DNA from: Lentinus brumalis
Lineage: Eukaryota > Basidiomycota > Agaricomycetes > Polyporales > Polyporaceae
Assembly (NCBI GenBank): GCA_001792895.1
Contig: MARA01000063.1
Location: 92,345 to 156,344, forward strand
Length of the DNA stretch: 64,000 bases
Direction: 5' to 3'
Shown: positions 1 to 64,000 of the stretch, in pieces
Position numbering within the stretch: position 1 is the stretch's first letter
Layout of the letters: each line of letters opens with the position of its first letter
Position numbers and translations under genes: made by a program
The notes under the pieces: generated by a model
What the model was told of the DNA's origin: nothing
Databases searched by the model: none
What the model saw: the letters and a program-made list of their open reading frames with translations, nothing else

Positions 1-349
1 TGTGTAAATCGACATAGCTACATTGTTACTAGTACGAATTGCCTGAGGAGTCCCTCGAACACCCGAATCCCATCGCCGCTGCGGCACAACCTGGCAGCGA
101 AGAACGCCGGCATACGACGGCAGCAAACCCAACCGCAACCGAAGAACAAACCGCCATGTTACCGCGGACTTTGTCCTGCCCGCGGGTGCCGGGCGCCTTG
201 CACGTGACAACGGACAACGACGCAATTTCAGTCGCACGAATCACATCACCGCTGCTGCGCAATCTGGGAGAGAAGAACGTCAGCATACGACTGCAGGAAA
301 CCGGAGGGCGACCCGCGTCGCATACAGCAACCCAATTGAATCCCAGGCT

Positions 350-1520
350 CCGCCGACTCGACGGCTGCCGCCCACATGTCACCCAAGGCAAGCAGACGTC
401 CTGCACCTCACGGTGCGAGTCGACGTGCCACGCAAACGTGTTGGAGGTCCCTCCGCGCTGCCAGGTACCCCACAGCACACGCGGCAGGGACGCGTCTCGC
501 AACGCTGGCTCCAAGCACATTGCGTCGGGTCCGACTGTCATTCCGTCTGTCGCTCTCGTAGCGGCTGCGACTGCACGCGGGGAAATCCGCGCACAATCTA
601 GCCACAGCTACACGCAGAGACGGCGGAGACACTCGGGCAGCGGTGTTGAGTCGTCCAGGCGGGTTGTTGAATATTTTGGTACTGACCGGATCCTTGAGTG
701 ACCACGCAGCGCAGCCGTGACGTTGCCCGCTGCCACCCGTCCCCGAACTCAGCGCCCGGACATCGACTGCAAGCGGGGCAATCCGCACGCAATCTAGTCA
801 TAGCGGGGCTGAGACGGAGAATTTGGACGTGCGAACGTTTGCGACGGATCTTGAGGACCATGCCTTGCGAGGACGCACCAGATCGTTGGCGGGGAGCCGC
901 AGAGAATAAGGCCTAAGGCTTGAAGCTTGACCGTTGAGAGTTGAAGCTCGAGGGTCGACGTTGAAGCTTGGAACGTTGAGTCACCGCGTTGATCGACGTA
1001 ACCACGGATGTCGCTGCGACCCGTCCCCGAACTCAGCGCCCGGACATCGACTGCACGCGGGGCAATCCGCACGCAATCTAGTCATAGCGGGGCTGAGACG
1101 GAGAATTTGGACGTGCGAACGTTTGCGACGGATCTTGAGGACCATGCCTTGCGAGGACGCACCAGACTGTTGGCGGGGAGCCGCAGAGGATAAGGCCTAA
1201 GGCTTGAAGCTTGACCGTTGAGAGTTGAAGCTCGAGGGTCGACGTTGAAGCTTGGAACGTTGAGTCACCGCGTTGATCGACGTAACCACGGATGTCGCTG
1301 CGACCCGTCCCCGAACTCAGCGCACGGACATCGACTGCACGCGGGGCAATCCGCACGCAATCTAGTCATAGCGGGGCTGAGACGGACGACCCGGCCACGC
1401 GAACCATCGCCGCACGCTTGCAACATTGAGGATGGTCGGCGGGAGGAAGAAGGGAGCGACGCTGGCAGACACGTTCTGTACGTCCCGGGTTGATCCGAGG
1501 CCACCCGCAACTCCCACGGG
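350..1520 (+). repeat. Subtelomeric repeat, copy A
   Basis: First of five dispersed copies of one repeat family, all in the same orientation (others near 21690, 38285, 47910 and 59855). The leading part (about 350-730) carries the shared block with GACGTCCTGCACCTCACGG. It is followed by tandem modules of exactly 284 bp, shown by the anchor CGTCCCCGAACTCAGCGC at 738, 1022 and 1306. The many overlapping open frames here recur in every copy and in both strands, so I treat them as non-coding. The copy ends in a block ending CCGCAACTCCCACGGG, without the CCATGG minisatellite seen in other copies. Confidence 0.9.
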
Positions 1521-2365
1521 CTCTGCCCTCCGAGCGTGGAGTCGTGCTGGACAAGCTGATCAACCTCGAGCCTCGTCTTCCCCAGGAGTACGTCGACCGG
1601 TGTTCCCATCTGCGTCCAAACCTCATCGCCCCCATTCAAGGCACCGGCCACGCTGAAACCACCCAACGCGTGGGAGCTGGCCAACGACGCGGGCCGCCCG
1701 ATCACAAGGACACACAAGGACGAATGCTGGATGACAAGGTACGTCAGAACCTCGTCGCGGTGCTTACTCGTCTCAGACATACGTTGGACTTCCCTTCAGC
1801 CCATTCAGAATGCGACACATAGTCGAACGGTGCAGGGTGGACGTGCAGGACGAAGGGTTGGCTTGCATGGCTTGAGGAAAACCGATGGAGACCGGTCAGT
1901 AGTCACCTCCTTAGATCGCACTACTGCGTGTTTGGTGAACATAGTAGCATGCCGCGAACGCGCTGCTCTCGTTTCAAGCAAGCATTCAAGAGGATGTCCT
2001 GCAACCTCGATGGGGATCGCATGCCGCCTCAAGAAACCTGTCCCCACGAAGCGGGGACCCACTGTGTCGCCGATCTCTCGGCCCTCATCTGCGCGGGGCG
2101 CGTCCACCGTTTGGGCACGCAATGCGCCTTCCCCAGCCGTCTTGTCCGTCCGTGAAGCCTGTGTCTCCCCAGTCGCTCTGCCTCTCCGCGGCTACTGGTC
2201 GCCATTGGTCATGCGGGAACTCCCTCCGCCGCAGGTGTCCGCTCCCCAGATCAGGCCCAGCGTTCGGTCGCCCAGCTGCATGTCCTTCTCCGCTACATCG
2301 CCGTCCCCACTCGCCTCGCCGAACCGTGAGCACTCCAGTCTCAGGCGATCCTGAATTGGCGCAAG
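1521..2365. other. No supportable gene
   Basis: Open frames exist on both strands, but none shows a recognisable motif, a convincing splice structure or resemblance to other parts of the window. It may include the decayed 5' part of the transposase relic that follows. Confidence 0.4.
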
Positions 2366-3950
2366 ATGCAGCACATGCGTATGTGGTCTCTCCGTCTTAT
2401 GGTACTTGTACTGATGCTCCTCAGCGGAATTCCTGGGCCGCAAGCTTCGGGAGGCGTACGGTACTTCGCCAGTTTGACCGCCCGGGCCGGGCCGGCGAAG
2501 GTCACAGAGTGGATCAAGGTCGACGTAGACGATCAGGCACTCACCCCGCTCACATGCCGCGCGAAGGAGCAAGCCTTTTTCGAAGGTCGCAACATGTACG
2601 TCACGGAGCAGAGTGACCGTGAATGTAAGTGTTCTGCACGCTACGCACCCCTCTCTCATTGCGGTTCCATGGTACCTACGATCGAGAAGGCTTTGCAAAC
2701 CCTCATCAAGGCGGACAACGCCAAAGGCGGCACTCACATCAAAGAAGCAGTCTCGCGCATGCGTGGCGCCGCGGTCCTCTTCATCAAAGCCGGCGTAGAC
2801 CTACATCAAGAGCTGTACGTGCGCGCCCGTCACGCCTCAGCTGCCCTGACTTGCTGACCTTATCACTTGCAGTCTGCACCTACGCTACGTCCGCGAGAGA
2901 GACAAACACCGGCGTAAAGTCGTGGACGACGGATTGCTATGGGTAACCTGGCAATCGTTCTGCAAGAAGCTGGAGCGTTGGCGGCCTTCGCAGCCCAGTC
3001 GTTCGAGGACTTCCTGCTGAGCAGGGACGATGCAGCGTTCGCCCAGGACGAGGACGAGTGCGATGCACACGGAGACTTCCTCGAGGAGGTGGTGGGATAA
3101 CCCTCGGACTTTACCGAAGCAGAGCGCGAAGAATATGCCCTGGAAGACCTCGGCAGCGTGGAACTAAGTATCCGAACGGGTCTCGCCTTCGACCATCTCA
3201 AGCAAATCCGCCTCGCCGTGCAGCACCGCGCCGCTCAGATTGAGGCCAACAAGACGTCAGTGCGCGGCAACCAAGCAAGTGCTAGTGTGCAGCAGGACAT
3301 CGACAAGATACAGAAGCTCACGCGTTTGTACGGTACTCGGCACAACGAGAACTACCGACGCATCTCCGACTTACGACGCACCGAGTACGACGCCGCCACG
3401 GACAGTGCACTCCTGGCGGTCGACTGCGCCTTCTCGACCTCGACAAAGATCTCGCGATTGCCCATCTCGCCGCCACGCGCACCCTCAGCGATACCAAGAA
3501 GCCCGGTTCGTGGATCTGGACGGCTTTCGATCCCTCTGTGGAAGAGGTAGCTTCCCGCAAGGGGAAAGGCAAAGGCCCAGACATTGCTGCAATCCGTAAG
3601 TGTCGAGCTTTATCTGTGCGTGCATGCGCGCTGCCCTTCTTGCAGTCGAGTTCAAGCAGTGCATCCCAGCGAAAGCGGAAAAGCACCGGGCCGACGAGTT
3701 CGTGAGCCGGTTGTCCGCCGAGTTCCGTTTCACGCGCGATGGTTTCGGTCGGCTACCTCGGCGAGAAATGGGATCAGGCTGCGAAGACCGAAGGCATGGC
3801 GAAGCGCAAAGCCGCGTACGCGCACAAGAAGGCGACCACGTGGAGGCGCAAGCGCGAGCAGGCCATCGACCGATACGAGGCTTCGCGCCGCGAGGGCGTC
3901 GACAGCGAGAAGCTCGATCATACTCTGGTGAGTGAACTACTTCAGCTGTG
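2366..3950 (+). pseudogene. KDZ-type transposase, C-terminal relic
   Basis: Degenerate coding stretch on the + strand. Recognisable blocks run in order: a helical segment with GGTHIKEAVSRMRGAAV (about 2730-2780), an acidic segment starting MGNLAIVLQEAG (2939), a coiled-coil segment with IRLAVQHRAAQIEANK (about 3210) and a block containing GSWIWTAFDPSVEEV (about 3510-3555), then a Lys/Arg-rich helix ending near 3930. This order (coiled coil, a W-x-W motif, charged helix) resembles my recollection of the C-terminus of basidiomycete KDZ (Kyakuja-Dileera-Zisupton) transposases. The frame is broken by an in-frame TAA at 3098-3100 and by frame changes near 2939, 3415 and 3740, partly mixed with plausible introns (for example 2814-2873). 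The catalytic core is not visible. It could instead be an unrelated coiled-coil gene. The family assignment is inference. Confidence 0.45.
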
Positions 3951-4664
3951 ACGCACTCGCTCACTCCGCGATCAGTCGGTTCGTTCGTACCTCGAACAGA
4001 TCTTTGACGATCTTACCGATGGGAACCGATTATGAAGGCCATGCGCATGGACTAGGACGACCTAATGAACGTGAATTTCCTCGGATCACACAGTCATATC
4101 TCCACATTGATGTATAGCTCTTCCGCCGTCGTACTATATGCAGTTCTATCTCAGTCGCCGGCGTTCTACCGGCGTTCATTCTGCCTCCTTTTTTCGGCCA
4201 GGCACACAGGTCTGTAATTGCACAGCCACCCCCACACACACCGCCACAGGATTAGACTTCCTTCGGAACGTCATCCGATCGAGTGTTGCGATGCGCCTCT
4301 GAACCGTATCCAATGGGAGCCATTCGGTGCCAGGAGGACATGGTGGGTCTCGCATGCCATTGAAAAACCTGAGGTGTGTACTGACTTGACGTTTACAGGT
4401 TTGGACAGAAGAAAGCAAGAGCAGCTCACCGATACACCTTCCCGGATTGACGATGATCGTCGATTTCAGCGTTCACAAAAGGTATCCTCCATAGTCTGGA
4501 CAAACAGACAGAACCTCAGTACTTGCGCAAGCTGTTCATGAGGACCGCGGCCACGTTGTCGAGAAGCGGCGTAAGCGCCGGCGTGCAGGGTCGCGTTGAC
4601 GGCTCGCGTTCAGACAAGTTCATCCACAACTGACGACGCAATCCTACGCGTGTTCCTCGTCAAC
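3951..4664 (+). other. Unresolved, possible 5' exons of the HicA-like gene
   Basis: Short coding-like pieces such as a frame with PQYLRKLFMRTAATL near 4515-4560 may be exons upstream of the gene at 4665, but I could not join them in a single frame. Otherwise nothing is recognisable. Confidence 0.3.
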
Positions 4665-5232
4665 ATGGCCGCCGTTCCGCCTCAGCACTGGATGATCGCT
4701 CTTGAGGCTCCGCACTACAACGTACGTCGATCCGGCGCCGGTTAGCGTTCTCACTCCGTACTGTGCTCACAATTGTAACAGCTCTTCATGTCGATCTTCA
4801 AGGGCGAGGTCAACGCTCGTTATGAAGTCAAGGAGAAGGACTTTATTCTGGTGCGCATACGGACTCAGAGTGCGCTCGCATGGATTGCTCATTGAACGTT
4901 CAGGCGATGAAGGCAGTGGGCTTCAAGTTCTCGGCGAAGAAGAAGGGTTCGCGCCGCCACTTCGTCGCTATCGGAGAGACCGCGGAGTTCTACGGAAAAA
5001 CGCCGTATGTTTATCATCTGGTACGTGATCAGACCTTATGCGCGACCTCGAGCTGACAGCCTGCAAGCACGGCCAAGTGCTTGACAAGCACAAGCAAGAT
5101 CTGTGCGTGCTTGGACCTTGCGTGTATACTAACATTCTAATCCTTCCTGGCCCTAGGATCGCGAAAGACCTGCGCGTCCTATACGACTGGAACGCGCAGA
5201 CGTTCGTCCTTGAGAACGTGCGTGAAGAGTAA
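4665..5232 (+). CDS. Small HicA-like fungal protein
   Basis: Five short exons join cleanly: 4665-4721, 4782-4850, 4904-5020, 5068-5102 and 5157-5232, all with GT-AG introns. The ATG at 4665 is the first usable one in this frame, but the gene may extend upstream. The product has a helix with FKGEVNARYEVKEKDF, then GFKFSAKKKGSRRHFV, a short HG-containing strand, and a C-terminus with YDWNAQTFVLENV. That order (helix, Gly-Ser-x-x strand, His strand, amphipathic helix) resembles the HicA/YcfA double-stranded-RNA-binding-like fold, which I recall as a C-terminal domain in many fungal proteins of unknown role. In bacteria the fold is an mRNA interferase. Whether this copy has any nuclease activity cannot be told from sequence. 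The gene looks intact although its neighbours on both sides are decayed. Confidence 0.5.
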
Positions 5233-5494
5233 TTCAGATTGGGAAATCGCGCAGTATCTATGGTACATAGATACGTGTGTACTGTTTCCTTGACAAAACA
5301 CTGTAACGAAAGACTCTGTTGCCCTGTCTCGCCCTTGGATCTCGCACTTACATAGATAGAGGCATACTACGCGACGACGAGAGGGGCGACGGCGAGCTGG
5401 CGCAACTCGAACGGTCGCGAGATCTGTGATCTGAGACCCAGCAGGACGAAGGCTAGGCCACTTCGCTGCACCCCTCGAGCTCCTCTGCCTGATC

Positions 5495-6463
5495 ATGACT
5501 CTCCTCCGCATTGACTCAGCAACCTATGCTGGAACGACGTTCACGACCCCCAAGCGCCACATCTTCGCAGAACACTATGTCAAGCAGGCTTCAGCGGCAA
5601 GGAATATCGCCAATACATCGTTGTCCCTGGAGTCCTCGGTGGGCACGATCCCTCCGCCCGCAGTCCTAACCATGTATCGCGCTCCAGTGGAGCCTCATCT
5701 GGTGTACGGCCGCGAGGTGGCTCTCGATGTGAGCGACTCGGAGTTAAAGCCTCTGCTGGCCGTGCAGCACACCTACCTGCGCCGCGCTCTTGGTCTAGGC
5801 TCACACTCACAACTTACTCCGTTATTCACCGAGACGGCGGGGATCTGGCCGTTGCGACACCGCCGTGCGGTCCTGATGCTGCGCTATCTTCGCTATGTCC
5901 TGCACGACGAGCCCGCTCTTGCGCTGGCCGCGGTGCGGGAGGCTTGGACTCTTGCGCAGCAGGGTCACTCCACCTGGTGGAGTGATCTCTGCCGCAGCCT
6001 CATCACCCTGCCCGAGCCGGTCGCGATTGAGCTCGACGTCCGGCCGACAATGGACATGGTCGCGGGGCTACTCAAGGCCTTGGAGCGATCGCTCGCACAG
6101 CACCTCTACAAGTCCATTCATGACTCGCGTCGACTAGTACCCCTGCTGTGGGCTCGTTTCAGGAGCCTCCCTCCCACCCTGACGCTCTCGCAGGTCTGCG
6201 CGCAGCAACCGTACCTCAAGCTCACTCACACTAAGCCTCGCGAGGCTCTCTTTCGGCTCCTCACAGTACGCCGACTAGCGCGACCTTGTGTAATCTCTCG
6301 GTGTGGGCAACCCTGTCACGAGAGCGACGCGCAGACCCGTCGCGCAACCGAGTTGGACGACCCGCTGATCGCCACTGCACTCCTTCAATCGGCGACGAGC
6401 CCCTGCCTAGTGAGGCTCAGAAGCCTTGCTTCCGTGGACGAGCGTCCCCACTCCCAGTCGTAA
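5495..6463 (+). pseudogene. LINE (non-LTR retrotransposon) RT C-terminal fragment
   Basis: A 322-codon open frame whose content matches the region after the reverse transcriptase palm in basidiomycete non-LTR elements. It has a helix with HYVKQASAARNIANTSL, a segment with YRAPVEPHLVYGREVAL, then LAVQHTYLRRALGLGSHSQL and LFTETAGIWPLRHRRAVL, where the thumb/connection part is expected. The catalytic YxDD box lies upstream in the family and is absent here, so this is a 5'-truncated insertion, as is usual for LINEs. A second frame (about 6500-6660, with LLLCQIERLVSL) may continue the element after a frameshift. The ATG at 5495 is probably not a true start. No poly(A) tail or target-site duplication could be found by eye. 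Confidence 0.7.
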
Positions 6464-7123
6464 CCGCAATCGTCTTCGTCCGCTGGCTTCTCGTCAGTGC
6501 ATCCTACTAGTCGCTGGAGACGACATGACGCGCTCTCGGCGAGGGTCTCCCCTCTTGCACTTGCTTCTATGTCAGATCGAACGTCTTGTATCCCTCACGA
6601 AAGTGCGTACACTCAGCGCTCTTGTACCTGCGTCCACCTCTTTCGCAGTTCTCCGACATTGTGCTCGACGCCAGTCCAGTCTGCACACTCCGCACCTCGC
6701 TTCCGCGACCAAGCTACGTCCGGAGTCGTTGTGCCAACTCGATCGCGGGTCAAGCCAGAGGTACGAGTGCTACTGCCTCGTGTCGTCGACGCATACTGAC
6801 GTACCTGATCATGCAGAACATGCTGACGGGAGATGGCATTGCGCTCTCTTCAGCCTCAAGTTGACTTAACCCTAGGTTCGATTCCTGCGTGCTCTTATGG
6901 CCGCATAAACATCCGTTTTTTCTGGTTCGATTCCACCGCTCGATGCATGCGCAGAGCGGCTTACACATTCCCGATATGGCAGGTAGACGCCCGCGCGAAA
7001 TTCTGTGCGTGTTCACGGAATTATGCCAAGCACTGTAAGCCAGTAGGGAGTATCAGCAGAACCCCGCGTCACCCCACTCATCGCGTCGCCAGGCGACAAA
7101 AATGGAGACACCCAAGCCACATA
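6464..7123. other. Probable LINE remnant, no gene
   Basis: The first 200 bp may continue the LINE fragment in another frame. The rest holds no supportable gene. Confidence 0.35.
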
Positions 7124-7206
7124 CAGCCCTGCAGGAATCGAACCTGCGACCACGACGTGCAGGAGCAGAGCTTCGAGGTGGTCTACCAACTAAGCCAGGA
7201 GGGCTG
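7124..7206 (-). tRNA. tRNA gene or tRNA-derived sequence (decayed?)
   Basis: On the - strand an 83-nt stretch begins CAGCCCT and ends AGGGCTG, a perfect 7-bp acceptor-like stem. It holds a consensus A box (TGGCTTAGTTGG) and a consensus B box (GGTTCGATTCC) in a perfect 5-bp T stem (GCAGG/CCTGC). Two extra bases lie between the acceptor stem and the A box, and no clean anticodon stem fits a canonical layout. A 5-bp ACCAC/GTGGT stem would enclose a 24-nt loop, compatible with a 17-nt intron and a CGA anticodon, but the variable loop would then be too short. So the isotype is undetermined and this may be a pseudogene or a tRNA-derived SINE head. Confidence 0.5.
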
Positions 7207-8205
7207 GTACACAGTACCATTAGCACCCACGAGCGGTCGACCGCTCGCGGCAGGGTGACGGGTGTCAGTGAACGTAGCATTGGATGCATAAGTATGGTAT
7301 TTGCACTCAACACGTGTCCGGCGGCGTTCGGTTGTCTTCTATAGGCATGCTCTGAACACGATCCAGGAGCCTGATGAAGGTGCGTACATAACGCTTCTCA
7401 TTGTACTCACGATCCTGTCCATTTCCCTTTCTATGACGCATATATCACTGCGAGTCCCCGCTCATCTCTCCGCCTCTTCGAGATTCGTCTTACTCCCGCA
7501 GGACGTGTCGTAGTATGTCCCATGTGGCATCACTCATACACACACGCACACTCTGCTGAGTGCTCACGCACTTTAGCTCTCTGCTGATCAATCACATTCA
7601 TTCGTCACAGTCCAGACCGTCGCACGACGCCGCCACGTCTGCTCGACGCTCGTATCGCGGCGGTCACGGCGTCGCCGGCAGCGGAGGCGCGTGCTCCGAA
7701 GTAGATGACCGTGAGGCCGGTATCTATGTACTGGTCCATTTGTATATAGACATTTGTATATTAGATGAATATGTGCCGATTGCAGTACAGCTCCGTTGCA
7801 TCTGCAGATCACAAAGCTTTGAGTCAATTTCACGCCAGAAGCACCGTGGCCGGAAGGGGGGCCAGCCCTCGCAGGTCGTCCGTCAAACCCTTCAGATAAG
7901 CTGCACAGAAATGTCCCGTTCTCCAAATATCCTCTCTGGCAGGGAATCTCCCGAAATGTCCGGAATAACTTAGGTCTTCTGAAGATTCTCTGCTCGTGAT
8001 CTCCTGTGTGGTTATCGTCCAAGCGCCGTCGTCCCAGCGCTTCTGCCGCGGAACACCGCAGATCAAACCTAATGTGAGCCACATGGTGGTCTAGGCGCTT
8101 CCTCTTTCGTCCCAAGCTCCCGCCACCAACATCATCGTCTACCTTCCCAACTCGACCGCAGCATTCCAACTCACACGTTCCGCGACGACGCACAGTGCAG
8201 AAATC
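7207..8205. other. No supportable gene
   Basis: A long - strand open frame (7588-8448) overlaps the start of the gene at 8206 and has no recognisable features, so I did not call it. The last 150 bp before 8206 are probably promoter/5' leader of that gene. Confidence 0.4.
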
Positions 8206-10840
8206 ATGGACCACGCAAGCAGCGAACCTCACGCAGCACCTACCGAACAGTTTTCGGCTCCTCACAATCCAGTTGGCGACGGTCTGCCGCCTCCGCTCGC
8301 CATACCGCCTCCAATTCCACCCCTCATGCCGCTCTCGTCTTGCCGACAGCCCCGGCGGCCCCTTCAGTGGTCGTGTCCGGATGAGTGCCGAATGCTCGTC
8401 GCTCATGTTGAGCAGCCGTGTCCCCCATGCCACGCCTTTTTGGAGCACACCGAAGCTGCTTTATCCGATCCGCAATACATCGAAGCCCACGAGGAAGGCC
8501 GCGCCCGACAGCAATCTCGCTACTACACGTATCTCGAGCAACATTTCGCGTTCGCGGGGGGCAAGCTACATGCGGACTGGACGAGCAGGTCAGGGAGCTG
8601 AGGTCGCAGCAACAGATCTTGATGACGAAGCTGAGCGAACAAGAGTCCACCTTTCGTGCCCAACTCCAGGTTGCGCACGATGCGCGCGATCTCTACCGTC
8701 AAGAAGCTGAGAACCTCCGCACCCGCGTCGCTCGCCTCGAAGAAGAAGCACAGTCGCAATCACCCGCAGATCGCGCTGCACAAGGGGACCCGTCCGTTGC
8801 AACCACAACCCGCTCCCGCCCCACATCTCCTCCTAACCCGCCTCGCTCACCGCCGATCCTTCATACCCCTCCTCGTCATGAGCCCGCTCCTCCTCCCCGG
8901 AAGCAGCTGTCTCCGCTCCCTGACCGTCGGGGTCCCCCTCCCAGTCAAATCTTCTCCCCACGCCGACCCTCTCCCATCCCCGCATTCGCACGGCCCGGGT
9001 GGCGCCCGGCTCATGGACCCAATTACCGCTCGTCTTCTCGCGAGCCGCCCCCGCGGCGCCAGCATCATGAGCGATCGCGATCACCTCGTCGAGATGGCCC
9101 CAATTACCGCTCGTCTTCTCGCGAGCCGCCCCCGCGGCGCCAGCATCATGAGCGATCGCGATCACCTCGTCGAGATGGCCCCAAGTACCGCTCGTCTTCT
9201 CGCGAGCCGCCCCCACGGCGCCAGCATCATGAGCGATCGCGATCACCTCGTCGAGACACGCGCGGGCGTCCTTCTGATCAGTCACGCCCGTTGTCGTCCC
9301 GCCGTGACCCGCCACCTCACCAACACCTTCGTCAGCCACCCCGTCGCACGCCGCCCCCCCAAGCAGGGCCGTCGCGTGCAGGTAAGTAAAACACACCGAG
9401 GCTCCCAGTGCGTCCTGTTGAACGCTGACCGATCAGATCACGCTCCCCGTCGCACCCCGCCCCCCGAAGCAGGGCCGTCGAAGCCACCTAACCCAAGCTC
9501 CATCTCAAGTATCAGTTGTCGGGAAGGTAAGTCAGCCACACGGCGTCGCCGAGCTCGTCCTCTCAAACGCTGACCCCACTCAGATTACCCGGCGCATCGC
9601 ACCCAGCTCTCCGAAATTCGGCCGTCGCGGCAATCATCCCCAAGCTCCATGTCCGGTAATACTCGCGGCGCAGGTTAGCGAATTCAAACCGCGTTTCTGA
9701 GTGCACCTCATCTAACCGTTGACCCCACGTGAAGGTGTCGTTACTCGCAATGCCCCCGCTGGCACGGCTGCGCCCATCAGCACCCCACTTGTCGTAACTG
9801 GGTACGAGTCGGGCGACGATTGGAGTGAAGACGAGCCGGACAGTCCGTTCGACCCGCAAGCCGCAAAAAGGCTCCTCACCAAGCACATGCAACGCTCAGC
9901 TCGCAGATCTTCCGGGAAGCGCCCCGCATCCCAGGCGGCAACACGTTCACAGTACTCTCCAGACCCTGCTCACCCCGATCCTTCACCGCCGCCGTTACCA
10001 GCCGACGTGCCGGCATCCACTTCCGACAAGGACTGGCCTCAAGAACTGTCTCCGGTCCGGCCCACTGCAGTAACTCGAGCGCACTGCTGGGCCACCTATG
10101 TCCCTATGCGCAAGCACCAGGCTCTCGCGCTCCTCGCAGCCGCTGCTTCACTACAGCCCGGCGCCCACGCCCGTGCTTCCCATCTGGTCACGCAGATAGA
10201 CAACTACGCACCCTACATGGCCGTAGTCGGCATGAACGTGTTGAAGAACGCATGGAGGAGCCCTCGTCCTCCCCAGCTTACCGCCTCGCTCGACGAATGG
10301 GTACACTACTACACCGAGTGTCCCAACCTCATTCCTCCGCCACTAAGCTCGCCCCAGAACGCGCCGAATGCAATTCCATCCCGCGATCTCATCAATGGAC
10401 ATCTCATCTTCATGCGCGCCAACCCGCCCCCGCTACCTGGGCCCCGTAACCCCACCGTGGTATCCATCTTCAAGGCCACGACGGACCTTTTCTCCATCCC
10501 AGGCCTGTTCGAAGACCTCGTTCTGCGAGGACAGTACCCCAGGGCACACATTGAGAACATCCAGCCGTTCCCGCAGGACGTTCGCACACCAATAGGCGTT
10601 CACCATGTGGCTTGTTGGTACGCCCGATGCGGCATCCGGGCTGACTCCGTCCTGTCAGTAGAGCGCGTGTGTCGACGCACGCGCAACTTGCGGCACAAAA
10701 GGGCATTGGACGATGAGTCCCCATGGCAGGAATTTCCGCGCACTGCAGCCGACTTCCCAGCTGTCCCCCACTTCACTCTCATGCCCCCCTCGCTGCAATC
10801 TGGTCCTCCCCCACCTACCGCTACCACAGGAGGACAGTAA
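8206..10840 (+). CDS. Coiled-coil/RS-rich protein of an unnamed conserved basidiomycete family
   Basis: Multi-exon gene. The first exon starts at ATG 8206 with a Pro-rich segment and a Cys segment (WSCPDECRMLV, QPCPPCHAFL). Then come a coiled coil (about 8580-8760, with LRSQQQILMTKLSEQE), a long Pro/Arg/Ser-rich disordered region with three 27-residue repeats (9021-9259), short exons after donors near 9383 and 9528, and a long final exon from about 9720 to the stop at 10838-10840. The C-terminal third is globular, with segments such as QALALLAAAASLQPGAHARA and DLFSIPGLFEDLVLRGQYP. I recall similar proteins as large families in mushroom-forming fungi, commonly near the family represented by 17801-20898. 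The function is unknown. The RS-like repeats suggest RNA or protein binding, but that is only inference. Confidence 0.7.
9021..9259 (+). repeat. 81-bp tandem repeat, three copies, in coding sequence
   Basis: Three nearly identical 81-bp units start at 9021, 9102 and 9183. They encode a 27-residue unit rich in Arg, Ser and Pro (core YRSSSREPPPRR, then HHERSRSPRRD). The period is a multiple of three, so copy-number change would keep the frame. Confidence 0.95.
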
Positions 10841-11017
10841 GTAAGCCACTGCAAAGTGTACGTAGCGTACATGCATCAGTACAATGTAACTTTCGCACGG
10901 CATTTGGCCGATTCCACCAATTGTACAATTGACCATGAGCTATCTACCACCCAGAGGTTCATACACGAAACCGCTCAAGTCTGCAGTCGCAACCGTACCC
11001 AGCTGCGTGCGGTGTCC

Positions 11018-12339
11018 CTAACCCGCCATCATTCTATCCGCAACTTTCGACCATCCTGGGTCCTCCACGCCCACCCATTCATGCACCGCGTCCGACATAA
11101 AGAATGCGTAGGCCACGCGATCCGCCGGCACCTTTGGGACGGCATGTATCACCACCCGCGACGCTACCAGCGCAATGGAACCCGTGTCGTAGGGAACGCA
11201 CACCCCGAGGTTACGAAACGACATAACTGCCGTCTCGCCGTATGATCCCAGCGTCAGGCACATGTCTAACCATCCCGGGCGAGTCGCGGTGTCACGGTGA
11301 TGAACTGTTTGACGGTTTACTAGGACCTGAATGGCGTTGTACACCGTCGGCCACTTGATGATGCGCTCTCGAATATCCGCCACCTTCTCGGAGAGCTTCC
11401 GCTGCACCGCGATTGCCGCGAGATAGAGGTCGGGGTGGGCCACGGCGAGAATACCATCGAGAAGTCCCGCAGTCTCGACCATCGCGGCCATCCACCGTTC
11501 GCCTGCATCTGACTTGACAAAAGGGCTCGAAACTGGCCGCCAAGGATCCCCCTGCGGCTCCTGCGATCAGCACATGTCGCCGTCGAGAACCACGATGCCC
11601 AGCGGCTCACCACATGACCCTGTGCAAACCAACCAGGCGAGAAGCACAAAGTGCCCGACTCCCATTCCTTGCCCTCCTCGAAAAACTTGGCTGACGTACG
11701 CCACCTGTCGCCTTTCCCGGCACCACCTGCATCCGGGCTGGTTTTGAAATGGGGCTCCATATGCCGAGTCGCCTCCAGAATGATATCCTAGTCGCCGTCA
11801 GCGCATGATGCGTTGATTTCACATTGCACGTCACCCACCTGCTGGCGTTTTGGCACGATACCGGGAAGAGACCACACCAGTATGTTTCCGTGCACGTCCG
11901 CGATGACCGCAGGATCCTCGATTAGCCGATAGCGTTGCCCCGCCACCACTTCTTCCTTGGGTATCAGCGGCGGATGCCGTGTCATTAGGTCGTCCTCGTC
12001 AGGTATTTTGATGGCGGTGCAGTGACCGAGCTTTGCCGCATACCGAGGTGCGTCCCAAGACACGTTGTCTGTCAAGAATCAGCAATCACCAACGCGTTCA
12101 GCGTCCATACACCCACATATGTTGCTGATCGCCTTGCTCAGAGTCCTTGCCACAGCGTCGCACTCCTGCTTGAGGTCGTCCGACACGCCAGGTGGTGCCT
12201 CCGGCCTTTCTTCAGAGCTTGCTTTCGCGCCCGCCACCCGCGTGGTTCGCACATAGAACCGGTACAAGTCCACGACGTAACCTGCTATGTCAGCTTGCGC
12301 TTGTGCCTGCGCCAGAGTGTGCACAAAATCACCCTCCAT
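11018..12339 (-). CDS. TET/JBP-like 2-oxoglutarate/Fe(II) dioxygenase domain (3' exons)
   Basis: Exons read by eye on the - strand: 12339-12117, 12068-11839, 11787-11611 and 11560-11018, with GT-AG introns of 48-51 bp and phases that agree. The last exon carries a double-stranded beta-helix signature. It has an HxD motif (H at 11299-11297, D at 11293-11291, context VNRQTVHHRD), then GWLDMCLTLGSYG, a distal His (11146-11144, context ASRVVIHAV) and a following Arg in ADRVAYAFF. This order and spacing match the nucleic-acid-modifying TET/JBP-like oxygenases known to be expanded in basidiomycetes together with KDZ transposons. Family members oxidise 5-methylcytosine or related bases in nuclear DNA using Fe(II), O2 and 2-oxoglutarate. 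The activity of this copy is inferred. The domain is complete to its stop at 11020-11018. The ATG at 12339 is probably internal, because the gene seems to continue upstream into the coiled-coil and Cys-rich exons. Confidence 0.7.
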
Positions 12340-12558
12340 CCGAAGCCTTCACCGAACGCGACGTGGCAATGGGGGACCGCTCAAGCTCTACAAACGCTTG
12401 TGTCCGGCCGCTTCCTGCTCCGTTGACGTACTTCAGATAGCCGATCACATACATCACCAGCACTGCCCGCTGTGTGAACCCTCCCTAACCTCGGCGACAG
12501 TGCAATTTGCAGTAATCATTGAGCCAATTAGCTATGTGGTGCAATACAAACGAATCTC

Positions 12559-13779
12559 TCAGCGCAGCTCAGACGTTCCGCACGTTCCAAGCCCCATCTT
12601 CTTCATACACACCGCAATCCTGGCTTCCAGCGCCGCATCCGTAAGCAGGTTCTCCACCATACAGACGCGATCGTCAATCGACGACACGCCAGGTCCTTTC
12701 CGTGTGCTGGCCTGTTTCAGTGCGCCTTTCGCATAGTCCTCCTTAGCGATTTCTTGCACCTCATCGTCCATGACCACCACCCCACCCCTCGCGCGTCCTC
12801 CTGCGGCCCCCCCCGCCTGTCGTTCCCTTTCAAACGTATCCATGCGACCTTCCAGCTTGCTCAGTGCATCGTGGATGCTTGTGAGCATCGTCTCGTCGTC
12901 GGCTTCGTCGAGTGCCATCCGCACGTCCACCACGGCGGAGTTGGCCGAACGACCACTTGAGCTGCCTACACCATCTCCACTGTCGTCCCGCCCGTGTTGC
13001 CCTAAGTGTCGCAGAGGTTCCAGCTCCTGCTTGACGCTGCGGTGTAGTGCGTCCAGCATCGGTTGAACTGCACGGCTGCATTCGTCCGGCATCGTGTTCA
13101 CCCGCCGCGTCAAAGTCGCTGTCATTTCGTCCAGACGCACCGCCGTTTCCCTCAAAGGCCCGAGGGACTGCTCCATGTTGTCCAGCCTGTCCCCTACGCC
13201 GGAGTAGAGCGCGCGCAGTCGGTTCAAGATCTCCACCATCTCCACCATCGCGCCAAAGTACGGATGGACCGCCATGGCTTCCCTGAGCCCCGCGCGGACG
13301 CCGGCACAGATGTTAATCAGCGCCTCCATCGCCACAGTCAACGCCACGGAGTCGTCGATGACCCCCGTCATTTGGTGAACCAGCTCCTCCACTGACTCTT
13401 CGGGAGGCCGTCTGTCAGCCGCGTACGTCATCACCGCCTCCCGCCGAGACATCAGGCTCCGCCCAAGCTCTTGGAGCTTGACGACACCATGCTGTACGCC
13501 CATATCCAACTCTTCCATTCGCCAAGCCTTCCCGGTACTGTCCATTGCGATTTCGCGTGTCAGCGGGCCCAGGTGGAAGACTTGCGCCGGAGGGGTCAGG
13601 GGGGCCACACATTCGACTTCTTCGACCAAACCCCGTCGCATTCCCGGTCCTGACCGCTCAGGAACTTCGGGAACCAACGCCTTCAAGTGATCCCTGAGCG
13701 GCGCGACGGTGGATGCAACAGGACTTGTCGCACTCTGGTGCAGGACCCCGCCGGCGCCCTGCGAATCAGACTTCTCCAT
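12559..13779 (-). CDS. Coiled-coil exon, probably middle of the dioxygenase gene
   Basis: A 400-codon open frame on the - strand (ATG at 13779, stop at 12561-12559). It encodes long amphipathic helices (for example around LNRLRALYSGVGDRLDNME), a heptad-like central part and an acidic stretch followed by a Gly/Arg patch. The position directly upstream of the dioxygenase exons, on the same strand and about 200 bp away, suggests one gene. I could not find the junction: the frame ends at a stop 213 bp before the next exon frame. It could also be a separate protein. There is no enzymatic motif. A coiled coil here would most simply serve oligomerisation. Confidence 0.5.
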   Translation of the reverse strand: MEKSDSQGAGGVLHQSATSPVASTVAPLRDHLKALVPEVPERSGPGMRRGLVEEVECVAPLTPPAQVFHLGPLTREIAMDSTGKAWRMEELDMGVQHGVVKLQELGRSLMSRREAVMTYAADRRPPEESVEELVHQMTGVIDDSVALTVAMEALINICAGVRAGLREAMAVHPYFGAMVEMVEILNRLRALYSGVGDRLDNMEQSLGPLRETAVRLDEMTATLTRRVNTMPDECSRAVQPMLDALHRSVKQELEPLRHLGQHGRDDSGDGVGSSSGRSANSAVVDVRMALDEADDETMLTSIHDALSKLEGRMDTFERERQAGGAAGGRARGGVVVMDDEVQEIAKEDYAKGALKQASTRKGPGVSSIDDRVCMVENLLTDAALEARIAVCMKKMGLGTCGTSELR

Positions 13780-14741
13780 GCGCCGCAATGTCCGCCATCC
13801 TTAGAACGGAACATCGCATCAGAGATCGCCAAATGCACATCCCAATCACACGCACCGTCGATCTCGGGGGTGACGAGCTCGTCGTTTGTGACGCTCCGTC
13901 TAGGTTTCGATCGCCGGGACTTACGCCCCGCGCTCTCCGGCAACCCCAAGGCATTCGGTGTGTGTGTCAAGGCGTGCTCGGACGAAGATGTGGCCTGGCG
14001 CTCGAAGCTGTCTTGTCCATCGATGTGTGCCACCTCTTCTGTCCCATCCTGGTCCACCGCTATGTCATGCGCAATTCCGCCTCCTGTCCGCGCGTCCCCG
14101 TCCTGCTCGCCCGCGCCTTGGCCCCGTCGCTCTTCGCCCGCATGTCCGGCAGCCTCCTCCTCAGACCCGGCCACCCGGGTTCTTGCGCGCCCAGGATAGC
14201 GACAGGCAGGAAGATTCTTGGGGCATGCGTCGAATTGCCGTTTGAACCACGATGGCACAGGGGTGTGCAGCGACCCCCAGTGAGGTGGAACCTTGCCTCT
14301 TGGTTCCCCGTATGCCGCTGGATCGTTCACCTGTTTGTAGAAGCGCCAGGACAGGTAACCTGAGACCTCTCTGGGCGTTCGGCGACCCCCCACGGACAAC
14401 CCACAGCCGTGCTTATTCCGACGGCATCGCTCGCATATAGCACCCACCAGCGGACACCAGTAACACACGCCGTCAATCTTCGCGCAGCCGTCGCATGGTA
14501 CAGCCTGGTGTGCGCCATTTATCGTCGCATTCGCCGTTCGAACAGAAGGGCCCACGCACCAACTGCACATACTCCTGAGATATGTCCTCTGGCGGAAAAC
14601 CTTCTTCGGCCGGTACCGGATGCCTCGCGCCGTCTTCACCCTCCTTGCGCGTTCGTTTGTTCGCAGCTTGGGATCCCTGCGTGCTTCGCTGCCGCTTGAC
14701 TGCACTTGAGCGCTTCTCGCCTTCCCCCGGCGCCTCACCAC
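13683..14741 (-). CDS. Cys-rich zinc-finger-like exon upstream of the dioxygenase
   Basis: A - strand open frame with a dense Cys cluster near its start: MCSWCVG, then PCDGCAKIDGVCYWCP and ICERCRRNKHGC, which gives four CxxC pairs within about 55 residues. It continues with GYLSWRFYKQVNDP and an acidic, Gly-rich low-complexity tail. The pattern resembles fungal Zn-cluster or treble-clef modules but fits no family that I can name. The frame changes around 14570, where a second frame (with GEKRSSAVKRQRS, 14473-14970) supplies the likely upstream part. No clean intron explains the change, so either a splice site was missed or there is a frameshift. The start is not determined. It probably belongs to the same gene as its neighbours. 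Confidence 0.45.
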   Translation of the reverse strand: MVRRRGKARSAQVQSSGSEARRDPKLRTNERARRVKTARGIRYRPKKVFRQRTYLRSMCSWCVGPSVRTANATINGAHQAVPCDGCAKIDGVCYWCPLVGAICERCRRNKHGCGLSVGGRRTPREVSGYLSWRFYKQVNDPAAYGEPRGKVPPHWGSLHTPVPSWFKRQFDACPKNLPACRYPGRARTRVAGSEEEAAGHAGEERRGQGAGEQDGDARTGGGIAHDIAVDQDGTEEVAHIDGQDSFERQATSSSEHALTHTPNALGLPESAGRKSRRSKPRRSVTNDELVTPEIDGACDWDVHLAISDAMFRSKDGGHCGAWRSLIRRAPAGSCTRVRQVLLHPPSRRSGIT

Positions 14742-14915
14742 AGTCCATATTCACGGTCGTATCTCCAGGCTCTCGCGCCCGGCCGCCGCGTGACGCCACG
14801 TCTGGCAGCCTCGGACCCACCACGTTATCGCTGCCTTGAATCGGTGGGTACCCATGATCTGCCTGCCCGCTCTGAAGCAACCCGGCTGTGTGCGGGTGCA
14901 CAAGACGACGTACGC

Positions 14916-15407
14916 TCAGCCACCCAGACCGGCCCAAGTTTTGAGCCACGCACCTCCACGCTTCCACCACGTGCCGCTCAGCTCCCCCTCCGCTAGCAGT
15001 GAGACCTCCCCATGGTTTGTCGCGCGGTAGTCGAGCCTCTCCACTCCCGGCGGAGGCTCAGTGTTGGGCCTGTCGGAATCAGCTGGATGCATGCCCTCGA
15101 AGTCGAATTTTCCCATGGCACCGGACGCGATCTGATTGCACCTGTACACCGCAGCCACCGCTATTTCCGGTAGCTCGGTGAACCGCGCGGTCGAGAGAAG
15201 GGTGCAGAGGTCACACAGCAAGTCCGTCCAATCCGCGTCCCAGTCGTACCATCGCCAGCTTCCCCGAGGTGGCCTTGAGTAGTACGCGTAATGCAATTCG
15301 CTGCACATCCTCTGAGCTTCTTGAATTTGTTCCTCGTTCGCCTCTGGCAGGACCTCTGCCCCGGACAGGGAGGGTTGCACGGTCTGGGTAGTGTGGCCCG
15401 AATACAT
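14916..15407 (-). CDS. Probable first exon of the dioxygenase locus
   Basis: Open frame on the - strand with a true ATG at 15407. It encodes a Trp/Tyr-rich helical segment (WRWYDWDADWTDLLCDLC, ELPEIAVAAVYRCNQIASG) followed by a Pro/Glu-rich linker. It starts head-to-head with the + strand gene at 15680, leaving a shared intergenic space of under 300 bp that could act as a bidirectional promoter. No family is recognised. The join to the Cys-rich exon is unresolved. Confidence 0.45.
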   Translation of the reverse strand: MYSGHTTQTVQPSLSGAEVLPEANEEQIQEAQRMCSELHYAYYSRPPRGSWRWYDWDADWTDLLCDLCTLLSTARFTELPEIAVAAVYRCNQIASGAMGKFDFEGMHPADSDRPNTEPPPGVERLDYRATNHGEVSLLAEGELSGTWWKRGGAWLKTWAGLGG

Positions 15408-15679
15408 GTTGAGCTGCGTAGAGGCTGAAAGTCAGACCGGTGAGCAGCAGGGCAAACCAACGACGTGCCTGCAAGTCAGCAATATCAGTGTGTCTGTGGC
15501 TTCGTGTCGCTGGGGAAGCCAGCTTTCTAACACAGACCAAGCGGCCACTCTCACCGGCGTTTGCCGTGGGAACTTACGCGATCGCGCCACTCGCTCAAAC
15601 TCCGACTCGCCCAGCTCCCTCAGTGCAGCCGCCCTCTCTGAGTCGTGTCCTGCCGCCGTTTTCTCCCAAACCCCTCCCC

Positions 15680-16793
15680 ATGGACGATGTCGGAACAGCC
15701 ACGTACGTGGATCGCGGTCAATCCGAACTCCCCTCTAACGTGACAACATTACCCAGAACAAACACGCGCAAGCGTTCTCGTACGGATTCACCCAGTCCAT
15801 GTAAGCCCGCGAAAAGCCCAGTCGCTCAATCCCCGGCTTCCACTACACACCGACTGACTCGGAACCCCGTCCCGCGCCATTCTACCCACCTCAGCTCTCC
15901 CGGCCTCTCGCCCTCGTCAAACTTTGAAAATCACCGTCGCACGGCCAAACCTCCGAGCTGAGCAAACGGATGGACAGTCCCTCACCTCTCACATTCGCGC
16001 CCATCGCGGCACGATGTCTCCCACCCCGCCCGCCCGATACACTCCACCTCACGCGTCGTCATTGCGCAAGCGCAAGCCCCGTCCGGACTACTACAGTGAT
16101 GAAGAGGTGAGCTATATCGCTCTTCGCAAACCTCCGCTAGTTGTCACGGCCCCTCGGCGCATCCCGCGGATCCCCTCACCCCCGCTCCGTCCCCCCGTTA
16201 CTACGCAAGCCCCCTCCCTCGCTCAACCCGACAAAGAACATTACGTGCACGGACTGCCTGACAACCTTTCCGCGCCCGCAACGCCTCCAGTCATAGACAG
16301 CACATATACCCCCTCGCGGTCAGCCAACCGACCCGCTCCTCCATCCCATGAAGGCGAAACCTGCCCCTCGCAGTCAAGCGTACCCGCGCTCGCCCGGCCG
16401 CTTTTCAATTCTGGTTCCGCGCCGAGTACTCGCCGTCACACTCACCCGCTCCAGACTCCCCAGCACGTTGCCCCCGTTGTCAGCGGGAATTCCACAGCCT
16501 TCGCGGCCTCATCCGAACAGAATGTCGAGTCCTCACCGCGCCGTGCCGGAGAAACCGAGCGCGTCAATCAGCATCGCCCTCTCTGCCAGGATCCCGCCGC
16601 TACAAACCCGCCTCCACCTGCGGTGCCCATCCGTGACCGTTACGGTGATGCCCACGTCGCGACCCTTGTCGCGAATATTCTCGCATCTCTCGATCACTCC
16701 GCTCCTCGGTATCCCGCTACGTACGACGCTCTCCTCCTCGCACATGGCCCCGCCTTCCGTGATGTATGGCGTCAGCTCTGCGCAGCAGAATGA
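15680..16793 (+). CDS. Disordered Pro/Ser-rich protein
   Basis: Two overlapping frames: 15680-15961 (ATG 15680) and the frame with ATG 16014 ending at 16791-16793. Both encode Pro/Ser/Arg-rich disordered sequence with Arg-Lys patches (TRKRSRTDSP, LRKRKPRPDYYSDEE). Only the last 50 residues look globular (IRDRYGDAHVATLVANILAS). The two frames are probably linked by an unrecognised intron near 15900-15990. The gene may provide the 5' exons of the protein at 17801-20898, or be a separate small gene. Family and function are not recognised. Confidence 0.4.
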
Positions 16794-17016
16794 GATCAAT
16801 CCCATACCCGCGCGGTGGGCGACCGCTGTGACCAGCCCACATCACTGGGTTGTCCTATTGCATATCACCGTTCCCCTAAGGCGGAAGGTTGTCCGCGCGC
16901 GCTGCGCATCCCTGCTATGTCAATCACCCTAACGTCCAAGCACGTACACACCTATGACACCATATGTTTTCACCTCCATGCAATGCACGCTGATGACCAC
17001 TCGATACCTCATGTAG

Positions 17017-17400
17017 TCAAGCCGCAGCTGAGCGCTTTGGGGCATTCACGCGAAATATAAGTATGGCGAACTGCGTTTCGACGCCGCGTGACGGCTCAGC
17101 GCTCAGGAACGACGCACCACTGAGAGGCCTCGCCAAGTCAGCGTCGTCCAGACTCACGCCATCCAGATAGACCCATCCAGCGAATACCATGAAGAAAGGC
17201 ACATTGAACCTACGTCCTCAACGCCGACGCGAATATATTCGCCGTCGCGGTGACCCGTAAGTACAGTAAGATTTCGGTAAGTAAGTAGCTGAGCGGGTTC
17301 AAACGTTCACGATTTCCACGGTGCTGAGGGGACACGCAGACGATAGAGGGAGGAATCACCAGTGGCATACACTGGCGAGCACACGCCAGAAAAAACACAG
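17017..17400 (-). pseudogene. Truncated paralogue of the H3-tail/PHD gene C-terminal region
   Basis: On the - strand the frame 17202-17017 encodes PFFMVFAGWVYLDGVSLDD. It aligns with PFFMSFVSSVYIDGVNLDH in the last exon of the gene at 23315-25150, including the following FARxLS-like block. A frame just upstream (17398-17210, FFLACARQCMPLVIPP) may correspond to its preceding exon. No PHD-like finger, H3-like start or C-terminal Cys4 cluster is present nearby, so this is a remnant. It shows that the family has more than one member at this chromosome end. Confidence 0.5.
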
Positions 17401-17800
17401 AGATGAGACGTAGAATTCACACTCATGTTGTGCGTCGCACAGAGCTTCCAGGTCGACCATGCCCAGCTGGTGAGGTAACTAAACTCGACTGTCCGGCACT
17501 ACGCATTCAATGAAGGTCAAACAGACGCCTGCGGCCAGCAGCGTCCTGCCCTAAACCCCTTGCCACGTGGCGCCACGCGGCATCGACCGCAATCCCGAGT
17601 GCGTTGCCGCTTCCCCTCAGCGAGGAATCGCAGCAGCAAACGGGCCCATTGCAATGTACGGACGTTCCTCCCCTCCGGTGTTTTTCGTCTCACAGTGTCC
17701 CAGTGCATCTCTAGGTATTCCCCACCGCTGCGCCCAATGCAACATGTCCGAGCCACGAGTGTCGGTATCACCCAGTCCGTCGCCTAACCCATCCACGCTG
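17401..17800. other. Possible 5' exons of the following gene
   Basis: A + strand frame at 17567-17848 (with CAQCNMSEPRVSVS) could be an upstream exon of the gene that follows, with a GTATGA donor near 17846. Nothing else is recognisable. Confidence 0.3.
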
Positions 17801-20800
17801 ATAAGCATCCCGCAGCCATACGCACCTATGCCGCACGTTTCGGTATGACTCGGGAGTATTCACTGTGGTCAACCCTGGACGGGTTGAAAGCCTGCCTGGC
17901 GACGGGATCATCTATCCCCCCAACAACCTCGAAGGAGGCTCCGAAATCAGAAAGGCCCACCGCACCAACAACTGTCCGGAGCTGGCCTATGTGCTGAAGC
18001 GGTTCGATTACGACAACGCGCTCCTGGCGCGCTTGCAAATCAACCCTAACAATGTGCCCCTTGTTCAATGCGACGGAGGCTACACGCTTGCCGCGCACGT
18101 TCGCGAAAAATGGGAGATGCTGGAGACGTCCCTCTTATTCATCACTGGCTCGTTATTCCGGCTTGCCCGTTCGAATCCTGAAGCCCTCCCGCCCTACACA
18201 GCCCTCTGGCCAACTCCTACTGAGTGCCGTTATCGCAGTGTCTTCCGCACGCACGGCCAGGCCCGGTACGCACTCGCGCGTTCCTTAGACGCCCTATTCG
18301 TGCTCGTCGCCCGCTGCTCTCTGGCCATAGCCCTCGTTACGCCCGACGTCACCGCCCGACCGCTCCCATGGATACCGCACCTCATCGGCAAGGGCGTTCC
18401 GCCCGCTTGGATCGATTTGTTGCAGAACACGCATATATCCAACTTTTCACCCGGCCTCCGTGTTGGAATGTATGTTGATGTCCGGCCGATGCAAACCCAT
18501 ACCCCATGGGTGAATCACGTTCCGTGCATGATCCGCGCCAACCTCCCGGTGTATCTCGTGTGGTCCGGACTGTCCGAGATTGACGAGCAGACCACCAAAA
18601 CGAAGTACCCATTCCTGCGCCCTTACCTTCCGAACCTATCAGGAGCCCCTGTCGTCCCGCGTATTGACACTCCGGCCCTCGCTCCGGGGCACCACATCCG
18701 CTACGATGGTATTGCGCGCCACTTCAGCTGGTCGGACCTGCCCAACCAGCATAACCCCGCCGGGAACCCAATGGGCGTCCAAGCGAGGGAGACCATCCCT
18801 CATGGGCCGGGCCAGCGCGCCGGAGAGTCTTGGGGCGCGTTCGTTGCGCGTCGTAAATGGGAGAACACGGAGCGGCAGGCACGCGAGACCGATGCCGATC
18901 GCCGCGCCCGCATCCGCCGTACTGAGCTCGCTTCTCGCAGCCAACTTCCGCGCCACCCCAGCAGAGTTTACCATTGGGTCACTATCGGCACGCTCTATGG
19001 GCAAAGCAGACTCAACCCCGCATGGTTCGAACTCGACTATCGCCACCCACTAGGTCCGCATGGGGTGGCTGACTTGTGGAACTCTTACGCCGAGAGCCAA
19101 AGACGGTATGATCCCCATCGCGACGAGTGGGATTTGTGCGCACAGGCGGCGCCATGCAACGACGGCGCTAATGACTCCACCCAGCATTCGGACCAGAGTT
19201 CCATCGAGCATTTGGACCAGAGTTGCGCGTCCTCTCCCCACACCCATCCTTTACCTGCCTCGAACATACCCCCACCCGCTGGCTCCCCCGGACAACACGA
19301 TCACGCAGAAGAGGAAGAGGTCCCGTCCAGCTTCGCCGACGAGTTCCCCCTGTTACCGCCGCCAACTTCGCCATATGAGCACTTTTTCGACCCTCTCCCC
19401 ACTCTCGTGCGACAACGCCTCGACATCGTTCTATCAGAGTCAACGGCCGAGGAGCACAGCGAACCACTCGCTGTCACCCACCTCGCACGCGTGCTGTCGC
19501 TCACGCGCGCTGAGATACGTGCTCACTCCGACCTCCTCACCCCTCTATCTGACCTGGTCAGATCCATCCCACCGGATTCCGCCACGCCGTTGTCATGTCA
19601 TGCGCTCGGAGCCATGGCGACACGACTCAAAGAATCTATGCACCCGAACATATCCTGGACCCGTTTTGAGTCGCAGGGCATCCCCTGGTACCAAGTTCAG
19701 TACTCATCGGACTTCGATGCGTTCGAATGGCAGCTGATCATCAGGAGCGCGCTCAATCTCCTGCACCTCGTGCGTGCACCCACTGTCAGCAACAGAACAC
19801 AGGCCGCGCGATTCCTCTCCGAAAGGGGCATCCCTTTCCGCACCGTCTGCCCACCCAATCCTAATATTCCCGTCGAGCCTGTCCCCCGCGCCCCGCAGAC
19901 CCTCGGTTACAGACCGGTTGACCACGTTTACACCTCCGCAGACTACAAATCGTACGTAGATCGTGTCCGCCACATCTTCCAAGCACCTAGGATACGTGCG
20001 GCTGTACTCTGCGGCGGCATCGTCCGCCGCCTGGTGTTGGAGATGTTGCCCCTGGATCTCATTGAACTCGCCATTGGTGGACCATCTCCGGACGTCTACG
20101 TCACGGGAGACAGGATCCTTTGCGGCCAATGCGAGTACTTCCCTCGAGGCGGCGCCGTCTTCGACGACGGGTTGTCCCCGGACGAGATGGACGTCATATG
20201 TGGTTTGTATAAGGTTTTCACCGGTGGGTCCCCTGCAATCGCATGTTCATGTACAACAGCTCACTGCTCCTTCAGATGACCTGTTCTATCAGACAAAAGA
20301 CTTATCCTGGTGGCCCAAAGCCTCGACCTGGGAGACCTGCGGCATGAACGTCAGGTATTGGAGTCCTGCCTGTGAGGAATGGTTCCAGCGCCGGCTCGCA
20401 AGTATTCGATCTGGCGAAATCACACTCATGAACGCCACCGAATGGAAGAGTTCCTTGCGGAAGGACAGGATTGCGGGTGATGTTGCCTCCGCGCTCGAGG
20501 CGGCCTGCGAGCAAATCTTCCCGATGCCTCGTACCACCGAGGAGTGGGAAACCTATGTCGAACCCTACCCGAGCGATGAAGAGACCCAGACGGACAATGC
20601 TCAGCCGGGCGAAGACGAAGGAATGGTCTTGGACGGGTGCTTAAACGAGACGTCACCGAACGCCGAAGGAGTAGACACGGCGTTTTACACGGCGTTTTAT
20701 TACCGTGAGGAAGAACAGCCCCCAACCGACCTGCGGTGCGAAGACCACCCCATGACTTTCAACGAAGACCGGAACACCCAGGCAGATGCACAGCAGTATC

Positions 20801-20898
20801 AAAACATCAATGAGGTCGAACTTGAGGAAGGATTCGACGAGTACGAAATGTTCTACGGTCCCATCTACACGAATGACACAATCCCCACGTACGAGTGA
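17801..20898 (+). CDS. Large protein of an unnamed conserved basidiomycete family
   Basis: A long open frame (about 17810-20223) is spliced through a clean 52-bp GT-AG intron (20224-20275) to a last exon ending at 20896-20898. No ATG opens the frame: the segment YDSGVFTVVNPGRVESLPGD crosses 17865, so at least one upstream exon is missing from the model. Recognisable family blocks are PGDGIIYPPNNLEGG, ELAYVLKRFDYDNALL, VRANLPVYLVW-like (18530), the acidic Ser/Pro-rich middle, and the C-terminal LSWWPKASTWETCGMNV, YWSPACEEWFQRRL block. I recall this arrangement as a large family in agaricomycetes with no assigned function. It has no transmembrane segment, signal peptide or catalytic motif. The tail is very acidic. 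It pairs with the 8206-10840 family around the dioxygenase locus. Confidence 0.75.
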
Positions 20899-21689
20899 AT
20901 ATAACTAGGTCTCTGCAGTATCGGCGCAGCGAAGTCCGCTCTACAATATGTAACCAGCTGCATTCCCCCCACGTATATACCAAATGCCATCTTGACAGTC
21001 TTTGCGTGCATCACGCCCATGGCCGCCAAGCCCGTATTTGCAGAACTGCGAAGGCCAAACCCCGAGCCTCCCTGAATGGGCGACTCAGCCACAGACAGAA
21101 GGGTACTCCAGTCCGCGGACTCACTGACAAGCGCACTTCTATAGCACTGATGACAATGCGATGCCACGATGATTAGACCCCGCGGAAGAACAGACTGACC
21201 TCAAGTTCTTGAGCACCGCACGAGAAGAGAACTTCACCCCCACTGCGTCTACGTTCTGCCCCACGACAGCCCCAAAAACATATCGTTGTCGCATGATGCA
21301 ACAGCCTTCGTCATACCCGCAGCACACCATGTCCCGCATTCCGAGGAGCTGAGCGCTACCAGACTAGGCAGGCCTGACGCGGTTCCGTGCTCGCAGTGAT
21401 TGCACCCGCCGCACACCCATTATTCCTCGGAGCGGACATCTCAGGCATAGGTCTTGGCGTTGGCGGCGAAGTTTGCAAATATATTCAACCTCAGACCCGC
21501 TACAAGCATGCCCAAGCCCCCAAAACCGCATGTCACGAATGGCGGAGACTTGCTCCCTGTGCTCTATCGACGGAGAACGCGCGAACTCGATGCCGGTTGC
21601 GTCAACTCCCGGGGGGCGAACATGGAAAGTTGGCGGCCAAGCGAGACTTAGGGTCAGGGTCAGCCGCTGTAGGCAGAACAGACGTGGTT
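20899..21689. other. No supportable gene
   Basis: Short open frames only. From about 21600 the sequence grades into the subtelomeric repeat. Confidence 0.4.
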
Positions 21690-22890
21690 GGCACGCGTCT
21701 CGCAACGCTGGCTCCGAGCACATTGCGTCGGGTCCGATTGTCATTCCGCCTGTCGCTCTCATAGCGGCTGCGACTGCACGCGGGGAAATCCGCGCACAAT
21801 CTAGCCACAGCTACACGCAGAGACGCGGAGACACTCGGGCAACGGTGTTGAGTAGTCCAGGCGGGTGGGTTGTTGAGCACTTTGGTACTGACCGGATCCT
21901 TGAGTGACCATGCAGCGCAGCCGTGACGTTGCCCGCTGCCACCCGTCCCCGAACTCAGCGCACGGACATCGACTGCACGCGGGGCAATCCGCACGCAATC
22001 TAGTCATAGCGGGGCTGAGACAGACGACTCGGCCACGCGAACCATCGCCGCACGCTTGCAAAGTTGAGGATGGTTGGCAGGAGGAAGAAGGGAGTGACGC
22101 TGGCAGACACGTTCTGCACGTCCCGGGTTAATCCGAGGCCACCTCCAACTCCCAGCCCGGCCATGGCCAATCCGCGCCGTGCACTGGAACCACGCTGAGC
22201 CGTGAGCACCCCAGTGGGACGCCAGGCTCCGCCGACTCGACGGCTGCCGCCCCAGATCACCCAAGGCAAGCAGACGTCCTGCACCTCACGGTGCGAGTCG
22301 ACGTGCCACGCAAAGGCGTTGGAGTTCCCTGCGCGCTGCCAGGTAACCCACAGCAGACGCGACTGGGACGCGTCTCGCAACGCTGGCTCCGAGCACATTG
22401 CGCCGGGTCCGACTGTCATTCCGCCAGTCGCTCTCGTAGCGGCTGCGACTGCACGCGGGGAAATCCGCACACAATCTAGCCACAGCTACACGCAGAGATG
22501 GCGGAGACACTCGGGCAGCGGTGTTGAGTCGTCCAGGCGGGTTGTTGAGTACTTTGGTACTGACCGGATCCTTGAGTGACCATGCAGCGCAGCCGTGACG
22601 TTGCCCGCTGCGACCCGTCCCCGAATTCAGCGCCCGGACATCGACTGCACGCGGGGCAATCCGCACGCAATCTAGTCATAGCGGGGCTGAGACGGACGAC
22701 TTGGCCACGCGAACCATCGCCGCACGCTTGCAAAATTGAGGATGGTTGGCAGGAGGAAGAAGGGAGTGACGCTGGCAGACACGTTCTGTACGTCCCGGTT
22801 TGATCCGAGGCCACCCGCAACTCCCACGGGGGGCCATGGCCCGGCCATGGCCCGACCATGGCCCGACCATGGCCCGACCATGGCTCCAGC
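21690..22890 (+). repeat. Subtelomeric repeat, copy B (two partial units)
   Basis: Two partial units of the repeat lie in tandem (about 21690-22140 and 22226-22890). About 630 bp (roughly 21947-22579) appear identical to 38726-39358 in copy C, with a constant offset of 16779 bp. The two reading frames that I compared there translate identically. The copy ends in an 11-bp minisatellite based on CCATGGCCCGA (22832-22886). Confidence 0.9.
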
Positions 22891-23314
22891 ATTCACACTT
22901 GGTTATCGTCCACGCGTGGCTGATTTCCCGGCGGCTGACCCGGTCCCGGTTGAAGCAATTCTGATGCCAGCGCGCGCAACTGCCCCACCTCCCGGACTGT
23001 CCAGACACGGCAGGCAATGGCAACGCCGCGAAGCTGTGATCCCGCGAACCCTTCACGCAGCCGTCTGAAATCAGGGCTGATTATCGGTGTTGGCAGAGAG
23101 CAAGCGGGTCATTCCCGGCTGATCCACTGATTCACTTCGGGCACACCTGGGCGGCGTTCCGCAACGGCGCGGCTTGCCCTCTAACCCCACCCTGCAGCCA
23201 TTCCCCAACTGGGTGCGTAAGTCTTCTGCAAGTCTGATCAATATACCGACCGGGCTACATATACATTGCCAAAAAACCGCGTGCAACTAATGGCCGTCCC
23301 GCTCACATGCGGGT
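22891..23314. other. Repeat flank, no gene
   Basis: Starts with ACTTGGTTATCGTCCACGCG, which also follows the minisatellite in copy D (49140), so the repeat unit extends a little beyond the minisatellite. Nothing else is recognised. Confidence 0.5.
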
Positions 23315-25150
23315 TTATTCACCCCCTTCAACGGAAACCAGCCAAGCACCTTGTTCCACCGACTTCACCGCCGTATGACCGTTCGGCCGCGTGTATGTAC
23401 GGGTGAAGGGGCAGCCTGTCATCTCACATGTGCCATGCAAATCTGCGCCTTGGCCCGCCTTGATCTTGAGGCTCGCGATCGAACCGCATTCCGGACACTG
23501 GAGCGGGAGTTCTTCGCCCCAAGGTCGCACCGTCTTATGGCTCCATCGATACTTGTTGAGCTGCAGTGCCGGCTGGTCCGGCGTCTTCCGCGCGTACAGG
23601 AGCACGGTGGAATGGCGGTTAAGCATGGACGCGCAACTGAGCAACCTCGCGAAGTGGGTGTGGTCAAGGTTGACCCCGTCGATGTAGACGGAGCTCACAA
23701 AACTCATGAAGAACGGCACACTCATGCACGCCTGCAGGGCAGCCGCGCCAAAGCACACCACGCGTTGCACTTGCATGCTTTAGCAGGAAAAGGTCAGCTC
23801 GGCACCGACGCCAACAGAAAACTCCACCACTCACCGCTCAGCCGCAGTCTTCACAACCGTGCGATTCTCTTGGCTCTCCATGAGCGAGCCGCACGACAGC
23901 AAAGCCAGGGTCACGTCGGCCTTCGCTCCGACGTTCCACAGACGTTGAGGTATGACCTGCTGGAACCACTGTCGTGCGCACAGTGGTCAGCACAGTCGCA
24001 GCGGCATGAACGTGATCATACCTGAGTGAGGCCGTCGGACGCCATCCCCGCGCTCCAGAATAGATCACCTGAGGCATCCTCAGAGTGCGTGTAGATAAAA
24101 ACCAGCACCCGCACACGTCGGCCACAGTCGCTGCACAGCTGCCAGTTAGCACAGCGACATCATTCTGGTCGTCAAGCCGACCAACCTGTCAAGGAACTTG
24201 AGTTTTTCGTCCAATGCGTTCCTATACTCTGCCGCGTCGTCCATGTCGTCAAACGCATACGGGGCGTCGATGTATTTGAGGTCTGCGCTGTTGGTTATAA
24301 AGTAGCTCTGCAACATCGCGTACGTGACCATCGCTGGGCTGCCCGCGTCGCTGAGCGAGCTCAGGCGGATATGAACGATGACAATTGGTGCCGTGTTTGT
24401 CCTGGCGTGCATCGCGCGCAAATTCACAGCGTGGACCACCGTAAACGCATCTTCGAAGTAGGGGACCTCCTTGCCGTCGACCATCTTGTACAGGCCCTAC
24501 AGTGTCACAGAATTCGTAAGCCACTATCGCACGACGCTTGTGCTCTGGATCACGGACCTTGTAGCCACGCTCAGCCACGCATGCACCGGTGCCCTTCACC
24601 TTCCGTCGTTCCAGCACTTCGCACGACGTGCATTTGAAAATCAGCGGTTCCAGCTCCTCAGGCGAGAGCTCAGCGATTCGCGGGAAGTGTTTCCTGCAAA
24701 CGATCCGCAGGCATTTGTCGCATTCAATCGCGTCGCCGCCGTTTTGGCAAAGAGCACACCACTAGCACTGCGTCAGTACGCGTCGGCTCGCACCACTGAC
24801 TGACCCTAACCTCATCATGGACCGCTCGGGACAATGCCTGAGGCGGTTTAGGCCCGATGATTCTCAATCTCTTCGCGACGACACCATCCCGCCCCTGCGT
24901 GGTTGTTGATGCTGTACTCGTGCGTCAGCATTGATTCGCTATATTGTTCCAGCACTCACTGCGCTTGTTGCCGGACTTCTCGTCATCCGCCAGTCGGTCA
25001 TCGGCCTCCTTACTGTCCTTTATCCCCGGACCTGCTCTGCGGTCAGCCGTGTCCCCGTTTTCACCAAGTTGCCACTCCCCACTCACGAAGGGACGCCCTC
25101 GGAGCTGGCTCTCCCGTGCTTTTTCTAGCATGCTGTTTCGTTCGAGCCAT
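23315..25150 (-). CDS. Histone H3-tail mimic fused to a PHD-like finger
   Basis: Exons on the - strand: 25150-25087, 25031-24960, 24911-24811, 24761-24186, 24130-24022, 23956-23835 and 23777-23315, about 496 residues. All introns are GT-AG, 48-65 bp, with consistent phases. The ATG at 25150 has A at -3 and G at +4. The product begins MARTKQHARKSTGEPAPR. Counting after Met, 15 of the first 20 residues equal histone H3, including Lys4, Arg8, Lys9, Ser10 and Arg17; Thr6, Gly13, Lys14, Lys18 and Gln19 are changed. After an acidic linker comes a finger C-x2-C-x8-C-x2-C-x4-C-x2-H-x19-C-x2-C (start WCALCQNGGDAIECDKC), close to PHD fingers, which bind the H3 N-terminus. A mixed domain of unknown type follows (RVRVLVFIYTHSED, LALLSCGSL, PFFMSFVSSVYIDG), then a C-terminal CPEC...CEMTGC cluster. 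One frame change near 24499 needs either a 16-nt intron or an indel. There is no histone fold. Confidence 0.75.
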
Positions 25151-26076
25151 TGTTACAAGGCTGCTTGTGGGTGTTGACAAGGCAAAGAGCAAGTCAGGAA
25201 GTGGCGCAGAGGCGGCTGGCGGTGCGAGAAACTCCCACGACATCGCACTGCCCCCTCTGCCGCTCAGGCTTGCCCACGCAGTCGGATTAACACTTTGATA
25301 CGCGGGGATATCGATTTGGATAGCGCGACACGCACGCGAAAGGAAGGAAGCCGCAAGCCCCACCCATTTCTAACATACGATATTTTTGCGGCTATGCTGG
25401 GTCCTCGAGCCGAGCTGATGTACTCCTCCGCGAACTCTTTGCCGCTAATGCTGGCACCCAAAGCCTTCTGTGTCTCCTCTACCTCCTCCTAACCCCGTCC
25501 CCTTGCAAAACAAGGGGTTTTTCTGCACCTTGTGAACGCATTCCACTGGGTCACCCAGCGGCGTCCGTAGAGCCAGCGGAGCCAATCAAGGAGCGGCCCT
25601 GCCGCCCTCCCTGATACGCTTACTCTCTCTCGCTGGTCGTGTCATTGACCATGTTGAATCCGCCGACCACTCGGCAATCAACGTCGTCCATCCGCCCCCT
25701 CGACTTCGTGAGGACCTGGTCCGCTTGCTCACCTCGGGACACAAACTGGAGGTGGAGGCACTCTGTCGCCTACCTCCGGCAGAAGCCGCACAGGACTTCT
25801 ATGCAATACGCGCGTCCCTCTACCCAGCTTGATCGCATACCATACCGCATGACATCGTCGATGCCGTTCCTCCATTTCCTGCTGTCTCCCGACCAGCTTA
25901 CCCCTTTCCTCCCAAAATATGTACACGATGCGTTCGACTTTCTTGCCTTGCTTTACATGTCCGTAACCTACTCCTCCGACTTATCAGCACTCTTAAAGCA
26001 TGTTCTGCGGGCGCGCATAGCGGCCGCGCCCAACGTATCGATACGTTGGGATGGACTGCTGTCCCCGAATAATCAT
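25151..26076. other. Intergenic, with a hairpin
   Basis: Upstream of the H3-tail gene. A 7-bp hairpin with a T run lies at 25500-25523 (CCCCTTG, loop, CAAGGGG, TTTTT). A + strand frame (25639-26277) overlaps the end of the OB-fold gene and lacks motifs, so it is not called. Confidence 0.4.
26029..26050. repeat. Perfect 22-bp palindrome
   Basis: Self-complementary over 22 bp (half-site CCCAACGTATC), placed 27 bp past the stop codon of the - strand OB-fold gene. It could be a dimeric protein site or part of a 3' end. The role is unknown. Confidence 0.85.
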
Positions 26077-27064
26077 CTAAGCAGTCACCGACAACCGTCT
26101 GACCCTCACTGCCTCCGTATTTTGGCGGACTACATCCTCGAAGTTGTCGAGCTGTTCTTGCGTCACCACTTTCGGCAGGTCATATGTAAGCACCTCGCAG
26201 CGATCTGCCCCGTCACCGCCGTATGGGCGCACTTCGCCACACACCAGCACGCGTGTACCGATTCTGCGAGCACATAGTCAGTAAGACATGCGAACAGAGC
26301 ACAGTGGTGACCTTGCGTTATTTTAGCTTGCGCGTATCCAGATGCCGCCCGCCTCTCGTTCCCCCGCACCACATGTCGAATCAGGCAGGCTCCGCTGCTG
26401 TCGCGGATCGTCAGGAATATGACGCTCCCCGCAGATAACATCTTCATGACCCTTCCGGCTAAGAGAACCTTGACAGGTGGGTAAGTACCGCGCCTCAGAA
26501 TCCGCCACACACGCACTCACTCGCCCCAAGTTCGCACCGTCAAGCAACCAACCCAGCTCTCGCCCATTTCCCACTTCACGTGGTCCTTCAATCAATTCAG
26601 CCTCCGTGGACAGGGTTCCGGGTAGCACATAGGCGGCCCTCAGGCCCGCTTCTGCCTTGCCTCTTCGCGTCAACCACAGCGCACGCCAGCCTGTCGAAAG
26701 TACAGCAGACTCACCTCGGGTACCACAGCATATTCACCAAACGATCGCCTCAGCCAAGCAAACTGAGTCTGCCACGACGGGTACTTCTTTTCGTCCACTG
26801 CCCCACGAGGTTCAGTACTGAGCGGCTGCTCATGACCAGCTGCAGTGCTGCTCACCTTTACTCTCTTTGCATCCACACGTCAACCCCGGCCCCACCCGAT
26901 CATCACCCGTCAGCCCCACGTTTCCCGTAGCCTCGGCACCGTACTCGAATCCACCTAACCGGCAACGAGACGGCATATGACACCTGATACGGTCCACATC
27001 AGTTCTCGCACTCACCAACATTCAGGATCAGCTCATTGCCCGCATTCACCGAGTTCTCCGCCAT
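26077..27064 (-). CDS. RPA32/Stn1-like OB-fold protein (paralogue a)
   Basis: ATG at 27064 (MAENSVNAGNELILNVG). Later exons encode PSWQTQFAWLRRSFGEYAVV, a linker, and then, from 26468, an OB-fold-like core: VLLAGRVMKMLSAGSVIFLTI with the strand RDSSGACLIRHVV, and after another intron IGTRVLVCGEVRPYGGDG, CEVLTYDLPKVV and a helix with FEDVVRQNTEAV. The stop is at 26079-26077. The pattern (V-x-x-x-G strand, xSxxxFxI, D-x-S-G turn, then GTxVLVxGxV and a terminal helix) matches RPA32 and Stn1, subunits of the ssDNA- and telomere-binding complexes RPA and CST. Three more members lie at 36-43 kb; in all four an intron sits exactly before the first OB strand. One junction near 26850 would need a 16-nt intron, and the exon joint near 26290 is unresolved. 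The assignment is inferred from the pattern, not proven. Confidence 0.55.
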
Positions 27065-27670
27065 GGTGATGTTGAAGTCGCTTGTCTCGATGGAAGTGGC
27101 GGTTGCGGTCAAGCTGTCACAGTCGCCTAAATCAGCTATCGCGAACCGGGCGCCAGGCAGCCCACTTCATACCGGCATGGAACGGTATGTCTAACCCTTG
27201 GCGAAAGGACCCTATTACAACCTGTATCTCACAGGATCCCAACCCAATGGTTGCAGCCTGCCGGCGACCTGGTACACGCAGTTCAACAACAATTTTTGAT
27301 GTCCATCCCTCTTACGCTCTGAACAGGCGTGCGAAGGCGCCGCCATCTCCGGCGTGATGCGCCCTTTAACCGGCTTTTGCAACTGCCTCCCATCCTCCCT
27401 GCCAGGCTCAGCCGTCTGCATATCGGGATCCAGATAACCCGCTGAAACGAAAGTTTCCCAGCTGCGTGCTATCGGCCCGCATCCGCCACCGACTCACCGC
27501 TCCGTCAGAGACGTCCGCGTCAACCCCGACGGGCTGCATTGCTGCGCAACGCGCAACAGCCACTGAAACTTTGCCGTTGGCCCTGACCTCCCCGCGCCCC
27601 AAGGAATTGCACGAGGTAACTATCGTCTTCGCCCACGCAGCAACCGCCTCGGCACTGATGTCACTCGCAG
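27065..27670. other. Intergenic between divergent genes
   Basis: Lies between the - strand OB-fold gene and the + strand MYND gene. A - strand frame (27710-27408, with EAVAAWAKTIVTSCNSLG) could be an upstream exon of the OB-fold gene but is not supported by a clear splice join. The region probably contains both promoters. Confidence 0.35.
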
Positions 27671-28888
27671 ATGGCGGAGGAACAACGCTGTGGCTACGCG
27701 AACTGTGCATCCCAGAAAAGTGTCGTCAACCTGAAGCGCTGTGCTGGATGTCGACTCATCCGGTACTGCAGCCCTAATTGCCAGAAGGCTCACTGGGAGC
27801 TCCACGTCTTCGATTGTAAAACCGCAAAACCCATCAGCACGGTCTACTACCTTGCGCGCGACGTCAGGCGACACATCGTCCCTGTCCACCACCAGACTCG
27901 CAAAGATTACGGCTTTGACAAGGCGGAGCGCACGCTAGGGTCTCAAGGAGAGATATTGCTGGCCATGTTCTACCTGGGACTCATCGAACACGTCCCGCTG
28001 CCGCGTTTGCGCATGTGGCAGCAGGAGAGTCGCCTCGCGGAGGGCATCTCGGCGGTGTTCGCTGCGTCACCGCTTGCGCAGAAAGCAGGTCCCTACGAGT
28101 GGTACCTAGAGCACCAGTACCTCTTTGACGGCTCCGTGGTCGATCCAGACACGGGCGCCAGCCTACTCGCCCATTCAGTCATCACCGCTCTGCATAACGT
28201 CTGGCCATATGTCGGCGGCGATCCCAGTGACACATACGGAGTGATGTTCGCCAAGTCTCGCCAACTATCTCAACGCCAACAAACCTGTTTGTTCTTCGTC
28301 GCTGTCATACGGTCAGGGAATCCGGGCGTGCCTGCGCCAGACAAGACCACATGCCTCGAGTTCGGCTTCGTCGCCGAACAAGTCCCATACATCAACCTCG
28401 CCATGAAATACGCGGAGCTTCTCAACCGATGCAGTTTCGCGGAGCTGTGTGACGCGTACGCGACCTCCTCCATCGCGGACCTTTTCGCACGCTGCGGGAT
28501 AGTCGAGATCGGCCACAACGCTCTCTTCAAAGACGTTATGTCGGGATCCCCATACGCGTTCAAGCCCATCTGGCACCTGAAATTCTACATTCAGAACAAG
28601 CTCGCCGGGAGCAGCCCATATGAGGTTTCGGGGCCTGCGCCGTGTGTCGTGCGCGATTACGGTTACAACAACTGCAAGACACCGGAGGAGTTCAAACTAC
28701 TGGACGAGTTGTACACGCACCTGTTGGTCAAGTCCGTTGTCGATCCCCTCTCACTCCACGCGGCCTGCGTAGCAGGCCACCTGCTGAATTTCGCAAAGGC
28801 GTTCATGAAATTGTCCCCTTTCACCGCGAAGTATACCCGCCTCTTGAAGAGTGCCTACCCTCCGGCAACCTCGTCCTGCGGCCAGTGA
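27671..28888 (+). CDS. MYND-type zinc-finger protein
   Basis: Intronless, 405 residues, ATG at 27671. Residues 7-49 form a MYND finger: CGYANCASQKSVVNLKRC, AGCRLIRYCSPNCQ and AHWELHVFDC, with the C-x4-C, C-x2-C, C-x3-C and H-x3-C spacing of the family. MYND fingers bind proline-rich peptides and typically recruit partners in chromatin or signalling. The remaining 350 residues are helical and match no domain that I can name; they have no SET-domain motifs (no NHxCxPN), so this is not a SMYD methyltransferase. Stand-alone MYND proteins of this size are very common in agaricomycetes. It is the only long single-exon gene in the window with no sign of decay. It runs in the same direction as the TLH gene about 1 kb downstream. 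Confidence 0.85.
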   Translation: MAEEQRCGYANCASQKSVVNLKRCAGCRLIRYCSPNCQKAHWELHVFDCKTAKPISTVYYLARDVRRHIVPVHHQTRKDYGFDKAERTLGSQGEILLAMFYLGLIEHVPLPRLRMWQQESRLAEGISAVFAASPLAQKAGPYEWYLEHQYLFDGSVVDPDTGASLLAHSVITALHNVWPYVGGDPSDTYGVMFAKSRQLSQRQQTCLFFVAVIRSGNPGVPAPDKTTCLEFGFVAEQVPYINLAMKYAELLNRCSFAELCDAYATSSIADLFARCGIVEIGHNALFKDVMSGSPYAFKPIWHLKFYIQNKLAGSSPYEVSGPAPCVVRDYGYNNCKTPEEFKLLDELYTHLLVKSVVDPLSLHAACVAGHLLNFAKAFMKLSPFTAKYTRLLKSAYPPATSSCGQ

Positions 28889-29886
28889 AGCCTCGCTCCG
28901 CAGTACTTATCGTCGTGTCCATACGCCCATGTGAACTCTATTCTTGCAGCCCATCACGTCGAATTCTCCCAGAGACTCACTGGCCCTGTCGCAGTCCACG
29001 ATCCCCTGTATGCCACAACGCATCTGCACTGAATTGGCAAAAAAAGGACAGGCGGTGTAGCACGCCCGAGCGTTGACTCGGAGGTTCTCTCGAATATAGC
29101 ACGTATCATGCAGCCGTATAGCCGTACTTGAAACATGTACCACCTCGCCATTCGCGGAGACATGCCCAACCCGATTTGCCGCTCAGCATCGCGATCGCAG
29201 ACGCACACGAAGCACTTCCCTTAGTGTCAGCACCATAGTTTGGAAGGCAGTATGTGGTGCTACAGTCTTTTGTTGATGTGCCCAGCCGGGTTTGTTCGTC
29301 CGTCGCTTGTCTAACGCCTACAACATATTGCTTCTGAACACCCGCCGTATACAAGCATCCACCTCGCAACCCGTCAAACAGGCGATGATGTGCTTGGCGC
29401 TGCACCCGCGCAGCTTCCACCCAAGAAGCGCCTGTCATTCCTGCTAGGTGGGGCATTGCCGAGTACTTACCCTGCCTTCTTGCTCGGCCACTCCGGTCAT
29501 CCACTCGTGCCGATGCTCAGAATATATATGGCCGAACGACATTCTACCGACGCCCCCATCCTGCTCTCCTTCATACCACCACCACCGCCTGACCACCAGC
29601 TTCTCCCACGACAGGACCGCAATCATCCACAGTGACTGATACCGCTCTTCATCTTTCAGGCGGCCGTCCACGGACGGCGTAGACTTCGTCCCTGCTGACG
29701 TCCACGCCCATTCACGGTCAACCAACCGCGCACGCATATAGCCACTTCACGCACGCATATAGCCACTCCACCTCATCTTGTGGGCATTCACACTTCTGCA
29801 CAGACTGATGATTGACTCCCGCCCGCAGCGTGCCCTGCTTATTTTGAACGCGCATACAGCCTGAGTCCTCTCGTCCCACCACAAAC
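28889..29886. other. No supportable gene
   Basis: Several short - strand frames (for example 29143-28907, with VGHVSANGEVVHVSSTAIRL in an extended frame) look weakly protein-like but cannot be joined. The last few hundred bp are presumably the TLH promoter. Confidence 0.35.
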
Positions 29887-32800
29887 ATGCCCGGTATGGA
29901 TGCTCCCCTGTGGCGGTACGTTCCGTGTGTCTTCCCGTGCTCCTCCTTCCGACGTACCCCAGTTCCAAGTGCCCACATTGTGGAATCCACCTTGTGCCAG
30001 CCGGTCTCCGCACACACATCGTCGTCGAACACCGCAATGTGGCCAACCCGCCTAAGCTTATTCGGGTGTACGTCAGGCACACCCCTCCGCTCTCCTAGTC
30101 CTGACCGCGCAGCAGCAATTGCCCTCACCCAGGTTGCAGGTCGCGCATGGTACCCGAAAACGTATCCGTCCACATGGAGACGAAACACCCGGACGCTGAC
30201 CAGCCTCCTTCGACGCCTGGGTTTGCACCACCCACCCCGGAAGCAGCGCATGCTGAGATGGCCGACGAACCGCTATCAGACGACGCGTCGAGAGCCGCCC
30301 GCAATCCCTGTGCGCCATCCTCATGCAGCGGGCAACCTCCTCACGCTGCGCCCAGCCTTGGATCCCTTTCCTTGCCGCCCCTCGAGTCGCATCGCGTGTC
30401 CGCCTCTGTGAGCCAACTCCACAGTACGCCCTCCGCCCGCGTGATGCAGACTCCGAGCTTCACGCCCAATGCGACCGTCGCCCGACCACCTTCGCCCATG
30501 GTTGTGGACGAGTTCCCACCACTCGACGACGGCATGCTCGTTGATCCGTTTGTGCTCGACGACAGAGACATCACGCCGCCTCCCGAGGTAGCACAGTCCC
30601 CACCGGGCCCGGAAGTGTCCGTTGACGTCTGTTCTTTGCATATCGCCCGCACCGCAGTGCTGGGCCCGCCGGCATGCTACCCACTTCAAGCGGAGCCGAG
30701 TCCGTCCGAGTGGTTACCCGCGCCAACCGATCCACCCCCTCTCACGCCCGCTACCTCCCACATCCGAGCGCCACACCCCGCGGCTGGCCCTGCACCCCGG
30801 GAACTGTTTCCGGACGAGGACTCGGTGCTTAACGATGTGGCGCTTGCGCCACACGGACTCATCGTGAACAAGAGGCACAGGTTGTTGATTTGCACCAAAT
30901 GCGGCTGCGCTATAGCCCCAAAGCATCTCCCCTCCCACTTCAAAGCTCATCACCGTGGAGACCTCAAGTCCGAAGAGGCACTGTGCATTGCGCAACACGT
31001 GCGGGACATGTACGAGATTCCGGATCAACCGGAGCTTCCGTCCCCGTCACACCAACCCATACCAGCCGTCTACGGCCTCCATGTCACGCCTGAGCCGTAC
31101 GTATTCTGCGCTGGCTGTGCACACGGCTTCAAGAACTTGAAAACGCTACGCCTCCACAAGTGCACAATGGAAGCACCGCCTTCAGCATCCTCAACTCACC
31201 ATTATGCGCAAACATTGTTCAACCACCCTAAATGCTTCATCGCTGTCGCTATACCGGAGGCAAACAATCGCACTCCGCTCTCCTACCGTCTACGGCAGCT
31301 CCTACGGGACGCACGCGACCACTTGTCCGCCCCCCCCGCCGCGACCACGCCCATAACGGCCCCCACACACACGGACGCTGCCATGGCATTCATACGTCAA
31401 GAACAATGGGATAAGGAGGTCTTGGGCCTTAATCCCGTGCAGGTTAGCGAGTGGGTGAGCCTTGACGAGAATCACCCGATACTATCGAAGATGCGTCCGG
31501 TATGCGCGTCGTACCTTGGCAAGATACACGCTTTGCTTCTCTCCGCCCCCGATCCCATCAAGACAGCGCTTGCGCGGTTTAATGAGTGAGTTTCTCTTAC
31601 CAATGACGCATGCGGCATTCCTCGTCTGCAGCACGGACTTCAGACCGCTAACCCCCACCAGGACCGCGCACAACAGTCATTCATTCTACGCCATCAAGTC
31701 CCTGAACGCCTACTCGTGCACTTTAACCAAATTCGTCTCATTCGTCATCCGCGCTCATCTGGACTTGCTAGGCGGACAGCCCGTTCATCTGAGCAGTGAG
31801 CAGCGAGCCGCGTGTGCCAGCCTCGTCACAGCGCTCCAGAGTCACGACGACAGGAGCGAGTCGGAAGACCACCTACAGTCGCTGATGTGGCTGCTAGTAT
31901 CCGCCAAGCGAGGGCAGTACGCTTTGGACATGCATTACACGCCGTTCTTCCACTACAGTATCTATTCCTCGCTGCAACGCAATGGCCAGTTCCACAGGGC
32001 ATCGGTCATTGGCCACAACAATGCCCAGCTCATGTTCGCTGCTCGCGCAGCAGTCTTTTACCACGTCCATCTCATCGGCAAGAGCACCGACGGCGATTTC
32101 TTAGGGTACGCGTTCCACGCCGCCGAGCCATCCAACCTTGCTCACTTGAGAACACAGCGTTTTCCAAAATTATCGGCATCTGGTATCGAACTCCACCGAT
32201 TGCCCGTTTTCCTACCTTGCCGGCGTTGCGGTCAGGACACGGGCGATCCGGGGGAAGGAAGAGTCGCTTCCGATTGTGCAATTTGTTGACAAGGCAGGCA
32301 CCCGCGCCAACGTCTCTGGCTCCGTCCTCGGCCTCACCGACATCGGCACCGGAGTGAAGGACATCCTTGGGGAGTACAGGGACATCGTCGAAGATCGCGC
32401 GCTCTTAGGCAAATTTACCATCGACGATCCCGTCTTCGCCTTCCCCGAAGACCTCAGCGAATGGCAGAACGACGCCACTAATGATGACCCCTTTTACGGG
32501 CTGTTCACAGACATTCGCAACCCGGCCCTTGCACTGCAACATACGCTCTACGACTTATTGACCAGTCACGGGGCGTATTACGGCCGCTTCGTCGTCCCGA
32601 ACAGCACCGATCTCGATGACGCTCTCCAATGGCACATGCATGCCGTGATATCCTTCCTGCGCGCCGCAGAGGATGCCGAAGGCCGGTTGTTCTCGGCTAT
32701 TCATCTGAGTTCCGGCCAGCCAGCTCGAGGCACCGAGTACTTGCCGTTGCACTTGGTAAACGCTACCGCAGGAGCCACGCGCAGCGTCCACCTTCAGTTT

Positions 32801-35477
32801 TGCTTTCTATTGTTCCTGTTTGGGTACAACAAAACGAGCTGCCATGTAAGCCCCTTCACGCTGCTTTGGTGATATTGCGACCTCTGAACAGGCAACCCTC
32901 ACGCTTAGGGCGGCCACGATCGCGCCATCGTTCGTACCCCCCACCTGCAGTCGTGAAGGTGTTCATGTTCCACATGATCTTCATCCGCCCAACCCAGGTT
33001 ATCTTCGCCGGCTTGCTCTCTGGCAAGGCCTCATCTCTCGCGTTACGCATGCGGACGCTCATCTTCCCCGGCTTCGACCGACCGTTAGAGTCGGATGACT
33101 TGGGCGACGCGCTTCAGCAGGATACCGGGACGCACCTCGGCGTCCCTTTCCGGTTGCGCACGTGGAGGCATCTCGCGACCTGCTTCACGAACGTCCACAC
33201 CGCCGTGCTGCCAGGCGTGGATCCTGAGGACGCCATCGAGGACGCGCAGCGAGGCCACAGCTCACACACCGCCCGGCGGGTGTACGACCGGAGCAACCAC
33301 TCCGTCAGCGGATCTACCCAGTACAGTATCCGCGATTACATTTCTTGCAGTATCTCGTGGCACAAGCTGATTGGGATGGGCGAACCTTCGGAGGCTCGAA
33401 CCGCACTCTCCTACCTCCAACACCCGGACGCAGCCGCCCCCTTGTTGTCCATCGGCGTCGACCAGTTGTCGGAGAAGCTCGCCGGACTGGTCTCCCCGTC
33501 CCTCGCAACTGCGGTTGAGAACGCGGTATCTGCCGCTTTCCACAGCATCTTTGACAAAATCCCCGAACCCGCCATTGCGCCCCACCCCGTGTCTCGCCGG
33601 CTCACATCTGCAACGGTCACACTTCCTGCCCCGATATCTCTGCTCCCCGCCTTTCGACAGTTCTTGTGCGACCCCCATGCGTCATTCAAGTCCCCGGAAC
33701 AAGCGCAATTCCTCACCCACCTGCTCGATGGGAAGCGAAACATCTTAGCATGTTTCCCCACGGGCTATGGCAAGACCCTCTTGATGCTCGTCCCTCCGGC
33801 CATGTATGAGCGCAACAAGGTTACGATCATTATTACCCCCCTTGATGGTCTTCAGCCGGATCTGCAGCGTCGTTGCAAGGAACATCATTTAGGCTACAGT
33901 GTGTGGACCCTTGATACCCGACACACCCCGCGCACGCCGGTCGTCTTTGCTGCTGTAGAGAGCGCTTCTACGCACTCCTTCCTCGAGTACATCACCACCC
34001 TCCAGAGTGACGGCACTCTTTCACGCATTATTTTTGAAGAGGCCCACGTCATTATCGCCCACAAGCACTTCCGGGCCTGCATGAATTACCTGCGGGACGT
34101 GCGACTCGCCGCTGTCCCGTTCGTCTTTCTGTCGGCTACGTTCCCCACTGTGCTCGAGCCAGAATTAGCGGCCGTGTTCGGAATCAGCACCCACGTCACG
34201 ATCCGCATACCCTCGTCACGTCCGGAGTTGGCGTACAGGGTCTTGCTTTTCACGACCGAGGCGGAGCTTCGCAACCAGCTGCGCGTCCACGTCGCTAGCT
34301 TGCTTTCGCGCTACTTACGCGGCGAACGACTGATGATCTTTTGCCGTTCTGTAAAAGAGGTCCAGTCGGTTTCCACCGCGCTCAACCTGCCCTGCTATTA
34401 TGCTTCCCTTCCCGTTGGTGTCCGCCTTGAGCTCTATGAGCGCTTCGCATCCGGAGAGGCCCCCGCAATCGTATCCACCACGTCGCTCGGGAACGGTGTG
34501 GACATATGTAATGTCCGCGACGTCATCCATGTGGGACCCCCGTACGATCTCACTTCGTTCTCCCAGGAGAGCGGCCGCGCTGGTCGGGACAAGCAGCACT
34601 CCCGATCCACCGTCTACGTATCGTTTGACTGGCAGCCGCCCCAGGACGCTCCTACGCTCGAGCCCGACCTATTCGGTGCCGAAGCCATGATGCAATGGCT
34701 TGCCAACAAGAATCAATGCCGCAGACTTGCCCTTTCCCTGTTCTTTGACGGTGCCGGGGTCACATGTGTGGAGCTACCCAATCCCAACCTGTGCGACGTC
34801 TGCGTAAAGGCAGAAAGCGCTCTCCCCTTCCTTCCCCACTCTGGCTCTCATCTTATTCCTGGCCGCATCACAGCATCCGACTTCACCGGACTCTGTCCCC
34901 CCTCTGCCTCTCACGGCGCGGCTGAGGTCGTGCGGGAAGCACACGCCTACAAAGCGCGGCAGCAGGCCGTCGTCGATGCCATGAAGCCTATAGCATCGGC
35001 TCTGCGATCCATACGCCACAGTTGTGCCTCATGCTACGTCCTTGGCCAGAGAGATTTTTCCGCCCACACGATCTCCGAATGCCCTCGCTTGACGAGTCGG
35101 GGATTCCAGCAGTTCAAGATTGCCTTCCGGCTCCCCAAGGGCATCTGTTGGCACTGCACGTTACCGCAGGTGGGCGTCGCTCTTGTAAGGGCTAATGCAA
35201 CCATGCTGACATGCCCCAGGGACGGGGACTGCACGGCAACAACCACGGAGACGCCCAGTGCGCTGACGGCGGCCAGATCCATGCCGCCCTGTATACCGCC
35301 ACGCTGGACGCAGAACTTCAACGCGTGCTGCGTGAATCTCTTCCAGGCAGCGCCTCTCTGCCCCAGGACCCAAGTCAATGGCCCGATTGGTTTGCACAGT
35401 CTGCTCACCCCCTCGCCAACCACCTCCAAGCCGCCAACATTCTTCTGCAGCGCGCGTTCCTCTTCTTCAAGGACTGA
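29887..35477 (+). CDS. Telomere-linked RecQ-type helicase (TLH)
   Basis: Exons: 29887-29915, 29963-30067, 30140-31585, 31662 to about 32200, about 32270-32846, 32959-35169 and 35220-35477. The start gives MPGMDAPLWR. The N-terminal part has C2H2-like fingers (KCPHCGIHL, and near residue 296 LLICTKCGCAIAPKHLPSHF, then VFCAGCAHGFKNL), as in OrsD-like domains found on fungal TLHs. The helicase core follows: motif I FPTGYGKT (33753-33776), a DEAH-like box reading EEAH (34036-34047), motif III SATFP, and motif VI QESGRAGRD (34564-34590). The C-terminus carries a zinc-binding region (SCASCYVLGQRDFSAHT, ICWHCTLPQ). TLH genes sit next to telomeres in many fungi and are thought to act in telomere recombination. 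The frame change near 32200 is not explained by a clear intron, and the 112-bp intron 32847-32958 is longer than the rest, so a frameshift cannot be excluded. Confidence 0.85.
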
Positions 35478-36214
35478 AGCAGCACAACATCCCCTTCACG
35501 TCCAGGCGTGCACACCGCCGTGTGGTGAGGTTCTGTTGGCGTTCGCTGTGGAGTCGCAGTCGATTCCCGTCGCGGTGATGCTGCTCTTCCCAACGTCGTG
35601 TTCGTGGTGTTCGTGCTCTCATATGCAGAAGCTCCTTGGCCGTAGTTCCCCCCTGTCGACCTCGTACCACATATGTTTCGTTTTTATGTATGCATTGTCG
35701 TGAACAGTGACACGGTGATCGCTCGCAGCACGACTCATTCCGAAGACCGGTACGCAACCTCTCTGCCTAGTGCCGCGAGCGGTTCACGAGTGCAGCGCGA
35801 CCGCGCCCCCGTAATGCACGGCGGAAGAGCGAACCCACAATGCTTTGCGAGTATGAAGCGCAACAGGCATCGTTCCTACTTCGGTGCGTAAGACGCATCC
35901 CTCACGTCGACCTTTAGCGAGGCCCGACGACCTCTCGTACCGCGGCGCCCTCCCGCGGCTACCGCGTGCGCCCTTTGACACTTCATCAGCTCTGCCCTTC
36001 GTCCCCGCTCTCCCAAGCAAAACGCAGGCGGGCACCCCCAGCCCCCGTCCACCCGCGGCAGTTTGTCACCTCCCGCTGGCCGCCTGACGTCGCCGTTTTG
36101 AGTTGATCTTCCAGTTCAGGTGGCCGCTTCCGTCTACACGTTCAACAATGCGCATGTCCACCAGGAGTTCCTGAATAGCCATGCTGTAACCCATCAGTTT
36201 CACATGGTTATGTC
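35478..36214. other. TLH 3' flank, no gene
   Basis: An open frame runs on past 35169 if the last TLH intron is not spliced, but it has no family features. Nothing else is supportable. Confidence 0.4.
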
Positions 36215-37460
36215 CTACACGATCCTAAAGCAAAACACCCACCCCACGATGTCCGTGGCCCACACACGTTTCATCCTCAACTCGTCCCGCGCCTGCAGCA
36301 TTATATCACTTGCTTGGCATTCAGATGCCTGAGATAACGCCTGCATGTTGCCGATAGTCCGAAGCAGGATGTCGCCCGCATCCTCCGTAGCTCCGTCACG
36401 CAACCTCAGTGCGTAGACGTTGTCTCCTCGCTCCCTGGGGCCGACAGTCCAGTCAACACCCGTGCTCGGTCCCGTCTTTGTCTTCCGCGCCAGCAAAGGC
36501 ATCATGGCTTCCAAATGCACTATGCGTATCTGGAAATCGCCCATGAGTCAATAGTCTCCTGACCCAACTTTCACGCACTCACCTCTGTCTGCAGCGTCCG
36601 TATTTTGTGCACCTGACGTGAGCTGTAGATATTCAAATCTGCCATGAGCGCCTCGTCCAGCAGCCGCGGTGTTTCGGTGCACTCCAGCACCAAGACGTCA
36701 CCGCGATCAGGGTGAACCGTTGAGCAGATCCGTCCTTTGACCAACACTGGGACTTCCACGCTAAGTCGGAGACGAGATGAGTTTCACCACCGCGACACAC
36801 CCCTCGCACTCCACTCACCTAATTCCGCGTTGCGCATAAAACTCCATCGCCTGCTCTATCGTAGTGTGGGGGTAGTGCCGCACCAAACACATGTGCTCCC
36901 TGTCATCCACGACTCGGTAAAGCTCCACAGAGAGCCACGAACTGTCGGCAGACAGCCCTCGCACCATGCCACAGATCGCGATCTGCCAGTGCGACATCGT
37001 GCGGTGAGCCTCCGTCCTGGTAACAGCTCCTTGCTGCTCACCTCGTCGAACCTCCGCCCGTGCACATGGAAACCATCTTCGTCGAGTATTGCCGTCGCGA
37101 CCTCCAGGGGCAGGTACAGAAGCGGCGGAACCTGTATGGCGGCATGTCACTCTCCTGCACGGATCGTCAAGCTACATGGCCCCCCGCACCGCACTTGCAC
37201 CGCCTCCCAAGGCGATTTTCACCCTGTCGCTCTGTGCCTCATGCACTTCATTGAGCGCATCACGTATCTGGCGGTTCACAAGTGCGACAGCTTCTATCAC
37301 GTCCATCCTATGCACTGACGTCCACATCAACAAAAGGCGCCGCAGGTCACCTATGTAAATGCTCACCGGACTCCCAGATATCCGCATCGCTCGGCACAAC
37401 CATCCCTGGGTATTCTGCATCAGAGGCGTCTCGGTTGTAGCGATACGAGGGCGCATATAT
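36215..37460 (-). CDS. OB-fold protein paralogue b
   Basis: Order on the - strand: a helical segment (MDVIEAVALVNRQIRDALNE, about 37306-37245), a segment with LYLPLEVATAILDEDG, then after an intron ending CAG at 36983 the core IAICGMVRGLSADSSWLSVE with VRHYPHTTIEQAM, then a further exon VPVLVKGRICSTVHPDRGD with LVLECTETPRLLDEAL, and a tail to the stop at 36215. The two core blocks match paralogues a, c and d block for block, and the intron precedes the first OB strand at the same place and phase 0. The start codon was not found. The last frame (36544-36215) may be its C-terminal exon or a separate ORF. The RPA32/Stn1-like assignment is inferred from the other members, since this copy is the most diverged. 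Confidence 0.45.
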
Positions 37461-38284
37461 CCCGTGCGGGCCAGCCTGTGTGCACTTCAGCAACGCGTCG
37501 TATCGAGAACGTTTAGTATCCACGCACTGGAAACTTGTTCCCCACTGATTCCTCAATCACCTCACGCTCTTGGCTTCCTTCCCGGGTCAGCGTACCGTGC
37601 GCGTTACCTCCCCGCTCTCGCACCTCGGCTGCGTTGACAATCCAGCCACTGGGTGACGTCGGGCATGCGCCGTCTGAACAGCCACATTTAGGTAACGTCA
37701 GGTATGCAGTGACCGTATGGCCGCCGCGTACTTACGGTCGAGGTCGCCGTCGGACATGGCTTTGCGGGAATGTAGAGGGAGCGAGAGAAGGTGCGCCATC
37801 CCGTAACACGCGCGGAGCATATAAGCACCCGGCGGTTACGCATGTGCCACCGCCGATCCCCATATGGACACCCTTGATCCGCTCCGCAATGAAAATACAC
37901 AACAGCGCGGCTTCCCGCGCACCTCGGCCACCGCGCCAGACAGCCTGATTGCCAAAACGAAAGCGCGCGCATTGCATTTGACCGCGGGGCCCAGTTCGTG
38001 AAGAGCACGGGCAAGCACACGTCTCCAGTCGACCGCGACGAGCCATGATGCATGACGTCGATTATTGGGCTATTAATGACTCGCAAAGCCATTAAGCTAA
38101 AGGTACGAGCCCAACACAAGCCCACCCGCCCGTGTTATGAGAACTCGTCTTGTCTTGCACGCCTCCATCAAGGCCTTGACGGCGGCGCTTCAACCACCGC
38201 CGCATCTATGACAGAGCCGCACCTAACCACCCGAAGTTCGAAACGCGCCGTCGCTCCATAATGAACCATGTCGCATGCTCTGGA
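37461..38284. other. Possible 5' exons of paralogue b
   Basis: Short - strand frames near 37732-38046 might be N-terminal exons, but none shows a family block. Confidence 0.3.
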
Positions 38285-39632
38285 TTCCACCCACAATGCT
38301 AGCCACAGCTACACGCATAGACGGCGGAGACACTCGGGCAGCGGTTTTGAGTCGTCCAGGCGGGTTGTTGAGTACTTTGGTACTGACCGGATCCTTGAGT
38401 GACCACGCAGCGCAGCCGTGACGTTGCCCGCTGCGACCCATCCCCGAACTCAGCGCCCGGACATCGACTGCAAGCGGGGCAATCCGCACGCAATCTAGCC
38501 ATAGCAGGGCTGAGACGGAGAATTTGGACGTGCGAACGTTTGCGACGGATCTTGAGGACCATGCCTTGCGAGGACGCACCAGACCGTTGGCGGGGAGCCG
38601 CAGAGGATAAGGCCTAAGGCTTGAAGCTTGACCGTTGAGAGTTGAAGTTCGAGGGTCGACGTTGAAGCTTGGAACGTTGAGTCACCGCGTTGATCGACGT
38701 AACCACGGATGTCGCTGCGACCCGTCCCCGAACTCAGCGCACGGACATCGACTGCACGCGGGGCAATCCGCACGCAATCTAGTCATAGCGGGGCTGAGAC
38801 AGACGACTCGGCCACGCGAACCATCGCCGCACGCTTGCAAAGTTGAGGATGGTTGGCAGGAGGAAGAAGGGAGTGACGCTGGCAGACACGTTCTGCACGT
38901 CCCGGGTTAATCCGAGGCCACCTCCAACTCCCAGCCCGGCCATGGCCAATCCGCGCCGTGCACTGGAACCACGCTGAGCCGTGAGCACCCCAGTGGGACG
39001 CCAGGCTCCGCCGACTCGACGGCTGCCGCCCCAGATCACCCAAGGCAAGCAGACGTCCTGCACCTCACGGTGCGAGTCGACGTGCCACGCAAAGGCGTTG
39101 GAGTTCCCTGCGCGCTGCCAGGTAACCCACAGCAGACGCGACTGGGACGCGTCTCGCAACGCTGGCTCCGAGCACATTGCGCCGGGTCCGACTGTCATTC
39201 CGCCAGTCGCTCTCGTAGCGGCTGCGACTGCACGCGGGGAAATCCGCACACAATCTAGCCACAGCTACACGCAGAGATGGCGGAGACACTCGGGCAGCGG
39301 TGTTGAGTCGTCCAGGCGGGTTGTTGAGTACTTTGGTACTGACCGGATCCTTGAGTGACCACGCAGCGCAGCCGTGACGTTGCCCGCTGCCACCCGTCCC
39401 CGAACTCAGCGCCCGGACATCGACTGCAAGCGGGGCAATCCGCACGCAATCTAGTCGTAGCGGGGCTGAGACGGACGACCCGGCCACGCGAACCATCGCC
39501 GCACGCTTGCAACATTGAGGATGGTCGGCGGGAGGAAGAAGGGAGTGACGCTGGCAGACACGTTCTGCACGTACCGGGTTGATCCGACCCCACCCGCAAC
39601 TCCCACGGGGGCCATGGCCCGGCCATGGCCCC
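38285..39632 (+). repeat. Subtelomeric repeat, copy C
   Basis: Begins inside the unit at GCTAGCCACAGCTACACGCA. It has two 284-bp-spaced anchors (38439 and 38723), the block shared without visible difference with copy B (38726-39358), and a short CCATGG minisatellite (39611-39632). It is inserted between OB-fold paralogues b and c. Confidence 0.9.
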
Positions 39633-40369
39633 CTGCAATTTGTACCACCGCGTATACATATACACACCTTGTCAATGTTACCGAGGTTCATGCGTACCAC
39701 ACACACCGTGACACACTCGAGACTCGCGCACGCCGTTGCTTTGTGCTACACACCGTTCTTCAAGCTTCAGGCATCACTAGGTGAGGAGAGCCCCAGCAGA
39801 GATACCAACCTAAACGATATGCCTATGCCCTCCGGTGCTCTTCGGCGCTAACCCCGCTGAATGCATATGACCAGCCAGCCAACCCGACGAAAGCAGCGCA
39901 GCCATTGCAGCAAACACGCACGCCCCATAAAGAGTGTCGGTTCGGTTCGCACTCAGTCGCATTTCGTGTGTGCAGTCCGTGCACAAGTTGACACTCGAGC
40001 CCTCCTCGTTCCCTTGCCCAGCTACCACGCTACAGGTGTCGAGCCCTCCACAAGAACTCCTTTCCGTCCCGAGAGTACTCCGCCAACTTGTTTGCCTCCA
40101 GCAATGTTCCTATTGCAGCCCTACAATCACCCCGTCAGTCGCTACCGGGACCACATGAACCGCTGAGACCCACCCAATAATCGCCGGCTCGAAACGTTTC
40201 CCGATTTGCCATGCCCCATCAGCTAAGACGTCCCATGACTGCCGCCCTACGGCGCGTCGTTGCGGACCCTTTGGCTGCAGCAAGGCGGTGTACAATACGC
40301 GTGCGCAGGTTTCAACGTCACCGGCACCATTCCCCGGCCTCAATGTGCCGTCCGCGCCGTCAAGGTGGT
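39633..40369. other. No supportable gene
   Basis: A - strand frame at 40373-40110 (with VLYTALLQPKGPQRRAVG) could be the 3' exon of the next gene but lacks a clear join. Confidence 0.35.
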
Positions 40370-41441
40370 TCATCCGTGCCTACTAACGGTCAGCGTTTTG
40401 GGGGGTCCGTTCAAGGGAACATGTCTTACCACCGCCAAGCGTGCGCACCCGGTGCGCGTATTCAGCCCGGCTATCTCTGAAAAGGTGGCCACCTCGGCCT
40501 CGGTGAGTGCTCGCGGGGTCATGGTGGTCACCACTTCGCAACACTGGGAGCCATAACCCTCGAAAGAGCTGATGCACCCTCGCACCAGCACACGTGTTCC
40601 GATCCTGACAATCCAGTCGTCAGGCGATGTTCAACCTCCTCCGCCATGTCCACGTACGTGATCGCGCGCTCCTTGTAGCTGGTCAAGTCGACGGCGCCTT
40701 GGAAGTTGTGGCGGACGTCGCACGCCGTAGCACCGTCGCTGATCTTCATGAACACCGCCCCATCACCCATGAACAAACTTTCAATCATCCCCGATATCAC
40801 CACCTGAGAGGACCCATGTCAGGATGCGAATGCAGGATCTCGCATGCTCACCTGTTCCACCGCCAACCCCCTTGCCGTCCATCGCTCTTCCCTGTTGCTC
40901 AACTGAAAGCGTTCCGCCGATGTCGACAACCACCCCAATGGGGCGTAGACCAGAGTCGCACCCACAGCGGCCTTAGCACAGACCCGTCAGCAAGGTCCGC
41001 AGCGATGCCCGTCGCACACACCTCGAGGAGTACATAGCCGTCCCCGAAGCTCGACTGCAGCCAGTGCAACTTCTCCGTCCACTCCTCCGAGATCGCACCC
41101 GAAGCTTCGTCAACACCGAGGAGTGTCGGGCTCTTGTTCGCCTCTCGCGCACCATGCTTTGACGGATTGTCATGATCCGTCCCGCTACCTATCGAGCAGT
41201 GCCGTCTGTGAACCCGCCTGCCCAATGTCGCTAACTGGAGGTCTCACCTGTTGCTTTGTCTCCGGCCTCTTTCCCGACTTCTTCTAGGGCAGGTGCTCCG
41301 CAGTAACTGAAGGCAGACAGGCCTGCATAGCGACTCCTTGTCAGCCTCCTGCCACCAGGTCGCTTCGGACGCCTCACGCTGTCTTTTCACCGTGTCGTCC
41401 GCATCCCCTTGAGTTTCCGCAGATCGCTTCTCTGCAGGCAT
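40370..41441 (-). CDS. OB-fold protein paralogue c (RPA32/Stn1-like)
   Basis: ATG at 41441 opens a charged, Lys-rich N-terminus (MPAEKRSAETQGDADD). Then come EEWTEKLHWLQSSFGDGYVL, which matches PSWQTQFAWLRRSFGEYAVV of paralogue a; a short exon with LVYAPLGWLSTSAERFQL; the core exon from 40803, VVISGMIESLFMGDGAVFMK with ISDGATACDVRHNF; and, after an intron, IGTRVLVRGCISSFEGYGS with CEVVTTMTPRALTEAEV and a closing helix. The intron before the first OB strand is phase 0, as in the other copies. Introns are GT-AG and short. The exact stop is uncertain (a frame closes at 40370-40372). The product would be a small nuclear ssDNA-binding type protein if the fold assignment is right. Confidence 0.55.
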
Positions 41442-41826
41442 TGGCGCGTTTTTCAGGTAAACGGCGGTTCAGTGCGTGTGGGGTAGGCGGTGAATCAGAA
41501 CCGGGCGGATGCAGTCAGGAGCAGAGTTGTAGCTACTATGTGGCGCGTCGTCATGGGCGGAGTCCCGGGCGTCTGGGCGCCCGTCCATTGCACACGGATC
41601 GCACTGTTACCCGCGTCGGGTGGTTACCCACCCGAGCTTCAGGTTGAATCTCGTACGCATACATATAAGCCTACAACGCAAACCTCCTCGGCCCATTCCA
41701 CATCAATTCGCCTTCTTCATCCACCCATTCCCCAGCCATTCCTTCCTTGAGCAGGGTCCGGATTCCAAAGCTACAGACGTTGCAAGGTCAGCGCGCCACG
41801 AGTACCATTCAGGTTCCGACTCGGAC
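41442..41826. other. Intergenic
   Basis: A 385-bp gap between two - strand genes; presumably the promoter of paralogue c and the 3' end of d. Confidence 0.4.
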
Positions 41827-43322
41827 TCACCCAATCATGCGCGGATTGAAACATCCGCGAGAGGATAGTTCATCCCGCGCTGCAGTCAGGACATATGTCG
41901 CTCTCAAGGATCCCCGTCCTCGCCTAAGCACGCCCAACAGAACGTCCGCCGGCGACAGGTCATCCGCTGCAACGGCGTGTTCTGGTTTTTGACACCCATG
42001 TTCTGGTTCAGGCCTCTGTTCACTATCCGCCGAGACCGGTTGCACTGCAGTCGGCAGGCAACGCATCGCCCGCTCCAGGTACGCCTGGCGTATCTTAAAC
42101 GAAACAACTCAGCCCCTCACATCGCTGACTTACGGCCATCCTCACCTTTGTCTGCTTTGCCAGTATATGGTCCAGTTGACGGCCGCAACATCCCAGCATT
42201 TTCTCGGCCTGTCCGTTGCTGAGCGGCTGCGGCATGTGCAGCGTGACGACCTTCGCTTTGACGCCGCGCTCGCGGTGGTTGCACCAGGTTGCCGCTCCGC
42301 GCACCAGTACCATTGAATCAAGGCTGCGGGTTTGCTCAGCTCAGTCCCGCGGTCATAGCCCTCGCAAACGCACGTACGTTATCTTCTCCTCTGCGTATCT
42401 CCCTAGCACATCTACCAGACCTCCGGCCGGCACGTGCTCGGCCAAACAGGAATACCGCCCCGATGGCGAGCGTATGTACAGCTCCAGGAGCACGCGATCT
42501 TGCTTTATCTCAAGACGGCTAACCTTGCCGAATACCGCTACCTGCTAGTTGTCAGGCCAGCGCTGTGCAGCATTTGTTCGAACTGGACTCACCTTGTGCA
42601 CACTCATGCCGAACGCCGTACAGCTGCGCTGTGAGTTGTCGACGACTTCCAAGACTCGCACCGCCCACTGCACCCCCAGGTAGAGACACGGCTTAGCACG
42701 CGGCGGACGCGGTGAGCAAACGCCGTGCGATATTCAGGTAATCGAATGTACCTGACTGGCGTCCAGATCTGTCGTGGCGTGCACGCCCAATATCTGCGCG
42801 GCCTTAACGGCCTCCTTCGACAGCGCTCGGTTGAGTTCAGCATCAAGATCATCTGCACCGGTCCCGTGTCTCAGCTTTGGTCGCCGCATTGTCTATTACG
42901 CCAGCAGACTGACCTTGGCTGTCGCCGTCGTCCTCGCCACTGTCGCCGTCGGTCCCGGTGTCGTTGTCGTCCTCGCCGCCGTCGTCCTCGCCGCTGTCGC
43001 CGTCGGTCCCGGTGTCGCCGTCGTCCTCGCCGCTGTCGCCGTCGGTCCCGGTGTCGCCGTCGTCCTCGCCGCTGTCGCCGTCGATCCCGGTGTCGCCGCC
43101 GGTGCTCATGTCGCCGCTGGTGCTCATGTCTGCGATGTCTGTGTCGGGCTTCCGCTCGGTGTCCTCGGACGGCGGGCTGCGCAATGGCGACTTCGTAACC
43201 GGCGCGGCGTTTGATCCGCACTGTCCCAAGTGCGCAAGCTCCGCGCGGTCAGCCTCGTTCATCCAGATGTCCAAGTCGCTGGACCCATCAAGGAATTGAT
43301 CATCTATGCGTCTCGTCAGCAC
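41827..43322 (-). CDS. OB-fold protein paralogue d with acidic repeat
   Basis: The N-terminal frame (43322-42849) encodes IWMNEADRAELAHLGQCG and an acidic 13-residue tandem repeat. Next is an exon with NRALSKEAVKAAQILG (about 42855-42750), then CLYLGVQWAVRVLEVVDN. The core exon from 42540 is VAVFGKVSRLEIKQDRVLLE with LYIRSPSGRYSCL and YAEEKITYV, which aligns with YKERAITYV of paralogue c. The next exon has MVLVRGAATWCNHRERG with KAKVVTLHMPQPLSNGQAEK. The tail ends at 41827. The intron before the core strand is again phase 0. The joint between the acidic repeat and the next exon is one base out of frame and unresolved, and the start is unknown: the frame opens with GTG at 43322, and a Cys-rich frame at 43518-43300 (YCCLCHWRRVFGH) may be a preceding exon. 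Confidence 0.5.
42918..43110 (-). repeat. 39-bp acidic coding minisatellite
   Basis: Tandem, partly degenerate 39-bp units that encode GDTGTDGDSGEDD on the - strand. The period keeps the frame. Inside the N-terminal part of OB-fold paralogue d. Confidence 0.85.
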
Positions 43323-45135
43323 ATGCGGTCTGAGATGTCAAGGTGCCGCTAGCAGAGCCGCACAATCTGAGCAATCCATAGCGCAGGATGGAGGGAGGCA
43401 GATGTCCAAACACACGACGCCAGTGGCAAAGGCAACAGTACTTGCGGCCAGCTGGCATTCCCCAGATTGTGCAGTTAGGGACCCCGCAAACGCCCCAGTG
43501 TTTCGGCGACAATCCCACAGCGACGCCACAGTCCCCCTTCCGTGGGATTCTGGAATCAACGTTTGCATGCCCCCTGCCCGAGACTTCGACGAAGGAAAAT
43601 TGCCTGGATTCTTTTCGCAGAACGGACCGGACTCATATCTGCCACGCCACCGTTCCCCCTTCGTTCCTGAGATTAGCGCGCCAGCCCAATTAATCGCACC
43701 CCCGCCTTATGCTTGGAGCAAATGCGCCGCATGCGCACTCACGTCGATCGCCGACAAACACATGCAACACACAGGCACCTCATGCCGAATCGAACCTCCA
43801 AGGTCGCAGGCAATTAGCCCGGCGCCGCTCGTCCAAACAAATTGACACGGAGTGAACAAGGACGTGCCTTCCGGAACTGGCGGCGCTCTTTTGCTTCCTC
43901 TCGTCCTGCGCAGCCGCCGTATTCTCGACCACGCTTAAAAGGTTCACACCTTCTCGCTGCTGATCGAAGCATCGATGACGACCCGAGGTCGCAGTCATCG
44001 GCCGTTACGCAGCTGCTGCTCATGGACCGGCCGGTGCCCATCATCGACATACGAAACTTGGCGGAAGCCTCTGTAACCGTTCGATGATCCTCGTAGAAGG
44101 TGGCTCCTCGCGGAGACGTCTAGGTGCCGCGCCTTCCTCCTTAGCGCGTACGGGTGGTCTGTGCACTGCGCCACGCAACGCTGCATCCCGCAATGATTCG
44201 CCTTCGCCCGCTCGATTGGGCGCAGTTGTGCAATTCCACAGCCGGTTGGGGTACGCGCTCGCCTCTTCGTCACAGCCCCCGACCGACCCCGACTTGTGCG
44301 GGGTACTGAGCATCCGCCTAAGCCAATGCGGATGCCCGTGCAAGTTAACCAAGCCCGCACCGTTTCGCTCTGTCGGATGTCCCAGGCGCCCTTGCCCCAG
44401 CCACGGAGGCCTGCCCAGATCCGTCGTCATTCCACAATTCTCGAGGACCTGACTGAACCTGAACTGTCCTCTGGTCGCGGTCTTTGAAGCTGCTACACTT
44501 TGTTTGTGTCTACAGATCAGCCGAAGGTTTCGCGAACCTTGTCCGCACAGCCACAGTGCCGAGCAGTACTTACGCTGCCGCTTGAGCCTTGGCGACACGC
44601 ATTCACGCAGCGCGGACGCACCCTGCCACATATGGACGCGAGCGATGGCCGTGATGTACTGAGAGGTGACCGTGCATCACCAAGCCCACACCGCGCTTCT
44701 CGACCCGCCCTAACCTGCCAGGGCTGCGGCGCTTGCGAAGCCTGACTTGACGTGAAAGCCGCCACTGCGGTTCTATCTCGATTCACGCTGCTACACGTCG
44801 TCTCCTCCATCTGCTTCCTGGCCATCAGACTCGCCCGTCTTCGTGTCTCTTCACCGGCTTGCCATCGCGGCGGACGAATGCTAACGGTGTCCCATCGCAC
44901 TGGCTCTGAGGACGCGTGTCGCCCTGGATTTTCCCCAACGTTCTTGACCCCGGGGACACGTCAACGGAGTCTCGCCCTCGTCACCGATGACCTCTTCTCT
45001 GCCGACTCCGACGCACGGCGCAGGACAGTATAAAGAAGGCGGCGGTCTCCCTTCTGCTGCACACCCAACGCAAGCCAACCCCCTCCAATCCGTCCGGCCA
45101 TGTCGCACCGCGTGAGCACGTCTCCCGTCTGAATC
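43323..45135. other. Unresolved region, no confident gene
   Basis: Open frames on both strands, among them a - strand frame with a CxxC motif (43518-43300) and a longer - strand frame 44631-44041. None has a recognisable family block or continuous exon structure. The 100 bp before 45136 are presumably the promoter of the next gene. Confidence 0.3.
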
Positions 45136-46541
45136 ATGCCTATCCCTCTCATCCACGCACCTCAGTCTCCACCGTTATCTCGCTTCGGCAACACTCCGAC
45201 AAGCCCTGGCGCTCTTGAGCGCTGCCAGCAAGACGCCATGGACTACGCTGACGACTACGGCGACGCAACCATCTCCGACAATTCGACGTTGTTCGGCACC
45301 ACGCCCGCTGAGCAGACAGAACTTGCCTACGTCGAGCCCATCGACGGAAGACGGGCCTCGAGGAACCCTAACGGCGGTGTCAATCAACTCGTCCCCGCCG
45401 CCATGGTCGTGAGCGACCCCGCGACCCCTTCTCCTCGGACACCGAGAGCCACACCGCTACGACCTCACAACGGCATGCGGTTTGCGACCCCGCCTACGCC
45501 CATCACCTTCACCCTCACCTTCACCATGGACGGGGACGGCGCCTTCTCCGCGCTCGGCCCGCAGCGCACAGCCCATACGCCCGCGCGCACCGCCTACACA
45601 CCGTACGGTCGCTCGTCCGCCCCTAGTTCCGAAGGCGGCACGATGAAGACGCACGGCGCTCGCGGGACAGATGTCATGCGCCCCCTTGCAGATCCACCTA
45701 TTATCCCGGCCGACCTCCCGCCACTCTGCGCAACTATCTGGGCCGTCACAGAAGCCCTCGCGTCCGCCTGCGCTCTTTGCCTCGCCAAAAAAAACGGCGG
45801 ACACACCGCGCATATCACGCCCCGGTGTCCCTGCACCCCGCAGGCTTACTACGTTGACAAATCTTTTATCGCTTTTAGGGCTGCCTCCAGGCCGGGTACG
45901 GGCTACTGCCACGGGTGCTGGCTCCCGCAGGTCAGACCTTATGCACCCAGTACTTTCCGACCCCCTCGCTGACTTCTTTCGTTCTCGTTCAGCAAAAGTA
46001 CACCAAAGGCGGCATTCATGGCGCCGCCGCCCAGGGCTCCCGCCGCGATTGCCCGTACGAGCATACGGTCAAACCCACCTTGTGGGCTCTGTCCCAGGAC
46101 GAGGCGGCCTTGGCACGCTTTCTCGATGACGTCCAAGCACCCTCGAGCACCTTTTCGTCCAAAGATTTCTTGATGAAGACCGAGGAGGATATGGCGTTCC
46201 CCATGGGACTTCGGGCGTATTTATGGGCGCTGGAGGACTCCGGGAAGTATCCTGAGCTCGCCGGGGCCTGGAAGGCCCCCACCCTATGTCAGTGCACACT
46301 CTATCTCGCTCGGACATTCGCCCACGCTTACGTTCCAAACAGCAGGTCGTTTCCGTTAGGCCTATCTGTCATCCTCGTCGCAGACCGTATTTCCTCCACC
46401 ATCCCCCCCGTTGCCCCGCCCTCCGCATATCCCGCGTCCGCCTCGGTGCTCCTGGCCGGCTTCGGATCGGCCTTTCTTGCTCGCATGTATGTACGATATA
46501 CCGTCGCCGTAACAGTGTTCCATCCCGTGCTGTACCCATAA
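45136..46541 (+). CDS. Standalone TLH C-terminal-like zinc-domain protein
   Basis: Two exons, 45136-45930 and 45993-46541 (448 codons with stop), joined by a 62-bp GT-AG intron. The first 190 residues are Thr/Pro-rich and disordered. From residue 200 the sequence follows the C-terminal region of the TLH helicase: ACALCLAKKNGGHTAHI against SCASCYVLGQRDFSAHT, then GTGYCHGCWLPQ against GICWHCTLPQ. In both genes an intron follows immediately after that LPQ motif, and then a Cys-containing DCPY/DAQC segment and a helix follow. The helicase core itself is absent and no helicase motifs occur upstream. It is either a decayed TLH whose core was deleted or an independent zinc-binding gene. The ATG and continuous frame favour a functional gene. 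The last 80 residues run into a local duplication and may not be genuine. Confidence 0.55.
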
Positions 46542-46690
46542 TGTCCACCTCCTGTCCCTCCCTCCGCGTGTCCTGTCCGCCTCGCGTGTTCCTTATCGGC
46601 TTCGGATCCGTCTTTCTTGGTCGCACGTGTTTACGATATACCGTTGTCGTAATAGTCGTACATCCCCTCCCGTGCTGTACAACCCCGATC
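46420..46690 (+). repeat. Two diverged 140-bp tandem units
   Basis: GGCTTCGGATC(G/C) occurs at 46458 and 46598, and each copy is followed by TACGATATACCG and CCCGTGCTGTAC. The units have diverged by several substitutions. Confidence 0.75.
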
Positions 46691-47909
46691 TTGTGGTGCC
46701 CCTGCTTCTGCGCGCGTCGCGTTCGCCTCTTACATCACACATGTCAGATCTCGAGCATCTGTTCCAATACAAAGGGTTGTGCGACATCGCGCTTCGCGCC
46801 TCGTCTCGTCATCATCCTTGTTACATACTCCATCAGTAATCTCCCAGATATCCGCACGTCTGCGCGCTGCCGGTTCAGACAGCCAGAACGTCAGACATCT
46901 CGATGCCCAGAATTTATTGACGAGATGCACTGCTGATACTACATGAAGCTACGCTAGTGTCTCGTGTGAGTGATGATCAGGGTACCAGTTCAAGTAGTAC
47001 CGATTGAATGCGTCCAGGCAGCAACACCAGGGATGGAAATGCGCGAACTATCGAGCTGATGGGGATCACGTCCATTACACGTTGTCCGACATACTGAAGA
47101 TCCGCACGATCGGCATTCCTGCAACCGGGCCCGGCTCGTGAAGATCCTGAACCAACCATTTCAACGAGGGCGCATTTCTTCATCACGCCTCGCGCTCGTA
47201 TGTGAAGAAGCTGCGGACGCGGGCTGCAGTCTCAGCGTGCACGCCAACAACGCCCCCGTAAGTTCTCGCGAATACAGCGTTGCACCACGGATACTCGCCC
47301 CACCAGAGTGCATGCCACAAGACCCACAGACCACCGCGGTTGCGCAGAATGTTGCAGATGCGATGTGGTACACAGTAATGCGATCGCCAGTCCAGACGCA
47401 CGGGCCTGGTCCGTCGTTAGGGACAATGTCGTTCTGAGCGCACAGTGGCAGCAGTCGCCAGCTCTGGTAACGTCGCAACGTGACGCTCGCGTCGTCGGCC
47501 TCAGGTCTCCAGACGTCGCGCACTTGATGGCGGTAATGGAAGGACCGGGCCAGTCCCCCCGAGCGGCATCCACCTTTCAGGCAGAATTCCCCGGGATCCC
47601 GCGTCGGTCTTGACGCCAAACCTGCGGCGTTGTGTCCTCGTCGTCAGCATCGTATGCAGTGTCGACCAAAACCGCCCTCGGTGCCAACGCATCGACTTCA
47701 ACTGCACACGAGGACATCCGCATGCAACCTAGCCACCGCAGGACCAAGGCAGCGGTCGGCACCAGGAGGCGTGTTGTGCAGACTTGCCGAGCGGAGTAGC
47801 ACTAACCGGGGCGGACCGACGGTGCCTTTCTCACATCATCCCGAGACAAACGTGATGAGGAGCGAGCTTGGCGTGCGCTTTGTGCAGATGCTGATGGACC
47901 CGGGGCTCC
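46691..47909. other. No supportable gene
   Basis: A - strand frame (47619-47161) has no motif or splice support. From about 47620 the sequence carries scattered short matches to the repeat family (GCATCGACTTCAACTGCAC). Confidence 0.35.
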
Positions 47910-49170
47910 GCCAACCCACGGCTGCCGCCCCAGGTCACCCAAGGCAAGCAGACGTCCTGCACCTCACGGTGCGAGTCGACGTGCCACGCAAAGGCGTTGG
48001 AGTTCCCTGCGCGCTGCCAGGTAACCCACAGCAGACGCGACTGGGACACGTCTCGCAACGCTGGCTCCGAGCACATTGCGTCGCGTCCGACTGTCATTCC
48101 GCCAGTCGCTCTCGTAGCGGCTGCGACTGCACGCGGGGAAATCCGCGCACAATCTAGCCACAGCTACACGCAGAGACGGCGGAGACACTCGGGCAACGGT
48201 GTTGAGTCGTCCAGGCTTTGGTACTGACCGGATCCTTGAGTGACCATGCAGCGCAGCCGTGACGTTGCCCGCTGCCACCCGTCCCCGAACTCCGCGCCCG
48301 GACATCGACTGCAAGCGGGGCAATCCGCGCGCAATCTAGTCATAGCGGGGCCGAGACGGAGAATTTGGACGTGCGAACGTTTGCGACGGATCTTGAGGAC
48401 CATGCCTTGCGAGGACGCACCAGACCGTTGGCGGGGAGCCGCAGAGGATAAGGCCTAAGGCTTGAAGCTTGACGGTTGAGGGTTGAAGCTCGAGGGTTGA
48501 CGTTGAAGCTTGGAACGTTGAGTCCCCGCGTTGATCGACGTAACCACGGATGTCGCTGCGACCCGTCCCCGAACTCAGCGCCCGGACATCGACTGCACGC
48601 GGGGCAATCCGCACGCAATCTAGTCATAGCGGGGCCGAGACGGAGAATTTGGACGTGCGAACGTTTGCGACGGATCTTGAGGACCATGCCTTGCGAGGAC
48701 GCACCAGACCGTTGGCGGGGAGCCGCAGAGGATAAGGCCTAAGGCTTGAAGCTTGACCGTTGAGAGTTGAAGCTCGAGGGTCGACGTTGAAGCTTGGAAC
48801 GTTGAGTCACCGCGTTGATCGACGTAACCACGGATGTCGCTGCGACCCGTCCCCGAACTCAGCGCACGGACATCGACTGCACGCGGGGCAATCCGCACGC
48901 AATCTAGTCATAGCGGGGCTGAGACGGACGACTTGGCCACGCGAACCATCGCCGCACGCTTGCAAAATTGAGGATGGTTGGCGGGAGGGAGAAGGGAGTG
49001 ACGCTGGCAGACACGTTCTGCACGTCCCGGGTTGATCCGAAGCCACCCGCAACTCCCACGGGGGGGCATGGCCCGGTCATGGCCCGGTCATGGCCCGGTC
49101 ATGGCCCGACCATGGCCCGACCATGGCTCCAGCATTCACACTTGGTTATCGTCCACGCGTGGCTGATTTC
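47910..49170 (+). repeat. Subtelomeric repeat, copy D
   Basis: Full-length-like copy: leading block, 284-bp modules with anchors at 48280, 48564 and 48848, terminal block and an 11-bp CCATGGCCCGA minisatellite (49064-49130), followed by the same 40-bp flank as copy B. One module junction near 48210 lacks a stretch (GGGTTGTTGAGTACT) present in copies A-C; copy E shows the same deletion, so D and E are closest relatives at that site. Confidence 0.9.
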
Positions 49171-49887
49171 CCGGCGCCTCCCTGGCGTGCAGCATGACTC
49201 GTTCTCGCTCAACACTGTGAAGTCCACGTTAATCCATCTCCTACAGATGTTGTTCGACTACGATTTCCTCCCCAAGAATGCATACCGGCTCGTCCAGAGT
49301 GGCACGATCTACCAACGGGTGAGCCTCGTGCACCGTCGCGCCTCGTTACCTCCTTGAAAGCATGAGCTCATGACTTCCCTGCCGTACTAGTAGCAAGTCT
49401 TAAGAATGGCAGCGCGGTTTGCAGCGAGCCGCCAGCGGCTTATAACCAGTTCCTGCGCACACCCAGATGGAGAGGTCGACAGGCGCCGTGAGGAAGCAAG
49501 CCCAGCAGTTCACCGCCGAAAGCCCTGTTGGACGACAACGAGGAGGACTACCGAAAACGTATACATTCCCTGCCGCAATCAACGCAATTGTATTACCTCT
49601 CTGTGCACGTCTCGATATCCTCCGGCAGACCGAAAGCTCTGCACGGCACGAGCAGGACAAATGTCTGCGGAGGGTTTGGCAACGTGGGCGTCTACCAAAC
49701 TCCTTCCGCCGACAGACACTGAGCCGAATTAGCTGAGCACCCGTCCGGCCCCATGTCGTCATCGACCGTGTCGCTCGGATAACGACCCACCCTTGCCCAA
49801 CACCCCTTTCTTCCGTACCACCATCTACCCATCAAGCTCACCGTCTCGGACAGCGTTGCCCGCAGGGTCGCATTTCCCCCACCGTCC
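49171..49887. other. Upstream region of the PIF1-like gene
   Basis: Short frames only. Presumably contains the promoter and 5' leader of the helicase gene. Confidence 0.4.
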
Positions 49888-52028
49888 ATGCCTGAGATGC
49901 TGCCGCTCCCTCCCAGAGGAAAACGCCAGCGCAAGGACTCTGTACATGGACCCGGCCGCGCTCTCAAGGCTGCCCGGATGTCGTCGCCGGTCCCACTGCC
50001 CTCCGCAACGCAAGCTGACAAAGAGCGGTTGCATCAGCTGGGCTACTACAGCCTTCACCAGGCCCAGCGGCAAGCGTTCTCTTACGCCGTGAACAAACGG
50101 CAATCGATTGCGCTCCTCGGGCCTGCAGGTGAGCTTTGTCGGTCAGTCGCGGCGCGGTGCAGCCTTAGTAAGTATATCCCGCAGGATCCGGCAAGTCCTA
50201 CCTCCTGCGTACCATATGCAAAGCGCTGCAGACGGTGTCCGGAGGACAAGAGGAGGACGTCGCCATCACGGCGTTGACCGGTTCCGCTGCTGCAAACCTG
50301 GGCGGTATGTCTCCTGACTTGGCACCTTCCGTTCGCCCTGACGCCTCGTTCAGGCCGCACTGTACACTCCTGGAGCGGGATACCAATTCCACTCCCCACC
50401 GCCACCCAAACCATTCTTGCACACGTGCGACGGCGGGACTCTACTCTCGCCAGGTGGAAATACACGAAGGTCCTCGTTATCGACGAAGGTCTGTATCACC
50501 CTCCATCAACCCAGGTGTCCGCTAACGCTCCGGCACTGCAAGCATCGATGATGAACGACGGCCTGTTCACAGTGCTAAGCGAGGTCGCACAAGTCTTGCG
50601 ACACGATGGGCGTCCATTCGGAGGCATGCAGGTCCGCTATTCCCTTCTGCTCCTGATCCATCGTATGCGCAGAATTCGCTCATGTGTGTCACAGGTCATT
50701 CTTTGTGGAGACTTTCTGCAGTTGCCCCCTGTTCACAAAGACAAGGCGGCGCCGCTTACGTATATTTTTGACTGCAGTACATGGACGGCCAGCATCCAGC
50801 GGATTTGCGTCCTCCAGTCGAACATGAGGCAGGCCGAGGACGGTAAGTCCTATCCTCTTTCCAAGCACGCTTGCACACACTCCCCTGACGCGACTGCTAG
50901 AGGAGCTCTCCTACCATCTCCGGCTGGTCCGCGAGGGCGCCTGTAAGTCTGAGACGACCGCGTTCTTTGACTCCCTCCGCAGGCCGCTCCCAGTTCCCCA
51001 TGGCGTCGTCGTCGTCACCCTTGTTGCCAAGAACAAGCAGGCTCAGAGCATCAACCGGAAAGCGATAGAATCCCTCCTCGGGCAACGCTACCGATACCTT
51101 GCGCACGATCCGCCAAAACCGACAGAAGTGCGACCAGCAGACGGGGCCGGTCGCGAAGAGACGGTTATCCCAGTCGCGTCGGACATCACCCTGGTCACTG
51201 GCGCCCAGGTCATGCTCGTGCATAATGTCGACCTCGACATGGGCCTGGCGAACGGTACTCCCGGCTGCATCGTGGGCTTTCATCGCGCAAGCAGCACCGC
51301 AGATGGCTTCATGGCGTGGCAGGAAGTCGCGGGCCTCCCTTCCGACGCCCCGCTCCCTGCGGCGGCTGGCGCGCACCCTGTGTCCATCGGCATCAGCCCC
51401 TCTCACATCGGCGACCCGAACACTCTTCACCGGCACTTTCAGAGGATCGACCCCCATTCGGAGCCCTTGTGGCCCCTGGTCGACTTCACCACACCCCATG
51501 GAGTCAAGCGCATATTGGTGGCACCGATTCAGTTCGAGGCCAAGAACTGCGAGGGGACGGTCGTCGATATACGTGTTCAGGTGAGTCCAGCCCGCCCCGG
51601 CTTGCCTCACGTTGGGCCTGAGCCTCACGGGCGTTTCAGTTGCCACTCATCCTCGCATGGGCCATCACCATACACAAGTCCCAAGGGAAGACGATTCCAT
51701 ACGTGAAGGTTATCATGGACGGCCTGTTCTGCGCCGGTATGTCCCGCTTCCGCATGGCCACAGCCTGACCTAACGGGCTCCGGCTCCAGGGCAGGCCTAC
51801 GTCGCCCTCTCGCGCGTACCCCACCGTAACAGGCTGCAAGTCGTAGGACGCGTAACGAAGATGAGCGTAAGTCCTAATCACCCCTCTGCGGCACGCGGCA
51901 ACTTACAAAGGCCGCGTCAGGTGCAAACCGATTCCCATGTCATGAGGTGGCTGAGAACCATCTCTGCAGACATGAGCGTCGTCGTGTGCAAGTCCGCCAC
52001 CCGATCCTCTTCGCTGAGCTCGCAGTAG
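49888..52028 (+). CDS. PIF1-like DNA helicase
   Basis: Nine exons: 49888-50128, 50185-50304, 50354-50488, 50543-50631, 50695-50842, 50901-51580, 51640-51736, 51790-51866 and 51921-52028; 564 residues. After a Lys/Arg-rich start the motifs come in SF1B order: Q-like QRQAF, motif I GPAGSGKS (split by intron 1), motif Ia ITALTGSAA, HSWSGI, motif II VLVIDEASM, motif III ILCGDFLQLPPV, the late motif WAITIHKSQGKT and motif VI YVALSRV. PIF1 enzymes unwind DNA 5' to 3', remove telomerase from ends and resolve G-quadruplexes. No Helitron Rep/HUH domain is present, the protein is short, and it has its own intron structure, so this is not the helicase half of a Helitron. It is distinct from a housekeeping PIF1 in lacking a long N-terminal domain. 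Next gene: the JmjC protein 1 kb downstream on the same strand. Confidence 0.88.
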
Positions 52029-53038
52029 GGTTGACAGGATCCCCGCTCATACAGCCCGTCATCGTTTACTATTTCTTGCAGTGGAAAATCCGCGCCTGCG
52101 TTGTATACGTTGCAGTTTCATCGGGTCACATCGCTTCACCCGTGCTTTTGTTGGTTCGCTTGCCTGTTGAGTTCAGTCCTGCCTTTGCCATTCGGCATGC
52201 GCCGCGGCGTGTTCTTGTGTTGCAGTCACCTCCCGTCCTTCTGACCATTTCCATTGCATCGCGGCTTCGCATTGATTCGCCTATCTGTTGTATTGGCAGC
52301 CCCTAAACCCGTCACGGCTTACATGTCCTTTTCCGTGTGCTAGCGGTAGACCCGCTCCCGTTCTTTAAACAGTCCGACTTGATCATCCTCCGCCGCTGCC
52401 CTTGTTTACGTTGCATCCCCACTTTGTCGTGTCTTTCCCACACCAGATTCCAGTAGCCTTGTTGGTTTGTGTTCCGCATCGCAGCCGTTTGCTATCATTA
52501 TCGCCATGTCGCCTGTATTGAACAATACCGCCTCGCCTTGAGTCGCGTTCCTATCCGGCAGCAGTGTGCCGCCTATAGGGCGTTCTGAAAATGCATGTCT
52601 GCTGCCCCTCGGCAGCCGATTCGCGAACATAGCGACGCTATCGGTCGCGCTGAGTTCCCCTGCTACTGGCGCGGAGACGGCACCTCAGGCCTCAGGGTTA
52701 GGGTATTGACGGGCCGGGGCCCGGCCAAGGGCGGGAGTCGGCGGCATCGCGGCCCGGTCGCATCTCGACGCGCGGCATCTCAGCGGTGCCCGTTACTGTA
52801 CCGCTCTTCCACATCGCTCTCCCACATTGCGCCATGCGGACGTTACGTGGACCTGCACCCGTGGTTCTATGTCTGTAGCTGAATGACTTCCTGCGTCTGT
52901 TCCGCTAACGAACCCCGCACTCCCAGCCTCCAAGGACCGTGACTTCTTGCAGGGTCAAGCCGCAAGCACGATCGTGCAAGGGATGACCCTGACGGTACCC
53001 CGAACACACCCGACTTCGATCCTTCGTCGCAGTACAGA
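52029..53038. other. No supportable gene
   Basis: No coding feature. One isolated GGGTTAGGGT occurs near 52697, too short to count as an interstitial telomere array. Confidence 0.45.
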
Positions 53039-55479
53039 ATGGCCGCTGGTAACCAGCAGCGCGCTCAGGTTGCTGTTTGGGCCAAGGGCGGGCCGCCAAC
53101 AACCATCGACGTTGGCGAGATTGGCGATGTCTGGGTGTCCGTCCCGGAAGGCTCGCCTGCCACCCTCCACATCAAAGACGGCAACGGTTGGGTTCTCAGC
53201 CCATCATCGCTGCTGGAAGAAGGTCAGCACCGCATCAAGTATCCGCGTGCGGACGCCGGTTCTCTCTCGACGCGCCAGCTGACGCTGGACCACGGGCTTT
53301 TGCAATGGGAGTGCAAGAGCCAGTGCAACATCCGTCGCAAGCTCATGCGAACACACGGCATCCAAGCCGATAACGACTACCTCCTCCGCGTTCTCTACAC
53401 AGCGGCGGAGAGAGCAGTTGACGGCCGCCCTCCCACCGACGATCCTGCCCCATGTTCGAACTACGCGACCTGTTCCGTGCCCCGTAAAACAACGCCAGAT
53501 GTGGATGCAATCCAGGTGCTCATTGCGATGACCAGAAGGTACGTAATACGCTCGGAACGGCTCCCGCATCCCTCTGACTGCCTGGTCCAGCTCTGAGCCG
53601 CGCAATACTCGTTCAGATTGCGATCCGGCCCCTTCAAATCTGGCGAGCCAACATGCCAGGTTCGACACTCACTTACTACCCACACAGTTCGCTCAGGATC
53701 ACTCTCTCAGCGACGCTCAACATGCCATCTGGTGGGACAGAGTGGCGACGGCCATGCCCTTTCCGGCAGAAAACGAAGGCGACGCTGAGGCAAGCTATCG
53801 GTACTATCATCGGGCGCATGCGTACTCACGTCGGTCTCACTCAAGCCGAGGGATCTCATATGGATGCGCTGGGCTGCAAAGCTGTCCAAAGACGCCACCC
53901 AGAGCCCTGAACCTGGCGTCGATCCTCCGGTGCATGTCCTGGAGCTCCCGCAGCAGACCTTACAAGGACAAGCCGCTCGGGACGTGCTTGATCTCATCGA
54001 GGACACCCTTAGCAGCGGTCGCTGCGTCTACGTCAGGCCTTGGCAAGACGACGCGGGCATTGGCTGGGACCGCGACAGCCTGGCTCATTTGATGGGCTCC
54101 CTACACGTCCGGGCTGGCTGGCACGGTATGCACGTCCTAGCCCTCAACCCGGTTTCTTCTCGTTAAGTGTACCGCCTAGATGCGCGCCTTCGCAGGCAAG
54201 GGTTCCGCGACAATCCTGATGGCGGGCAGGTGGACACCGGGGTGTCGGGCACTGTCATCGAGTTCCTGGCGGCCGCGGAAACACCTGGCAGTTGCATCAA
54301 TCTCATGAACATACCCTTGCACCATGGCCCCTCGGAACCGTGGTTCATCTCGTGAGTAGTTGCCACCTCTTACGAGCTCAGGGCTGAATTTTTGGCATCA
54401 GTCGCATCGCCAGCGACACGAGCGCGTTGCGCAGCACAGACTGGCTCACGCAGGACTCCTCTTTCCTCGCAGATCACAACCGATTCAAGGCCTGGGCGCT
54501 CGCGACCACGGCTCGATATTTCACCGATATTCACCACGACGCCAATGGTGCAGCCACGTGGGTATACGTCAGTAGTGGGGCAAAGATATGGATTCTATTC
54601 ACCCCAAAACACCGCGAGGATGACCGCCTCATGGCTGCTATCGGCAAGATTGTCAACATAGACCCACGCGACGATCCGATGCCGTTAGAGGAGCATTTTC
54701 ACATTACGGCCATCCTTCTGGAACCCGGTTGTGTGTTGTAAGTATTGACGGCCACTGATCCCGACGGCTACTCACGCGCCCACTCCCAGCATACAGCCTC
54801 CCGGCCAATTTCATGCAGTCTACACCCCGATAAACACGATCATCCACGGTGGTCACCTGTTACTGTACAAGACAATGCACCAGACCCTGTTTACGCGCCG
54901 TGTGGAGTACTTAAGCGACCGTATCGCAACCAATGCCGGTCACCCGGCCGTAGACCGCTTGCTGGCGTTAATGGTCCTGAGCTTGCGGTTCAAGCCAGGG
55001 GAACGCTGTACGTCCAGGCAATCCCTTTGGTCCACACCCGCGACTGACGAACCACAGTCCCGTTAACAGCCCTACGGTCCCTCGCTGAGCTCATCCTTTT
55101 TGGAGGAGAGTCGCTCTACGCATCACAAGTGGCCCAAGGTCCCATCATCAAGAAGAGGAAACGGGCTGGGGACCCTCCTGACGTTGTTGTGAATCACGCC
55201 GCAGCCTACGCCACCCTCCAACAACTCGCGTCTCTCCATCCCGACCTTCAAAGTGAGGAACCCGTTATGCTCCCATGGGCGTTGCCCAACGACAGCCCTA
55301 TGATCACGATCCCCAAACTTGACGCGGCATTCGATGACAAGCGGGGTGCCGCTGACATGAAAAAGGCACGCACGCAGCGCAAGGATGCTATGCTCCAGTA
55401 CCTGCAATCCCAGAGCCACCACTTCAGGTGGCGCACTGGCACGGGCGGCACCACGTCGTCTGCAGGCCCATCGCTGTGA
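53039..55479 (+). CDS. JmjC-domain protein
   Basis: ATG at 53039. Exons: 53039-53538, 53617-53659, 53688 to about 53820, about 53880-54125, 54168-54351, 54412-54737, 54790-55007 and 55058-55479. The N-terminal half has no named domain. The JmjC fold is visible in exons 6-7: an HxD metal pair (His 54532-54534, Asp 54538-54540; context DIHHDANGAATWVYV), GAKIWILFTPK, LEPGCV and, across the next intron, PPGQFHAVYTP with the third ligand His at 54812-54814, then HGGHLLLY. The C-terminus has a basic patch (KKRKRAGD). JmjC enzymes use Fe(II), O2 and 2-oxoglutarate, classically to demethylate histone lysines. The substrate is unknown here, and there are no PHD, Tudor or JmjN modules. The 3' part of exon 3 is the only uncertain joint. 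Confidence 0.8.
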
Positions 55480-55976
55480 CTCCCCGTCGAATGCCAGCAC
55501 CGCGGTGCGACCCTTGTGCCGTAGCTATGTTCGAACGGATAAATCTCAGTTGTCACTGCAACCGCACAGGAATCATGCCCGCCCTGATAGTCGGCCTCCT
55601 GCAGACTAGCTCCACGGGGCCACCGCTCTGTCAAAGCTTACAACAGGTAGGAATTTCCCAACAACATACAACAAGTCTAAGTACAGCGCCTCGCACGGCA
55701 GGCATGCAGTCCACCCGTGTCCGGGAATAGTACACCACGGGACGAGGCCAGGATGGGACGAAAGTAACACACAACTGGAGAAATTCCCTTCGAACTCGGG
55801 CTGCCGGTGTACACCTCGCTATCGCCGGATCCCGACGCTCAGGGACGAGAACCGCAGCGAAAGACTGTACGCAGGCTGCGCTGGCCGGCGGGGCCGCCCA
55901 GAGCGCACCCGGACGTACACAGGCACGGCGCATTCATCGACAGGCGGTTTTCCACGGATTGCCCTTCGCGGCACGG
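55480..55976. other. Intergenic between convergent genes
   Basis: No coding feature. Separates the + strand JmjC gene from the - strand ORF. Confidence 0.45.
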
Positions 55977-56963
55977 TCAGGGCAGGGCGTCACCGGTGGG
56001 ACCCCACTTGCCGACAGGCCGTTTGGCGCGCCCTGTGTGAGCGGCCTTTCCGATTGCGTCGTAGTCTGCTGGGAAGCGGGGGGCGTCTGTTTGGAAGGTT
56101 TGGAGGAGGTAGCGTACGCCTTCAACGCGGCGCAAGGTAGGGTCGTCCTGATACTGCACCACCACCTGTCGATACCGTCGCGACGCATACATGTCGTTCT
56201 CAGTCACGGCCCAATGACGCAGGTTATGCGCCTGCACGGCGGTGGCGAAGGTAAGGGTGCTCCACCGGCCCGAAGGAAGCCGTGTGTCTTGGTGAAGGTC
56301 GCGCGCAGGACGCTTCCGTCGTTGCATCTTCCCAACCCGATGATCCTCTTTCGCCTCCGCGTGCAGGCCGATGACCTCCTTATGAAAGGCGAGGAAATCG
56401 TCGCGGACCAGCTGGAGATTCGGAGTCTTCGAAGGCGAGTTTTCCTGGAAACCCGGGGATGAATATTGCTGGTACCAAGGGGAATGAGGATGACCCGCCA
56501 TGGAAGGGTCTGCAGTCCCTCCGCGCGATTCCAGAGAGGAGAACGTGAGATCTGCGGAGAACACCGCAGCGGTGGCCAATATGATCTCAACGTCAGAGTC
56601 GGACTCGACGTCTGAGCGGGCCTCATCGGACCCCGCACGGTCGGACAGCGCGACCTCTTCCGGGCGCTGAGAGGGCTGCGAAGTGGAAGAGAGTGCATTT
56701 AGTGCCGCATCACGCACGGCACCGACGACCGCCTCGCCTGGCGATGGTTCGTGCTGGAGGCACTCCCCCTGAGAGTGTGCCTTGATCACAGGCTCGACGG
56801 GCTGGGGGCTCTCCAGGCTTCGGTTGCGTTCGAGGGCGTCGGTCGGCACAGAAGGCGTGCTACACTGTGCCTGTGACGGAGGCGTTGAGTTCACGCTCGT
56901 GGAGGGGCGTTGCACGGAGGTCTCGAGGACCCCTGCTTGCTGACGACAGGGCTGTGGGTCCAT
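55977..56963 (-). CDS. Uncharacterised acidic/disordered protein
   Basis: Uninterrupted frame, 328 residues from the ATG at 56963 (MDPQPCRQQAGVLET) to the stop at 55979-55977. The first 150 residues are Ser/Pro/Glu-rich and disordered, with an acidic patch SDVESDSDVEIIL. The second half is more ordered, with a basic helix (VGKMQRRKRPARD) and a C-terminal segment YRQVVVQYQDDPTLRRVEGVRY. No family is recognised. An open frame of this length on one strand with coherent composition supports a gene, although an overlapping - strand frame (56698-56204) exists. Possibly the terminal exon of a longer gene. Confidence 0.45.
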   Translation of the reverse strand: MDPQPCRQQAGVLETSVQRPSTSVNSTPPSQAQCSTPSVPTDALERNRSLESPQPVEPVIKAHSQGECLQHEPSPGEAVVGAVRDAALNALSSTSQPSQRPEEVALSDRAGSDEARSDVESDSDVEIILATAAVFSADLTFSSLESRGGTADPSMAGHPHSPWYQQYSSPGFQENSPSKTPNLQLVRDDFLAFHKEVIGLHAEAKEDHRVGKMQRRKRPARDLHQDTRLPSGRWSTLTFATAVQAHNLRHWAVTENDMYASRRYRQVVVQYQDDPTLRRVEGVRYLLQTFQTDAPRFPADYDAIGKAAHTGRAKRPVGKWGPTGDALP

Positions 56964-57704
56964 CTGTTCTCCAGAGCTCAGGCGGGTACACAGCAACGAC
57001 CATGCTCCATACGCACCCTTTTTCAAATGTGAGGCCAGAGATATGAGAAAGAGGGGGGGGGGAGAGACGGCTTTCCAATGATGAGCCAGGCTCGTCGGAC
57101 TATCAACGCACTACTCAGTCGGACCACGACTAAGTTAGCCAGCCAGGACAGGCCAAGCCAGGAATGATTAATGATCCATCCTCGTGCACCGCTTCGCTCA
57201 ACGATACACCAGCGCTGGGTCTGCCTGGGCCCCGTCTCGCGTCCATTACATGGCTTGTTCGGTCGGGCAGGACCTCGGATGACATCTTATCAGATGTTTC
57301 TATCAGCGACATGCGGCCTTCCAACGTGCCACGCAGATCCGGTCCACCACGCCGCCGCCGCCGCCATTGGGTTCAGTGGCGTCCCAGAACACGAGATGAG
57401 GATTCACTGGACACGCGCCGAACAGGAGGGGCAATTAGACCCTTAGCGGCTCCAATAAGTCGTGCACCGCTGCTCGAGCGTCGCGACGCAATGGCTCTTA
57501 CACGATCCGCACGCCGCACCGCCACCTAAGCTGTCGCCCTAAGACAGAAGGCGGCAATGCAGCTGCCCGCAGAAGAGCCCAGTCTACCTCGTCGCGAAAC
57601 CAATAGCTGCACGTCTGCACGGTGCACGCACAGCCGCGCCCCACGCGACTCGTCCCAAATAAAGGCTCCCTCAATGGAGTGCATGCCTCGGCGTTTCCCC
57701 CAGC
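56964..57704. other. No supportable gene
   Basis: Contains a short G run near 57050-57061. The last 100 bp lead into the F-box gene. Confidence 0.4.
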
Positions 57705-59270
57705 ATGCCTCGCCTCGCTCACGACATCCTGCTCGTTGTTGTTGAAGCAGTCACTCGGTCTGACTGGAATGACCGCGACCGTCTAGCCACGCTGACCAGT
57801 CTGGAGCACACGTCGTCTGCACTTCGTCACGATGTCAGAGACCTCCGACTGCGCCAACTGTCCTCCCTGGACCCCCTGGTGCAAAGCTTAGGTCCGACCA
57901 TACGCACGCACATGTTCCGCCGTGTAAGTTTCGATTTCGTTATTTGCACTCCTCCGTCTCACCCGTCGTCAGCGTCCACCCTCCCCCAGGCTCAACAGGA
58001 ATGGATGCATCCAGTCGTGCAGAGGCTACGACCCCTCGTGCAGACCCTACACCTCGACCGTGAGCAGCTACCCGCAGTAGCCATGCGCTACATTCTCGCC
58101 CTTCTTTCCCCCAAGGAGGCCCTATTCCCCAACCTAACCCACCTAAGTTTGAGTCGTGCAGCGGCCACGACCTCGTCCCTCCCCCTGTATCATGCACCCA
58201 ACCTCCGCGTAGTCGCCCTCGACGCCTCCCGGAGTGAATGCTCAGACCTGCTCAGTCACGGCCTGCCTGAGCTCGTCGCTGGTTGTCCAAGCGTAGACAC
58301 CCTTTCAATATCTTGGGACGGTGTCGTTTCACCCACCCATCTTGCCCCCATCGCCCAACTGCCGACACTTCGATCGCTCGCACTGCAGGCGGACACCGTC
58401 CTAGCGCTACTCCCTTTGCTGGCGGGTCTGCACCAGCTCGAGCAGCTCGCGTTGACCAGCGCTTCGTCAGCTCCATCGCTGACTACCAAGGAAGTCACCG
58501 CGGCCCGCACGTTCGCCAGCCTGCGGCGCCTTTCGGTCACCTCGCCTGAAACACGTTGCACGGCCTTGGCTCTCCGCGAGATCCATGCCCCCTTGCTATC
58601 TGCCCTCAGGCTGCCTAGTGCGAGAGTGCACGGCCAGGAAAGCCTCGAGGATACATGGGCAGCCTCCATCGCCAATTTCGCTTCCCTGACCACCGTCTCG
58701 GTGGACATCACGCTATGCGCGTTCCCTTCTTCGCCCGGTTCCTTGCGATCCACATTCACCAGACTCATGCTTCCTATACTCTCGGCTGGGAACCTGGAGC
58801 ACCTGTCCGTGACCTTCGAGCCTGGGGACAAAGCAGCCATGTTCTCTCCCGAAGATCTTGAAGTCATTTCATCGCAACTATCAGCCAGCCTGCAAATCCT
58901 CCGCGTATGCGCCAAGGACACCGACCCTCGTAACCCACTCCTCCTGCTGGAAGTGCCTGTGCTGACGACCGTTGACATGCAACACGTTGTACGGTTTTCA
59001 TTGGCTTGCACCAGCCTGCGGAGCCTGGTTCTCCCGGGCGTGTGGGACTGCACGCCCCTCAGTCGATCTCGGGCTCTTCGTTACATGGGCAGACCGCTCG
59101 CTCCCCAGACGGCAACGGAACACTCGGCGCAGAGCAACCCTCCATCATATGCAGGCGACAACCCCCGTACGTCTGATCCCGTTGAACAGTCAATTCACTG
59201 CCGCGTCGCAACATACGCACTTGCTCCCATCGCGAACTCCATGCATCATCGTACGTGCAAGTCCCACTAG
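57705..59270 (+). CDS. F-box-like/LRR protein
   Basis: ATG at 57705 and 521 codons without an intron. The N-terminus MPRLAHDILLVVVEAVTRSD fits the first F-box helix of basidiomycete F-box proteins (they commonly open L-P-x-E/D-I/L-L). It is followed by repeated leucine-rich units over residues 90-430, for example FPNLTHLSLSRA, LPTLRSLALQAD, LHQLEQLALTSA and FASLRRLSVTS. These act as substrate adaptors of SCF (Skp1-cullin) ubiquitin ligases, and the family is greatly expanded in mushrooms. The last 60 residues are low in leucine and may run past a missed 3' intron. A related but decayed gene lies at 62693. The opposite-strand frame 59053-58256 is a shadow. Confidence 0.75.
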   Translation: MPRLAHDILLVVVEAVTRSDWNDRDRLATLTSLEHTSSALRHDVRDLRLRQLSSLDPLVQSLGPTIRTHMFRRVSFDFVICTPPSHPSSASTLPQAQQEWMHPVVQRLRPLVQTLHLDREQLPAVAMRYILALLSPKEALFPNLTHLSLSRAAATTSSLPLYHAPNLRVVALDASRSECSDLLSHGLPELVAGCPSVDTLSISWDGVVSPTHLAPIAQLPTLRSLALQADTVLALLPLLAGLHQLEQLALTSASSAPSLTTKEVTAARTFASLRRLSVTSPETRCTALALREIHAPLLSALRLPSARVHGQESLEDTWAASIANFASLTTVSVDITLCAFPSSPGSLRSTFTRLMLPILSAGNLEHLSVTFEPGDKAAMFSPEDLEVISSQLSASLQILRVCAKDTDPRNPLLLLEVPVLTTVDMQHVVRFSLACTSLRSLVLPGVWDCTPLSRSRALRYMGRPLAPQTATEHSAQSNPPSYAGDNPRTSDPVEQSIHCRVATYALAPIANSMHHRTCKSH

Positions 59271-59854
59271 GCGTTCGATCTTATGTTCACAAATGCGCTA
59301 ACTTGTAGATGAAACACATATCGCTGCACTCTCTCCCAACACCACCCTCTTGCGCTACATGCGATTCGATCATATATGGTCCACAGACAGTCCCTCATTC
59401 CTCACCCGACTGCGCGGCAACTTCCCTCGTGCCACCCTCGGCAACGACGTCGTGTTCATTCCGCTGGACGAGGACGGACAGGCGATTTGCGATTGACAGC
59501 TCCCCGTATCACAAATCGCCGATCCGTGTACTACAGCTTTTATGCCGCACATCATGATCACATCTCGCCCAACCGGAAACCACGCGCCACACACCACGGC
59601 TACTCTCACGTAGGTTGTCCGCGTCTTATCACACCATGCACACCTGTACTCTGCGTGCCATGATAGAACCTTTAGGTGCACAGCGAGCACATCGTATGCC
59701 GACAACGACCAGGATGCGCACCACGCCGCACTTAATCGCACCAGCGTTGTGAATGGGGTTCCTCTGAGTGATCAGTCACAGACAGTGAACTCGCCCAGTC
59801 CCGGCCCAGAACGTCGACACCCATTGCGTGACGCACGACCGAGTGTGCAGTATC
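59271..59854. other. No supportable gene
   Basis: May contain a 3' exon of the F-box gene. From about 59850 the repeat begins. Confidence 0.35.
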
Positions 59855-60310
59855 CGCCAGTCGCTCTCGTAGCGGCCGCGACTGCACGCGGGGAAATCCG
59901 CGCACAATCTAGCCACAGCTACACGCAGAGACGGCGGAGACACTCGGGCAACGGTGTTGAGTCGTCCAGGCTTTGGTACTGACCGGATCCTTGAGTGACC
60001 ATGCAGCGCAGCCGTGACGTTGCCCGCTGCCACCCGTCCCCGAACTCCGCGCCCGGACATCGACTGCACGCGGGCAATCCGCACGCAATCTAGTCATAGC
60101 GGGGCTGAGACGGACGACTTGGCCACGCGAACCATCGCCGCACGCTTGCAACATTGAGGATGGTCGGCGGGAGGAAGAAGGGAGCGACGCTGGCAGACAC
60201 GTTCTGTACGTCCCGGTTTGATCCGAGGCCACCCGCAACTCCCACGGGGGGCCATGGCCCGGCCATGGTCCGACCATGGTCCGACCATGGCCCGACCATG
60301 GCTCCAGCAT
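59855..60310 (+). repeat. Subtelomeric repeat, copy E (short)
   Basis: Shortest copy: leading block, one module and terminal block, then the CCATGG minisatellite (60245-60304) with CCATGGTCCGA variants. Closest to the chromosome end, 3.6 kb from the telomere. Confidence 0.9.
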
Positions 60311-60885
60311 TCACACACTCTTTGCATTGTGCGCACACGAACTCACGGATGCACCATCGGTTATCGATTTATCGCCCACGCGTGGCTGAACCCCTAGACA
60401 TAATTGCTTATCACTTCTGCTCTGTGCCCGCCGGCGTTGTGCGAATTATTAGCCGCCCGCCTTCCCTCATTTACGCTTTATGTCGCTACTGCATGTATCT
60501 AATAGCGATAGTCGCTGAAATCATAGCAATGCGGCGCCTTCGGACCTCGAGTCAGGGGCGTCTGCTTAAGTGCTGCTACTTACAGAGTGGATCACCTTGG
60601 CATCCCGTCTCTTGGTTCCTCCTACCTCGTTGCGGTCCACAAATCGCACAGCGCTGGGGATTCGACCATGCATGCCTGAACTGAGTACCATGCATAGACA
60701 TTGCGAATCGGAGTACCTATGCAAACCATCCACCGTTCGAACCCGCGTAGCAGCAAAGTCCGCCACTCTTGTCGACTTCGTTGATCATATCCACTAGTTT
60801 TCCTCGTCGGAGTGACGTGTGCCAGATGGGCCTGGCACGGGCTTCGCGTTGTCCTCGGGCGATGAGCGAACGCGCCGGCGGATAC
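60311..60885. other. Possible 3' exon(s) of the next gene
   Basis: A - strand frame ending at 60566 may be the last exon of the Cys-rich gene but has no clear acceptor in phase. Nothing else is seen. Confidence 0.3.
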
Positions 60886-61613
60886 CTGCAATGACGGGTC
60901 AGCATAAGAAATGCGAACCATACGGTCACTCTTACGCTTGGATCGGGCGGAGCTCTGCGTCCGCGTGGGCTCGGGAGACGACTCCAGCGACGGCTCCGAC
61001 CCAGAGGAGGCCTTGCGCTTCTTGTGGGCCAGCAGTTTGTCGACCTTTGCCTCGATCGCCTTGAGGCGCGAAAGCACTTCGGGCATCCCGGTGTCATGAA
61101 CGGACTCGCTCTCGTCGTCGCCTGCGGCCTTACCCTTGGCCACACCCTTCTTCAGGGGCACAGCTGCGCGCACCTTCTCCGGCTGCTCGGACTTGCCTGC
61201 CCAAACCGCGCCGTCCGGCAGCGCGATCAGCCCTTCTTCCCTAGCTTTCGCGTACCCATCGAAGTGAAACTTGTGCGTCTTGAACTTCTTCCTCATCTCT
61301 GACGGAGCCCGTCAGTCCCCATTGCATGACAAGCGGAAATATACGTACCAGTCTCCCAGGAGCAGTTCCTCTCCATCCGGCAGTCCCAGCAACGCTCTGT
61401 GCTAAGATTGGTTGCGCGACATACACGGCCTTTCAGAGCGCACTGGATGCAAGACTTGGACCGCACTTTTGACATGTGCTTAACGTACGGCACCGTCGCC
61501 ACGCTGGGGCGCATCAAGCCCGGGATGATACCAATCTCCACACCTTGTTCTACAGCCTTGCCGAGGGCCTCCTCGAGTTTCGCCTGGTACGTTTGGGCAC
61601 GGGGCATGGACAT
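60886..61613 (-). CDS. Cys-cluster protein with coiled coil
   Basis: Exon 1 runs from the ATG at 61613 to 61349, exon 2 from 61298 to about 60886, joined by a 50-bp GT-AG intron in phase. Residues 55-90 form a Cys cluster C-x2-C-x6-C-x9-C-x2-C-x5-C (start SCIQCALKGRVC), reminiscent of fungal Zn(II)2Cys6 DNA-binding clusters but with longer central spacing. The rest has a basic/aromatic segment (KFKTHKFHFDGYAKAREEG), a helix VLSRLKAIEAKVDKLLAHKK that could dimerise, and a Ser/Arg tail. That layout (Zn cluster, then coiled coil) is that of a small transcription-factor-like protein. The 3' end is unresolved. Confidence 0.5.
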
Positions 61614-62692
61614 GATGGTGCGACTTGCGAAAGCGATGCGGCGTGCGGGGTGTTGGGATGCCGGGGGATGCGGGGTCGGTGAAGTTCGGTTCTGCGCACT
61701 TCGGGCTATAAGACCTGTTGCGCTCGCTGGCACGGCATGGTATATCTACCGCAGCACGCTGCGGTGCTTCCCCGAGACGGAGCTGCCAACGGATAGTCAG
61801 TGATTGAGGGCTATTCAGACATAAGTAAGCCGCCCTGCGATGTAAGCAAACATGCGGCCGATCAACGTCTTACGGTGTTTTGCGCACGTCAATGTGCCGC
61901 CTCGCGGTGATCTACGGACTGCATCCGTACCGCATACGCCGCAGATGGTACGTTTGGCGGCCTTGCCGTCCTTAGGGACCGTATTCTCGCGCCGTGTGTC
62001 GCGCGATCAAGCCGCAGCTGCTCGGTGAGAAGGCAGAACGTCGCCATGCCTTGACTTGAACGGGCAAGAGCTTCGAGACCGACGGCTGAAGCCTAGAGTG
62101 ATCGCGCTGGCATATTGCGGGGTTCGCTCCTCTGCGTAGATTTGACGATGCGACCGGTCCTCGGATGCAGCACCCGGACCTGGACTGTACTAACTACGCG
62201 GGGCAATACGCGTGTCATCTGGCCATAGCGAGGCAGACAAGCGGGGGCTCGGTGGCCGTCGCTGGACACGTTGCCGGCGTGGAAGAGGGCGAGCGCGGGG
62301 AGGCGCCGGGCTGACCTGGCAAAACAGCGCCCGGCATCGTCCGCCGCGATCGGTCCCCGATCCATCCACCATGGGTAGGGCCTGGTTACCGCCGCCGACC
62401 GCTTACTCCTACTCCTCCTCCTCCTCCTCCGACAGGTCTGTTACCCGTTGCGCTCGTCGTCGGCCTCCGGATCAGCGCCCTGCGGTCACGTAAGTACTGA
62501 GTACTTAGGGTTTATGCCCTGGTTCGATCATGCGGCCCTCTTCCATGCAACGCAACCTGTCAACTCGCTTGGACGTGCGACGACGCATGCTATACTCGAG
62601 ACTAGGGTGGGCTTCTTTTGGCATGGCACGTCTGCCGCGGGGGCTCACATAAAGCGCTTGGTGCGCGAAATGTCCCCGCCAAGCCCGCACTC
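61614..62692. other. No supportable gene
   Basis: No coding features. Contains a CTCCTCCTCCTCCTCC run near 62414. The final part precedes the telomere-proximal F-box relic. Confidence 0.4.
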
Positions 62693-63867
62693 ATGCACCT
62701 TCTGCGGACCCCGACCGAGCTCCTCGAGCTCATCCTGCACTTCGTTGCCGAGGTTGAGCGCGAGGAAGCTCCCAAGCGCTTCCCTCTCCGCTCTGTTCGG
62801 TCAGCGTGCAAAACCCTCGCTGACGTTGGACTTCGCGTCCAATGGGAACGGCTTCACACCTACGACGAGGTACTTGCCGTTGCGGGCATTCGGGTCGGCC
62901 CGAATCCAGGGGCAGGCGAGTGAAGGTGTGTCCTTCCATGTCGAGCTTTCCGCGAGTCATTCGACTAACCCGCACGCCTGCTATCCAGACGGAAACAGCG
63001 TCCGGAACCCCGCGCGATGTCGTGCTGCAGCGGCTAGCCACGGTCACCCGGTTTGTGAGAGTGGTCAACGTCCCGTCGTGTCGTCAACGAATCATGCCAT
63101 CGTGCGTACTTGCCCTCATGCTCAACATGATCCCTACCGGCCAGCCGGTCTTTCCCAACCTCCACACCCTGTCTTGGCACATTCCCTCCGCCGAGTGCGA
63201 TAGCCTCGCGCTTTTCCACGGGTCTTCCCTCCGCCACATATCCATTCACGCTTCCCGCTGTGTCGACAATCCGGCTTTCCCACAGCACCTTAGGGACCTC
63301 CTTCAAACCCTTCCGCCACTCACAACAATCGACGTAAAATGGCCTGGACCAGCCCCCCATGCCGTCGTGGACACCGTCCTGCGATGCACCACCCTCCAGT
63401 CGGTCACCCTACGCCTGTCGTCATTCGCCGAGTGTCTCTCTTCGCTATCAACTCTGCCCTGTCTCAAACACCTCGCCCTTTCGCTCGACCCAGAGCTGCT
63501 GATATTCGTGCCAGGTCAAGCAGGTCATCAGCCATCCCATCCGACCTTGTTCCCCCACCTTCTCAGCCTGGAGCTCCAAGGGTTGACGGCATCATACACC
63601 GAATACATATGGCGCCGTATTGCCAGTCCCCACCTGGAGAAGCTACGTCTTCCTCAACTCGTCGTCCGTCGCTCGTACGAACTCGCGCAACTCGACTCAA
63701 TCGCCGCGCAACGGTTCTCAATGCTCACCGTGGTTGACATCTCCGTCCGCTCCTTCATGCAGATAACGCTTCCCACGTCGGAGTCCTCACTGCGCCCATC
63801 TTCCGAGCTCACCCAGCTCATATGGCTGGGGAGGCTGGAAGAACTCCGTCTCACCTATCTCGAGGAT
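62693..63867 (+). pseudogene. F-box/LRR gene, frameshifted and cut by the telomere
   Basis: ATG at 62693 begins MHLLRTPTELLELILHFVAE, a good F-box helix 1, followed by KRFPLRSVRSACKTLADVG. The frame stops at 62921-62923. The expected next block (VSFHVELSAS) lies in a second frame, and the LRR part (from about 63015, with DVVLQRLATVTRF, FPNLHTLSWH, LPCLKHLALSLD) lies in a third. This means two frameshifts, unless an intron accounts for one. The LRR frame runs directly into the telomere at 63868, where it reads Leu-Gly repeats; no stop or 3' end exists. The gene was therefore truncated, most simply by breakage followed by telomere addition. Confidence 0.75.
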
Positions 63868-64000
63868 TTAGGGTTAGGGTTAGGGTTAGGGTTAGGTTAG
63901 GGTTAGGGTTAGGGTTAGGGTTAGGGTTAGGGTTAGGGTTAGGGTTAGGGTTAGGGTTAGGGTTAGGGTTAGGGTTAGGGTTAGGTTAGGGTTAGGGTTA
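63868..64000 (+). repeat. Terminal telomere repeat (TTAGGG)n
   Basis: 133 bp of TTAGGG, G-strand reading outwards, so this is the right chromosome end. Two TTAGG variant units occur (63892-63896 and 63981-63985). Confidence 0.99.

What the first reader, a model, noticed from the sequence alone, without database searches (positions are those of the whole stretch)
23315..25150. A protein that begins as a histone H3 tail and carries a PHD-like finger
Seen: the spliced - strand gene starts MARTKQHARKSTGEPAPR at a real ATG in good context. 15 of the first 20 residues after Met equal H3, with Lys4, Lys9, Ser10 and Arg17 kept. There is no histone fold; instead a Cys/His cluster similar to a PHD finger follows about 60 residues later, then a domain of unknown type. 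Known: PHD fingers and JmjC enzymes read or modify the H3 tail around Lys4 and Lys9. Inference: the tail may be a decoy or a substrate for H3 writers, erasers or readers, or it may dock onto the protein's own finger or that of a sister molecule. A JmjC gene and a truncated paralogue (17017) lie on the same chromosome end.
Basis: partly seen in the sequence, partly recalled or inferred. Interest (0 to 1): 0.92.

Follow-up and report, generated by a model that had tools for sequence, protein, structure and literature searches.

The report
Protease-like protein with histone-tail latch
A gene near a chromosome end of a fungus, likely a polypore, encodes a protein that starts with a near-copy of the tail of histone H3, a start shared by four of the five relatives found; it goes on with a zinc finger predicted to grip that very tail and a domain predicted to fold like caspases, so the tail is likely a built-in latch that would link the protein's activity to the state of chromatin.

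Summary
The gene (minus strand, 25150-23315) can be spliced from eight exons into 485 residues; 15 of the 20 residues after Met equal H3. Of five relatives found, four (Earliella x3, Polyporus) start with MARTKQ at the same place; the fifth (Lentinus, fused partial model) keeps only the second half. In the five full tails A1-Q5, R8, S10-G12, A15-R17 and L20 never vary, while K9, K14 and K18 do. The tail is the best-kept segment (mean 78% identity; core about 48%, linker 4-35%), though its codons differ from the genome's H3 genes. The finger resembles PHD fingers that read unmodified H3K4 (TRIM24, TRIM33, CHD4, AIRE), with zinc ligands five and six swapped. The "unknown domain" is predicted, from middling models, to be caspase-like (clan CD), with an invariant His/Cys pair. 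Best reading: a self-reading latch; the tail docks on the PHD finger in cis or trans, and H3 tails or K4 methylation release it. Docking, protease activity and role are untested. The JmjC neighbour was not found. An in-frame ATG 31 codons upstream is a caveat.

The parts
23315..25150 (-). whole coding region, 8 predicted exons, 485 aa
   Evidence: splicing reconstructed (exons 25150-25087, 25031-24960, 24911-24811, 24761-24558, 24496-24186, 24130-24022, 23968-23835, 23777-23315); homologues P0001-P0005
25088..25150 (-). H3-like tail, Met plus residues 1-20 (MARTKQHARKSTGEPAPRASL)
   Evidence: 15 of 20 residues equal H3; start conserved in 4 of 5 homologues
25241..25243 (-). the only in-frame upstream ATG, 31 codons before the tail (caveat)
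24811..25087 (-). linker, residues about 22-79, spread over the end of exon 1 and exons 2-3; variable, low-confidence in homologue models
   Evidence: identity 4-35% over 15 pairs of members; pLDDT about 20-35
24621..24761 (-). PHD-type zinc finger, residues 80-126, putative ligands C81 C84 C93 C96 C101 H104 C123 C126
   Evidence: profile match to CHD4, TRIM33 and TRIM24 chains; exon 4 alone matches TRIM24 at E 0.0012
23558..24391 (-). predicted caspase-like (clan CD, CHAT-like) domain, residues about 183-405, over exons 5-8
24085..24087 (-). His266, putative catalytic His (motif FIYTHSE)
   Evidence: invariant in 5 of 5 sequences that span it; directly after or at the end of strand 3 in both models
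23891..23893 (-). Cys313, putative catalytic Cys (motif LxCGxL)
   Evidence: invariant in 5 of 5 sequences that span it; directly after or at the end of strand 4 in both models
23411..23497 (-). C-terminal zinc-ribbon-like cluster, residues 426-454 (CxxC...CxxxxC)
   Evidence: sequence; kept in P0001, P0002 and P0003, not in the models P0004 and P0005
16936..17208 (-). decayed relic of a second family member (later part of the caspase-like domain, stop inside)
   Evidence: tblastn of own protein E 1.2e-7 and of P0003 E 3.0e-6

Best explanation
The gene encodes a predicted caspase-like protein whose first 20 residues are a conserved copy of the histone H3 tail, likely acting as a latch that docks on the protein's own, or a sister molecule's, PHD finger, which is predicted to read unmodified H3K4. 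Shown: an open spliced gene structure, the conserved tail, the finger's sequence likeness to unmodified-H3K4 readers, and the invariant His/Cys pair. Predicted: the caspase-like (clan CD) fold. Inferred: (a) with the initiator Met removed, A1-R2-T3-K4 of the tail fills the PHD groove, in cis over the roughly 58-residue linker or in trans as a head-to-tail chain; (b) this holds the caspase-like domain in its resting or assembled state; (c) free or nucleosomal H3 tails compete for the groove, and methylation of the tail's K4 by the H3K4 methyltransferase would unlatch it, so the domain's activity would follow the local supply or K4 state of H3 tails. Untested: binding, protease activity, localisation and phenotype.
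For: Tail conserved at the exact N-terminus of the gene models in four of five homologues, which were found by whole-protein similarity (37-67% identity over 32-99% of the query). A1-Q5 invariant in all five full tails and K4 the only invariant lysine. Mean pairwise identity of the tail 78% over 10 pairs, above the caspase-like core (about 48% over the 6 pairs of own, P0002, P0004, P0005) and the linker (4-35% over 15 pairs). Codons are unlike the genome's H3 genes (3 of 15 and 1 of 15 identical with L014 and L011, against 12 of 20 between these two), so the amino acids are held while the DNA differs. The finger's nearest solved relatives by sequence are TRIM24, TRIM33, TRIM66, CHD4, AIRE and SP140 (all 13 rows at E<=1, best E 0.0012); the family profile gives 1.1e-9 to a CHD4 chain and 2e-7 to TRIM33. 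The Asp that binds H3R2 in KDM5B (D328; PMC4225485, section 7 read) has, by spacing, a counterpart in 4 of 5 fingers (Asn in P0003); the aromatic two before the penultimate Cys is F in all 5. Both homologue models give a clan CD chain first by VIA-align, with His after strand 3 and Cys after strand 4. Precedents: a histone-mimicking linker that competes with H3 for its own PHD finger in BAZ2B (PMC5663869, abstract and sections 5 and 8 read); the H3-like PAF15 N-terminus binding the UHRF1 PHD (PMC7060239, passages seen).
Confidence: 0.4

Rival explanations
1. The tail is a bait: it stands in for H3 as a substrate of H3 writers or erasers (Set1/COMPASS at K4, haspin at T3, Aurora at S10, arginine methyltransferases at R2/R8/R17; enzymes recalled) or of invading chromatin-directed factors, and the caspase-like domain reports on that modification, as an integrated decoy would.
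For: K4, T3, Q5, R2, R8, S10, T11 and R17 are all invariant in the five full tails, more than a PHD finger needs. CHAT proteases are effector domains of fungal NLRs and control some fungal gasdermins (PMC10197012 and PMC12881547, passages seen). Subtelomeric place, a decayed sister copy and three Earliella members fit a fast-turning gene family.
Against: K9, K14 and K18, major methylation and acetylation sites, are not kept. No NLR, repeat or gasdermin family matched at E<=0.01 in the ten frames of the window that were scanned with Pfam; the rest of the window was not scanned. No modification data.
Confidence: 0.22
2. The tail is a docking peptide for another protein: a different PHD or BIR reader, as H3-like Sgo1 docks on Survivin and PAF15 on UHRF1, or an importin; it sets the place of the protein and does not regulate the caspase-like domain.
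For: N-terminal H3 mimics that work in trans are known: Sgo1 AKER on Survivin (PMC9253516, passages seen) and PAF15 on UHRF1 (PMC7060239, passages seen). A1 and T3 are invariant. P0005 keeps the tail while its model lacks most of the finger.
Against: Import by Kap123 relies on H3 K14 and K23 (PMC5677370, passages seen); K14 is kept in 1 of 5 full tails and the homology ends at L20. A fitting reader already sits in the same protein.
Confidence: 0.18
3. The tail is a pseudosubstrate or propeptide of the protein's own caspase-like domain, which would clip H3 tails; the block of homology ends at L20, near a known H3 clipping zone (recalled, no call).
For: Conservation extends past the PHD footprint to L20 and stops there; His/Cys pair invariant in 5 of 5 sequences that span it.
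Against: No residue just beyond L20 is conserved; the active-site motif deviates (His-Ser); activity unknown.
Confidence: 0.12
4. Chance, annotation artefact or one-off capture: exon 1 is not really joined, or the H3-like start has no function.
For: No cDNA; the gene models of the homologues are predictions too; an upstream in-frame ATG exists.
Against: Four gene models from two species start at the same residue, with the tail more conserved than the rest; chance expectation 0.00; predicted introns all GT-AG, 48-61 nt, open frame kept throughout.
Confidence: 0.05

Closest known systems
BAZ2B histone-mimicking linker
   Same: A disordered H3-like stretch in the same chain competes with H3 for the protein's own PHD finger (PMC5663869, abstract and sections 5 and 8 read)
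   Different: There it is a lysine-rich stretch after the finger with general charge likeness; here a 20-residue, position-exact likeness of the H3 N-terminus before the finger, with a predicted caspase-like domain behind it
PAF15 N-terminus read by the UHRF1 PHD finger
   Same: Non-histone protein with an H3-like N-terminus bound by a PHD finger that reads H3 residues 1-4 (PMC7060239, passages seen)
   Different: Ligand and reader are two proteins; here both are in one chain
Sgo1 H3-like N-terminus on the Survivin BIR domain
   Same: N-terminal Ala and following residues mimic H3 (PMC9253516, passages seen)
   Different: AKER only, other reader fold, other partner
PHD fingers of TRIM24, TRIM33, CHD4, AIRE (unmodified-H3K4 readers; recalled for all but AIRE)
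   Same: CxxCQNGG(D/E)xxxC(D/E)xC core of TRIM24/33, aromatic two before the penultimate Cys
   Different: Ligands 5 and 6 are Cys and His instead of His and Cys; A1 loop replaced
CHAT / clan CD proteases (SAVED-CHAT, MALT1, caspases, separase)
   Same: Predicted fold; His after strand 3, Cys after strand 4
   Different: No significant sequence match to Pfam CHAT or to PDB clan CD chains; His-Ser instead of His-Gly; no TPR, NLR or SAVED part seen

Membership tests
Histone H3 | N-terminal tail [20 protein letters not shown] | tested here: met
   15 of 20 residues identical
Histone H3 | histone fold after the tail | tested here: not met
   no Pfam match at E<=1; no PF00125 match on this contig among the 22 listed
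PHD finger | sequence relation to solved PHD fingers | tested here: met
   profile E 2e-7 to TRIM33, 1.1e-9 to a CHD4 chain; exon 4 alone E 0.0012 to TRIM24
PHD finger | Cys4-His-Cys3 ligand order (recalled) | tested here: not met
   order is C4-C-H-C2 in all five sequences that hold the finger
PHD finger | Pfam PF00628 cut-off | tested here: not met
   0 families for the own protein; 1 of 6 members matches PF00628 at E 0.18
PHD reader of unmodified H3K4 | Asp that binds H3R2, hydrophobic/aromatic A1 residues, PxG loop (as in KDM5B) | tested here: inconclusive
   Asp in 4 of 5 fingers, Phe in 5 of 5, I/L two before the third Cys in 5 of 5, but the PxG loop in 0 of 5 (roles from PMC4225485)
PHD reader of unmodified H3K4 | binding to H3(1-10) weakened by K4 trimethylation | not testable with these tools
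   needs ITC or NMR
Clan CD / CHAT protease | caspase-hemoglobinase fold | tested here: inconclusive
Clan CD / CHAT protease | His after strand 3 and Cys after strand 4 (recalled) | tested here: met
   His266/Cys313 counterparts invariant in 5 of 5 sequences that span them, placed so in both models; P0003 lacks this part
Clan CD / CHAT protease | His-Gly motif (recalled) | tested here: not met
   His-Ser in 5 of 5
Clan CD / CHAT protease | Pfam PF12770 or PDB sequence match | tested here: not met
   no Pfam match at E<=1 for the own protein, no CHAT family among the 9 listed for 6 members, no clan CD chain among the 4 PDB rows at E<=10
Clan CD / CHAT protease | proteolytic activity | not testable with these tools
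   needs recombinant protein

The most novel reading that the evidence does not exclude
A self-reading chromatin sensor: a fungal caspase-like protease that carries both the H3 tail and its reader in one chain, so that real H3 tails or K4 methylation switch a death- or defence-type protease on or off; the H3 tail would be an integrated bait in a fungal immune or genome-surveillance protein.
Probability: 0.17. Interest if true: 0.95.

Novelty: new variant of a known kind. Interest (0 to 1): 0.82.

Why it matters
Histone mimicry is known as short likenesses bound by a partner, or as a charged linker. Here a 20-residue, position-exact likeness of the H3 tail is kept in a fungal protein family together with a finger of the type that reads it and a predicted caspase-like domain. 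If the latch works as proposed, it is a natural, single-chain sensor of H3 tail supply or K4 methylation. It would give an experimental handle on how chromatin state can control a protease, and on which parts of the H3 tail evolution keeps when the nucleosome is no longer the constraint: K4 is kept, while K9, K14 and K18 are not.

Tried and rejected
K9 decoy: rejected as the main role, because K9 is K, K, R, Q, R in the five full tails. Nuclear import through Kap123: disfavoured, because K14 is kept in 1 of 5 tails and K23 is outside the homology. JmjC neighbour: none of the 9 PF02373 matches listed is on this contig; the search is six-frame and exon-wise, so a broken-up gene could be missed. 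Recent exon capture from an H3 gene: disfavoured, because only 3 of 15 and 1 of 15 identical-residue codons are shared with L014 and L011 (the third H3 gene, L012, was not counted because an intron splits its tail); an old capture and convergence both remain open. Further tail-bearing genes in the genome: the pattern ATGGCNMGNACNAARCAR has 6 matches, of which three are H3 genes (L011, L012, L014), one is this gene, one encodes MASTKQ (L010), and one continues MARTKQVVSM without further likeness (L009); a start split by an intron within six codons would be missed. Other CHAT genes in the genome: PF12770 gave 0 matches, which with an exon-wise search is weak evidence.

Searches that led nowhere: the profile search with A1 returned the same five proteins, with only the 7995 candidates sharing most words scored. 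A tail-only protein search (residues 1-40) had 10 candidates and no hit, and as it did not find the known relatives it says nothing. IMG/VR: 119 stretches matched a pattern, none confirmed. The catalytic-domain profile against PDB gave only four unrelated hits at E 0.8-1.7. NCBIfam gave one chance match. Foldseek on the second model ranked alpha/beta hydrolases first; VIA-align did not. Literature searches bearing on the architecture (open-licence PMC papers only) listed no paper on it among the titles and abstracts shown; two searches were used for precedents. Rows dropped before counts: P0001 was left out of the five full tails because its model does not start at the tail (its tail pairs are 38-48%); P0001 and P0003 were left out of the core average (with P0001 the extra pairs are 43-52%; P0003's model lacks most of the core).

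Full report
What is there. On the minus strand at 25150-23315 lies a gene that can be read as eight exons with seven GT-AG introns of 48-61 nt and an open frame of 485 codons. By eye, using the AG five bases before the chosen acceptor of intron 1 would soon meet a stop. The window is the end of contig C97 of a 53.4 Mb genome in 136 contigs, and its last 133 bases are TTAGGG repeats, so the gene lies about 39 kb from a chromosome end. The protein relatives found are from Polyporus, Lentinus and Earliella, so the organism is likely a polypore; no tool names it.

The tail. Residues 1-20 after Met match H3 at 15 of 20 places. The first six codons as a degenerate pattern occur six times in the genome: three H3 genes, this gene, and two unrelated places. 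A whole-protein search found five relatives at E<=0.001, with 7996 candidates scored. P0002, P0004 and P0005 (Earliella scabrosa) and P0003 (Polyporus arcularius) start with MARTKQ; P0001 (Lentinus tigrinus) is a partial, fused model that keeps only KSTGESAPRAKL. In the five full tails (own included), A1-Q5, R8, S10-G12, A15-R17 and L20 never vary, while T6, A7, K9, G13, K14, K18 and Q19 do. The tail is the best-kept segment: mean identity 78% over ten pairs, about 48% for the core over the six pairs of own, P0002, P0004 and P0005, 4-35% for the linker over all 15 pairs. Tail pairs with P0001 are 38-48%. Codons are unlike those of the genome's H3 genes, with 3 of 15 (L014) and 1 of 15 (L011) identical, against 12 of 20 between those two H3 genes. 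This speaks for selection on the amino acids over a long time, whether by old capture or by convergence, with the reserve that H3 genes have codon habits of their own.

The finger. Residues 81-126 hold CxxC-x8-CxxC-x4-C-x2-H-x18-CxxC. Against a PHD finger, ligands five and six (His, Cys) are swapped to Cys, His in all five sequences that hold the finger. Pfam does not call it. A profile of the family matches a CHD4 chain and TRIM33, and exon 4 alone matches TRIM24, TRIM33, TRIM66, CHD4, AIRE and SP140 and nothing else at E<=1 (13 rows, best E 0.0012). TRIM24, TRIM33, TRIM66 and CHD4 are known to me as readers of unmodified H3K4 (recalled); for AIRE this is in PMC4225485 (passages and section 7 seen). 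By spacing, the counterpart of KDM5B Asp328, which binds H3R2, is Asp in own, P0001, P0002 and P0004 and Asn in P0003; the aromatic two before the penultimate Cys is Phe in all five. Missing are the PxG loop that holds A1 (0 of 5) and, in P0001 and P0003, the acid two residues before the first Cys.

How it likely works. The protein carries a ligand and a finger of the type that reads it. The precedent in BAZ2B (PMC5663869, abstract and sections 5 and 8) shows that an H3-like stretch in the same chain can compete with H3 for a PHD finger; PAF15 shows that an H3-like N-terminus can fill a PHD groove with H3-like affinity (PMC7060239, passages). I therefore infer a latch, in cis or trans, that H3 tails or K4 methylation would open. 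The conservation of R8-L20 is not explained by the finger and leaves room for a second reader, possibly the caspase-like domain or an H3 kinase or methyltransferase.

Caveats. There is no transcript evidence. One in-frame ATG at 25243 lies upstream, in a weaker context (G at -3, T at +4) than 25150 (A at -3, G at +4); if used, it would bury A1. Among the six sequences, tail and finger are both present in own, P0002, P0003 and P0004 (4 of 6). P0005 lacks the first six zinc ligands, with the break at the residue where the own gene has its exon 3/4 border, so an annotation error is possible. P0003 lacks roughly the first two thirds of the core, the His/Cys pair included.

Surroundings. Of ten frames of the window scanned with Pfam, five matched at E<=0.01: a MYND finger, an OrsD domain, a DEAD/Helicase_C helicase (RecQ-like by eye), a Pif1-type fragment and an OB-fold fragment below cut-off. 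A decayed sister copy lies at 17208-16936. No JmjC match was found on the contig.

Noticed in passing
window 16936-17208 (-): Decayed sister copy of the gene: only a later part of the caspase-like domain is recognisable, with a stop inside.
   Followed up: partly
window 25241-25243 (-): The only in-frame ATG upstream of the tail; it would add 31 residues before MARTKQ.
   Followed up: partly
window 26077-26516 (-): Exon-like frames resembling an OB-fold protein (PF01336 E 0.0016, below cut-off); by eye like the RPA32 subunit, upstream of the tail gene on the same strand.
   Followed up: no
window 27659-28888 (+): MYND-finger gene in one long frame (PF01753 E 8.9e-9).
   Followed up: no
window 30105-35703 (+): OrsD-domain frame followed by a DEAD/Helicase_C (RecQ-like by eye) helicase, of a kind often seen near chromosome ends (recalled).
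   Followed up: no
window 728-1386 and 48270-48928: Nearly identical 284-base tandem units (2.3 copies each) occur at two places about 47.5 kb apart.
   Followed up: no
window 24687-24698 (-), residues 101-104: PHD finger with zinc ligands five and six swapped (Cys, His instead of His, Cys) in all five sequences that hold it.
   Followed up: partly
L011 and L012 (own genome, C82 near 757 kb and 1072 kb): Two of the three H3 genes encode AAKSQARKTAA where the third (L014) has AAKAARKTAP; both lie next to oppositely oriented H4-like frames.
   Followed up: no
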